This document shows positions 1-44,637 of a stretch of 44,637 bases of DNA, one piece after another. Location of the stretch: positions 1-44,637 of IMG/VR virus record IMGVR_UViG_3300032223_002574; one strand, 5' to 3'. This DNA is from a virus. Position 1 is the stretch's first letter. Each line of letters begins with the position of its first letter. The notes beneath the pieces were generated by a model that saw nothing but the letters and a program-made list of their open reading frames with translations, searched no databases and was not told the DNA's origin. A program made the translations under genes and the position numbers.

Positions 1-2869
1 CGTCAACTAATTCAACACGAGACCACCCTTTTCCCTTTTTTATTGATCTAACCATAGCTTGAAGTATAAAAGTTCCTTCTTCTAAAAATTCTTCAAGAGG
101 TGTTATTTGAGATTTTATACCTGAAGTAATGCCTTTTACATCAAATTTTGGTATACCTAAGTATTCATAATAGTTTTCAGACTCTTTACCAGTTCTGGGG
201 TTATCTTCAAATGCAAGTGCTCCAATTTCATTAAGAGTAGAAACTGCTCTTGAATTAATTCCCGATCCTTTTGTGCTTGTCACTTCTAAAACATAACTAT
301 AAGATTTAAACGGCTTGGCATTAATAATTTTTTTTCCTATGTTTTCAGAGATATACTTAATATTAGCAAGGCCAAATCTGATACTATTACCTTGAATACT
401 AAAATCTAAATCAGATTCATTAATATGTGGTAATAAAACTTTTATTCCAAGTCTTTTAGCTTCCAATAAATATTCTGTTCTTGCATCTTTATCTTTTTCG
501 TTTTTGAGAAGAGCAAATACGAACTCAAGTGGATAGTAATGCTTAAGCCAAGCAGTCCAATAACTGAGCATAGAATAAGCAACAGCATGAGAACGATTAA
601 AGGAATAGCCAGCATGCGCCTCAAAGTCACGCCACAAATGTTCAGCATCTTCTTTAGAAATGTAACGATTTGCACCTTCAATGAATTTATCTTTAAATAC
701 ATCAAACTCCTTTGCATCTTTCTTTTTACCAATAATTTTTCTAACTTTATCAGCTTCAGACCAAGACATGCCACCTAAATGTACGCAAGCTTGCATAACT
801 TGTTCTTGATAAATAATAACACCATAAGTACGTTCAGTAAATTCTTGCATAAGGGGATGCACATAAGTTACCATTTTATCTCCACGCTTACGACTCATGT
901 ATTCAGCACCTACGGTATTCATGGCCCCTGGACGAACCAATGCGTTTGATGCAACAAGATCTTCAAATTTATCTACACCCATTTTTATCAAAAGATTTGT
1001 ATAAGGTGTTGCTTCTGCTTGAAAAACTCCTTTTGTAAAACCATTAGATAAATCATAAAATATTTTTTTATCGTCTAAAGGTAATTCATTTAAATTGATA
1101 TTTTTTTCATGCCTTGATTTAATAATATTAATTGTATCTTGGATAACTGATAGCGTTTTAAGCCCAAGAACGTCAAATTTAATTAGTCCAATATCTGCTG
1201 CTTGATCCATATCATAAGCAACAACTGGAACACGGCCAGAAACCTCTTCATCTTTATCACTTCTGGTTTCAATAGGAGCATATTTAGATATTGGTTCTTT
1301 AGCCACAACTACTCCTGCAGCATGTATTCCTACCGATCTTATTCGTCCACGCAAATCAGATGCAAACTTTAAAACTTCGGGATATTTTTGTTTAAACCAA
1401 TCTACATTTCGATTAGACTCAAACTCTTCAAAAGTTTCAACACCCTTAAGTGCTTTATTTATTTCACCCAAGGGTACATCAAATACTCTACCCGCATCCC
1501 GCACAACACCTTTGTCTTTAAAATATTGATATGTTGAAATTGATGCAACATTTTTAAATTTTTTACGAAGATAATCTTTTACTTCTCCACGACGGCGATC
1601 CATAAAGTCTGTATCAATGTCAGGAAAATCATTACGTTCAGGATTGATAAATCTAAAAAACAATAAATCAAATTTAATTGGATCTACTTCTGTAATACCT
1701 AAAAGATAACAGACTAAAGATCCTGCTGCAGATCCTCTTCCTGGCCCAACCATGATTTCATTTTCTTTTGCCCAACGTACCATGTCGCCAACAACAAGAA
1801 AATAACTACTAAACTCTTTGTCTTTGATGACATTAAGTTCTTCTTCCAATCTTTCTTTATATTGATCATTCTCTAATCCTTTTTCTTTAAGAGATTCATT
1901 ACACATTTCAATTAACTGTTTGTGTGCGTCTTTTTTTGGTTTAGGTAAAAGTTGTAAATTTTCATGAAACTCATATTCTTCTACCTTATTTGTAATCTCT
2001 TGTGTATTTTTATAAATTTCATCTGACCATTTAATTCCAAAATCAATTTTAATTTCATCAAAACTTTGAATATAAACATTAATATCTTGAAAAGAAATTG
2101 GCCGATCTGGATATAAATGATTAAATCTTTCAAAAATATCTTTAAATTTTTTGCCCGATTCGTAATTAGCGCCTTCTGCAAGATTAGGTTTTGTTGACAA
2201 AATTAACAAAACTTCTTCTAAAGCTTTTTGATCTTTAGTTGCATAATGACAATCGCCAGTTGCGACCATTTTAATACCTATTTTTTTAGATATTTCTATA
2301 AGACCTTCATTAATTTCTTTGTCGTTATGTGATTGCACTTCAAGATAAAAATCGTTTCCAAATCTATTTTGAAACCAATGTGCGTACTCAAATGCTTTAT
2401 CCATATCATTACGCTGAATAGCTTTTGCAATAAGACCATTCATGCAACCAGACAAGACAATAAGTCCATCTCCGTATTCATCAAGTATCTCTAAGTCAAT
2501 GCGGGGCTTGCGATAGTATCCTTCTGTCCATGCAATCTCAGATAACTTTTGTAAATTTTTTAAACCTTCAGTATTTTTTGCAAGCAAAATAATATGATTA
2601 AATACTTGTGTATTGTCATCACGCTTTTTAATATCACGCTTATCAAAACGATCTGTAGCAGATATATAAGCTTCTAATCCAAGTATTGGTTTCATCCCCA
2701 GCTTTTTAGCTGCGATCTGCATTTCTCTATGTGATGCAAGTGTTCCATGATCTGTTATTGCCATTGCTGTTTGCCCTGCATTTTTTGCAGCAGTCAATAG
2801 CTCTTCAGCAGAACACAAACCATCCATTAAAGAATAGTGCGAGTGCACATGTAAATGTGTGAAATTCAC
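1..2869 (-). CDS. dnaE: DNA polymerase III alpha subunit (DnaE-type), 3' end off the window
   Basis: Replicative DNA polymerase of the bacterial C family. About 956 residues are visible and the frame is open at base 1, so the C-terminus lies outside. It starts at a GTG with GGAG five to six bases upstream. The N-terminal PHP domain begins HLHVHSHYSLMDG (residues 5-17) and keeps its metal-binding histidines. The palm carries GPGRGSAAGS and the catalytic PDIDTDF near residues 412-418 (bases about 1607-1627). A later GYSFNRSHAVAYSM segment (near 620) is the usual DnaE signature. The last visible residues (QAMVRSIKKGKGW) look like the start of the OB-fold domain. I followed the frame through the PHP, palm, SFNRSHA and 3' regions and found no break. 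It is the last visible gene of the replication operon, 22 bases after the SSB gene. Known from other phages; here it probably replaces the host polymerase. Confidence 0.95.
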   Translation of the reverse strand, partial: MNFTHLHVHSHYSLMDGLCSAEELLTAAKNAGQTAMAITDHGTLASHREMQIAAKKLGMKPILGLEAYISATDRFDKRDIKKRDDNTQVFNHIILLAKNTEGLKNLQKLSEIAWTEGYYRKPRIDLEILDEYGDGLIVLSGCMNGLIAKAIQRNDMDKAFEYAHWFQNRFGNDFYLEVQSHNDKEINEGLIEISKKIGIKMVATGDCHYATKDQKALEEVLLILSTKPNLAEGANYESGKKFKDIFERFNHLYPDRPISFQDINVYIQSFDEIKIDFGIKWSDEIYKNTQEITNKVEEYEFHENLQLLPKPKKDAHKQLIEMCNESLKEKGLENDQYKERLEEELNVIKDKEFSSYFLVVGDMVRWAKENEIMVGPGRGSAAGSLVCYLLGITEVDPIKFDLLFFRFINPERNDFPDIDTDFMDRRRGEVKDYLRKKFKNVASISTYQYFKDKGVVRDAGRVFDVPLGEINKALKGVETFEEFESNRNVDWFKQKYPEVLKFASDLRGRIRSVGIHAAGVVVAKEPISKYAPIETRSDKDEEVSGRVPVVAYDMDQAADIGLIKFDVLGLKTLSVIQDTINIIKSRHEKNINLNELPLDDKKIFYDLSNGFTKGVFQAEATPYTNLLIKMGVDKFEDLVASNALVRPGAMNTVGAEYMSRKRGDKMVTYVHPLMQEFTERTYGVIIYQEQVMQACVHLGGMSWSEADKVRKIIGKKKDAKEFDVFKDKFIEGANRYISKEDAEHLWRDFEAHAGYSFNRSHAVAYSMLSYWTAWLKHYYPLEFVFALLKNEKDKDARTEYLLEAKRLGIKVLLPHINESDLDFSIQGNSIRFGLANIKYISENIGKKIINAKPFKSYSYVLEVTSTKGSGINSRAVSTLNEIGALAFEDNPRTGKESENYYEYLGIPKFDVKGITSGIKSQITPLEEFLEEGTFILQAMVRSIKKGKGWSRVELVD

Positions 2870-2891
2870 CAATACTCCGATTTAGATTAAA

Positions 2892-3563
2892 TTACCACTC
2901 AACAGATGCTGAAGTGGATGATTCTGCAGATGAATCTGAAGTGACTCCCATATAGAAACCTTCTTGTTCTGCATAAACAACATTTCTTACTGCTGTTTTT
3001 TCAAGATCAAACAATTCCAAACTTTCAAAATCAATTGGTTTAACCTCTGCAGTTGGCAAAGGAATGATTGAATAATTTGTATCAGTTTTTTCGCCTGTGC
3101 GCTTTAGCTTCCAAGTAAGATTTGAAATACTTCCTGTTTCTACAGCATATTGGCTAATTTCTGGTGTTGCAGATTTTGCTCCAGTACCCTGTGAAAAAAT
3201 TGCTACGTATGGAGCTTCTGTACCATCATCAACTAAAACATTTATGTAAAAACGTGGACGGCCTTTCCAGCCAGCTTTAGGGTCACGACGGTGCTGCTCA
3301 CAACCAAAACATTGACCTAAATCTTCAATTGTACATAATGCCTTGCGACGATAATCTTTTGGGTTTGTGTGTTCAATAGCTATAAAACCACAACCTGCTT
3401 TATCATTATAATTTGTTGAATCTGGATCAATTTCCTGTAAGAAACGAATCTTAACTGATTGTCCATCTTTTACTTGAAGCCATCTGCCTTTTGTGCCAGA
3501 ATCGCTTGATGTTGGTCTATCCATTGCCTTATTCATGGCAGCTAAACCTTTTACTATTCCCAT
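2892..3563 (-). CDS. Single-stranded DNA-binding protein, T4 gp32-like
   Basis: 223 residues. Likely coats single-stranded DNA at the phage fork and works with the adjacent polymerase, primase and helicase. A putative zinc site is formed by H65, C77, C85 and C88 (CFGC), with H91 nearby. This spacing closely matches the His-Cys-Cys-Cys site of T4 gp32 (H64, C77, C87, C90). A basic patch (KDYRRK) precedes the cysteines. The C-terminus is serine- and acid-rich (SDSSAESSTSASVEW), as expected for an SSB tail that recruits partners. A good AAGGAG (3572-3577) sits eight bases before the ATG, and the gene has its own extended -10 promoter. Family assignment is by motif only; the overall sequence is divergent. 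Confidence 0.75.
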   Translation of the reverse strand: MGIVKGLAAMNKAMDRPTSSDSGTKGRWLQVKDGQSVKIRFLQEIDPDSTNYNDKAGCGFIAIEHTNPKDYRRKALCTIEDLGQCFGCEQHRRDPKAGWKGRPRFYINVLVDDGTEAPYVAIFSQGTGAKSATPEISQYAVETGSISNLTWKLKRTGEKTDTNYSIIPLPTAEVKPIDFESLELFDLEKTAVRNVVYAEQEGFYMGVTSDSSAESSTSASVEW

Positions 3564-3609
3564 ATATATATCTCCTTGTGTAGTGGGCTATACGATGCCC
3601 TGTATTACT

Positions 3610-3618
3610 ATTATATCA
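3610..3618 (-). promoter_or_regulatory. Extended -10 promoter (TGATATAAT) for the SSB gene
   Basis: The minus strand reads TGATATAAT, a perfect -10 with the TG extension. It overlaps the TGA stop codon of the primase gene. No good -35 is visible. The predicted leader of about 40 bases contains a GC pair-up, GGGC (3597-3600 read on the minus strand) with GCCC (3585-3588), ahead of the AAGGAG ribosome site. Confidence 0.5.
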
Positions 3619-4581
3619 CCAATTTAAATACTCAAAATTGCTTACTGCATTTTTAATACATTGTTTAATTTCTTCATCTTTAAGATCACCCACATCTTTT
3701 GCATTATTTGGATATACAATATCCATATCATATGATGCCCAAGACACTGATTTTCCCTTTAATCTAGTAGCTATTTCTTTTCCTAATTTTCTGCCTGCTT
3801 CATCAGCATCAGTAGCAATAATTATAGAAGAAGAATATTTATTTAAGTTTATTAAGTTTTCCTTAGATAAACTACCACCTAGCGAAGCTACCACATTAGG
3901 ATACCCCGCTTGATGAATTCTAATTGCGTCAAAAGACGATTCACAAACTATAATTGTGTCACTAAGTTTTCTTGCTCTATGCAAATTAAACATAGTTAAA
4001 CTACGTGGTAAATTTGTACTATTTTTAAAATATTTTCCTTCTATAGATCTTCCCACTAATCCGACTGGAATACCCGTGGGACTATGGACTGGAACCGTAA
4101 CCATGTCTTGATTTTCAGAATATCCCAATCTAAAATAATCAATAGATTCAAGGCTTATGCCTCTAGACAAAAAATATTGTTTTGCTCTTTCTGAATTTTT
4201 TAAATCTTTAAATAATTTATCCAATGTTTCTTGAGAAAATTCTTCAAAGTCTGGTTTATCTTCCATTAATGCTTCCAGATCATCATCAAACGTTTCATAT
4301 TGTTCTTTTTTAAGATTAGCCATTAATCGCATAGCTTGAAAATCATTCATGTGCCCTGTTTGTTTTATAAGGTCTATTAATTTACCTTTTGCTCCGCATG
4401 ATGGGTTATAACAAACATAAAGGCCTTTTTCATAACTTACTGCAAATGAAGGGGTTTTTTTATTATCATGAAAAGGGCATAGACACAAAAAGTCAGTAGA
4501 TGTTTCAGAAGAAATATGAACACCTACATTATTTAAAATTTCTTTGATTTGTTTTTGATTATATCGTTCAACTAACAACAT
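3616..4581 (-). CDS. DNA primase, DnaG-like (CHC2 zinc finger and Toprim)
   Basis: 321 residues; makes RNA primers at the fork. The N-terminal zinc finger has C35-P-F-H38 followed by C57-x4-C62 (CYNPSC). The Toprim catalytic core shows E214 in VCESSFDAI and D258/D260 in IIIATDADEAGRK, the metal-binding acidic residues. It is shorter than cellular DnaG (about 600 residues) and lacks a recognisable C-terminal helicase-binding domain, as is common for phage primases. It lies between the helicase and SSB genes. The ATG is preceded by GGAG only two bases away, and a -10 ends six bases before the ATG, so translation may be close to leaderless. Confidence 0.93.
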   Translation of the reverse strand: MLLVERYNQKQIKEILNNVGVHISSETSTDFLCLCPFHDNKKTPSFAVSYEKGLYVCYNPSCGAKGKLIDLIKQTGHMNDFQAMRLMANLKKEQYETFDDDLEALMEDKPDFEEFSQETLDKLFKDLKNSERAKQYFLSRGISLESIDYFRLGYSENQDMVTVPVHSPTGIPVGLVGRSIEGKYFKNSTNLPRSLTMFNLHRARKLSDTIIVCESSFDAIRIHQAGYPNVVASLGGSLSKENLINLNKYSSSIIIATDADEAGRKLGKEIATRLKGKSVSWASYDMDIVYPNNAKDVGDLKDEEIKQCIKNAVSNFEYLNW

Positions 4582-4587
4582 TACTCC

Positions 4588-4596
4588 ATCATATCA
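4588..4596 (-). promoter_or_regulatory. Extended -10 promoter (TGATATGAT) for the primase gene
   Basis: TG-A-TATGAT on the minus strand, ending six bases before the primase ATG. A transcript from here would begin at or next to the start codon. The 32-base gap holds no other signal. Confidence 0.4.
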
Positions 4597-4613
4597 GTTT
4601 TTATATTTGTTGT

Positions 4614-4892
4614 CTATCTTTTGTAAAATTGTTGACCCGAAAATCCTTCAATATTTAACGCTTTCTTTTTTCCCACATATACACCAAATATTTCTAAATT
4701 AAAACTATAATTATCTTTTTTTTCATTATACTTAATAGAAAATTGAGGTTCTAAATCTAATACTGGAACATAGCCCCTAGAACGCATGTCTTGTATAAGA
4801 AGTCGTTCATGCATTTCTCTTATTCTTTTAATTGAAGCATCATCTTTAATAACACCGCCAATTAAAAACGTATGTATTTGTTTTTTTAGCAT
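4614..4892 (-). CDS. Hypothetical protein in the replication operon
   Basis: 92 residues, no family recognised. The N-terminal half is helical and charged (ASIKRIREMHERLLIQDMRSRG). The C-terminal half looks like beta strands (FSIKYNEKKDNYSFNLEIFG, then VYVGKKKALNIEGF). There are no cysteine clusters, signal peptide or membrane segments. It sits between helicase and primase, so a replication accessory role is possible from context only. No Shine-Dalgarno sequence precedes the ATG. A sigma70-like promoter lies in the gap just upstream. Confidence 0.65.
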   Translation of the reverse strand: MLKKQIHTFLIGGVIKDDASIKRIREMHERLLIQDMRSRGYVPVLDLEPQFSIKYNEKKDNYSFNLEIFGVYVGKKKALNIEGFSGQQFYKR

Positions 4893-4908
4893 AATATCAC
4901 TAAGATTA

Positions 4909-4936
4909 ATTATACTAAACTAATGCTATTCCTCAA
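4909..4936 (-). promoter_or_regulatory. Sigma70-like promoter before the 4892 gene
   Basis: Minus strand: -35 TTGAGG (4931-4936), 16-base spacer, perfect -10 TATAAT (4909-4914). Predicted leader is about ten bases and has no ribosome site. Confidence 0.5.
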
Positions 4937-4937
4937 A

Positions 4938-6167
4938 TTATTGCTGTATGTCCATTTCATATATCTCTTTAACGACACCACGATTTAAATCCCAATCTAA
5001 ATAAAAATCAAAATTAGTTCCGTGACGATTTTTACGACTTACAATTTCCATAATATTTGTATCAGATTGCTTATGAACTGCAATTGCTAAATCAGCATCA
5101 TACTCAATTGCTTTTGACCAAGCTACTTGTGACATCATCGGAGGACTATCTTGATCTGATATATCATCCATTGTTGCAGCAGTAATGTCAATTACAGGAA
5201 TTGCATTGCGAACTGCAAGAAGTTTAAAATCACGAGAAATATTTCTATTACGTTCTACTTCAGATTTAGCACCTGATGAATCATTAAATAGTTGATGATA
5301 ATCAAGAATAACTAAGTCTGGTTTATATTGATCAATTTTAGCCTGAACCGTGTTAGGGGTTACCTGTCCTTGTCCTTCATTTGATATAAGTATAAAACTA
5401 TTTTTATCCGTAAACTTATTTTCTGCCCACGAATGAAAATCATCTGTATTAACCATACCTCTTGAAAAATCTGAAGCCTTAAATAGCCCCGATCCCATCA
5501 TTGTATAAATTCGATCACGCATATTTTCTGGTGACATTTCAAGAGATATAATCATAGGCCTAAAACCTTGTTCCCAAGCTTTACAGGCTAGATAAGAGGA
5601 CATCCAAGTCTTACCCCTACCAGCCCAGCCAATCATTACTATAAGGTGACCTGGAGCCATTCCTGTAGGGTAGGCAAGGTCAATAGCCTTAAACCCTGTC
5701 ATGATTCCTGGACTACCGCCCATTGCAAGAGAGCGTTGACGAATTGATTCAAAATGTTTTTCTGCAGATTCATAATCAGTTAAATCTACATCTCTAACCG
5801 CCCCAGTAAGTCTAGACAAAGCATTTAATTCAGTTTGCATTTCTAGCAAAACTCTTGTTGCGGAATTATTTTTTAAGCTTGCTCCATTACGTAATAAAAG
5901 ATCTTTAACCCTAGTAGTAAGAAATTCATTTTTAAGATTATCTAGATAATAACCTGTTTCTCCTTTTACTGACTCGGGTTCAAAATCTTTAAATTTTTCT
6001 TGAATAACAGATACATCGGGAACTGCTCTAAACTTTAAATAATAAGATTTAAGGCCTTCCCACACATCACGGTGGGACATAAATATATCATCAACATTAT
6101 CAGATAAAACTGTAGCAATATCTTTATTCTTACAAATTGCAGAAAGTAATGCAGCCTCAGTGTTCAT
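4938..6167 (-). CDS. Replicative DNA helicase, DnaB-like
   Basis: 409 residues. Hexameric RecA-fold helicase that would unwind the fork and team with the primase two genes downstream. Residues 1-120 form a helical N-terminal domain (MNTEAALLSAICKNKDIATV resembles the DnaB start). Walker A is GWAGRGKT (180-187) with K186 and T187. The SLEMSPENMRDRI segment (208-220) is the typical DnaB motif after Walker A. Walker B is LVILDY (285-290, D289). The C-terminal SRKNRHGTNFDFYLDWD matches the end of the DnaB core. Its start overlaps the end of the 6489 gene by 11 bases, indicating translational coupling. It is slightly shorter than bacterial DnaB (about 450-470). Confidence 0.93.
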   Translation of the reverse strand: MNTEAALLSAICKNKDIATVLSDNVDDIFMSHRDVWEGLKSYYLKFRAVPDVSVIQEKFKDFEPESVKGETGYYLDNLKNEFLTTRVKDLLLRNGASLKNNSATRVLLEMQTELNALSRLTGAVRDVDLTDYESAEKHFESIRQRSLAMGGSPGIMTGFKAIDLAYPTGMAPGHLIVMIGWAGRGKTWMSSYLACKAWEQGFRPMIISLEMSPENMRDRIYTMMGSGLFKASDFSRGMVNTDDFHSWAENKFTDKNSFILISNEGQGQVTPNTVQAKIDQYKPDLVILDYHQLFNDSSGAKSEVERNRNISRDFKLLAVRNAIPVIDITAATMDDISDQDSPPMMSQVAWSKAIEYDADLAIAVHKQSDTNIMEIVSRKNRHGTNFDFYLDWDLNRGVVKEIYEMDIQQ

Positions 6168-6489
6168 CTAATTCCATTTCTACTAACAATCTTGTTTGAT
6201 TTCTTAATGTTTTTCTATGCTCAACATCTTCTTTAGATTTTATCATTATTTCGTTTAGTCTGTCAAAATTATATAAAAACCAATTTAATGGATGGCCTGG
6301 CTTGCTACATTCAAAATAATATTCAATTAGCTGTTTAGATCTATCAAATCCAAAAGTATCAATAACATCTTGCATTGCCCATTTTTCTCTATACCGATTA
6401 ACTATTGGCTGCTTGTTATACTTTTTTTTATACAAGGTAATGTAAAGAGACACCAGCGAATAAGCTAGTTTTGCATCTTCTTTAGCCAC
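6157..6489 (-). CDS. Hypothetical protein overlapping the helicase start
   Basis: 110 residues, mainly helical and charged, no family recognised. It starts at a GTG that overlaps the previous stop codon by one base, with AAAGGAA about eight bases upstream. A central segment reads QDVIDTFGFDRSKQLIEYYF, and the end is rich in Lys/Arg/Glu. Its stop region overlaps the helicase start by 11 bases, so the two are probably made together. Because small proteins just ahead of phage DnaB genes are often helicase loaders, that role is conceivable, but nothing in the sequence proves it. Confidence 0.7.
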   Translation of the reverse strand: MAKEDAKLAYSLVSLYITLYKKKYNKQPIVNRYREKWAMQDVIDTFGFDRSKQLIEYYFECSKPGHPLNWFLYNFDRLNEIMIKSKEDVEHRKTLRNQTRLLVEMELDEH

Positions 6490-6698
6490 TATTTATTTCC
6501 TTTTAACTCTTTTTCAATTTCCTGAACTTTTTCAACTAATTTATCTTCAACAAATTTATATATACGATTAGTTGCTGTATCTGTATTTTCGCCATCTCTT
6601 ACAAAATCTTCTATACCAATACCAACTTTAATACTTTCATAATTACCTAAATTACGAGTAAACTGTAATTCTACTTTAACGCTCGTTTGATTCGTCAT
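6489..6698 (-). CDS. Small hypothetical protein
   Basis: 69 residues when started at the ATG at 6698 (MTNQTSVKVELQFT). A longer reading from a TTG at 6734 is possible but would overlap the upstream gene by 59 bases. The ATG has AGGAAG/AGAAG sequence ahead of it and is the better start. The protein looks like a few beta strands followed by a helix (YKFVEDKLVEKVQEIEKEL). No family is recognised. It is translationally coupled to its neighbours by short overlaps on both sides. Confidence 0.65.
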   Translation of the reverse strand: MTNQTSVKVELQFTRNLGNYESIKVGIGIEDFVRDGENTDTATNRIYKFVEDKLVEKVQEIEKELKGNK

Positions 6699-6924
6699 CT
6701 TCTGTTGCTTCCTTTTTTGAAACTGGTAGGCCAAACCCTGGCTTAAACTTTTTTACATTTTTATCTGCTAGGTGCTGGTACAACATCATCATTCTATCTG
6801 AGATAGCAATTATAGCATCTAGATCTTCTTTTTGTAAAGCTAGTTCCATGGCGTGTTCAAGAATAACTAATGAAAGGTCTAAGGCATGCTTTGCATCTTT
6901 ATTTAATTTAGTATTTTCTACCAT
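6676..6924 (-). CDS. Small helical hypothetical protein
   Basis: 82 residues from the ATG at 6924 (MVENTKLNKDAKHALDLSL). An upstream TTG at 6939 is also in frame, but GGAA lies at a usable distance only from the ATG. The protein is almost entirely helical (DLSLVILEHAMELALQKEDL, then IAISDRMMMLYQHLADK) and has an acidic tail (KKEATEDDESNER). No family is recognised. It overlaps the HTH gene upstream by seven bases and the next gene by 23 bases, so it belongs to the same operon. Confidence 0.65.
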   Translation of the reverse strand: MVENTKLNKDAKHALDLSLVILEHAMELALQKEDLDAIIAISDRMMMLYQHLADKNVKKFKPGFGLPVSKKEATEDDESNER

Positions 6925-7433
6925 TCTGGTTGTTTCCAAACTGGAACAAAAGTTCCATCGTTGTTTTTTGCATACAATACTGTTTCATTTTTTAACAAAG
7001 CTTCTAATTCCGCCTTACTTGGTATATTACTGGCTGTGACATTTCCGTCTTTTCTTGGTCTTCCTATATGTACTGTTTTAAAAAATTCTCTAATTTGTCT
7101 AATATTATTTTCAGAAAAAAAATATCTTCCTAGTTTTTCTTTATTATCTAATGCGTAAGCTTGTTGTGGTTTGGGAATATCCCCTGACCGTAAATGTCTT
7201 TTTATAGTATCTACGTGTCTATTAATTAATTTACCAACTTCTGAAATAGAGTAAGCGTGTTGTTTATTTTTTTGTACATCAGAATAGTTATATGCAACAC
7301 GCTTATTTTCTAAAAAATTCCACGCTACTATAGTATCATCTGTTCTATTTGTTTGTAAAGCTCTATGCAGAGCGTCATTTAAATAGAAATACAGAATTCG
7401 ACGTTCAGATCTTTTTCTATTTTTTCTAACCAT
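6918..7433 (-). CDS. Helix-turn-helix DNA-binding protein (MerR/excisionase-like)
   Basis: 171 residues. The central part (about 81-105) reads AYSISEVGKLINRHVDTIKR followed by HLRSGDIPKPQQ, the pattern of a winged HTH of the MerR/excisionase class: enter the helix, contact DNA, then a wing. A second helix (YFFSENNIRQIREFF) follows. The N-terminus is very basic (MVRKNRKRSERR). The role could be a regulator of early genes or an excisionase-like protein; no integrase is visible to support the latter. It lies at the head of the replication operon, overlapping the zinc-ribbon gene by 55 bases. Confidence 0.65.
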   Translation of the reverse strand: MVRKNRKRSERRILYFYLNDALHRALQTNRTDDTIVAWNFLENKRVAYNYSDVQKNKQHAYSISEVGKLINRHVDTIKRHLRSGDIPKPQQAYALDNKEKLGRYFFSENNIRQIREFFKTVHIGRPRKDGNVTASNIPSKAELEALLKNETVLYAKNNDGTFVPVWKQPEW

Positions 7434-7567
7434 CTTCCGAGTGCGCTTCCATCTTTTTTAATTATCCAACGCTTACCGCAGGCAATGCAGAAGAGCTCAA
7501 ATCTTAATTTTTGAGAAAAAACTCGATCTATAAAAACTCTGCCTCTGCATTTCCCGCAGCATAACAT
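7379..7567 (-). CDS. Small zinc-ribbon-like protein
   Basis: 62 residues. Two CxxC knuckles are visible: CGKC (residues 4-7) and CIAC (near 27-30), the layout of a rubredoxin-like zinc ribbon. The rest is charged and short. No specific family is recognised; such mini zinc ribbons in phages often bind nucleic acid or modify host transcription, which here is only a guess. The last 55 bases overlap the start of the HTH gene in another frame, which makes one of the two starts slightly uncertain. Confidence 0.55.
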   Translation of the reverse strand: MLCCGKCRGRVFIDRVFSQKLRFELFCIACGKRWIIKKDGSALGRWLEKIEKDLNVEFCISI

Positions 7568-7575
7568 TTATTTAA

Positions 7576-7767
7576 TTACTTCCCAGCCCCCACACCAAAA
7601 GATGAATCCTTTGGATTAAGTGCACGTAGAAGTGGTCCTGCGACTGCTGCAATAGCTGCGCTTCCTAGCGCCTTGGCATCTGTGTTTCCTGACAAGTACA
7701 TTGCAAGTACTGCTGAAATTGCTGTACGAGCATACGATGCTAGTGCTGATTGAATTTGCTTATTCAT
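7576..7767 (-). CDS. Putative holin (two-helix membrane protein)
   Basis: 63 residues from the ATG at 7767, chosen because AAAGGAG stands eight bases upstream; a longer in-frame start at 7806 would overlap the previous gene. Two small-residue-rich hydrophobic helices are visible: SYARTAISAVLAMYLSG (about 9-25) and ALGSAAIAAVAGPLLRAL (about 32-49). They are joined by a short charged turn (NTDAK), and a polar tail (NPKDSSFGVGAGK) follows. This fits small phage holins of the r1t-like type, which open the inner membrane at lysis. No endolysin gene is next to it, so the assignment stays tentative. Confidence 0.5.
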   Translation of the reverse strand: MNKQIQSALASYARTAISAVLAMYLSGNTDAKALGSAAIAAVAGPLLRALNPKDSSFGVGAGK

Positions 7768-7780
7768 ATTATTGTCTCCT

Positions 7781-8584
7781 TTAGACACTAAATAATTTCC
7801 CATCAACTACACAAGTATAGTTTGGAGAAATTTCCACAATCTGTACGTGAGGATGTTGACCATTCTCAATGTGTGCGATTGCGAAACCTTTTTGCCAATT
7901 GTGATTTTGAGTATACTTCATACCATCACTTTTTTCATCACACATATGTCCAATTTCATATCCACGAATTGCTCTACCACCTGTTGCAAGTGGAAGTTCG
8001 TATGTTTGAAAATGTGAAGCAATTCTGTGTGAATGTCCTCTAATTAAAGAAATTTGTAAATCATCAATATCTTTTCTTACTGCACCTGTATCTGCAATTG
8101 AAAGCCCGTGATGGACGTGAATATCTCCAAAGCGTTGCCTTGGCAATTCATTGTAATAAATATAATCATAGCCTAAAGAATCTAATGACCACAAAGATTC
8201 TGGTGTTACATCTTTGGCGTAATCTGGAAGTTTTTTATCAATGTAATCAAAAATTCTAATGTCGTGGTTCCCTAATGCTGAAAACAATTGTGCATCTGGA
8301 AGCATATCACGAGTCTTTGCGTAAAAGTCTCTTGCACCTTTTGCTTCATGTCGCATCATAGGAACAATAAGATCTTTACTATCATCCTTGTGCAACTGCA
8401 AAAATTCTGCAGAGCGTCCTTCTGTATATTTGCTGTAGCAAGCTTGATCATCTGTATCGCCTAGGTAATCTACTACATCTGGCTTAAACCATTTCATAAC
8501 TTTAAACCATAACTCTATGGCCTTGTCATCTTGATATGGGAATTGTTGATCAGATGATAGCATCCATTTTAAATCATTAGTCAT
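7781..8584 (-). CDS. Calcineurin-like metallophosphoesterase
   Basis: 267 residues. The two-metal phosphoesterase motifs occur in order: D12 (SSDQQFP), GD at 42-43 (LGDTDD), GNHD at 105-108, H158-H159 (VHHG) and GHSH at 183-186. The first motif is normally D-x-H; here it is D-Q-Q, so one metal ligand is replaced. The substrate could be a nucleotide, nucleic acid or phosphoprotein; the sequence does not decide. It stands between the tail genes and the holin-like gene, with its own promoter and a GAAAGG ribosome site. Similar enzymes in phages sometimes act in DNA repair or nucleotide metabolism. Confidence 0.85.
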   Translation of the reverse strand: MTNDLKWMLSSDQQFPYQDDKAIELWFKVMKWFKPDVVDYLGDTDDQACYSKYTEGRSAEFLQLHKDDSKDLIVPMMRHEAKGARDFYAKTRDMLPDAQLFSALGNHDIRIFDYIDKKLPDYAKDVTPESLWSLDSLGYDYIYYNELPRQRFGDIHVHHGLSIADTGAVRKDIDDLQISLIRGHSHRIASHFQTYELPLATGGRAIRGYEIGHMCDEKSDGMKYTQNHNWQKGFAIAHIENGQHPHVQIVEISPNYTCVVDGKLFSV

Positions 8585-8607
8585 TAATAACCTTTCAGTT
8601 ATATAGT

Positions 8608-8636
8608 ATTATGTATTAGATTGTTTTATAAGTCAA
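8608..8636 (-). promoter_or_regulatory. Sigma70-like promoter for the metallophosphatase and downstream genes
   Basis: Minus strand: -35 TTGACT (8631-8636), 17-base spacer, -10 CATAAT (8608-8613), each one mismatch from consensus. It lies in the 54-base gap between the last tail gene and the metallophosphatase, so it may drive the lysis and replication genes. Confidence 0.5.
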
Positions 8637-8638
8637 TA

Positions 8639-9073
8639 TTATTCATATGATATTGCTGTAATATGAACAAATGCTGGGATTCCTCCAGCAGGAAAAGCGC
8701 TTGACGTTATAGTATGTACGTCAAAATTCATAGCATAAGAACTTGTATCAATACTTGTTAATAATGGAATCATTGGGCCAGGGGCGCTTGAACATTCAAC
8801 AACAGCACTCACTACTGGTTTATTTTTAAATGCATTTGGGGGGACAACCAAATCTAATGTTTCTTTTGCACCATTAATTTGAATTGGGACAGTAGTTTGA
8901 AAAACAGACATTGCCTGAATTGTGCCAGAATTTAAAAATGGGAAAACTGATGCAGAAGCATATTCTCTACCCTTATAATAATATTGTCCTTTAGACAAAA
9001 ATTGTTGCACTGAAGCAATTTGTGAATTTAAAGAACTTATTGTTGTTGCATCTATAACTACATTACTGGCCAT
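8639..9073 (-). CDS. Hypothetical virion or distal tail protein
   Basis: 144 residues, no family recognised. The N-terminus is helical (ATTISSLNSQIASVQQFLSK). The rest is beta-rich with many small residues (VPIQINGAKETLDLVVPPNA, AFVHITAISYE), the composition of phage structural proteins. It ends the tail block and is preceded by AGGAGG seven bases from the ATG. A perfect TATAAT lies just upstream, suggesting separate expression. A minor tail or fibre-associated role is inferred from position only. Confidence 0.65.
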   Translation of the reverse strand: MASNVVIDATTISSLNSQIASVQQFLSKGQYYYKGREYASASVFPFLNSGTIQAMSVFQTTVPIQINGAKETLDLVVPPNAFKNKPVVSAVVECSSAPGPMIPLLTSIDTSSYAMNFDVHTITSSAFPAGGIPAFVHITAISYE

Positions 9074-9089
9074 GTTTTCCTCCTATGAT

Positions 9090-9095
9090 ATTATA
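9090..9095 (-). promoter_or_regulatory. -10 element TATAAT upstream of the 9073 gene
   Basis: Perfect TATAAT on the minus strand in the 34-base gap before the AGGAGG ribosome site. No convincing -35 and no TG extension. Confidence 0.35.
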
Positions 9096-9107
9096 CCGCA
9101 TTTAATA

Positions 9108-9299
9108 TTATGTTAAATTAGGCACTACAAATATATAACCAACAGACCAATCTGATACGGTATTATTATCTCCGCCAACGGCCTGTATTTGTACAACATA
9201 AGAAGTGCCAGCTTTTAAATTATTTAAATTAATTGAAGATACAGGTAGTAAATTTCCCGCAGCATCATAAACTGGTTGTCCTGGAATTGATAGTGTCAT
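9108..9299 (-). CDS. Small beta-sandwich protein, fibronectin III-like
   Basis: 63 residues. The pattern LNNLKAGTSYVVQIQAVG followed by SDWSVGYIFVV resembles the second half of a fibronectin type III domain (the tyrosine corner and the following strands). As a whole it is too short for a full domain. It starts on the last base of the stop codon of the upstream tail gene (TAATG), so it is translated together with it. It could be a split-off C-terminal domain or a small tail decoration protein. Confidence 0.6.
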   Translation of the reverse strand: MTLSIPGQPVYDAAGNLLPVSSINLNNLKAGTSYVVQIQAVGGDNNTVSDWSVGYIFVVPNLT

Positions 9300-11269
9300 T
9301 ATGTCACCTGCAAATGATATTCAATATCCATTTGCTGTCCTGAATTTTTAATAATTGGAGTAGTAAATAAAGATCTACTTGTTAATTGATATTCTGCAGG
9401 CATTATAATAACTGTAGGTGAAACTGCTTGTGATGGAGAACCTATTGTTGCTGTTCCAGTAGTTGAATTTGCAACCACAAAAGTATATTTAGTTGGAATT
9501 GAATAAATATTAAATGTACCACTATAGCCAGATGGCGTAACTCCAGATATAACAACTTGATTTCCAATTGAAAAATTATGAGAACCTGATGTAGTATATG
9601 TAACATAACCTGCAGAAGGGGATGATGGAGTTACTGCAGTTATTGATAATGTACCTGCGTATGGGTGTCCAGTCCAATAATCATTTGTTACAATTTTTAA
9701 AGAATCTAAATAAATTGTTGAGGGTCCAGATACTAATTTAATACTCATAGAATTTGTTGTTATTCCTGAAGATGGATAATTTGATGGTAAAGGTATTCTT
9801 GCAACATTTAAACCAATATTTGTAACAATTCCCGTTCCTACACAAACAAAAGGTGAAGAAGAATTATTATTATCTGTTAAATTAATTGTTATTGCAGTAT
9901 TATTTGCTGCAGATGTAGAATAATATAAAAGCAATAAACTATCTGATGATGAATAGCCTGTAGTGTCTATAGAAACATTTGTTATAGAAACAGTGTCGCT
10001 TGAATTTAAAGCTATATTAAATTGTCCATAAACGCTAGGGTTCATCAGTGTAGATGAATTTAATGATAAAGTTCCGCCATACCCGTACTGTGTAGATCCA
10101 GAAGAATTTGTAGAGCCCATTGTTACAACAACTTGATAATTACCATTAATTTGAAAAACTGTTCCTGTCCCTGATGGGACAACTGTTGATCCTGTTGCTG
10201 CGGTTGCTCCTGTTATATAAACACTACTTCCAACTTTTAATCCTGATGTATTATTAACATTTAAAGTTACATTTGCAGTGCCTGAAAGCCATGTATATCC
10301 TGATTGTTGTGACAATACTGATCCATTAATATTAGTTTGCCCTAGTAGATTTACTTGTGAATTGCTTGCTGCACTTGACCATGCGCTTAATGAAGAATTT
10401 ACAATAGATTTTTCTGAAAATCCAGTTAAATTTCTTGTAGAACTATTATTATTTTGTTTAAGATTAATTGGCAATACGCCAACCTCTGAAATTCTTGCAG
10501 ACAATGCTGGGTCTAAAGTGGCTTTCACAATTATTTCATTATTAAATAAAGCATTTCCCGAATTATCTGTAAGAACTGTAAGCAATGCAGTGTTGCTTGA
10601 TACTGCCGTAGATGACACATCTAAAGCAGTTTTAGAAAATTGTACTTGATAACCGTAAGATTGAGTTGCTGTTCCACCTGAAACATATGACCCAGTTGCA
10701 GCATTTGTTATTGTAAATTGTGACCCAGACGCTGTTGCTACAACTCCAGTAATATTATATGCGGAAGGATTTACTCCTGTAATAACTACAGTTTCTCCAA
10801 CAGTAAAAGAATTTGTTGCTGTATAAGTAACAGTACCTGTAGAAGCGGAAACGTTTGTAATTATTGCTTGTAAAGGTTGAATAGAATTTATATTATAAGT
10901 TCCATTAAAAGTAGAGTCTATTCCAGTTACTTGAATTTTATATCCGCTAGATAACAATGGGTATGTAATAGATTTAAAATTTAAATAACCAACATTGCTT
11001 GTTAATTGTTTGTTTAATATAATAAACCTAGGACTCATTTTTGCGTATGATTTTAAATTAATTGGCATTCTATCAATTTCATAATATAACGTTTTATCCG
11101 TTGAAGCAGGGGAAATAGGAAGAGCTCCAATTGTTAAAGCCCCCGCCCAATCAATACTTGATTTAGCAAGATATCGGTTGATCATATAAAACCCATTATT
11201 AGTTATTAGGTTTTCTTTTTCAGCAATAATCTTGCCATCTGATTTTATTACGTATTTGCCTTTTATCAT
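9299..11269 (-). CDS. Minor tail protein with repeated beta modules
   Basis: 656 residues, rich in Ser/Thr/Asn/Gly and beta strands. The N-terminus (MIKGKYVIKSDGKIIAEKEN) looks like the first strands of a tail-tip protein. At least two copies of a roughly 50-residue module follow: one contains FTVGETVVITGVNPSAYN (about 10740-10840), the other FSIGNQVVISGVTPSGYSG (about 9440-9620), with weaker relatives between. The same module occurs in the 16597-17349 gene. Such modules commonly build distal tail and baseplate surfaces. It overlaps the upstream gene by four bases (ATGA). Exact function unknown; adhesion to the host is likely. Confidence 0.7.
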   Translation of the reverse strand: MIKGKYVIKSDGKIIAEKENLITNNGFYMINRYLAKSSIDWAGALTIGALPISPASTDKTLYYEIDRMPINLKSYAKMSPRFIILNKQLTSNVGYLNFKSITYPLLSSGYKIQVTGIDSTFNGTYNINSIQPLQAIITNVSASTGTVTYTATNSFTVGETVVITGVNPSAYNITGVVATASGSQFTITNAATGSYVSGGTATQSYGYQVQFSKTALDVSSTAVSSNTALLTVLTDNSGNALFNNEIIVKATLDPALSARISEVGVLPINLKQNNNSSTRNLTGFSEKSIVNSSLSAWSSAASNSQVNLLGQTNINGSVLSQQSGYTWLSGTANVTLNVNNTSGLKVGSSVYITGATAATGSTVVPSGTGTVFQINGNYQVVVTMGSTNSSGSTQYGYGGTLSLNSSTLMNPSVYGQFNIALNSSDTVSITNVSIDTTGYSSSDSLLLLYYSTSAANNTAITINLTDNNNSSSPFVCVGTGIVTNIGLNVARIPLPSNYPSSGITTNSMSIKLVSGPSTIYLDSLKIVTNDYWTGHPYAGTLSITAVTPSSPSAGYVTYTTSGSHNFSIGNQVVISGVTPSGYSGTFNIYSIPTKYTFVVANSTTGTATIGSPSQAVSPTVIIMPAEYQLTSRSLFTTPIIKNSGQQMDIEYHLQVT

Positions 11270-12150
11270 ACTGTTGCACTTATCCTAAAATTATAACTTA
11301 CTGCTCCGTCTACAGAATCAAATATGACGCTAGTCGTATATACTGTAGATGAAATTATTGTTGCAGATCCATTAATTATAACAGTTTCTGTTATAGGGAC
11401 AGCAACAAAAGATGCTGGATCTATATATAAATTTGTTGGCGTATCAAGCGCATATGTCGGGGCTGGAATAGCTGATGGTGGTTGAGGCGTACTTGAAATA
11501 TCAGTAAAAATTGAATCTATTGATTGTACTGAACCCGCACCTCCGTTTGCTGGAGGAGTTGTTACATCTATATTAGGCAAATCTGTAACTGGAATTGTGT
11601 TTATTGTAGTTAAATCTATAGATGCACCTAAAGAATTTGAATTAAAACCTGTTAAACCTGATGTGTCTAGAGGGGTTCCATTATTACCTGAAGTTTGCAA
11701 TGAGCTTCCCCATCCTCCAGGTCCATAACCTATCTCCCAATATTTTTTCCAACCCCCACTATATGGAAAAAATTTGTAATACTGATGTGCAGCAGCATCT
11801 GTTGGCATTGGTGGAATTATTGATTGACGCCATGCAGCAAAATCTGAAGCAGTTGGAATATAACCATTTATTGCTCTAAATGCAAGTGCAAAAGCTTCTG
11901 TATTTCTAGGATCCGTTGGATATAATCGCTGTATCGTTGTACTTGTAGGATTTGAAATTGGTTGTGTATAGCTGGCTACGTCTTGTGCGTCCATCTTTGC
12001 AATTTTAGACGAATAATCAACGGCTAATGATGTTGTAATTCCTGATTGAGCATATATATCTGGAAGAGTGCTGGTTGAGATTGTGGTGGTAGGGGTAGAT
12101 GTAGGCGTGGGTGTATCTACTACCGTACCACCATCAATTGCTTCACGCAT
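11266..12150 (-). CDS. Minor tail protein with proline/threonine-rich N-terminus
   Basis: 294 residues. Residues 10-30 are a Pro/Thr/Ser linker (DTPTPTSTPTTTISTST). A helical patch with aromatics follows (AFALAFRAINGYIPTASDFA, then HQYYKFFPYSGGWKKYWEIG), then a glycine-rich stretch and a beta-rich C-terminus ending in a fibronectin-like VSYNFRISATV. No family recognised. A strong AGGAGGTGG precedes the ATG, and an extended -10 promoter is directly upstream, so it likely starts a transcript covering the distal tail genes. Position after the hub gene implies a tail-tip location. Confidence 0.65.
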   Translation of the reverse strand: MREAIDGGTVVDTPTPTSTPTTTISTSTLPDIYAQSGITTSLAVDYSSKIAKMDAQDVASYTQPISNPTSTTIQRLYPTDPRNTEAFALAFRAINGYIPTASDFAAWRQSIIPPMPTDAAAHQYYKFFPYSGGWKKYWEIGYGPGGWGSSLQTSGNNGTPLDTSGLTGFNSNSLGASIDLTTINTIPVTDLPNIDVTTPPANGGAGSVQSIDSIFTDISSTPQPPSAIPAPTYALDTPTNLYIDPASFVAVPITETVIINGSATIISSTVYTTSVIFDSVDGAVSYNFRISATV

Positions 12151-12168
12151 ATTTTCACCACCTCCTAT

Positions 12169-12177
12169 ATTATATCA
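12169..12177 (-). promoter_or_regulatory. Extended -10 promoter (TGATATAAT) for distal tail genes
   Basis: TG-A-TATAAT on the minus strand, in the 28-base gap after the tail hub gene. AGGAGGTGG follows within ten bases, so the leader is short. Confidence 0.5.
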
Positions 12178-12178
12178 T

Positions 12179-15100
12179 TTATGCAAAAATCATTGGCTTT
12201 AATACCAATTGTGTTGTTAATCCATTATTATATGATTGACTTATAGATTTAACAAAATAATAAGTTGGAGTTAAAGTTCCAATTCTTTTTAAAACATATG
12301 TAAATTTACAAAAATCTCCGAGCTGTATTAATGGGTTTCCAAAAACTTGTAATGAAATTTCTTTATGAAACCCAGTTAACAAACTAGCTGAGTCAAGAAG
12401 TATTCTGTAAGCATCATTTTCTCCTTGAATCCAATCTGTTGTCATTTGCACAGAAGTATTAGCATATTTTTTATCAATTATTTTTTCTAAAACAACTTGA
12501 TTAGTTAAAAATTGATAATTAGCTTGTATTTGTATTGGAAAAATAGTTAAATTTCCAATATTATCTCCTGGTGCTTTTAACCATATTATTTGATTATGAT
12601 TATTAACCACTGCAAATCTTGATCTAAACGGAGTTATTGCTAATTTAGAATAAGATGCGTCCCAGGAATCCACCCTGCTCATAATTATATTAGTTAAATT
12701 GTCTGTTGCTGTTGCAGTTCCGTAAAATACTTTTTGAAGTCCTGCCGTATTTGGTAAAGCAGGAGATAAAGAATGTTTAACATCATAAAATTTAAAACCA
12801 CGAATTTGAGGTTTTGCTTGCCAAAGGTAATTATCTACAATATTTTGCATTCCGTGAACAATATTATTTAAAAAACTTTCAGTATTAAAATGATATCTAG
12901 GTAGGTATTTAAAATCTGGTTGATTACTTAATTTGTCGGTAACTGGAAAATTTGCTGCATATATTTCTGTAAATTTTGCAGAAGCTATGCCTGAATCTGA
13001 ACATTGAACAAATGCTCCAAAATTTGATGTATTGTTTGGAATAATACTATTTAAATTATTTGCAAGTTTAATTTTTGTAATTTCTCTTCCATCAATATAT
13101 ATATAAATATAAGGACTGGCTAAATATACAGATAATCTATGATTTACACCATCAAATAAATCTACAGATACAACTTGTGAGTATGCATTATTGTTATATG
13201 ATGTTGCTCCATTTGTACTATTGCCATTAATATAATTTGGATATGCATAAATTGTTGGGTTCCCGCTTGCACTTCCAGTAAATAATTCTATTTTAGTATT
13301 TGATTTATTATATCTTGAAATTGTTAAAAATTGTGCGTTGGAAGCATCTCCATTTATTACATTAAAAAACATTCCAGCTTTTGTTTGCGTAGCATGTCTA
13401 GCTGAAGAATTAAAGGTGATTGCAAAATAATTATAATTTTTAGACAATTCATTTGGAGTTAAAAGTGTACAATTATTTAAATTTGAATTAGATAATCTTG
13501 CTGTTCCATAAGTAAATGCAGTTCCTATACCTAATGATCCAAAATTAACCGAAGTATTACCTATTGCAACATTAGCTGATTTAAAAAAATTTGAAGGGTT
13601 TGTTGTGCCTGCAATAGCATTTGTAGTATCTGCCCTACTATCAAATATATAATGATTTTGTATAGGAGTATTATATTTACCTCTCATTACGCCCACCGCT
13701 TTTCCTGTAGGGTAATATCTTATTTCGTCAAATGTTTGTCCTAGCGACATTACGTATGATTTTATTTCAGTTATTGCATTGTCTATATCTGAAGGAGCAG
13801 ATATAATTTTATTTATACTTAAATTAAAATTATTACTTGGAAAGAATCTATATTCTAAGCCTTCGTAAGATACTATTTCAGAACCAATAAATACATCTCC
13901 TTTATTATTTCCAATAGTTTTTGGCATATTTAATATAATTGAAGGGTCAAAATTAAAATAATTTTGATAAGTATTCATTGATTTAGATATTTCTGTACAA
14001 GCAAGTGCATTTTCAACATCTTCTTGCCACACAGTTCTTACGGTGTCTCTCTTTTTTGAAATCAAACCTATTTGAGAATTTAAATCAGAAACATAATCGC
14101 TATAATTAGTATTTGGAATTTTATAATTAATTATTACTTTTCCAATTTTTGGACCTATTGTTTCTGAAAAAGTAGCAGGAATTAAATTAGCAGCATAAGC
14201 CGTGTTGTTTATTGTTTCTGATCTATCTCCTACAAAAAAATCTGGAGTAAATGTATTTGAATTAAATTTATTTAAAATAGATTTTAAACTTATAAATTTC
14301 ATCATTCCATATTCATCAAAATAAGCTGACATTTGATAAGCAATAAACAAACTTTGTAAAGCATCAAAAAGAGTTATTTGTTCATCTGTCCAAAAATAAT
14401 TAATTTTTGTTTTTTGATCTATACAAGAAACTAAGCTATCGTAATCATAATCACTAAACCCTGATATATTAAACAAATCTGTAATTATTTCTAAAAGCCC
14501 CGCATTTGTAGCAGAATATTGTGGGGCTGCCATTGCCATCATTAAATATTTAGCTTGATCATAAGCAGACACTGTTACTGTATCAATATCAGATATTTGC
14601 CAAGAATCTGAATAAAAAATTCCTGAAGGAATAGTTCCTGAAAAAGATCCCATTGGGGAATTATAAAATGAAGAAAGCTTAACTCCTTGTCTCATTAAAT
14701 TATAAAAAGTTGCTTCCGTAGAATCATTTTCAAAAATTGTAAAAGGCAATCCATTATAATAAACTGGAATATTGCTTATGCTTAAATTCATACTATTAGA
14801 GCTAATGTATCCTATAGGGAAAGATTCATCACCCGATTGCGATACTTCTTTTGTTATTGATTTTGACATTATTAATGGAGAAATATCTATTTCAAGCCTA
14901 GGGGAAATTTCAATAATACTAAACGATGTAGCCGAAGTGCTACTTTGAGCGTCTACATTTACATAATTTGTATTTGGATGAATTCCATTTACCTGAAGTT
15001 TTATTGCTTTAGCCAAAACATATAGATTTGCTCCCGAATAAGTTTGTATTTGTCCATTTTGATTTAATTGTGGAGGAGATATCCATTTTGTTTGCGACCA

Positions 15101-16597
15101 ATTAAAACCGTTGTAATAAATTGTTGCGGTACCATTATCATCAAATACAATATCAGACAAAATTAAAGTATCTCCACCATTTGTTGTTAAAATAAGATTT
15201 GAAGTAGTTTCCGCAGAAAAAAATTGATTTGTTTTAATAACAATTTTATTTACTTTCATAAAAGTATCATATTGTGCTTGAATACCGATGTTTGTCAATC
15301 CTGGTTCAGAAACATAATATTGAAATCTATCATATATAGAAGGTAAATATTGTTTATATGGATATGCATTTTGCATTATTATTTCAGGATTTTGTACATA
15401 AAAAGAACAAGGTTTAGGTGCTTGGTTCCATGCATTATAATTTATAAACCTTGAAGAATCAGTAGATGAAAGGAGTGGATTTAATAATGTTTCTCCTGGG
15501 CGCCCCGCTTGAAAAACAGAATCGGTAGGATAATAATTATTAAATAAATAATCATATTCAGTAATTTCATATATATTAAAATTATCTGCATAAAATGTAT
15601 ACCCTTGATAATCAGCATAACAATTTAAATACAATTTAATTTTATTAAAAGCTTGATTTGAAGAAGATCCTATTCCAAACCAAACTTCAATTTTTTGCCA
15701 GCCCGATGGGTCAATGGTTGCAGTTCCAGATGGTAAATAATTTTGTGCATTATCATCATTAAATATTTTTATAAAATAATTACCATTTACTTGTGTTGAA
15801 TTATTATAACAAATAAGTTGAGGGCTTACATAAACTTTATTTGTAAAATTACTTGAAGGAGCATTATTATTATTTACTCCTGCAACTATATTATCTGTAA
15901 AAGTAACTATGCCTCCTGTACTTGATAAAGTAGTTATATACGTTGGATTATTATCATTTACAATATTTGATCTATAAATATCATAACCTGAAGCATTTGC
16001 ACTAGTTGCTATATCTAAAATTACTTGTGAGCTGGAAAGGTTAGAAAACCCTAATTCATCACTAAAGGTCAAATAATCTAATCCGTAAGATTCTCCATCT
16101 GAGCCAACTGTAACTATTCTATAATACCACGTTGTACTTCCACCTGGAGAACCTGGATGCAAAGATACTGGAGTTCCTAAATAATCATTGATTGATATTG
16201 GTGTTCCAAATGTTTGTATTGTTTTAGATTTTAAATAAAATATCATTTTATAATATTTTTTTACAGCAGAAGATGCAATGGTAATTGAAGATGTACTTAA
16301 TTGATCTCCGTTTCCAGATATATAAAATTGTGCACAAGAAGCACTTGGTCTAATATTAGTTATTTTACCCGCTGCAGAATTTATAGTTGCACCATTTAAA
16401 GATGACCAATTTGAATTATTTGATAAATCTAAACTTGGATTTAAAGAAGAAATAATTTCTGATGAAGCTGATGAAGCTGTAGCGTATGGTTGATAAAAAG
16501 CATTGTAATTCCATTCCGCATATACATTTGGAGTTATATTTATAGATGAAGAACTAGCAAAAGTATTTTTTGCATTTGTGTCAGATACTTGTAACAT
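12179..16597 (-). CDS. Large tail hub / tail-tip protein with carbohydrate-binding-like domains
   Basis: 1472 residues. The N-terminal third shows carbohydrate-binding-like beta domains and a fibronectin-like segment (TTWYYRIVTVGSDGES). The middle (near 590-820) resembles gp27-type tail hubs: SAYDQAKYLMMAMAAPQYS, LLEIITDLFNISGF and DALQSLFIAYQMSAYFDEYG. A later part (about 1100-1180) is LamG-like, with LFDGVNHRLSVYLASPYIYI followed by YIDGREITKIKL. The C-terminus returns to hub-like strands. Located after the Dit-like gene with a one-base overlap, it is in the position of the Tal/receptor-binding hub of siphoviruses. It likely forms the tail tip and recognises host surface glycans. No clear peptidase or lysozyme motif is seen. 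Confidence 0.75.
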   Translation of the reverse strand: MLQVSDTNAKNTFASSSSINITPNVYAEWNYNAFYQPYATASSASSEIISSLNPSLDLSNNSNWSSLNGATINSAAGKITNIRPSASCAQFYISGNGDQLSTSSITIASSAVKKYYKMIFYLKSKTIQTFGTPISINDYLGTPVSLHPGSPGGSTTWYYRIVTVGSDGESYGLDYLTFSDELGFSNLSSSQVILDIATSANASGYDIYRSNIVNDNNPTYITTLSSTGGIVTFTDNIVAGVNNNNAPSSNFTNKVYVSPQLICYNNSTQVNGNYFIKIFNDDNAQNYLPSGTATIDPSGWQKIEVWFGIGSSSNQAFNKIKLYLNCYADYQGYTFYADNFNIYEITEYDYLFNNYYPTDSVFQAGRPGETLLNPLLSSTDSSRFINYNAWNQAPKPCSFYVQNPEIIMQNAYPYKQYLPSIYDRFQYYVSEPGLTNIGIQAQYDTFMKVNKIVIKTNQFFSAETTSNLILTTNGGDTLILSDIVFDDNGTATIYYNGFNWSQTKWISPPQLNQNGQIQTYSGANLYVLAKAIKLQVNGIHPNTNYVNVDAQSSTSATSFSIIEISPRLEIDISPLIMSKSITKEVSQSGDESFPIGYISSNSMNLSISNIPVYYNGLPFTIFENDSTEATFYNLMRQGVKLSSFYNSPMGSFSGTIPSGIFYSDSWQISDIDTVTVSAYDQAKYLMMAMAAPQYSATNAGLLEIITDLFNISGFSDYDYDSLVSCIDQKTKINYFWTDEQITLFDALQSLFIAYQMSAYFDEYGMMKFISLKSILNKFNSNTFTPDFFVGDRSETINNTAYAANLIPATFSETIGPKIGKVIINYKIPNTNYSDYVSDLNSQIGLISKKRDTVRTVWQEDVENALACTEISKSMNTYQNYFNFDPSIILNMPKTIGNNKGDVFIGSEIVSYEGLEYRFFPSNNFNLSINKIISAPSDIDNAITEIKSYVMSLGQTFDEIRYYPTGKAVGVMRGKYNTPIQNHYIFDSRADTTNAIAGTTNPSNFFKSANVAIGNTSVNFGSLGIGTAFTYGTARLSNSNLNNCTLLTPNELSKNYNYFAITFNSSARHATQTKAGMFFNVINGDASNAQFLTISRYNKSNTKIELFTGSASGNPTIYAYPNYINGNSTNGATSYNNNAYSQVVSVDLFDGVNHRLSVYLASPYIYIYIDGREITKIKLANNLNSIIPNNTSNFGAFVQCSDSGIASAKFTEIYAANFPVTDKLSNQPDFKYLPRYHFNTESFLNNIVHGMQNIVDNYLWQAKPQIRGFKFYDVKHSLSPALPNTAGLQKVFYGTATATDNLTNIIMSRVDSWDASYSKLAITPFRSRFAVVNNHNQIIWLKAPGDNIGNLTIFPIQIQANYQFLTNQVVLEKIIDKKYANTSVQMTTDWIQGENDAYRILLDSASLLTGFHKEISLQVFGNPLIQLGDFCKFTYVLKRIGTLTPTYYFVKSISQSYNNGLTTQLVLKPMIFA

Positions 16598-17349
16598 TAA
16601 ATCTCCGTAAACTGGACTGAAAAATCAACATAGTCCATTAATGTAAATCTTTTTATAACATTATATTTAAAATCAGTCATAAAAACTTGATATAATTCTG
16701 TACCATTTCTTGGAGTTACTGTCATATTTGTTCCAGATGCTTGAGCAGTTGCATTATTAGAAATTACAAAACGATTTGTATCTATAGTGTTAATAATATA
16801 ACTTCCATTATATTGAGGAGGGAATACACCTGTTATATCTACTATTTGACCAACTGAAAATGAATGCGGAACTACAGTTGTAAACGTTGTAGATCCTTGC
16901 AATAATGAATTTAATGAATAACCTGGAGCAATTGAAGATATTGTTGTTGGATTAATAAATGTTCCTGCTTGAGATGAATTAAATGAAGTCCCCGTTGAAT
17001 TATCAGTAGCGACAACAAGTCTTAAATATATTGGTTGAAAAACATATTTATTATAAAAAGCTTTCATAAAGGCAGCCCCATAATTACCATCAGTTGTTGG
17101 AGTAAAACCACCTAAATTAGATCCTCCAGTATATAAAGTATGAGTAGCTGATGGAACATAAGACCAAGAACAATCAATTACATTTTTATTTGCAATAACA
17201 AACTTTCTCATTATTCCATTTGCCATTCTTTGCACTTGTTCAATTCTAGTGGGAGCACTCTGAATTGGCGCTCTATTATCATCTGTTAATTTATACCAAG
17301 TACTGTTGTCTGGAGAAATCCAAACTCCTGATGCTATTGAATGTGCCAT
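16597..17349 (-). CDS. Distal tail protein (Dit-like)
   Basis: 250 residues. The N-terminus (SGVWISPDNSTWYKLTDDNR) and the C-terminus (YNVIKRFTLMDYVDFSVQFT) look like the two halves of a tail-ring beta domain. Between them sits one copy of the beta module found in the 9299-11269 gene (HSFSVGQIVDITGVFPPQYN, near bases 16800-16860). It lies directly after the tape measure gene, the standard place for Dit, which joins the tail tube to the tip. It overlaps the tape measure stop and the hub start by one base each. Confidence 0.7.
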   Translation of the reverse strand: MAHSIASGVWISPDNSTWYKLTDDNRAPIQSAPTRIEQVQRMANGIMRKFVIANKNVIDCSWSYVPSATHTLYTGGSNLGGFTPTTDGNYGAAFMKAFYNKYVFQPIYLRLVVATDNSTGTSFNSSQAGTFINPTTISSIAPGYSLNSLLQGSTTFTTVVPHSFSVGQIVDITGVFPPQYNGSYIINTIDTNRFVISNNATAQASGTNMTVTPRNGTELYQVFMTDFKYNVIKRFTLMDYVDFSVQFTEI

Positions 17350-20300
17350 TACACCTTTCTCCTTGTTTGCATTTTGTTTTGAGCTTGATTTATTTTATTA
17401 ATTACAAGAGTTGCTACTTGATTTGCATCTGCTCCTACAGGAGGATATACGTGAATTGTATTGTTCATAGAAGTATTACTTGTACTTGCTGCTCCCGATA
17501 TATTTGAATTCATTGCAGCGGTAAAATAAGATTGAGGAACAGTAAATGATTTATTATTTACAGCATCTAAGAAGGACTTACCGTATTTACTTACCGCTCC
17601 CGCTTGAACTACATACTCTCCATTTGAAAGCATAGCAGGAATCATATCTGACTTAGGCCCTCCTGGTCCAACCATCATTCCATTTGCTGCACGAATAATT
17701 CCACCATCTTTAAAACCAAATAAAGAACTTATAGTTCCTTTCATTATTGCTGACAATAAATTCATTGGATTTAATGCTTTTAATGTATTTATAAATCCAT
17801 TTAATGCTGTTTTAAATACCCAGCTGAGTGTGTCGCTGATAAGAGAAATAATTGCTTTAAAGAAAGAAATAATTCCTGCTTTCATTGATTGATCTTGTGT
17901 TACTGCTTTAACTCCACCATTCCAATTAGTTGAAATACCATTTACAAGATTATCTTGCATTGCTTGAATTCTTGCTTTAATTTCAGCAATTTTTGCTGGA
18001 TCTTTACCCGCTGCTTTTAATTCATCAGCATATGCAGTTAATGCTGCTGCATGTGCTTGAGCAGTAAGTTGTTGCATTAATTTTGCATGATCTGCAAGTA
18101 GTTTTGGATCTGATAAATCTTTAGCAACTGATGCTGCAAAATCAGCATAAGATTGAATTATTTCTGCAGCATGTTTTGGCCTTGCTTTAAGTTCTGCAGC
18201 AAATATTGCATTAATTGCATCTGATACTTTTTTACCAGTGGTATCTCCTAATGTTGCAATAGCCGAATCAGAAAGTTTAACGTGTATATCATCAAATATC
18301 ATTTTTGTTGCTGCTTTTTCACCAAAAAGCTTAATTAAATTTTTATAAATTGCCACAATATTAGCATCAAAATCTGACCATTTCATACCTTGTATTGCTG
18401 CATTGAATATTTCTTGAGCTTTCTTTGGATCTCCCACAATTTTAAGAAGATTTGCATATGAAGTAGTCATGTCTTTAACAAATTTATTTACACTATCTTG
18501 AATTTCTTTAGAAGTATCTGCCCACCAATTTTTAGCTTGTTGTTGTGGACTATCTTTAGTTGCACCACCTGTGCCTTTGCCCGTTAAACCATTTACTGTA
18601 TTTTGCAATGCTGTATTTAAATCTTCTAGTTGTTTAATTCTATTTTCTGTAGAAACGTCTGCAGCAGCTTTGGCAGCAGCCATGGCATCTTTTGTTTTTT
18701 GTATTTGCTGATTTTGTTGTTGTACTGCTAATGCTAATAAATCTCCAGATCCTCTTGCTTTTACTGCTTCTGCTTCAATATTCATCTGTGCTTGTTGTGC
18801 ATCAATATTTCGCATTTGTGCATTATATAAATTATCTCTTGTAGTTTTTTCTTCTTGTAATGTTTTAATTAATTTTTTATTTGCATCAATAGTTTTAGTA
18901 TTATCAGTTACAGTTGCTTGATCTTTTTTAGATAAACCTGTTGATGCGGGAGTTGTAGCAGGCAAAGAAGCAATATCAGATGCTACTGTAAATAATCTTT
19001 GTAATTCTGCAGCATTAGTAACAACTGCTTTTATATTATCTGCAGTTACGCCAAGCCCTGCATTTAATAAAGATGTGGCTTTCATCATATCTTCGGTAGA
19101 TACTGATGTATCTCTTAAACTATTATATAATTTACCCAATTGACTATTTTCTTTACTAATATTTTCAATAAATAAAGATTGATTAGTTTTATTATTAATT
19201 AACGATTTGCTATTAGCGTCTAATGAATCTGTTATTTGTCTTAATATCATTGGATTTTGTGTTGCAAGACCCGAAGTATATTGTCCAAATTGTATATCTG
19301 CTTTACTTGGTGCTCCCGAAGTTAAAGATTGAGCATCAAAAGCTTTTTCTCCATATTTACCATATATTGCTTGAGTTGTTTGACGGAATCCTTGAGCTGG
19401 ATTTGCAGCACCCATATTTGCATATTTAGGAAGTGAAGATATGGCATAAGAAATTGCAAGATTATTTTTTTCCGCTGCTTTCATAATTGCTTGTATATCT
19501 TGCATCGCTTGTTGAGGAGTTAATCCAGTACTTATATCTGATCCAAATTTTTGTTGAGCCCAATTATTTAATTGAGACTGATTCATACCTTTAACTTGAC
19601 CTAATAAATCTTTAGTTACTTGATCGGTAGCATTTTTATATGCTGAGGTTAATCCATCAATTGCGGTTTGATTTTTTTGAACAGCATCAGTATGTTGCTT
19701 TTGTTTCATCATTGCATTACTTAAATCTATATTTGAAAGATTATCCATTTGAGTATGAAAATATGTAGTTGCAATTGTAGTCATTCCAAATGTATCTTTA
19801 AGCAAATTACCTGAAGATCTTATATCTTCTTGCATTTTCTTTATTGCAAAAGACAAACCTTGTATTGCTACTATGGTACCCGCTACTGGACCAGCAAGGT
19901 CTGCCAATTTTGGCCCCATCATTGACATCATGCCGTATGTCATTCCACCACCCATAGCCATGTTTTTTGCTAATCCTACTCCACCAGAATTTCCTGCTCC
20001 TAATGCATTATTTGGAATCATATTTGTTAGCATTGGAAGCATCATGGCTGCTGAACCAATTCCAAATGGACTTCCTGCTAATCCTTTAAACCTGCTTGCA
20101 AGATTACTTAATCTTCCTGGACCTGCTGGCATTGCAGGCATTCCTAAAAATGTTGAAGAACCATTGGCTCCAGCTATTACTTCTTCTGCTAAATTGTGTC
20201 CTGCAACATTAGCTTGAGGAAGTGCAGAATTAATTCCTTGCAAACCGCCTTCAACAAAAAGTACTCCTTGCTCATAAGTTTGTTTAGAAGGAGACTGCAT

Positions 20301-23300
20301 TACAGCTGCTTCTGCTATACCCATTTCCCAGCCCTTGATGGTTGCTGTACTTATATTTAAACCCAATAATCTAGATTGTTCAATAATTGCTGCTTGCAAT
20401 GTTGAAGAATTTACTCCTTGTGATATTGCTTGTTCGTACATTTGTTGTACGCCAAGTGTTAATTCTTCTACATTTCTAGTTGCAATTAAAGCAATTTCTT
20501 TTTCTGCAACCCCTTGTGCTCTTAATTCATTATAATAATCTTGTCTTGCTTTTACACCTATTTGAGTATATTCTGCATATTGCAAAAAGTTTTTAGTGAT
20601 TCCTTGAAGTTTATCTTTATCATCCCTAGACCACAACATAATTTCATCAAGAACTTTATTTTGAGTAATAAGTTCATTACCTGTTGCTGCTAAATCTTTT
20701 GTAACTTTTTGTTGAAGAGCTGCATATTCTGCTTCAATTTTAACAATTTGTTGCTCTTCATTTTCTAAGCCTTTTACTGATGCAAGTTCTTTTGCTTTTG
20801 AAGACTCTAACGCTTGAAGATAAACTTGTTTGTTTCCTTGCCCAGTTTGCCCGACCATCATATTTGCCATTTGATTTGGAACTTGTGCCATACCAGCCCA
20901 AAGATTTGAATTGAATGATCCTAACGGCCCACGAACTGTTTTTGGAAGATTAAGAAGATGTGCTCTCGATGGATTATAAAAATCTGGATTTGTTATTCCT
21001 GCAGATTGTGCTGCTGCGGAAATTGCTGCTTGTTCTCTACGCATTGCTTCAAGTTCATAAGGTCTTCCTGCCAACGCTCTACTAAATGGAACTCTTGCCC
21101 CAAGTGAAGATGCCCCCCCGCCACGACTTGAAAGACCTACTGTAGATAATTGAGTTTGTTCAAATCCTGGAAGCCCTAAAGATGCTATTTGGTCCCTTAC
21201 AGCTTGTAAAGATGTTTTTAATACTTGTCCTTCTCTTACAAATGTTTGAAGATAAGAAACTATTGCTTGTTTAATTTCATCAGTTAATGCTGTATCTGAA
21301 GCAAACATTTCTTGAAGTCTTGCAACTTCCGTTGATCTTCTAAAACTATATGGAGTTACTCCTACTACACCTTCTGCAAAACCTGGCAATGAATTATTAT
21401 TCATTGCTGATAGCATTGGTCCAAATTTTCTAGTTGCGGAAGCCGTAATTACCGATTCTCCTGGAGCAAGCATTGCTGGAATACTATCTCCACTACCACT
21501 TCCTGGTAAACCTACAACTCCAGTAGCAAATCCTGGGAGCCTAGCTGCTATACTTGGGCCTCCTGTAAATCCCATTGCTTCTCTTTGTGCTATTGCAAAA
21601 GCATCAAATTGTAATGTTAAATCTGCAATAGATTTACTTAATATGTCAAATGCTTTTGCATTACTTGTAATTGATTCAGGCATAAGATCCATTTGGTTTC
21701 TTGCAGCAACCATTCCAAGATCAAGGTTTTCATAAAAATTACGCATGTTATGCAATCCAGCAGTAAAAGCATTTTCTGTAGGTAATGCTTCTTGCATTCC
21801 TTGTCTAAACATTCTAAAATAATTAGCACCTTTAAGTAAATTTCCTGCAAGGTTTGCCATTAAACCAGTTAACATTAATATTGGTCCAATAACCAATACG
21901 CCTATTAAGCCTCCACCAAATATTTTACCAAGTATGCCCGCAAGTGGACCTAAAGCGTGTCCAATATTTTTAAACACAGAAAATATTTTATCAACAATAT
22001 TACCTAATTGTGTCATTGTTTGTAAGAAAGATCTACCCAAAGGAATTATGTCTGCTTGTAGAGTAGCTTTCATTTTATTAAATTGTGCTGCAGGAGTCAT
22101 TTTACTTGCAACATCTAATTCTTGTTGTGCAACCGCTGCTAATTGAGCATTTGATTGTCCATATAATTCAAGAACTTTTGCACTTTGAGTTCCTGCTGTT
22201 CCTAAATTATTAAGAAGTGCAGTTACACGAGCAAATTGAAATTTACCAAATGTTTGTTCGATTGCCTTAAGTCTATCTGATGCAGGCAAAGCATTAAGTG
22301 CTTGTTGCAATCCTTGAACCATACCCATGACATTACCTTGATTTGCTGCAACAATTGCTTTAATATCTATATGCATTGATTTTAAAGCAGTTTGTGCTGC
22401 TTTTGTTGGATTAATCATAGAAGCCAACATGGATTTAATTGCGTTAGCACCTTGAGCTGCAGGAACTCCAGATTCTTTTAATGCTACAAGAAATGCTACA
22501 AAGTCTTTATAAGTACCGCCCATTTGTTGGATAATTGGACCAACACGGGGGAGAGCATCTGTTATATCTTGCATAGTTGTAGATGTAGAATGCTTTGCAG
22601 CGTTTAAGAAATTAACAGCATCTGCAACTTGTGTAGCTTGAAGTTTAAATACATTTTGCAAAGAAACCATAGAGTTTGCTGCATTAACTGCAGTTAAATC
22701 TCCTAGTTTTTGTAATTTAACTGTTGCTTCTGTTGCAGATATAAGATTTTGTCCTTCAAGTCCAATTGATGAAAATGTTTTTGCAATTTGAACAGTATCT
22801 GCCATTGCAACACCTAATGTTCTAGCCATTTTATCTGCTAGGTCTGTTACTTGCTTACGGATTACATCTAATGTTGCTTGTGATTGAACTACGGCATGTG
22901 CACCATAAACTTTTAACATACTTGTCATTTGATTATCAAAATTTAAAAATGCTTGAGAAGCTGCTGCGCCAAACATAGCTAAAGGCATAGTTAGCCCAAC
23001 TGTAAGTTGACGACCCATCCACTGAGTATTTTTACCAAAATCAATCATCTTCATTGCACCATCATGAAGTGCAGTATTTAATGCTTTTTGATAAAATATA
23101 GCTTTTTCTTCAGCCGTAACTACGCCATTAATATCAGTTACTAATTTTGCATATCCTGGTCTAAGTGGATCTACAACGGCTACTGATCTATTTAATCTTG
23201 CTTGTTGAGTAGCTAGATTGTCTAACTCTGAAGAAACGCCTTTTGCGCTATCCCGCCAAATTTTGTAATAATTATTTAAACTTAATTGTCCTGCTTGAAG

Positions 23301-23546
23301 TTGTTTACCAAATTTTGTAACACTATCAGTCATAGCAACATGCTGTATTGTAAAAGCACGGGTAGACAAAACCGCACTATCAAAAGCAGATTGTGCTTGT
23401 TTAATAGATGCGGTTACTTGAGGAGTAAAGGGGCCACCAACTGACACTTTTTGAAGAGATGCCATTGCCTCTTTTAGTTTTGCTACTTCTGCATAAACTT
23501 GTTGAAACTGAGCGTTAGCAACAATGTTTAAGGAAATGTTATTCAA
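17349..23546 (-). CDS. Tail tape measure protein
   Basis: 2065 residues, the largest gene here. Sets tail length and is carried inside the tail tube. The conserved core (about 180-470) includes LADKMARTLGVAMADTVQIA, FSSIGLEGQNLISATEATVK and DALPRVGPIIQQMGGTYKDF. Hydrophobic segments follow (GGGLIGVLVIGPILMLTGLM near 545-565). Two copies of the typical SIPAMLAPGESVITASA / MIPAMLSNGEYVVQAGAVSK motif occur, each near an LPGFATG- or GPGGP-type turn. The rest is mostly helical, with coiled-coil stretches near 1500-1650. By the usual 0.15 nm per residue, the tail would be about 310 nm (a rule of thumb). The gene is next to the chaperones upstream and Dit downstream. Confidence 0.95.
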   Translation of the reverse strand: MNNISLNIVANAQFQQVYAEVAKLKEAMASLQKVSVGGPFTPQVTASIKQAQSAFDSAVLSTRAFTIQHVAMTDSVTKFGKQLQAGQLSLNNYYKIWRDSAKGVSSELDNLATQQARLNRSVAVVDPLRPGYAKLVTDINGVVTAEEKAIFYQKALNTALHDGAMKMIDFGKNTQWMGRQLTVGLTMPLAMFGAAASQAFLNFDNQMTSMLKVYGAHAVVQSQATLDVIRKQVTDLADKMARTLGVAMADTVQIAKTFSSIGLEGQNLISATEATVKLQKLGDLTAVNAANSMVSLQNVFKLQATQVADAVNFLNAAKHSTSTTMQDITDALPRVGPIIQQMGGTYKDFVAFLVALKESGVPAAQGANAIKSMLASMINPTKAAQTALKSMHIDIKAIVAANQGNVMGMVQGLQQALNALPASDRLKAIEQTFGKFQFARVTALLNNLGTAGTQSAKVLELYGQSNAQLAAVAQQELDVASKMTPAAQFNKMKATLQADIIPLGRSFLQTMTQLGNIVDKIFSVFKNIGHALGPLAGILGKIFGGGLIGVLVIGPILMLTGLMANLAGNLLKGANYFRMFRQGMQEALPTENAFTAGLHNMRNFYENLDLGMVAARNQMDLMPESITSNAKAFDILSKSIADLTLQFDAFAIAQREAMGFTGGPSIAARLPGFATGVVGLPGSGSGDSIPAMLAPGESVITASATRKFGPMLSAMNNNSLPGFAEGVVGVTPYSFRRSTEVARLQEMFASDTALTDEIKQAIVSYLQTFVREGQVLKTSLQAVRDQIASLGLPGFEQTQLSTVGLSSRGGGASSLGARVPFSRALAGRPYELEAMRREQAAISAAAQSAGITNPDFYNPSRAHLLNLPKTVRGPLGSFNSNLWAGMAQVPNQMANMMVGQTGQGNKQVYLQALESSKAKELASVKGLENEEQQIVKIEAEYAALQQKVTKDLAATGNELITQNKVLDEIMLWSRDDKDKLQGITKNFLQYAEYTQIGVKARQDYYNELRAQGVAEKEIALIATRNVEELTLGVQQMYEQAISQGVNSSTLQAAIIEQSRLLGLNISTATIKGWEMGIAEAAVMQSPSKQTYEQGVLFVEGGLQGINSALPQANVAGHNLAEEVIAGANGSSTFLGMPAMPAGPGRLSNLASRFKGLAGSPFGIGSAAMMLPMLTNMIPNNALGAGNSGGVGLAKNMAMGGGMTYGMMSMMGPKLADLAGPVAGTIVAIQGLSFAIKKMQEDIRSSGNLLKDTFGMTTIATTYFHTQMDNLSNIDLSNAMMKQKQHTDAVQKNQTAIDGLTSAYKNATDQVTKDLLGQVKGMNQSQLNNWAQQKFGSDISTGLTPQQAMQDIQAIMKAAEKNNLAISYAISSLPKYANMGAANPAQGFRQTTQAIYGKYGEKAFDAQSLTSGAPSKADIQFGQYTSGLATQNPMILRQITDSLDANSKSLINNKTNQSLFIENISKENSQLGKLYNSLRDTSVSTEDMMKATSLLNAGLGVTADNIKAVVTNAAELQRLFTVASDIASLPATTPASTGLSKKDQATVTDNTKTIDANKKLIKTLQEEKTTRDNLYNAQMRNIDAQQAQMNIEAEAVKARGSGDLLALAVQQQNQQIQKTKDAMAAAKAAADVSTENRIKQLEDLNTALQNTVNGLTGKGTGGATKDSPQQQAKNWWADTSKEIQDSVNKFVKDMTTSYANLLKIVGDPKKAQEIFNAAIQGMKWSDFDANIVAIYKNLIKLFGEKAATKMIFDDIHVKLSDSAIATLGDTTGKKVSDAINAIFAAELKARPKHAAEIIQSYADFAASVAKDLSDPKLLADHAKLMQQLTAQAHAAALTAYADELKAAGKDPAKIAEIKARIQAMQDNLVNGISTNWNGGVKAVTQDQSMKAGIISFFKAIISLISDTLSWVFKTALNGFINTLKALNPMNLLSAIMKGTISSLFGFKDGGIIRAANGMMVGPGGPKSDMIPAMLSNGEYVVQAGAVSKYGKSFLDAVNNKSFTVPQSYFTAAMNSNISGAASTSNTSMNNTIHVYPPVGADANQVATLVINKINQAQNKMQTRRKV

Positions 23547-23549
23547 CTA

Positions 23550-24169
23550 TTATTCCTCCACAATATGTCCAAGACCTAAACCTATTCCGAAGCCGTCCTG
23601 AGCAGCTAAGAAACCCTTGACCTTGGTAATATCTTCATCTTCAGGAGATGAATTTTCTTCTAGATCTATTCCTTGAAGAGCAGCAAAAAACTTTTTGTCT
23701 CTCGCATCTTTTTCACTTATTGCTTTTAAAGTAAGCATAAGTTCTTCAACAGATAACGAAGATTCAAGTTCTTCGTAGTTCTTCCAGTGTCCTAGAAGAA
23801 AAGCTTCAGACTCTAGTCGGGCGAGATCTAGAGATTCCCAGTTAGATTCGCCCCTAGGAAGTTTGGGTCATCATTATTTAATTTCAGACCTCCAGCAACT
23901 TCAAGAATCTTCATGAGAGTTGGCACTTCGATAGTTGTTTCGAATAAATCTTTGTCCAAGGAAAGATCTGGAGCAAATTGCTCCATGCAGATCATACCCG
24001 CTTCAATGAATATTTCCATTGCTTCTTCTTCAGTTTTTACTGAAGCATCTTGTAGCTTTTTTACTGACGCTAAAAACTTTTTTAAATGTTTAATTGTTAA
24101 TGGTTTAATTGTTATTGTTTGATCATTGGATAGCTTAATTTCAAGCGTATCATATACTGTTGTTGGCAT
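23550..24169 (-). CDS. Tail assembly chaperone, long form made by -1 frameshift
   Basis: Gene product of the 24169 start that shifts by -1 at CCCAAAC (23867 to 23861) and continues to 23550; join 24169..23861 and 23861..23550, about 206 residues. After the shift it reads LPRGESNWESLDLARLES, then FLLGHWKNYEELESSLSVEE, then a C-terminal acidic part (LEENSSPEDED). The GHWKNYEEL block is characteristic of actinobacteriophage chaperones. Like lambda gpGT, it should bind both tape measure and tail tube subunits during assembly and be absent from the virion. The downstream part has no ribosome site of its own, which supports frameshifting over a separate gene. Confidence 0.85.
23828..24169 (-). CDS. 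Tail assembly chaperone, short form
   Basis: 113 residues, the unshifted product (lambda gpG equivalent) ending at TAG 23828-23830. N-terminus MPTTVYDTLEIKLSNDQTIT is beta-like; the middle is helical (KHLKKFLASVKKLQDASVKT). The end LNNDDPNFLGANLTGNL spans the slippery site. A strong AGAGGAG precedes the ATG. It lies between the major tail protein and the tape measure, the standard place. A terminator and a new promoter separate it from the major tail protein, matching the need for much less chaperone than tube protein. Confidence 0.88.
   Translation of the reverse strand: MPTTVYDTLEIKLSNDQTITIKPLTIKHLKKFLASVKKLQDASVKTEEEAMEIFIEAGMICMEQFAPDLSLDKDLFETTIEVPTLMKILEVAGGLKLNNDDPNFLGANLTGNL
23861..23867 (-). 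other. -1 ribosomal frameshift site CCCAAAC
   Basis: On the minus strand the heptamer is C CCA AAC in the chaperone frame, a canonical X XXY YYZ slippery site. The -1 frame has stops (TAA TGA TGA) immediately upstream and is open afterwards to 23550. The zero-frame stop is 31 bases downstream. This window is the only place where a shift can occur. Confidence 0.88.
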
Positions 24170-24194
24170 TTTTCTCCTCTATTGTCTAATTAGA

Positions 24195-24203
24195 ATTATA
24201 GCA
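24195..24203 (-). promoter_or_regulatory. Extended -10 promoter (TGCTATAAT) for chaperone and tape measure genes
   Basis: TG-C-TATAAT on the minus strand, 25 bases upstream of the chaperone ATG and just after the terminator at 24228-24245. No good -35 visible. Confidence 0.5.
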
Positions 24204-24227
24204 AAATACATAATAAAAACATAAATA

Positions 24228-24245
24228 CCCTCCTTTTCAGGAGGG
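24228..24245 (-). terminator. Terminator after the major tail protein gene
   Basis: Seven-base-pair stem CCCTCCT/AGGAGGG with a GAAA tetraloop when read on the minus strand, followed by a T-rich stretch (TATTTATGTTTTTATT). It lies 24 bases after the major tail protein stop codon. Probably partial, to lower expression of the following genes. Confidence 0.75.
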
Positions 24246-24268
24246 CACTTATGAACGATATTTAATTA

Positions 24269-24997
24269 TTAAAGAGTTGAATAAACTCTATCAACGATAA
24301 CGCCATATTCTGCGCCATCATAATCATCTTTATCATCTGGAAGGCAACGGAACTGGACTGGGAAAACAGTCGCAGTGTCACGCTTCAATGCATGGGATGT
24401 TACTTCAACTTGAACTACTCTACGTGCTACGTAGATACGCTCTTTCATAGTAGTTGCTGATACATCTACTGGTGTTGCTTCAGTACCGATATTGCCTGGG
24501 GCATTACCGATTGCAACTAGGGAACGCTCTACTGGAGCATCTCCGAGTGCACCTGCTGCAAGATTTAACTTTGCGTTTGCTGCTGCTGCACTTGCAGTTG
24601 ATGCTGTTGTAAGCGTATTGTTTGAGGCTCCAACGGAACCGCTGTAGGTTACATATTGGTCTCCTTGACCAAATACGATGTGGATATTTTCAAGAGTTGC
24701 TTCTGTGAGTTCTGTCTTAAGCATAACTTTAATTGTTTGCTTAAATAGACGAGCTGCATCTAGAAGTTGGTCAACCATTACTTCACCGTAACCTGGTTCA
24801 TACGAAACTTCAAGTCCTTGATTTGTATAACCAAGATCTCTCCATGCTGGCTTACCTTCAAGATATCCAGCTGCCTTTTGTGTACCCCATGCCAAGTCTC
24901 CAGATCCTGGAACTGTTGATGGGCGGTTTGAACCGTTACCAGTGCTAACATAAAGTTGTGCTGCACCTACAAGTATATTTTTTACATTTGCTGCCAT
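24269..24997 (-). CDS. Major tail protein (tail tube)
   Basis: 242 residues. Forms the tail tube as stacked rings. Position (after the tail terminator-like gene and before the chaperones), size and composition fit. N-terminus NILVGAAQLYVSTGNG, then GYTNQGLEVSYEPGYGEVMV and FKQTIKVMLKTELTEATLEN are typical tube-protein strands and helix. The C-terminus (ATVFPVQFRCLPDD, then YGVIVDRVYSTL) is the closing strand set. AAGGTGGTG gives a strong ribosome site. Codon use here looks less AT-biased than in neighbouring genes (more GCA/ACT/CGT and C-ending codons), as expected for a very highly expressed gene. It is flanked by its own promoter and a terminator. Confidence 0.88.
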   Translation of the reverse strand: MAANVKNILVGAAQLYVSTGNGSNRPSTVPGSGDLAWGTQKAAGYLEGKPAWRDLGYTNQGLEVSYEPGYGEVMVDQLLDAARLFKQTIKVMLKTELTEATLENIHIVFGQGDQYVTYSGSVGASNNTLTTASTASAAAANAKLNLAAGALGDAPVERSLVAIGNAPGNIGTEATPVDVSATTMKERIYVARRVVQVEVTSHALKRDTATVFPVQFRCLPDDKDDYDGAEYGVIVDRVYSTL

Positions 24998-25055
24998 ATT
25001 ATTTTTTCACCACCTTATTTTTTATAAGTTTGGCTTAAATCTTCCTCGTATCTAA

Positions 25056-25064
25056 ATAATAGCA
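25056..25064 (-). promoter_or_regulatory. Extended -10 promoter (TGCTATTAT) for the major tail protein
   Basis: TG-C-TATTAT on the minus strand in the 87-base gap before the major tail protein. With the terminator downstream it would give a short, abundant single-gene transcript. Confidence 0.42.
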
Positions 25065-25084
25065 TAGAGGAAAGATAAAGCCAA

Positions 25085-25591
25085 TTAAAATCTACCGTTA
25101 CCTTCAGTTTTTCTAGAATATGAGTAAGACAGGACAATTTGACCCGTTTGATAATCTCCTTCAGACTTAAATGGCTCTGGAGAAAAAATTCTATCTACCA
25201 CAGTGTGGTGAAACATAAATAAAGTATCTCCCGCAAGATATTCATTTATATCTTTTGAACTTTCATCATATCTTCTAAATAAATCATTCATTAAGTTACT
25301 AATTTGATTTATAAAATCATAGTTTTGAGAAAATATTGCCAATGTCAACATTTCGTCTGTCATCCACCATTGAACAGGTATTGTTTTTACTTCAAAATCA
25401 TAAACAATATAAGTACGGCCAGGCAATAAATTATTAAATTCTGGAACTTGTTGTGTTGGGATTATAGGGATTAACGGATCTGAAAGTCCATCAGCATAAT
25501 AATCATTTATATCAAGCAACCCTGCATCTTGAATTTTTTGCCATATATAATTTCTTATATCAGTAATTGCTAGTTGGCTGTAATCTGTCAT
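25085..25591 (-). CDS. Tail terminator-like protein
   Basis: 168 residues. It contains alternating strands and helices (ITDIRNYIWQKIQDAGLLDI, then TYIVYDFEVKTIPVQWWMTD, then QISNLMNDLFRRYDESS), as in proteins that cap the tail tube. It is the last gene before the major tail protein, the usual position of the tail terminator. It starts four bases inside the preceding gene. Assigned mainly from order and fold impression, not from a clear motif. Confidence 0.55.
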   Translation of the reverse strand: MTDYSQLAITDIRNYIWQKIQDAGLLDINDYYADGLSDPLIPIIPTQQVPEFNNLLPGRTYIVYDFEVKTIPVQWWMTDEMLTLAIFSQNYDFINQISNLMNDLFRRYDESSKDINEYLAGDTLFMFHHTVVDRIFSPEPFKSEGDYQTGQIVLSYSYSRKTEGNGRF

Positions 25592-26313
25592 AATACGTAT
25601 TCATCCTTTGAGTATTGTCTTAGTAGCATTGATACTGCATTTCTTACTTCTTTTGCACCCGCACCTTTATTATTTAAAACTTTTGCAACTTCTAAATCAA
25701 TTGCTTTTAGCATACCTGAAGATTGTATCACAGATTGCACTTTTGTTTGAAACCACATATTAAAAAATTTTTCAAAAGATCCTTTTACTTCTATTCCACC
25801 TGGATGGTTTATAGAAACTAAAGTTCCCGCTGCTATAAAATTTATGCTGGACCCGTCTGGAATCGGTGTGTTTTTTGAAACTCTATAAATTATTGGAGTT
25901 CCATTTTCCATTATAGAAGCTTTATCTCTAAACACGCTTCTTTTTATAACAGACTTTCCAGTTCGTCCTGGAGCAAGTAATTGTGGAGCTACAGGAACAT
26001 TTGTTCTTGATTGTATAAAACCAGGTTTTATAATAAGAGTTCCATTTACAGCCGATTCTTTATAAATAAAAAATAATCTGGCAGAGTTACTTCCTACTTC
26101 ATTCCATTCATAAAGATGATGAAAAGATTTTGGTTTTATCTTTGCTTCTGTATTTATAGCTTTTATAAAAGCTTTTCCACCTACAGTAAATACAGCATTT
26201 GCAAGTTCTGTAAGAATTACTTTTGATTTTAATTCTTTTATACCATTAAGTTTTAAATCAAGTTCTGATTGAATTTTTAAAATATCAAATTTATTTGTTG
26301 AGAGTGTTATCAT
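25588..26313 (-). CDS. Neck/tail completion-like protein
   Basis: 241 residues, basic, with helices at both ends (LDLKLNGIKELKSKVILTEL; LEVAKVLNNKGAGAKEVRNA) and a beta region in the middle (SARLFFIYKESAVNGTLIIK). Position between the head-closure-like and tail-terminator-like genes suggests a role like HK97 gp10 or a tail completion protein. The start lies 23 bases inside the preceding gene and the end overlaps the next gene by four bases. No diagnostic motif was found. Confidence 0.55.
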   Translation of the reverse strand: MITLSTNKFDILKIQSELDLKLNGIKELKSKVILTELANAVFTVGGKAFIKAINTEAKIKPKSFHHLYEWNEVGSNSARLFFIYKESAVNGTLIIKPGFIQSRTNVPVAPQLLAPGRTGKSVIKRSVFRDKASIMENGTPIIYRVSKNTPIPDGSSINFIAAGTLVSINHPGGIEVKGSFEKFFNMWFQTKVQSVIQSSGMLKAIDLEVAKVLNNKGAGAKEVRNAVSMLLRQYSKDEYVL

Positions 26314-26740
26314 TTTGAATATGGACTCTCTGCAAAGTTACTTCATAATAAGAAATATTTCCAAATGGGTCTAAAACCGCATGTGAAGCTGTGACATCAA
26401 ATTGTGTATCTGGATTATCAATTTTATCTATTTCTGTATATATTTGTTTGCCATTATTAGATCTTATTCCGCTTATTCTCCATCTTTTAGAAAAGGGAAT
26501 TAAACATTTCATTTTTAATTGTAATTTTTCATCATATTCATTAAATTTTCCATTATCAAAAGTTTTACTATCTGATCTTGAAGATGATCCTCTAGTTTTT
26601 AAAGGTTCTACTTTACATTGAATAGTTTTGTCATATAACCATTCTCTAAGAATAACTCCACTTGATGGAGATTGTTTATTAGTTTGAACATAAACATCTG
26701 CAGTCATATTCATAATAGACTGTATGAATGAATTGTTCAT
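26291..26740 (-). CDS. Head-closure-like connector protein
   Basis: 149 residues, mainly beta. It starts on the last base of the previous stop codon (TAATG). Features: ADVYVQTNKQSPSSGVILRE then KTIQCKVEPLKT at the N-terminus, GKQIYTEIDKIDN in the middle, and YYEVTLQRVHIQ near the C-terminus. These resemble the small beta-barrel of head-closure proteins (SPP1 gp16 type). Assigned mainly from gene order (adaptor, closure, completion, terminator). Confidence 0.55.
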   Translation of the reverse strand: MNNSFIQSIMNMTADVYVQTNKQSPSSGVILREWLYDKTIQCKVEPLKTRGSSSRSDSKTFDNGKFNEYDEKLQLKMKCLIPFSKRWRISGIRSNNGKQIYTEIDKIDNPDTQFDVTASHAVLDPFGNISYYEVTLQRVHIQNDNTLNK

Positions 26741-27687
26741 TAAATAATCACTATCCCCGTATTTCTATATTGATCAAGGATTTGATCTACAACTGCATTA
26801 CCCGTTCCATTAAATGCTCCCCCAGCCATTTCAAATGAAATTTCGCTAAGGTTTACCTTGCTAAGGTATTTCTGTCGCCACATAGAATCTTGAGATAAAT
26901 AATCTCCCGCTAACAATACTGTACATCTTCTAACATCTTGTGGAACATAAGCCCAACCTTTTTCTCCCCAAACTTTATATCTATACCCAGATCTAAATCT
27001 GCCCGCATATTGAACTGTTGGATCAAAACTACTGTCATAAGCTATAGCTGCTTGATTATTATTATTTAAAATTCTTATTGCTCGGTTGGTTGTTGTTAAT
27101 TCTATATCCCACCCAAAAGTATTTGATACTGGATCTGTTGTATAGTCTATTGCAATAAACCCATTTTCATAAAGTTTTTCTACAGAAAGCATTCTTTCAA
27201 CTAATTCTAAGGCGTCTGAGTCATTGCCAAAAATTTCTTGGTCTCCCCATTTTCTACCAAATGATTGTCCTGTGTAAGTTTCAATTTGCATTCTTGCTAT
27301 AAATTCTGCAGATTGAATTTCTCTTTGTGATTTAAAATTTAAATCAGAAGGCCTAGATCCAAATTTATAATAATCTATAATGTCACTAACTGATGCATAT
27401 GGAGTATAAGATTCATAAAAATCTTCTTGAGTAGTCAATTTGCCTAAAACTGTATAAGTCCATACTACCTGAAGCACTCTATTTAAAGATGTATAAGTTG
27501 AATCAAGTTCAAATGTGTATTTACCAATGGCGGGATCATTGAATGCTGTCCCGCCAGGCCCTACAGGGGTCCCATAGTCTGCATCAAAAACAGATACTGT
27601 AACATCTCCGTCTGCATTAATTAACTGATTGTTAAAATAAATTTCTAACTCTGCAGTATCTCTTGTACCTCTTATTATTTGATGCAC
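26740..27687 (-). CDS. Head-tail adaptor with N-terminal Ig-like domain
   Basis: 315 residues. Starts at a GTG with GGGGG upstream; no ATG fits. Residues about 5-95 form an Ig-like beta domain (AELEIYFNNQLINADGDVTV; GKYTFELDSTYTSL). The rest is helical and resembles gp6/gp15-type adaptors: SVSDIIDYYKFGSRP, IQSAEFIARMQIETYTGQSF, and CTVLLAGDYLSQDSMWRQKY. It lies two genes after the capsid gene. Fusion of an Ig-like domain to the adaptor is known in actinobacteriophages from general experience; the domain may be displayed at the neck. Confidence 0.65.
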   Translation of the reverse strand: MHQIIRGTRDTAELEIYFNNQLINADGDVTVSVFDADYGTPVGPGGTAFNDPAIGKYTFELDSTYTSLNRVLQVVWTYTVLGKLTTQEDFYESYTPYASVSDIIDYYKFGSRPSDLNFKSQREIQSAEFIARMQIETYTGQSFGRKWGDQEIFGNDSDALELVERMLSVEKLYENGFIAIDYTTDPVSNTFGWDIELTTTNRAIRILNNNNQAAIAYDSSFDPTVQYAGRFRSGYRYKVWGEKGWAYVPQDVRRCTVLLAGDYLSQDSMWRQKYLSKVNLSEISFEMAGGAFNGTGNAVVDQILDQYRNTGIVII

Positions 27688-27699
27688 TTTTACCCCCGT

Positions 27700-28089
27700 T
27701 TAATTATAAAATTCTTGTGCCTCTCTTGGGGTTGCTGGGCGAAAGCCTGCTTCGGAGTCAAATATGCTCTGAGCAGATTCTTCAGACATTGCCACAAATG
27801 GATGTTGTTGCGTAAAAGTATATCCATGCACAGTATATGATGGGTTTGCTTTATCCATTCTTACCAAGATAGTGTTTGCCTTGTTAAGATTAATTTTCTT
27901 ACTAGGCTTTGTTTTTTCTTCTAATTCATCTTTTTCAGATTCATTAAATTTAGCATACATGTCATATGTTATGCCCTCTTCTTCAAGAAGAGTAATAGCT
28001 TTAGATTTAGTGACTTTATCTGGAAAATCTACTCCAAAAGAGTCAGCAATTTGTTTTAATTCATTAATTTTAAGTGTGTCAAATGACAT
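27700..28089 (-). CDS. Small HeH/SAP-like protein after the capsid gene
   Basis: 129 residues from the ATG at 28089, which has AAAGGAAG upstream; a GTG at 28104 is part of that ribosome-binding region and less likely. The N-terminus (LKINELKQIADSFGVDFPDK, then SKAITLLEEEGITY) has the helix-extended-helix pattern of SAP/HeH domains, also seen in Rho N-termini and in lambda FI. A lysine-rich linker and a small C-terminal part (YTVHGYTFTQQHPFVAMSEE) follow. Function unknown; it may help packaging or head completion. It has its own promoter after the capsid terminator. Confidence 0.65.
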   Translation of the reverse strand: MSFDTLKINELKQIADSFGVDFPDKVTKSKAITLLEEEGITYDMYAKFNESEKDELEEKTKPSKKINLNKANTILVRMDKANPSYTVHGYTFTQQHPFVAMSEESAQSIFDSEAGFRPATPREAQEFYN

Positions 28090-28112
28090 TATTCTTCCTT
28101 TCACTTAAATAA

Positions 28113-28121
28113 AGTATACCA
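28113..28121 (-). promoter_or_regulatory. Extended -10 promoter (TGGTATACT) for the connector genes
   Basis: TG-G-TATACT on the minus strand, 23 bases before the 28089 ATG. A second TATACTT copy lies 22 bases upstream (28134-28140), which may be a competing -10. Confidence 0.42.
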
Positions 28122-28143
28122 TTTTTATATATAAAAGTATAAG

Positions 28144-28165
28144 GGGGAGGATTTTACTCCTCCCC
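28144..28165 (-). terminator. Terminator after the major capsid protein gene
   Basis: Eight-base-pair stem GGGGAGGA/TCCTCCCC with a six-base loop, 26 bases after the capsid stop codon. It is followed on the minus strand by CTTATACTTTTAT. The T-run is imperfect, so it may act as an attenuator. Confidence 0.7.
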
Positions 28166-28191
28166 GCTTATTTGCACCTTAAAAGGTTATA

Positions 28192-29349
28192 TTAGAATGT
28201 TCCACGTGTACGAGTATCTGGATTAGATACAAGTGCATTATGTGTTACTGATCCAAGGTCACCGAAGTCGGTACCTGATACCTTGATATTCTTTACGATA
28301 ACATGTGCGTCATAGTTCTCGAAAGCGCAACCAACACGAATGAATAGAGTATATTCAATTGTGTCTTTCTTTGGTTGGAAGAGACGATAGACGACTACAT
28401 CACGCTTAATACCTACGATGAAGTTCTGTGGGAACGTCAAGTGTAGATCGCCATGTAGGCCATCTCCACCAACGCTGTAACCTGAATCGCCATAGGCTTT
28501 TCCTGCTGCATCACGGGTCTCATCAATTAGAGGTACGTTGATAACTGGAATACCAAATGCAAATGGAGTTGTAGATCCTGGTCCGCCGTCGTTTGCGACA
28601 ACATCACCACGAATAACGCCAGAAGCGATATCCCATGGATTTACTGATCCTGCATTAGATGTCAAGTTGTATAGGTAATCTTGTACGAGGTTTGATCCTG
28701 TAAAGAAGCGAAGCTGATTGCGACGCTGCTTGTACTTACGAGGCAAGGTCTTAATTGCTGTATTGAATACAGCCTTATCTAGTCCCTGTCCATTACCATC
28801 AACAACGTGTGCGTTAGCGATAGCTTGTGCACGGAATCCAGCAAATGCGGACATAAGTCCTGAATTTGCTCCTGTACCGTTGATAAGAGTATCTTCGATA
28901 TCGTTTCCAGCTTGAGTTGCCATCAAACGTGCAATGTGATCTTCTAGGTCTGGGCCTTCAAGGTTATCCTCAAGGGCTTCTGCTGAGAGTTCCCAATCAA
29001 GACGTAGCTTGCGAGTTGTCAAAGAGATCTTTGAGAAAGTTGCACCTGCTGAAGTCCATTGATCGTCACCTGCGTTAACATAATCACGAGGATTTTCTTC
29101 TGCAGCAACTGTCATCAATCTTTGTCCGACAGACACACGATCAATTTCTGTGGTATTGCTACGCATACGGATTGTACGTGCAGCCTTTGCGAGGATAGTC
29201 GCATCCCACATGTAGTCAAGGAAACGGTTAGCTTGATCTGGATATAGGAGACCTGTACCTGAGTGGGTACGTCCGTCACCTGAAAGATCAGAGCCTGATG
29301 TTCCGAGATTTGTAGTATCAATTACTTTTTGTAATAGTTCGTTGCTCAT
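28192..29349 (-). CDS. Major capsid protein (HK97-fold)
   Basis: 385 residues. Forms the icosahedral shell. The N-terminal region (ELLQKVIDTTNLGTSGSDLS) is followed by the E-loop and spine-helix style segment LEDNLEGPDLEDHIARLMAT. The central P-domain shows FNTAIKTLPRKYKQRRNQLR then FFTGSNLVQDYLYNL. The end contains FPQNFIVGIKRDVVVYRLFQ and YTLFIRVGCAFENYDAHVIV, typical of HK97-like capsids. AAAGGTGGTG gives a strong ribosome site, and codon use is richer in C-ending codons (e.g. CGT, ATC) than in accessory genes. It follows the protease/scaffold gene by 35 bases and ends at a terminator. Confidence 0.92.
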   Translation of the reverse strand: MSNELLQKVIDTTNLGTSGSDLSGDGRTHSGTGLLYPDQANRFLDYMWDATILAKAARTIRMRSNTTEIDRVSVGQRLMTVAAEENPRDYVNAGDDQWTSAGATFSKISLTTRKLRLDWELSAEALEDNLEGPDLEDHIARLMATQAGNDIEDTLINGTGANSGLMSAFAGFRAQAIANAHVVDGNGQGLDKAVFNTAIKTLPRKYKQRRNQLRFFTGSNLVQDYLYNLTSNAGSVNPWDIASGVIRGDVVANDGGPGSTTPFAFGIPVINVPLIDETRDAAGKAYGDSGYSVGGDGLHGDLHLTFPQNFIVGIKRDVVVYRLFQPKKDTIEYTLFIRVGCAFENYDAHVIVKNIKVSGTDFGDLGSVTHNALVSNPDTRTRGTF

Positions 29350-29384
29350 TTATTTATTTCACCACCTTTGTTTTTGTTGATTTT

Positions 29385-30008
29385 TTATAGGTCATTGGTT
29401 CCGAGGAAGGATCCTTGCCAATCAAACTCCATATTTTTACGAAGTTTATTTTCCCTTGGTGAGCTTTCAACTTCACCAACGGACTTTTGTACTGCAGTGT
29501 CACTTTCGTAAGCACCAAACCGCTTCTCTAGTTCTTCAAATCTCTTGAAGAAATCAGCGATATTATTTGTTAAATCAGTTAGATCTTTTTTCATGCCTTC
29601 TACAGCATTCATATATTCAGCTTTTGCTGATTCTACTGTCTCTACTGATTTTTGGATTTGTGCTTCTGTGTCTGCAGAATTCTTTGTTAATGCATCACTG
29701 AAGAGGTCACGCATATCAGTCAACATCTTTGCAAAAGGATTTGTTGCTTCTGCGTTAGTGACGGACTTCTCTACGGCTTCTTCTGCTGGAGCATCTGCTG
29801 CTGGTGCATCAACTGCTGTTGGTACATCAACTGCTGTTGGTACATCAACTGTAGCATCTACTGGAGCTGCATCTTCTGCAACTGGAGCATCTGCTGGAGT
29901 ATCTGAATTAGTTGCTGAATCTACAATTGCATCAATAGCTTCTTCTGCTGCTTCTACAATTTGTTCAATTGCATCTGCAACTACATCATTATTTGTTTCG
30001 TCTGCCAT
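29385..30008 (-). CDS. Nested scaffold protein from an internal start
   Basis: 207 residues in the same frame as the protease (residue 310 onwards), starting MADETNNDVVADAIEQIVEA. AAGGAGGT (30015-30022) lies six bases before the ATG and is one of the best ribosome sites in the window. It encodes the residues EGGKK. The protein is acidic, Ala-rich and has a C-terminal coiled coil, as expected of a capsid scaffold. Nested scaffolds are well known (lambda Nu3). Expression of this shorter product is inferred from the ribosome site. Confidence 0.7.
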   Translation of the reverse strand: MADETNNDVVADAIEQIVEAAEEAIDAIVDSATNSDTPADAPVAEDAAPVDATVDVPTAVDVPTAVDAPAADAPAEEAVEKSVTNAEATNPFAKMLTDMRDLFSDALTKNSADTEAQIQKSVETVESAKAEYMNAVEGMKKDLTDLTNNIADFFKRFEELEKRFGAYESDTAVQKSVGEVESSPRENKLRKNMEFDWQGSFLGTNDL

Positions 30009-30935
30009 TTTTTTACCTCCTTCATTATTAGCATACTCTGAATCATTTACTGAATCAGACTTCTTTAATGTTTTTTTCTTGAGTTTTCTTCTCAGTCTTT
30101 GTTTAGCTTTATTTTGATCTGGATAAAGATTAATTGTTTCCTTAGAATCTATAACTCCAGCATCGCCATCTTGTGTTGTAGCTGAATGATCTGGGCCTGG
30201 AGCATCATCTTTGGTAAAATAACTATCTACAACTTTTTGAATAGCAACTGCTTTTTCAATAGATGAATTTTCAATCCAACCAATGTTTTCCATATTTGAA
30301 TTACAAACTACACAATCTTTTGTTTCTGATTTTGTTGTTGAAGCAATTTGATCATGCTTACACCAAAAAACATTTTCTATTTGTGCATCCACCGCTAAAC
30401 CTTTAAGAATTGTATTTCCTTCGGCATTTTTTTGAAAAGAAAAAATACTTGCAAGTGGATTTGCTGGTGAATCAACTAATGAAAGTTCCATTAAATCATA
30501 TTCTTTAATTACACGACGTTCATTTTTATCATCACCTGGTTCAAATGAAGATTGAACAATATTTCCGCCAATTGAAAATCCTGTCATAGTTCCATCTAAA
30601 ACTTTTTCCCAAGTATCTTGTGCACCCTTAGATACGTAAGCGTTTACATAAATACCTTTATAAGTTTTCCCAGACTGCTTGTCAAAATAATCTTCTGGTT
30701 GAAATGATAAAACTTTGCCTACTGCAATTGGAGCATGCATTTCACGGAGATTTCCTCTAAAACGTGCAAATGCTTTTTCTGATGCGTCTGAAGTAACTAT
30801 GTCGCCATGACGATCAACATTGTCTAGTGTTGCGAAGCCTGAAACAGTTCTTTTCTCCTTATCAACTTTATTGATAGGGAAAGACATTTTGAGGCTGGAA
30901 TCGCTATTGTTCCATTGTACTTTTTGAATGTTCAT
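29385..30935 (-). CDS. Prohead protease fused to zinc ribbon and scaffold
   Basis: 516 residues. Residues 1-165 are a capsid maturation protease of the S78/XkdF type: TVSGFATLDNVDRHGDIV, H67 (EMHAP), S121 (GFSIGG), E150 (MELSLVDSPANPLA). Next comes a zinc ribbon-like insert with C192-x-H194 and C208-x2-C211 (near WCKHDQ and DCVVCNS). A basic patch (KQRLRRKLKKKTLKK) and a long acidic Ala/Val/Asp-rich part follow, including a tandem repeat, and then a helical coiled region (DLTNNIADFFKRFEELEKRF). The protease probably cuts the scaffold and capsid precursor during maturation. It lies between portal and capsid. An internal start (30008) can make the scaffold alone. Confidence 0.88.
   Translation of the reverse strand: MNIQKVQWNNSDSSLKMSFPINKVDKEKRTVSGFATLDNVDRHGDIVTSDASEKAFARFRGNLREMHAPIAVGKVLSFQPEDYFDKQSGKTYKGIYVNAYVSKGAQDTWEKVLDGTMTGFSIGGNIVQSSFEPGDDKNERRVIKEYDLMELSLVDSPANPLASIFSFQKNAEGNTILKGLAVDAQIENVFWCKHDQIASTTKSETKDCVVCNSNMENIGWIENSSIEKAVAIQKVVDSYFTKDDAPGPDHSATTQDGDAGVIDSKETINLYPDQNKAKQRLRRKLKKKTLKKSDSVNDSEYANNEGGKKMADETNNDVVADAIEQIVEAAEEAIDAIVDSATNSDTPADAPVAEDAAPVDATVDVPTAVDVPTAVDAPAADAPAEEAVEKSVTNAEATNPFAKMLTDMRDLFSDALTKNSADTEAQIQKSVETVESAKAEYMNAVEGMKKDLTDLTNNIADFFKRFEELEKRFGAYESDTAVQKSVGEVESSPRENKLRKNMEFDWQGSFLGTNDL
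29811..29846 (-). repeat. 18-base tandem repeat in the scaffold coding region
   Basis: Two perfect copies of an 18-base unit, encoding two in-frame VDVPTA hexapeptides within the flexible acidic linker. Partly decayed copies flank it. Confidence 0.8.
30015..30022 (-). promoter_or_regulatory. Internal ribosome-binding site for the scaffold
   Basis: AAGGAGGT on the minus strand with a six-base A spacer to the in-frame ATG at 30008. It lies inside the protease reading frame. Confidence 0.7.
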
Positions 30936-30945
30936 TCTAAGTTAA

Positions 30946-30973
30946 ATAGTATCAACATATAAGATAAAGGCAA
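30946..30973 (-). promoter_or_regulatory. Promoter for protease/scaffold and capsid genes
   Basis: Minus strand: -35 TTGCCT (30968-30973), 16-base spacer ending in TGA, -10 TACTAT (30946-30951). The promoter at 43164-43191 has the same build (TTGCTT, 16 bases, TGA, TACAAT). Confidence 0.45.
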
Positions 30974-30987
30974 AATATTGTGATATA

Positions 30988-32559
30988 CTATTTTACTTTT
31001 CTACCAGAATTTTTAGGGTTTCTACCGCTAACTGTTTCTGGGGGCGCAGCATTTCTAGTTTTATCTCTGGCCCGAGACTGCATAGTCTGAGCCTGTATTT
31101 CTGCTGCTTGGGCTTGAGGATCAAATACTTCATCTCCAGAATCAATTGGGTTCATGTTCATTCTCATTCTAACTTCATTTGGTTTTACAACCTGTGTTGT
31201 TAGATAAATTTGATCAATTTGAGCTTGAGATAATTCATCAGTAAGAGTAAGTTCTTCAAATTTAAATGTAAATATATCTGTAAATTCTTTAATAATTTTA
31301 TTAATTTGATTCTCTAATGCGTCTTGTGCTGGACGAGTAACTTGTTCTTTAAATATTTTATCATCTAATGGGCTAGGGGTTCCGTGTCCAATTTTAGATA
31401 AAGGAGTTCTATGTGCGATTAAAATACGATCTCTGTTTTCAATAGCATAATTATTAAAAGAAGAATCTTGCATTCCCGCTTCGACTGCCTTCATATCAAA
31501 TTCTACACGGCCCTGCTCTCCATCAGAAGGAAGCGGAATATAAAGTGTTCTATGATTGCGTCCTTTAAGGCCAATCTGGAAAAACTCAAGAAGTTTTCTT
31601 TCAGAATCAGCATTAAGTTTTGCACCCTTAACAGTAATAATATAACGAGGAACCGCTTTGTTTTCAAAATAATCTAGATTATATCTTTGAGCAAATTCAT
31701 CTCCCGCCACGGCATTTTTTGCAGATAAAATATCTGGAACTCCGTAGTAAGTATTGGTTGGAGTGTATTTCTTAAAATGAATAACTTCGTTAGGACGTGG
31801 GTCTGTGCCTATTTGGTCTTGAGTGGTCTTGTCGCCAAAGTTTCTAAAATAGGTATACCTGTTGTATACAACCTGTACAAACCCGTCTCTATGGCGTCTT
31901 ATACGCATTGTAATGGCAGGAATATGGCCTACATAACCAATATCTCCGTTAGATGTTCTGCCTACTTCAAGATATCCATTTCCAGTAACTTCTAAATCTT
32001 TATAGACTTTTTGTAAAATATCTTCAAAAGAGTCATCTGAATTAAGAGTCTCTATTTTATCTTTTATTAAAACTCTTGCACGAGAAACTTTTCTACGAAG
32101 TCTTTCTAATGCTTGTTCATCTGTTGATGCATCTTCTAATTTATCAAGTAATTTTTGTGTTTCTTCAAATTTATATCCAAGACCTACAGTATTAGAAACT
32201 TTAGCATCAATTGCTGCATGATGATATGGAGAAATATCATAAAGTTGTGCAAGATACATTACATTGTATGGAGGTTGAACAATTTGAAAAAGAGAATAGC
32301 CCGTAAGGTCTAGCGGGTCAAGCTTTTTAGATTTTGCATCGCCTTGACCAGTATATGCTTTTTGTAATTTTCTTGAAATATTTCTTTTAAAATTAGCATT
32401 AAGATTTTCAATTTTTAAAAGATCTTCGGCTTTTGCTAAAAATGGGTCATCAAAATCTGTTTCTTGTAATTCTTTTGGAGAATATCCTATTGATACTCCA
32501 CTGACTTCTAGTGTGTTTGGCTCTTCATCATCATCGGCTACGTTAGCTCTGTATTGCAT
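30988..32559 (-). CDS. Portal protein
   Basis: 523 residues. Forms the dodecameric ring through which DNA enters the head. Typical segments: LYDISPYHHAAIDAKVSNTV, LEVTGNGYLEVGRTSNGDIG, FKKYTPTNTYYGVPDILSAK, FENKAVPRYIITVKGAKLNA and the crown-region HRTPLSKIGHGTPSPLDDKI. These match PBSX-type phage portals. The C-terminus is basic and disordered (NPKNSGRKVK). The start codon overlaps the stop of the 32894 gene (TAATG). The large terminase that would normally precede it is not in the window. Confidence 0.93.
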   Translation of the reverse strand: MQYRANVADDDEEPNTLEVSGVSIGYSPKELQETDFDDPFLAKAEDLLKIENLNANFKRNISRKLQKAYTGQGDAKSKKLDPLDLTGYSLFQIVQPPYNVMYLAQLYDISPYHHAAIDAKVSNTVGLGYKFEETQKLLDKLEDASTDEQALERLRRKVSRARVLIKDKIETLNSDDSFEDILQKVYKDLEVTGNGYLEVGRTSNGDIGYVGHIPAITMRIRRHRDGFVQVVYNRYTYFRNFGDKTTQDQIGTDPRPNEVIHFKKYTPTNTYYGVPDILSAKNAVAGDEFAQRYNLDYFENKAVPRYIITVKGAKLNADSERKLLEFFQIGLKGRNHRTLYIPLPSDGEQGRVEFDMKAVEAGMQDSSFNNYAIENRDRILIAHRTPLSKIGHGTPSPLDDKIFKEQVTRPAQDALENQINKIIKEFTDIFTFKFEELTLTDELSQAQIDQIYLTTQVVKPNEVRMRMNMNPIDSGDEVFDPQAQAAEIQAQTMQSRARDKTRNAAPPETVSGRNPKNSGRKVK

Positions 32560-32894
32560 TAGATAATCCCCATCTTTTTCTTTGTTTCAAGATCTTCTTT
32601 TAATGCTGGTAAATCTAATTCATCTGGTACCAAGCCCCAGTCTAATCTTTGTTTTTGGTTTTCATATTCATTTTGGCTTACTGGCCTAGAGCCAGAAAAC
32701 CATAAAGGTTGTCCTTCTTCAATTCCATAATGTTTAGCAAAATTTCTTAATTGGGTAATTTTTTTTACATCGCCCTTTACAGCAAATATACACATATAAT
32801 TACCTTCATCATCTGTAACAAGTTTGCCATCGGGCATCTGCCAGATATAAGTACCGTATCGTACCTCTTCTACTTCTGTAGTTTTCATTTTCAT
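32559..32894 (-). CDS. Hypothetical protein coupled to the portal gene
   Basis: 111 residues. Begins MKMKTTEVEEVRYGTYIWQM and has a small beta sheet (GKLVTDDEGNYMCIFAVKGD) followed by a helix (KKITQLRNFAKHYGI) and a proline-rich end (DWGLVPDELDLPALKED). I do not recognise a family, though proteins of this size occur next to portals in several actinobacteriophages in my recollection. There is no ribosome site; a -10 ends six bases before the ATG, so the transcript is probably leaderless. It is coupled to the portal by a one-base overlap. Confidence 0.7.
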   Translation of the reverse strand: MKMKTTEVEEVRYGTYIWQMPDGKLVTDDEGNYMCIFAVKGDVKKITQLRNFAKHYGIEEGQPLWFSGSRPVSQNEYENQKQRLDWGLVPDELDLPALKEDLETKKKMGII

Positions 32895-32900
32895 ACTATC

Positions 32901-32909
32901 ATTTTACCA
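32901..32909 (-). promoter_or_regulatory. Extended -10 promoter (TGGTAAAAT), leaderless start
   Basis: TG-G-TAAAAT on the minus strand, then GATAGT and the ATG of the 32894 gene. Predicted transcription start coincides with the start codon, and no ribosome site exists. It likely drives the portal module. Confidence 0.5.
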
Positions 32910-32941
32910 TTTTCTATTACTTGATCATAAAATTAGTACCA

Positions 32942-35900
32942 CTATGAACCAATTTTGTGTACTATTGGCATTGTTTTACGCAAATCAAATAATAAAGGAT
33001 TTGATAAGGAATTCATAGAGTTATCATTAGTGGCAATTGCAAGTGAATTTTGAGTAAATAAATTATACCTATTTATAGCATCTTGTTGAGATACTCCGTT
33101 TTCCCATAAATTAATATAACCATAAGAGCTTTCTGAACCCGCAGCATAAAGATTTAAACCCAAGGTATCTACATAATATGTTTCAGCATTTGATACCCCA
33201 TTTAAATTAACAGTAGCATATCCATATACAGCATTGTATGGAGGAGTTGCGGATACCGTTATTGCTTGATCAACAGTAGTAAGAGTAATTGGTGTGCCCG
33301 TAGTACTGCTTATAAATGTTCCAGCCGAATCTTCCCAGTTTATTGATAATGAAGCAGTTCTTGTACCGTAGGAACTCAACATTCTAGAATTTGCAGAAAG
33401 AGTATGTATTGCTGGGTTTAAAGAACTAAATCTACCTGTTATTTGATTTTGTCCAATTATTGTTGGATTGGCTAAGTTAGGCATTATTATAAGAGTTGTA
33501 TTTGTTCCTGAAGTATAAGTTATAGTTGCATTTGTTGGATTATAAGATCCTGTAGCATCTCCAATTTTTGCAATTGTTAATGAACCAGACACGCTATCTG
33601 TTGCTGTCATTGTTGAAATTGTATAATTTTCTGTTGGAGAGACCCCTCCAAAATCAAATGTAATATATGCATAAGCAGCGGTTGCTGGTGCCACAGCTGC
33701 TAAGGACAATGTTTGGTTAGTTGTAGTTAATGTTGTTAGGGTGCCTGCAGATGCACTTAAAAATGTACCTGCTGAATTAACCCAATTAATTAAAATTTTT
33801 CCAGTTCTTGTTCCATAAGAACTGGCCATTTTAACAGCACCCGTTACAGTATATGTTCTTCCTACAGTAACAGCAAATCTTCCTGCAGTTTTGTTTTGTC
33901 CAGTAGTTGTTGGGTTGGCAAGATTTGGTGTTAGAATTGTAGTTGTACCAGAATTATAAGATATAGTAGTATTGTTTGGATTATATGAACCTGTAGCATC
34001 ACCAATTCCTGCTATTATTGGACTCGAAATAAGGCCGTTGATATACATATCAGTTGTATATGGTTTATCAAATAAAACGCAAATGTGTACAGGAGTATTA
34101 GCAGAAAAAGTAAATCTAGATATTTGATCTGTTACGCTTGATGCTGTTACAGAATTTGAAACATATAAACCATTGATGTAAATTGCAGAAATTGCTGAAT
34201 TATATGCTGCTGACCCAGTTGAATCTATATATAAATTGGGATATCCTGATGCACTTGTTACATCTCCAATAATAATATTTGAATTGGTAAAATTAGTATC
34301 TGGTCTATACCAAAAATCTATACCCGCTACATTTTTAGAATAAAGATTTGTAATTTTTGCATATCCTGGAACTGTTGCGTCATCTACGCTATATGGGAAT
34401 AATAATCCTAAATTTGGAGATCTAGTTTGAATGGGTTTTCCATGACTTTTTATTGTAAATGAAGAATTATTAATACTTTTAGAAACTGGTGTTAATAAAA
34501 AATATTCTCCTTCAGAATAAAAATTCATATTTTTATAAAAAGCAATTTCTAGATTATTAAAAGATTGAATAAGATCTGAATTATCAGATTTTACAATTCC
34601 AGTAACTCTAATTAGCATGTTACTTAATTTATTTGAAAAATTATATCCCGATATAAAACCGTCTTTTCTGGTAACGGTTTTCCAATTTGTTTCTTGATTT
34701 GTTATATTTGGATCATAAAATGAATATTCAACTAAAGCATTATTTGTTGAATTCCAACCAATTTTAGAACCCAAAATAGAATCCATAGATGTTAACGGTA
34801 TATTTGTTATCCAATAAGACATTTGATTAACAGCAAAAGATTGTGTAACATCAACTGGATAATAAGGATCTACATAATACTGAAAAGGAACAGCATATTT
34901 AATAATTCCACTCCACGGATAACCATTAGGATAATAATATCCATTTATATATTGATTTGTAAAATCATCAATATATAAATCACAAATTCCTAAATCTGTA
35001 AAACTGCTTGAATTAGCTTTAAGTAAATTTAAATCATTTCCATTATGATAAGATTGACCAATAGTTAAAATACTATTATTAGAAAAAATAATTGTTTTTG
35101 CATAAACTGCACTTTGAGTAGTTATATCAATAATAGATAAACTTTTAGGGTCTAGTGATGAAATTACAGTTAAAAGAATAGAGTTGTTTGCCATAGAAAC
35201 TGCTATTTTGTGATAATTTAAAGTATTGCTAGGTGTTACAGAAGCAAGAGTTGTTGTTGTACCGTTTAAAGTATCATAAAATTTTAAATTATATATTCCA
35301 TTTAATCTTTCAACAAATAAAGTAGAAGATCCATTAACATTGTTAATTGACCATATATACTCATCATCGTGAGTCAAACTTGATTCAGCAACAAGACTTA
35401 TTGTACATGGCATAGATGAAATTTTTCCAAAATCAGAAAAATCTAAGGCTGCTTTACCCCCATCCCATTCAATGCCACTAAAATCTGTTGGAACTGAAAG
35501 CACACTTGTTTTATCTATATTATTAAATAAAACTCTATTAATTTTTTTTGATTCAAGTCCCTGAGAAGTTATGTTTAAATTATATAAATTGGAATAATCT
35601 TGAAATCCTTTTCCATTAAAAATTTTACCATATTGAAAATTTTGAGGAGATTCTTCAAGGGCAAACATATATGTTCCATATTGCGTAGAAGATTTAATTG
35701 GTTTATTATCATACATTCCCCATTTAATATGATCATTTAATTGTCTTGATGTTAAAAGATAATCATAAAAAGCTAAATTAGAAATTAAAAAATATTGCCC
35801 TGGCTCTAAAGAAGTTACTGTTGGAGGAATTGTTGAAAAGTCATTATACGATCCAGCTATTCTAAAAATAAGATTTTGATAGTTATTTGAAATATTTGAA

Positions 35901-36658
35901 TCTTGAAATAGTCCGTCGCCAACATATGCAGAAATGCCAGTTTTTCCATTAACTGAAACGTTAATTGTTTTATTGCTATATGTTGCATAAATGTGTAAAG
36001 GAGTGTTTAAATCGGTAATTACGCAATAAGATTTTGCATATCCTCCTGATTTTTGCGGAACATAAAATTCAATACAATTTGTTTCTTGGTTATATAAAAT
36101 GGAAGCATAATTATAAAAATAATTACCTCCACTTACGGTAGTATAATATCCAATTGATAAAAGATATATTTTGGGATATGAAACAATACTATTTCTAAAT
36201 CCTATATCTGTTCTATAATTATTTGTAGAAAAATTATCATATTCTGTAAAGTCTAAAGATTGACCATCCATCCAATCAAATGATGTCCAAAATTCTGTTG
36301 ACCAAGTGTGGGGGTTTGAAGATGGGACAAAAACATCATAAATATTTTTAATTTCAATAGAAGAACTTGATGTAATTTTAGCTGAAGTTTTATTGCCCAT
36401 AACAATTGGACTTGAATATTCTATGCCTAAAATAGATGGGTTGTTGCTATAAGATGTAGAATCAACAACCCTTAAAGTATTTAAATAACCGTAAGTAAAC
36501 CCAGCATATTGATCATATAGATTACCCGCAGTATGATCATTACCTAATGTCCCGCCATATGTCGTATAAGCATTTTTTAAATTATAATATGTATAATCAG
36601 AATCAATTGGAAAATAACCTAGGGGGTTGTCCCTATTTACAGCATATAGATATGACAT
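32942..36658 (-). CDS. Large LamG-rich tail adhesin with tandem carbohydrate-binding-like repeats
   Basis: 1238 residues, Asn/Ser/Tyr-rich. At least three LamG/concanavalin-like regions are visible. The first (about 110-315) has NTPLHIYATYSNKTINVSVN and ISNLAFYDYLLTSRQLNDHI. The second (about 410-510) has LNYHKIAVSMANNSILLTVI. The third (about 770-885) has FSANTPVHICVLFDKPYTTD and MYINGLISSP, and its last strand appears only near residue 1180 (YINLWENGVSQQDAINRYNL). Between these lie two 147-residue repeats, each beginning GDATGSYNP. A glycan-binding or receptor-binding fibre role is likely. It lies between a tail fibre gene and the portal module, preceded by GGAGG. Confidence 0.75.
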   Translation of the reverse strand: MSYLYAVNRDNPLGYFPIDSDYTYYNLKNAYTTYGGTLGNDHTAGNLYDQYAGFTYGYLNTLRVVDSTSYSNNPSILGIEYSSPIVMGNKTSAKITSSSSIEIKNIYDVFVPSSNPHTWSTEFWTSFDWMDGQSLDFTEYDNFSTNNYRTDIGFRNSIVSYPKIYLLSIGYYTTVSGGNYFYNYASILYNQETNCIEFYVPQKSGGYAKSYCVITDLNTPLHIYATYSNKTINVSVNGKTGISAYVGDGLFQDSNISNNYQNLIFRIAGSYNDFSTIPPTVTSLEPGQYFLISNLAFYDYLLTSRQLNDHIKWGMYDNKPIKSSTQYGTYMFALEESPQNFQYGKIFNGKGFQDYSNLYNLNITSQGLESKKINRVLFNNIDKTSVLSVPTDFSGIEWDGGKAALDFSDFGKISSMPCTISLVAESSLTHDDEYIWSINNVNGSSTLFVERLNGIYNLKFYDTLNGTTTTLASVTPSNTLNYHKIAVSMANNSILLTVISSLDPKSLSIIDITTQSAVYAKTIIFSNNSILTIGQSYHNGNDLNLLKANSSSFTDLGICDLYIDDFTNQYINGYYYPNGYPWSGIIKYAVPFQYYVDPYYPVDVTQSFAVNQMSYWITNIPLTSMDSILGSKIGWNSTNNALVEYSFYDPNITNQETNWKTVTRKDGFISGYNFSNKLSNMLIRVTGIVKSDNSDLIQSFNNLEIAFYKNMNFYSEGEYFLLTPVSKSINNSSFTIKSHGKPIQTRSPNLGLLFPYSVDDATVPGYAKITNLYSKNVAGIDFWYRPDTNFTNSNIIIGDVTSASGYPNLYIDSTGSAAYNSAISAIYINGLYVSNSVTASSVTDQISRFTFSANTPVHICVLFDKPYTTDMYINGLISSPIIAGIGDATGSYNPNNTTISYNSGTTTILTPNLANPTTTGQNKTAGRFAVTVGRTYTVTGAVKMASSYGTRTGKILINWVNSAGTFLSASAGTLTTLTTTNQTLSLAAVAPATAAYAYITFDFGGVSPTENYTISTMTATDSVSGSLTIAKIGDATGSYNPTNATITYTSGTNTTLIIMPNLANPTIIGQNQITGRFSSLNPAIHTLSANSRMLSSYGTRTASLSINWEDSAGTFISSTTGTPITLTTVDQAITVSATPPYNAVYGYATVNLNGVSNAETYYVDTLGLNLYAAGSESSYGYINLWENGVSQQDAINRYNLFTQNSLAIATNDNSMNSLSNPLLFDLRKTMPIVHKIGS
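33130..34003 (-). repeat. Two 441-base tandem repeats inside the adhesin gene
   Basis: Two diverged copies, anchored at GDATGSYNP at 34003-33989 and 33562-33548 (exactly 441 bases apart, 147 residues). Both share NLANPT, GQN, GRF, SSYGTRT and INW..SAGTF landmarks. Each resembles a CBM4/9-like beta sandwich. Confidence 0.8.
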
Positions 36659-36672
36659 TGGTTAGCCTCCAA

Positions 36673-37392
36673 TTATTGTGCAAGTCTTGAAAGTCTCCAT
36701 GTCACTGCAGTTGTTGCTGCATCTGTTACTGTAACTTGAAGAATAGAATTTGAAGATAAATATGAAGCAATAACATTAACTCCAGACATAGCACCACCAA
36801 TTTCTGTTACACCGTATTCTTCAAAACTTACTAAACTCGATCCGTCTGTTACAACTCTAATTGTTGAAGCTCTAACTTTAGAACCTTGTCTCATATTTAA
36901 TAAATATTCAATTCCTATAAATGTATTAACTGCAATTGTATCAATTGTTATTGCTGTATTTGATCCAAGAGTTCCTGCTGTTTGCGTATATCCCGTACCA
37001 GTTCCACTACCAGTTCCAGCAGTTGGGCTTTGCCAAACTGGCACTCCTCCAGAAACTGCAAGGACATAACCATTAGTACCAATACCAAGTCTTACTGCTT
37101 GCGTTACGGCTGAACCATTTGCTCCAGCGTATATTATGTCTCCTTTTGTTGTAAAAGGAACAGCAAGAGTTATTTGAGCATCTGTATAATTTTTTGTAGC
37201 AGCATGAGATGTTGCCGTAGGATCACCAATTGTAATCTTTCCACTTGTTTCTCTATAAACAAGGGTATTTGCTACAGCTGTAGATGTAGATTTTGTATCA
37301 ATGGTATTTGCTAAACTATAAATATCGGATGGAACATCAACTGGATCAGTTGATAATGGATATGGAAAACCTTTGCTTGTTGTTGAACTCAT
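36673..37392 (-). CDS. Tail fibre protein
   Basis: 239 residues. The N-terminus GFPYPLSTDPVDVPSDIYSL is the common start of phage tail-fibre proteins. A shaft-like part carries TTKGDIIYAGANGSAVTQAV and LGIGTNGYVLAVSGGVPVW, which recurs in the 43195 fibre. A Gly/Thr linker (TAGTGSGTGTGYT) leads to a C-terminal beta head (EYLLNMRQGSKVRASTIRVV, then SILQVTVTDAATTAVTWRLS) typical of fibre tips. It lacks a ribosome site; its -10 ends seven bases before the ATG, so it is apparently leaderless. It follows the sulfation block and precedes the LamG adhesin. Confidence 0.8.
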   Translation of the reverse strand: MSSTTSKGFPYPLSTDPVDVPSDIYSLANTIDTKSTSTAVANTLVYRETSGKITIGDPTATSHAATKNYTDAQITLAVPFTTKGDIIYAGANGSAVTQAVRLGIGTNGYVLAVSGGVPVWQSPTAGTGSGTGTGYTQTAGTLGSNTAITIDTIAVNTFIGIEYLLNMRQGSKVRASTIRVVTDGSSLVSFEEYGVTEIGGAMSGVNVIASYLSSNSILQVTVTDAATTAVTWRLSRLAQ

Positions 37393-37399
37393 AATCTAT

Positions 37400-37408
37400 A
37401 TTATAGCA
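37400..37408 (-). promoter_or_regulatory. Extended -10 promoter (TGCTATAAT), leaderless start of the fibre gene
   Basis: TG-C-TATAAT on the minus strand, then ATAGATT and the ATG at 37392. The predicted start of transcription is at or within one base of the start codon. Confidence 0.55.
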
Positions 37409-37412
37409 AATA

Positions 37413-37429
37413 ATACGCATTTTGCGTAT
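37413..37429 (-). terminator. Hairpin after the DUF2061 gene
   Basis: Perfect seven-base-pair inverted repeat ATACGCA/TGCGTAT with a three-base loop, four bases after the DUF2061 stop codon. It is followed by TATTTGC only, so it is a weak terminator or an operator overlapping the downstream promoter. Confidence 0.45.
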
Positions 37430-37432
37430 ATG

Positions 37433-37666
37433 CTACTCTCTACCCCACTTTATCTTGTTCCAAATACGCTCATGTACGTAATATAAGAATATTTTAGTAA
37501 ATATTTCCATGCCAGAAATAGCTAAGGCAAGTTTAGCTTTTCCAGTAATTAAATAAGAAAGAATGAAGGTATCAATTGTGCCAGCTGTTCTCCATGTTAC
37601 CGCTTTTACAAATGATCTTCCATGAGATACCCACATAATAGGCTTTCTTTCTATTTGCTCAAACAT
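37433..37666 (-). CDS. DUF2061 membrane protein
   Basis: 77 residues from the ATG at 37666, which has GGAAGAAAG upstream; a TTG at 37744 would overlap the preceding gene by 47 bases and add a poorly fitting N-terminus. The pattern RSFVKAVTWRTAGTIDTFIL, LSYLITGKAKLALAISGMEI and TKIFLYYVHERIWNKIKWG is the DUF2061 signature. Two hydrophobic helices (about 28-42 and 46-64) should span the membrane. The function of DUF2061 is not established. I recall, without being able to check, that it often neighbours sulfate-activation genes in bacteria; here it directly follows the APS-kinase fusion gene, which fits. Confidence 0.85.
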   Translation of the reverse strand: MFEQIERKPIMWVSHGRSFVKAVTWRTAGTIDTFILSYLITGKAKLALAISGMEIFTKIFLYYVHERIWNKIKWGRE

Positions 37667-37697
37667 AATTCTTTCTTCCGCCTCTGATATTTTATTA

Positions 37698-38453
37698 TCA
37701 AATACCCATCTGCTTACGTTTTTCAGTTGCTGAAATAGCTTCAATGTCTGCTCCTAACGATACTTGTTCAATCTTATATCCTACATCACGCCCATATACA
37801 ATATTTGTAATATTTGGCAGCTTAAGAACCAAGGCGTCTACCATAACTGGATCTTGAGATATATAACCTTTTACTTGATCAAATGTTAATGGATCTTTTT
37901 CGCTAGTTTTATAAGTATCTCTTACTCCTAATAAGACTTGATCTGCCCTTTTACCCGCTTCTTCATATAAAGCGTGATGGCCTTCATGCCAAGGTTGGTA
38001 GCGACCAAGCATTAAAGTTGTTGGCTTCCTCCAGTCATGTAATTTAAAATCAATTATAGCAACTCTTGCAGCATCAGTATACTCAATCATATCATCAAAT
38101 ACTAAATCAACATTGGTTGGAAACTCCCACATTGCAGTTGTATCTGGAAAATCACGAACTGGTTTTCTATTCATCCATACAACTTTATCTGCTTTACCAA
38201 ATGCTGATCTTGTTTCTGATGTTGGATTAATAAAATCAACAACAACATTATAACCTTTATTTGCAAGAAGTCTTGATAAAGCACCCATACGGCGGGACTG
38301 TTCAATACGATCTTCTTTGCTAAATCCAAGATCTTTATTTAATTCTGCTCTTACATCATCAGCATTAATATGAATAGCATTAATTCTATCTGCTAATTCT
38401 TTTGCAAATGTTGTTTTGCCACTGCCTGGCAACCCTATAATTTGTATAATCAT
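37698..38453 (-). CDS. APS kinase-like domain fused to a small nucleotidyltransferase domain
   Basis: 251 residues. Residues 1-130 resemble adenylylsulfate kinase (CysC), which phosphorylates APS to PAPS. They carry P-loop GLPGSGKT (7-14), NADDVR (30-35, standing for the usual DGDxxR), DLGFSKEDRIEQSRR (41-55) and FINP (74-77, usually FISP). The usual C-terminal kinase segment is shortened. Residues 146-251 are a nucleotidyltransferase of the HxGH superfamily: GRYQPWHEGHHAL (150-162) and ISATEKRKQM (240-249). That pattern is closer to NMN adenylyltransferases than to normal ATP sulfurylases. The kinase-then-adenylyltransferase order equals that of animal PAPS synthase, but the second domain is much smaller. 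It lies between a glycosyltransferase and DUF2061. Confidence 0.85.
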   Translation of the reverse strand: MIIQIIGLPGSGKTTFAKELADRINAIHINADDVRAELNKDLGFSKEDRIEQSRRMGALSRLLANKGYNVVVDFINPTSETRSAFGKADKVVWMNRKPVRDFPDTTAMWEFPTNVDLVFDDMIEYTDAARVAIIDFKLHDWRKPTTLMLGRYQPWHEGHHALYEEAGKRADQVLLGVRDTYKTSEKDPLTFDQVKGYISQDPVMVDALVLKLPNITNIVYGRDVGYKIEQVSLGADIEAISATEKRKQMGI

Positions 38454-38456
38454 CTA

Positions 38457-39107
38457 TTAAATATCTCCTTTTTGCCACATCTTATATCCATATTTATGCC
38501 AATCTTTAAAACTACCGAGATGAGTTATTGCTCCATTATGAAACAATTCCCAATCTTTACCCTTATAAATATAAATATTATTTACTCCAGAAGATACGGA
38601 ATCCTGAATAGCTCTTGTCCATATATGAACTCCTGTCATGTCATGAACAAAATTTTTATTTGAATAATCTGGATTTTCAAATTCTTTTTTTATATAATCA
38701 AGAACTTTGTTTAATACTGGATGTTCTGGACAAGAAGCAAATGCTAATTGTGCATAATTTATTCCATCATCATCTTCACAAACTATCATATCACAATTTA
38801 TTTTAAGCCATGATTCAATTGGTTGGTTACATATAGTATCAAGATCTGCATAAACACCGCCATATTTATTTACTACTAAATATCTCCAAATGTCCCCACG
38901 CATGACACCAATTGGACAACTGTTCCAAATTGAAAGCCAGTCCTCACCGTATTCGTGAAGTATAAAAGCAGACGCTTCTTCATCATCCATATAAATATAT
39001 TTATATTCTGGATTAAAATCTTTCCAGGTTTGAGCTGCCTTTTTTATTATTTCTGGCAATGAATTAAATGAGTCTTTATATGTTTGCCAAATTATTTTAG
39101 GAATCAT
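38457..39107 (-). CDS. Glycosyltransferase, GT32/OCH1-like
   Basis: 216 residues. Starts MIPKIIWQTYKD, the usual opening of sugar transferases with a DxD motif of this class. The donor-binding region is GVMRGDIWRYLVVNKYGGVY (68-86) followed by ADLDT with D88 and D90 (DxD). These bind a nucleotide-sugar through a metal ion. No membrane segment or signal peptide is seen, so it should act in the cytoplasm. It overlaps the sulfotransferase stop region by four bases (ATGA), so both proteins are made together. The acceptor is unknown; a sugar added here could be the substrate of the sulfotransferase. Confidence 0.87.
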   Translation of the reverse strand: MIPKIIWQTYKDSFNSLPEIIKKAAQTWKDFNPEYKYIYMDDEEASAFILHEYGEDWLSIWNSCPIGVMRGDIWRYLVVNKYGGVYADLDTICNQPIESWLKINCDMIVCEDDDGINYAQLAFASCPEHPVLNKVLDYIKKEFENPDYSNKNFVHDMTGVHIWTRAIQDSVSSGVNNIYIYKGKDWELFHNGAITHLGSFKDWHKYGYKMWQKGDI

Positions 39108-39757
39108 TTTGCTTTTTTTAACATGATATAATCATCTTTAAAATGATGGTGTATTAAATCTTTTGTTGAATCTTTTAATTCAATACCTTCAGATTTTTTA
39201 GTTTTATTAATTATTGGCAAATTAACTTTATCTGATATTCCTATTTTATTTAATATTATTGGCCAAGTGTTTTGAATATTTTCTATATTATACAAATCAA
39301 TACTATTATCATTATCTAATCTTACAGATTGTGGAATTGTTGGCTCATACCCACCTTCTATAGACTTTATAATAAATTTATCTAAACCTAATTTTGTTAA
39401 ATTATACATAGGATAGGTATTTTCTTCTTGCCATCGGTATTCTTTTACATAATAATACAAAGAAATCATTATTTTTTCTGGATCTCTTACAGTTGAAAAC
39501 TTATACATTGAATCCCATCTTGACCCTATTTCTTGTTTTATTCTTTTTACATCAGAATGTTTTAATAAACCTTTAGAGTTAAAATATTCTTTACCAAAAT
39601 GTTTTATATACAACTCTTCCATTTCATTGCCGAAAGTCCATCCGCCAAATATAAAATCATTCCAATTTAAATATGGAGTTAAAGCTTCTTCTATGGAAGT
39701 TCCCCCAGTTCTATCGCTATGAATAAATATAAAATTTTTTGAATAACTTAAGATCAT
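39104..39757 (-). CDS. Sulfotransferase family protein (PAPS-dependent type)
   Basis: 217 residues. Transfers sulfate from PAPS to an acceptor, usually a sugar hydroxyl. The 5'-phosphosulfate loop is at residues 9-22 (FIFIHSDRTGGTSIE); the family consensus is PKTGGTS, and here Pro-Lys is replaced by Asp15-Arg16. The 3'-phosphate motif is FSTVRDPEKIMISLYY (R91, S99). KHSDVKRIKQEIG (66-78) with H67 is the family's usual preceding helix. The length is near that of short Sulfotransfer_2-type enzymes. There is no signal peptide or membrane segment. Operon neighbours are the glycosyltransferase (4-base overlap) and APS kinase fusion, which could supply both acceptor and donor. Alternative: a PAPS-binding protein with lost or changed activity. 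Confidence 0.8.
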   Translation of the reverse strand: MILSYSKNFIFIHSDRTGGTSIEEALTPYLNWNDFIFGGWTFGNEMEELYIKHFGKEYFNSKGLLKHSDVKRIKQEIGSRWDSMYKFSTVRDPEKIMISLYYYVKEYRWQEENTYPMYNLTKLGLDKFIIKSIEGGYEPTIPQSVRLDNDNSIDLYNIENIQNTWPIILNKIGISDKVNLPIINKTKKSEGIELKDSTKDLIHHHFKDDYIMLKKAK

Positions 39758-39764
39758 AAATATT

Positions 39765-40250
39765 TTATTCTTTTAATCTTGGAAAATCAAAATAAAAATT
39801 TTGTTTTAATGTTTCGTAAAACCCATACTCAAATTCATTGTCTTTTGTTTGTCGCATTCTTGGACAAAATATCCTGGCTTGTTTCATACATTTTATATGA
39901 AAAGGATAATTATCTGAAAAAACATTTGGGCCTTCTTTAGTAGCCGTTCCTATTAAAGTTGCCCACCTTATACAATTATCATTTTTTTTAAAACTGATGC
40001 CACAATAAGCACAAATACCGTTTATATAAACAGATTCTTCATTTTTTAATAATAAAATAAATGGTTTAATTTCATCAAAAATTGGTTCAGATTGCCACGG
40101 GACTGGTATTCTTTTGTGTAAATATAATTTTGTTTCCATAATAAGTCTTTTAAAAGTTGGATTTTTTCTTATATTTAATGGAAGATCAACATAAGGTCTG
40201 GGTAAACCTAAGATGTCTTTAGTATTTTGAGACCATTTAACACTATGCAT
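39765..40250 (-). CDS. Cysteine/histidine-rich hypothetical protein
   Basis: 161 residues from the ATG at 40250, with GGAAAAG upstream; it overlaps the end of the preceding gene by eight bases. A longer reading to 40355 would lie inside that gene. A zinc-finger-like set is visible in the second half: CAYC, then HIKC and a further cysteine (FCPRM). The N-terminal half has proline-rich and basic stretches (LGLPRPYVDLPLNIRK; LHKRIPVPW). No family recognised. It is encoded between the two paralogous proteins and the sulfotransferase, so it may belong to the same pathway. Confidence 0.7.
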   Translation of the reverse strand: MHSVKWSQNTKDILGLPRPYVDLPLNIRKNPTFKRLIMETKLYLHKRIPVPWQSEPIFDEIKPFILLLKNEESVYINGICAYCGISFKKNDNCIRWATLIGTATKEGPNVFSDNYPFHIKCMKQARIFCPRMRQTKDNEFEYGFYETLKQNFYFDFPRLKE

Positions 40251-40944
40251 AATTTTTTCTTTTCCAAATATTTTTTTTATACCACCCGCTTGAAACTGAA
40301 CAACTTTGAGTATATGCATCATTAGCTTCTTTTGATAAATTTTCATTAAATTCACTTTGCCAGCTTTCAGTTTTAAATAATATTATTTGTGCAAAAGGTG
40401 TTCCTTTAGGAATTACACCTTCAAATGTTTTATTAAAAAATACTGGAACGCTTCCATTATGATACATACAAAATTCACCATCAATAACTGCACTTAATGT
40501 TTGAAATGGTAAATCAAATCTGTTTAAAGGATGAGTAAATAACATACTATATCCTTTTGGTATTTTTAATGATATTTTGGTCATCCAGGCAAAATGCAAA
40601 TTTGAAAAACCTTCAGGCGTTGGAAGAGTTTTATTTGTATAATCATTTTCTCTTAATTGTAAAAAAACATCTTTAAGTTCTTCTCTCCAAGTTATTGCTG
40701 GGCCAATTTCTGTTTGCTCCACAGCAATATCTACTGGAGTAGTTAACATATATCCAGTTGCAAAACTTTCAAAAAATGGTTGACAAAGTTTAAATCCAGG
40801 GCGAGTGGGGAATCTTTTTATTTTTTTTTCGTCTTCATCTAATCTTGTTCCATTTTTATACCAATCTGGTATAAAGTTTTTTGCTGAACCAATTCCGCCA
40901 TACGATTTATTTGTAACAAAATATTTTAATATATTTTTTTTCAT
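40243..40944 (-). CDS. Hypothetical protein, paralog of the 41648 gene (copy B)
   Basis: 233 residues, unknown function. Shares with its upstream neighbour an ordered set of motifs: FIPDWYKNG (24-32), ATGYMLTTPVDIAV (62-75), a central Trp-containing segment, KGYSMLFTHPLNRFDLPF (about 131-148), and FEGVIPKGTPFAQIILFKTE (about 174-193) followed by SW. The fold looks all-beta. I recall similar proteins in cyanophages and other aquatic phages, without a known role. It is the downstream copy of an apparent tandem duplication, separated by only eight bases. Confidence 0.75.
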   Translation of the reverse strand: MKKNILKYFVTNKSYGGIGSAKNFIPDWYKNGTRLDEDEKKIKRFPTRPGFKLCQPFFESFATGYMLTTPVDIAVEQTEIGPAITWREELKDVFLQLRENDYTNKTLPTPEGFSNLHFAWMTKISLKIPKGYSMLFTHPLNRFDLPFQTLSAVIDGEFCMYHNGSVPVFFNKTFEGVIPKGTPFAQIILFKTESWQSEFNENLSKEANDAYTQSCSVSSGWYKKNIWKRKNYA

Positions 40945-40952
40945 CTAATACC

Positions 40953-41648
40953 CTATCTGTAAGTTTTTTTAGACCAAAACATTGTTTTATATCTATTAAA
41001 AAATTGACTATTTAAAAATAATGAATTTTTTTTAATTTCTTCTTTATTATTTTCATTTCCAAAATTCATAACCCAAGATTCTCTTTTAAAAGGTATAACT
41101 TGTACCATTGGTGTTCCTGCAGGAATTATTCCTTCAAATTTTGTATCATTTAAAAAAAATGGAAGATTAACTGGAGAAAAATAATTGTCTGTATCAACAA
41201 TTCCTTCTAAAATAGAAAAATATAAATTGCCATCATGTACGGGTGGAATAAACAAACATGAATATCCAGGTTCAGTTTTTATAGCCCATGGATTATTCCA
41301 CTTGGGCAACTTTGATAATTCTTTTCTTTTTGGGTGGTATGGAGCTTGTAAAGCACTGTGCCATCCGATTGATTCGTTATTCGCAAATAATTCTTGTTCG
41401 CCTTTTTCATTTTTTTTAACAAATATATCTTGATGTGTAGGAATAATATATCCTGATGTTATAGCATCAAAAACAGGAATACATTTTTTTATTGTTCCCA
41501 TTGGTTGTAAATCTATAAATATATCTTTTTTTCCATTTATATAAGAATCAGTTTTTTTATACCAATTTGGTAAAAATTCAGAAGATGGTTTTGGCAAATA
41601 TTGATCTGAAATATCTAATATTTTAGTAAATATTATTTTTTTAGTCAT
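40953..41648 (-). CDS. Hypothetical protein, paralog of the 40944 gene (copy A)
   Basis: 231 residues, unknown function. Motifs in order: FLPNWYKKT, ITSGYIIPTHQDIFV, NPWAIKTEPGYSCLFIPP, GIVDTDNYFSPVNLPFFL and FEGIIPAGTPMVQVIPFKRE followed by SW. This copy looks nearer to the family consensus I remember (IVDTDNY, IIPAGTP, VIPFKRESW). There are no membrane segments or signal peptide and no clear catalytic triad. It lies 32 bases after a long AT palindrome and starts the accessory block that ends with the sulfation genes. Confidence 0.75.
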   Translation of the reverse strand: MTKKIIFTKILDISDQYLPKPSSEFLPNWYKKTDSYINGKKDIFIDLQPMGTIKKCIPVFDAITSGYIIPTHQDIFVKKNEKGEQELFANNESIGWHSALQAPYHPKRKELSKLPKWNNPWAIKTEPGYSCLFIPPVHDGNLYFSILEGIVDTDNYFSPVNLPFFLNDTKFEGIIPAGTPMVQVIPFKRESWVMNFGNENNKEEIKKNSLFLNSQFFNRYKTMFWSKKTYR

Positions 41649-41665
41649 TGCGCCCTTTTTTATTA

Positions 41666-41690
41666 AATTAATTAAAAATTTTAATTAATT
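41666..41690. repeat. 25-base AT-only perfect palindrome
   Basis: Twelve-base arms (AATTAATTAAAA / TTTTAATTAATT) around one A. It overlaps the stop codon of the 42118 gene and lies 18 bases before the first accessory gene. With A/T pairs only it is a poor terminator; it could be a protein-binding site or an insertion scar. Confidence 0.6.
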
Positions 41691-42118
41691 ATTATTGATT
41701 GATTTACAGATGCTTGTATTTGTTCTTTTGTTAAAACTATAGAAGGATCTATTGCTTTAGGAGCATTTGGAATAAAAATTTCTTCAGCTTTTTCTACAAA
41801 ATTTGGAGAAATAAATTTTGTTCCGTCCCATTTCCACATTACTTTAACATTATCATCAGTAATAATTGGATTATCTTTAACATCTGACAAGAAAAAAGTT
41901 TCAAATATTTGAATTACTGTATTATCATTATTTTTATCAAGAATTGCATATTTTATAATTGGAGCATCAACAAACTGTTTATTTTCATATTTTTTATTTA
42001 AATATGAATCTAAGTCTCCTGCAACTTCTATAACATTTTCAGAAGAGTCATCAACATCATTTTCTGTTTTATGATGAGCAAATACTACTCCGTCTTTTAA
42101 GTGTACATATTCTTTCAT
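41681..42118 (-). CDS. Hypothetical protein, possibly tail fibre assembly-like
   Basis: 145 residues. N-terminus MKEYVHLKDGVVFAHHKTEN is followed by acidic segments and a central MWKWDGTKFISPNF. This last pattern is typical of small phage fibre-associated or tail fibre assembly proteins, in which a GxxWDGTxF-like box recurs. The C-terminus is helical. It sits between small virion proteins and the accessory block. Ribosome site AGGAG is good. Function uncertain; a fibre chaperone is my first guess. Confidence 0.6.
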   Translation of the reverse strand: MKEYVHLKDGVVFAHHKTENDVDDSSENVIEVAGDLDSYLNKKYENKQFVDAPIIKYAILDKNNDNTVIQIFETFFLSDVKDNPIITDDNVKVMWKWDGTKFISPNFVEKAEEIFIPNAPKAIDPSIVLTKEQIQASVNQSIIIN

Positions 42119-42130
42119 ATTAATCTCCTA

Positions 42131-42673
42131 TTAATAGTATTCTATTACCTGATAGGTACATGGACCAGTCACAGTTAATGTAGTTGAATTTGTTAAAGTT
42201 GCTCCATATGCTGCAGATGTTAAAGAAGTTGTTCCACCGCTTAAATTTGTAGCATTAAGTGAAATATTTGATGCATTAGTATTCATTGCATTTATATAAT
42301 AAGTTGCATCTGTGTTAGATGATGAACCTAAAGATGCATATCCTGGATAAGCAGCGAAAAATGTTGTTCCATATCTTGGGCTAACGCTTGAAGCGATGTT
42401 AAGTATAGGCTGTGTTTGACTTCCTGGACCACTACTTGTATAACCTGAAGCATAAGCATATGCTCCTGAAAATGAAATTGCAGATCCAGTTCCTGTTGCA
42501 GCGCTTAATGCTCCTGTTGCAGCAACTGTACCCGCTGACCCTGTTGATACAGAGTGAACTACTGTTTTTGCAGTATTTACTGCCGTAATTGTAATTGTTC
42601 CTGCAGAAGAAGCTGTACCTGTTTGCAAAGATTTAATTACTGATGCTGTATTTGGATATATTGCGACGCCCAT
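42131..42673 (-). CDS. Ser/Thr/Ala-rich virion or fibre protein
   Basis: 180 residues, strongly enriched in Ser, Thr, Ala and Gly, beta-strand pattern throughout (GTITITAVNTAKTVVHSVST; ATLTNSTTLTVTGPCTYQVI). Short alanine/tyrosine-rich middle (AYAYASGYTSSG). Composition fits surface-exposed fibre or capsid decoration proteins, but no family is recognised. It follows the 42992 gene with one base between the stop and the ATG and so is co-translated. Confidence 0.65.
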   Translation of the reverse strand: MGVAIYPNTASVIKSLQTGTASSAGTITITAVNTAKTVVHSVSTGSAGTVAATGALSAATGTGSAISFSGAYAYASGYTSSGPGSQTQPILNIASSVSPRYGTTFFAAYPGYASLGSSSNTDATYYINAMNTNASNISLNATNLSGGTTSLTSAAYGATLTNSTTLTVTGPCTYQVIEYY

Positions 42674-42674
42674 A

Positions 42675-42992
42675 TTAGACTATTTCAACCCCCGATATAT
42701 GAAAGTTTACAGATGTTGCAGAAGCTCCACCAGTAATGGTTTTAGGTGTTGCGTTTGCTGGAAGGACTTGTTTTAAATCAAATAAAGCCTGTCCATTTCC
42801 AGCAATTGCTGCTGCGGTTGCAAAAGCAATTCCATCAAAAGCAAGTGTAAAAGTTTGTGCTGTGCCTGTTGTATTAGTAACTACAATATTTGTAATAATA
42901 GATTGTGTTCCTGTAGTTGGAACGGTATAAAGTGTTGTTGTTGTTGTTAAAGAGGCTGCTCCTCTATACATTTGTACTGCTGTTGTTGCCAT
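42675..42992 (-). CDS. Small beta-rich virion-like protein
   Basis: 105 residues. Pattern LYTVPTTGTQSIITNIVVTN then AQTFTLAFDGIAFATAAAIA resembles small beta-sandwich proteins common in phage fibre regions, where a VPxG-type start and an ITNIVVTN strand recur. No signal or membrane segment. It is encoded after the 35-residue mini-gene and is coupled to the 42673 gene. A fibre accessory or decoration role is likely from context. Confidence 0.65.
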   Translation of the reverse strand: MATTAVQMYRGAASLTTTTTLYTVPTTGTQSIITNIVVTNTTGTAQTFTLAFDGIAFATAAAIAGNGQALFDLKQVLPANATPKTITGGASATSVNFHISGVEIV

Positions 42993-43020
42993 TATTTATT
43001 TCCCCCAAAATTATTTAACA

Positions 43021-43128
43021 TTATAGATAGGCTCCCATAATAACCAACAGCTCTACATCTTTACCTTGAATAAGTATTTGACCATTAGTCTGAATACCGT
43101 TCTTAACTTTAAAATCTAGATCTGCCAT
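43021..43128 (-). CDS. 35-residue mini-protein resembling a fibre N-terminus
   Basis: 35 residues: MADLDFKVKNGIQTNGQI, then LIQGKDVELLVIMGAYL. Shine-Dalgarno AAGGGA is seven bases from the ATG. The sequence resembles the first strands of fibre shafts (FKVKNGIQTNGQILIQG). It could be a separate small virion protein or the remnant of a longer fibre gene whose rest was lost. The downstream 28 bases up to the next gene are empty. Confidence 0.6.
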   Translation of the reverse strand: MADLDFKVKNGIQTNGQILIQGKDVELLVIMGAYL

Positions 43129-43163
43129 TTAGGTTCCCTTTCCCCTTTATGTGATATAGGTTT

Positions 43164-43191
43164 ATTGTATCACAAACCCATTTTTAAGCAA
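43164..43191 (-). promoter_or_regulatory. Promoter for the small virion genes and accessory block
   Basis: Minus strand: -35 TTGCTT (43186-43191), 16-base spacer ending in TGA, -10 TACAAT (43164-43169). A six-base inverted repeat GTGATA/TATCAC (43151-43173) overlaps the -10 and could be an operator. No other clear promoter is seen before 37433, so it may drive the sulfation genes. Confidence 0.45.
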
Positions 43192-43194
43192 ATA

Positions 43195-44637
43195 TTAATA
43201 AGCCTGCATTATATGCATTATTTTTGTTTCATTTGCAAGCATTGCAAATGTTACGGATCCCGCACCTGGGGCAGATGATGGTGCTGCTGCCCATGCTGGA
43301 ATACCGCCAGATACTGTAAGAACTTGTCCAGTGCTTCCAATTCCAAGTCTGGCTGGAGTATTAGCAGATGAAGCATAAATCATATCTCCAGTGGTTGTTG
43401 TAAGAGTGTTATTAATGACTCCAGAAGTCAGTGCCAACGTTCCTGTTGTTGTTGGAAGAGTAAGTGTTCCAGTATTAGTAATTGATGAAATTACTGGAGC
43501 GGAAGAAAATGTAGCAACTCCTGAAATTGTATGGTTTCCAGATAATGTTCCTGATAATGTGGCACCATTAATTGTTGGAGTAGTTAATGTTAGTCCAGCA
43601 ATTGTTGTTACGGTTGCTCCCGATCCAATTGATGTGGATCCAATTGTAGGTGCAGAATATCCTGAAACAGCACCCCAAGAAAGATTTCCAGCTCCATCTG
43701 TTGTTAAATATTTTCCTGAATTAGAAGTTTGTGATGGAAGCAAAGCGTTTGCAGCAGCTGCAGCGGTTGTTTGTCCTGTACCACCGTTTGCAATTGGTAA
43801 TGTTCCAGTAACATCATTTGCAAGTCTTACTGTTAATGTATTATTTGCTCCAGAAATTGTTTTGTTGGTAAGTGTTTGTGTACCATCAATTGTATCAATA
43901 TCACCTGATGAGGTTCCGCCAATTGTTTTACCCAAAACTTGTGAAGAAGAAAGAACGGTAGCTCCCGCAATCTTGTAAGTTTTTCCTGAAGCCAAATCAA
44001 AGTGTTCAGATGATGTCCATGCTGGTGTTGTAGAAACCCAGTTTAAGGTTTTATCTGTTGTTCCGTGAAGCGTGATACCTCCACCATTTGCAGTGGTATC
44101 AGTTGGGCTTGAAACGTTTCCAAGCTCTATATTTTTATCTGTAACAGCGAGGGTAGTGGAATTAACAGTAGTAGTTGTTCCATTTACAGTTAATCCTCCA
44201 GTTACTACAAGATTACCGCCTACATTTATATCTCCTGTTGTTGTAACAGAAGAAGCCTTTAACAAACCTGTTGAAGGGTTAATTGTAAGCTTTGTAGAGC
44301 TTGTCTTTATAGGTCTATTGCCTGAATTTGAGCTTACATATGTTAGATATAGATCAGAATTTGTTGATGTATCATCAGTTATTCCAACATTTGTAGCATT
44401 TGTTGCAGTTGTAGCAGATGTTGCAGTATCTGCATTTCCTGCCAAAGCTGCAGTAATTGTTCCAGCTGTGAAGTTACCTGAAGAATCACGAGCAACTATT
44501 GCACTTGCAGTATTTGCAGATGTTGCAGTAGTTGCAGAATTTGAAACTTTACCTGAAGTTGAAATTGTTGAAAGTTTGGAATCTGCAATAGATCCTGCCA
44601 ACATAGTATTTGTTACAGTTCCTGTATCTGTTGTGTA
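43195..44637 (-). CDS. Tail fibre protein, 5' end off the window
   Basis: At least 480 residues; the frame is open to 44637 and continues outside, so the apparent ATG at 44604 is internal. Residues just upstream (TTDTGTVTNTMLAGSIADSK) continue the repeat pattern. Fibre-shaft signatures are clear: LTVNGTTTTVNSTTLAVTD, KNIELGNVSSPTDTTANGGG, GTQTLTNKTISGANNTLTV, NGGTGQTTAAAAANALLPSQ, and LTTDGAGNLSWGA. The C-terminal module GDMIYASSANTPARLGIG then QVLTVSGGIPAW is shared with the 36673-37392 fibre. Ser/Thr/Gly/Ala-rich, no enzymatic motif. It should form or join the host-binding fibre. Confidence 0.88.
   Translation of the reverse strand, partial: YTTDTGTVTNTMLAGSIADSKLSTISTSGKVSNSATTATSANTASAIVARDSSGNFTAGTITAALAGNADTATSATTATNATNVGITDDTSTNSDLYLTYVSSNSGNRPIKTSSTKLTINPSTGLLKASSVTTTGDINVGGNLVVTGGLTVNGTTTTVNSTTLAVTDKNIELGNVSSPTDTTANGGGITLHGTTDKTLNWVSTTPAWTSSEHFDLASGKTYKIAGATVLSSSQVLGKTIGGTSSGDIDTIDGTQTLTNKTISGANNTLTVRLANDVTGTLPIANGGTGQTTAAAAANALLPSQTSNSGKYLTTDGAGNLSWGAVSGYSAPTIGSTSIGSGATVTTIAGLTLTTPTINGATLSGTLSGNHTISGVATFSSAPVISSITNTGTLTLPTTTGTLALTSGVINNTLTTTTGDMIYASSANTPARLGIGSTGQVLTVSGGIPAWAAAPSSAPGAGSVTFAMLANETKIMHIMQAY

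Follow-up and report, generated by a model that had tools for sequence, protein, structure and literature searches.

The IMG/VR virus record analysed here as a single window (the whole stretch of 44,637 bases) carries a structural module with portal, protease, major head protein and tape measure genes, and belongs to a freshwater-type phage. Four closely packed ORFs, all on the minus strand and with fibre genes on both sides, are transcribed in the order sulfotransferase (39757-39104), GT32-like glycosyltransferase (39107-38457), kinase-nucleotidyltransferase (NTase) fusion (38453-37698) and DUF2061 protein (37744-37433). The initial annotation had read these as four adjacent, tightly coupled genes, and this was borne out: the sulfotransferase and GT32 genes overlap by 4 nt, the GT32 and kinase-NTase genes are separated by 3 nt, and the kinase-NTase and DUF2061 genes overlap by 47 nt if the TTG start of the latter is used. 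The features of the region are:

39104-39757, minus strand: sulfotransferase-family protein of 217 aa (phrog_3347), with the motifs FIHSDRTGGTS and VRDPEKIMIS
38457-39107, minus strand: GT32-like glycosyltransferase of 216 aa with a DXD motif (PF04488, PDB 9n3s)
38037-38453, minus strand: APS-kinase-like domain, with a short lid, of the 251-aa fusion protein (PF01583, AlphaFold2 model)
37698-38036, minus strand: NMNAT-like nucleotidyltransferase domain of the fusion protein, residues 140-251 (NMN adenylyltransferase profile match, motifs)
37433-37744, minus strand: small DUF2061 membrane protein, 'DTF' subfamily (PF09834)
36673-37392, minus strand: flanking fibre-like structural protein (phrog_26941 tail protein, 5e-5; the counterpart in locus L096 is 79% identical)
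32942-36658, minus strand: flanking putative adhesin/fibre of 1238 aa (same place in L096, 73% identical)
39765-41648, minus strand: three upstream genes (39765-40355, 40243-40944 and 40953-41648; same order in L096)

The proposed site between fibre genes agrees with the PHROG matches of the flanks, which are phage structural genes. The 1238-aa neighbour had also been labelled a LamG adhesin; that label was left unconfirmed, as the protein gave no Pfam match at E<0.1 and no PHROG match at E<0.01. Upstream of the sulfotransferase gene, 40243-40944 and 40953-41648 code for tandem phrog_7084 proteins, and this pair is also present in L096.

The identities assigned to the four gene products were upheld by profile searches, the sulfotransferase being weak by Pfam. 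The DUF2061 protein matched PF09834 (5e-20, 72 bits against a cut-off of 23.1). The GT32-like protein matched PF04488 over its DXD-containing sugar-binding region (1.6e-15, 58.0 bits against a cut-off of 23), as well as the alpha-1,6-mannosyltransferase of PDB entry 9n3s (9e-11). The sulfotransferase matched phrog_3347, 'Galactose-3-O-sulfotransferase', over its full length (4.6e-10), and PF03567 with an E-value of 0.0087 and 16.7 bits, which is under the 22-bit cut-off. Its homologue in L096, which is 54% identical, scored 26.2 bits with PF03567 and thus passed this cut-off. On inspection of the sequence, FIHSDRTGGTS and VRDPEKIMIS match the PAPS-binding 5′-PSB and 3′-PB motifs, respectively. 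A single-sequence scan of IMG/VR with the window sulfotransferase returned no close relatives, and such scans miss distant ones, like that of L096.

The fusion protein matched phrog_10255 ('kinase') over its full length (1e-66). Its N-terminal half was matched by the APS kinase family PF01583 (4e-17, 63 bits against a cut-off of 21), over residues 2-84 only, and the NCBIfam apsK model TIGR00455 gave 63 bits, below its cut-off of 138.7. Structure prediction, which the initial annotation had named as a check, placed APS kinases first for this domain. In the AlphaFold2 model (mean pLDDT 85.8), residues 1 to about 143 are predicted to adopt an APS kinase fold. When the modelled domain was compared with known structures by VIA, the best match was the APS kinase 7yq0 (Z 18.6, rmsd 1.9, 139 aligned residues), and the best 30 entries were all chains of APS kinase, PAPS synthase or ATP sulfurylase with an APS-kinase or APS-kinase-like domain. 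Gluconate kinase ranked behind the APS kinases, with a Z of 15.6. The alignment of window-type kinase copies revealed that DxxR, DLGF, R49 and RR, which we take to be the substrate-side residues of APS kinases, are kept. The lid segment (the KGLYkkA region) is shortened, the family alignment being short between approximately residues 94 and 102. With its short lid and a score below the NCBIfam apsK cut-off, the kinase is not a standard CysC. The Campylobacter-type cytidine diphosphoramidate kinase is another APS-kinase-like enzyme, and a conceivable alternative.

The C-terminal domain was matched by PF01467 over residues 148-182 (8e-5). Searched against the PDB, its profile retrieved the NMN adenylyltransferases 2qjt (1.8e-9) and 1f9a (7.5e-9), with the alignment restricted to the ATP-binding half. 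The curated NMNAT models remained below their cut-offs (25.8 of 127 bits for NF002243, and 20.3 of 181 bits for TIGR01527). The window copy carries the motifs GRYQPWHEGH, YGRDVGY and ISATEKR; in the form GRxQPxHxGH, YGRxVGY and ISATxxR they are invariant across phage and bacterial copies, and no other part of the family is as well conserved. The Sat family PF01747 was absent from the Pfam matches of the window fusion and of the NTase of the bacterial locus L244, and hhalign of the NTase with a Sat protein gave a probability of 7.6%, over the ISxTxxR tail only. Foldseek and VIA comparisons with the NTase domain alone retrieved generic cytidylyl- and adenylyltransferases with low scores (best Z 8.7), which did not discriminate the substrate.

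Relatives of the window-type fusion were found in at least 596 IMG/VR stretches, and a T4-type version in at least 425. In the window-type set, which includes loci fetched via DUF2061, 95 of 104 loci have the DUF2061 gene no more than 1.2 kb downstream of the fusion; among the loci fetched with the fusion only, the figure is 76 of 80. Of the T4-type loci, only 17 of 80 have DUF2061 next to the fusion. The full order sulfotransferase-GT32-fusion-DUF2061 between fibre genes recurs in L096 alone, with a second sulfotransferase inserted, and GT32 is found beside the fusion only in this closest relative (47% identical copy). Hence the proposed four-gene cassette is not conserved as a whole: the kinase-NTase/DUF2061 pair stands as the conserved core, GT32 is lineage-specific and the sulfotransferases are varied add-ons. 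In five loci (L049, L057, L100, L101 and L102) a sulfotransferase-like ORF lies directly behind DUF2061, and these sequences differ from each other.

The fusion also occurs in cultured Casjensviridae phages and in Stenotrophomonas phage DLP_6 (L082-L086), without an adjoining DUF2061 or sulfotransferase gene. No PF03567 match was obtained in the cultured Casjensviridae genomes, and DLP_6 has a PF03567 gene elsewhere in its genome. In the cultured Casjensviridae the fusion follows a gene that is annotated in one of these phages as NADAR-type/riboflavin biosynthesis (L083:6553-6996), with MazG nearby. The recorded host of one of these phages (L082, OR548257.1) is the actinobacterium Clavibacter, yet the phage is placed in the Casjensviridae with relatives on Xanthomonadaceae; the recorded host may be worth verifying.

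The association of the fusion with sulfotransferases was quantified in two ways. PF03567 matches were present in 12 of 53 fusion-bearing viral records (11 of 50 records with the fusion, a group that contains the window, plus 1 of the 3 fusion carriers among 28 portal-fetched records), and in none of 25 portal relatives without the fusion (p=0.006; some records are near duplicates, and without two of them p=0.013). A motif scan near the fusion detected sulfotransferase-like ORFs at 19 of 117 window-type loci and at none of 80 portal controls (p=3e-5), with patterns that were written after some of the counted loci had been seen and with several near-duplicate records in the count. At T4-type loci the same scan was positive in 6 of 80, and sub-threshold PF00685/PF13469 matches mark L293 as a seventh (∼7/80). 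A purpose-built sulfotransferase HMM found 22 of 104 loci; this count was kept out of the statistics because some of these loci had served to train the HMM. In a survey of OM43 phages, the role of phage sulfotransferases was stated to be unclear (PMC10580990).

The relatives in bacteria link the same domains to sulfate activation. In Rhizobium sp. BK376 a single chromosomal ORF of 555 aa (L088:5128-6792) comprises a sulfotransferase, an APS-kinase and an NTase domain, and its sulfotransferase domain matches PF03567 with 31.3 bits (cut-off 22). In five of six genomes of one alphaproteobacterial family (G395 and G468-G471; L243-L247), the kinase and the NTase are encoded by individual genes, the last two of an operon with the order CbiX/sirB, SUMT (cobA), sulfite reductase (cysI), CysH (PAPS_reduct), DUF2061, kinase and NTase (genes assigned with Pfam in L244; the first gene is lost at the contig end in L245). 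The CysH of this operon carries the CC...CxxC cysteines, presumably typical of reductases that accept APS, and APS must therefore come from some source. In G468-G471, which are small genomes and may be incomplete, PF01507 matched the operon CysH only, so that no CysD was seen, and PF01747 (Sat) was not seen either. Two PF01507 matches were obtained in the Rhizobium genome (G001), the number that a CysH together with a CysD would give. In G395 a canonical Sat is encoded on a different contig (L255:1796-2857, G395:C19), near NeuB-like and sugar-biosynthesis-like genes. A fused kinase-NTase also lies beside an AMP-ligase-like gene and outside any cys operon in G821 (L256:8355-9170). The fusion or the NTase was detected in 1 of 298 Rhizobiaceae and 2 of 398 Pseudomonadota genomes, and the family is therefore rare in bacteria. 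With the Rhizobium kinase-NTase as the query, no match was obtained in viral contigs.

DUF2061 itself is tied to sulfate activation in bacteria, where it is fused to the C-terminus of a CysN-CysC protein (L224:2575-5124) and of a CysN protein (L225:4639-5781). These two copies, the operon copy and that of G402 are the DUF2061 members of our sample closest to that of the window (the 'DTF' type), and three of these four bacterial members have a sulfate-activation context. Other DUF2061 subfamilies had no cys genes within the short flanks examined. Frequently there are two DUF2061 genes side by side, or two such domains in one protein (L018, L038, L045, L057, L119-L121, L211 and L208), which might suggest a membrane protein of paired topology. 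Other phages (L116-L121) have DUF2061 but not the fusion, with MazG-like, QueE-like and exonuclease-like genes as its neighbours. We found no characterised DUF2061 protein in the open-access literature; four papers of the literature searched name DUF2061, two of them in tables of iron-response genes.

Taken together, the idea that PAPS is made and then used for sulfation, with which the initial annotation had started, is supported, more by evidence from outside the window than by the window itself. The placement of the fusion in sulfate activation linked to sulfotransferases draws on the Rhizobium single ORF, the cys operons and both enrichments; that DUF2061 is part of the set is indicated by its pairing with the fusion, by the CysN and CysN-CysC fusions and by the operon. 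As judged from sequence, it is probable that the fusion is a phage PAPS synthase of new domain make-up, supplying PAPS for variable sulfotransferases. Because the four operon genomes show neither CysD nor Sat, the strongest candidate for their missing ATP sulfurylase is the NTase, and we lean slightly towards the NTase being a previously unrecognised, NMNAT-like class of this enzyme, of which no description was found in the open-access literature. If so, sulfate and ATP could be turned into PAPS with no need for host enzymes, a possibility that the initial annotation had not raised. With similar, guarded preference we propose that in some bacteria the NTase, the short-lid APS kinase and DUF2061 may constitute the sole sulfate activation, and that the fused form in phages would be a self-sufficient PAPS synthase serving diverse sulfotransferases in the course of infection.

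We infer the catalytic activities, the role of DUF2061 and the sulfated product as follows. The C-terminal NMNAT-like domain would join sulfate to ATP to yield APS, which would make it an ATP sulfurylase of a new kind. The N-terminal kinase domain would phosphorylate APS to PAPS, so that the protein would be a compact PAPS synthase. DUF2061 would be its membrane partner, which may anchor the fusion protein or help sulfate to reach it. The sulfotransferase would then use PAPS on an acceptor; in this phage the acceptor is probably a glycan on which the neighbouring GT32 enzyme acts. A glycan acceptor is plausible, not proved, because of the site between fibre genes and the presence of the GT32 gene. 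The virion fibre or the host surface as the target, and superinfection exclusion as the purpose, are guesses.

An APS kinase-like enzyme that uses host-made APS is an unlikely alternative. The NTase would then do other work, e.g., activate another acid or phosphate, and sulfation would follow all the same, although in dependence on the host CysDN or Sat. The kinase half is indeed the clearer assignment, the NTase matches NMN adenylyltransferases and not Sat, and the Rhizobium genome with the triple fusion contains a further PF01507 gene that probably encodes a CysD of its own. However, both domains travel together and are the sole ATP sulfurylase candidates found in the four operon genomes, and the NTase motifs are better conserved than any other part of the family. 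Less probable is that the fusion is an auxiliary gene of assimilatory sulfate reduction that boosts cysteine, with the sulfotransferase nearby by coincidence. This is the usual reading of phage 'cysC': the known cysC and cysH genes of freshwater phages, transcribed in Rotsee Lake, are so interpreted (PMC10914622), and the bacterial homologues do lie in assimilatory operons. Nevertheless, a CysH profile derived from five bacterial sequences detected no CysH beside the fusion at any of 184 viral copies; sulfotransferases are enriched there instead, and one is fused to the kinase in Rhizobium. Since no CysH was found near the phage fusions, use by the phage in sulfation is likelier than use in reduction.

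It is similarly improbable, and slightly more so, that the fusion is a salvage enzyme of the NAD type, i.e., a NadR-like kinase plus NMN adenylyltransferase that perhaps restores NAD during NAD-depleting phage defence. The homology of the NTase to NadM/NMNAT and the NADAR-annotated neighbour in one cultured Casjensviridae phage are in line with such a role, but the kinase domain resembles APS kinase and not ribosylnicotinamide kinase, the NMNAT alignment ends before the second half of that enzyme, and neither the location in cys operons nor the fusion to a sulfotransferase fits it. Finally, unrelated cargo gathered at a variable site close to fibre genes, as the confinement of GT32 to the closest relative and the diverse neighbours in other phages might suggest, is very unlikely given the frequency of the kinase-NTase/DUF2061 pairing (95/104) and the bacterial fusions.

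To our knowledge, the known ATP sulfurylases are of two types, Sat and CysDN. If the NTase is an ATP sulfurylase, it would be a third type, small and NMNAT-like, and would account for the first step of sulfate assimilation where some streamlined bacteria seem to lack it; DUF2061 would gain a context, a new reading of the phage genes counted as 'cysC' would be suggested, and phage-driven sulfation would become a testable idea.

Known PAPS synthases (animal PAPSS, bacterial CysN-CysC and Sat-APSK) likewise join an APS kinase to an adenylyltransferase or its partner and are linked to sulfotransferases, and in animal PAPSS the kinase precedes the adenylyltransferase, as it does in the window fusion. 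The latter differs from them in its size (∼250 aa), in an adenylyltransferase that is NMNAT-like and not of the Sat or CysDN type, and in the short lid of its kinase. The Bacillus subtilis cysH operon has the order cysH-cysP-sat-cysC-ylnD-ylnE-ylnF. The alphaproteobacterial operon shares with it CysH, SUMT, SirB and an APS kinase-like gene, but lacks CysP and Sat, and has DUF2061 and the NMNAT-like NTase instead. NadR and NadM share the HxGH nucleotidyltransferase homology, and NadR also combines a kinase and an NTase in one chain; in the window fusion, however, the kinase is of another family, the domain order is reversed and the second half of NMNAT is unaligned. PHROG 10255, which the fusion matches over its full length, stops at the label 'kinase', without a link to sulfate. 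The phage cysC genes of PMC10914622 are also APS kinase-like and from freshwater phages; the available parts of that account speak of neither a fused NTase nor a DUF2061 partner nor a link to sulfotransferases, and the kinase-NTase family may be among the genes that it describes.
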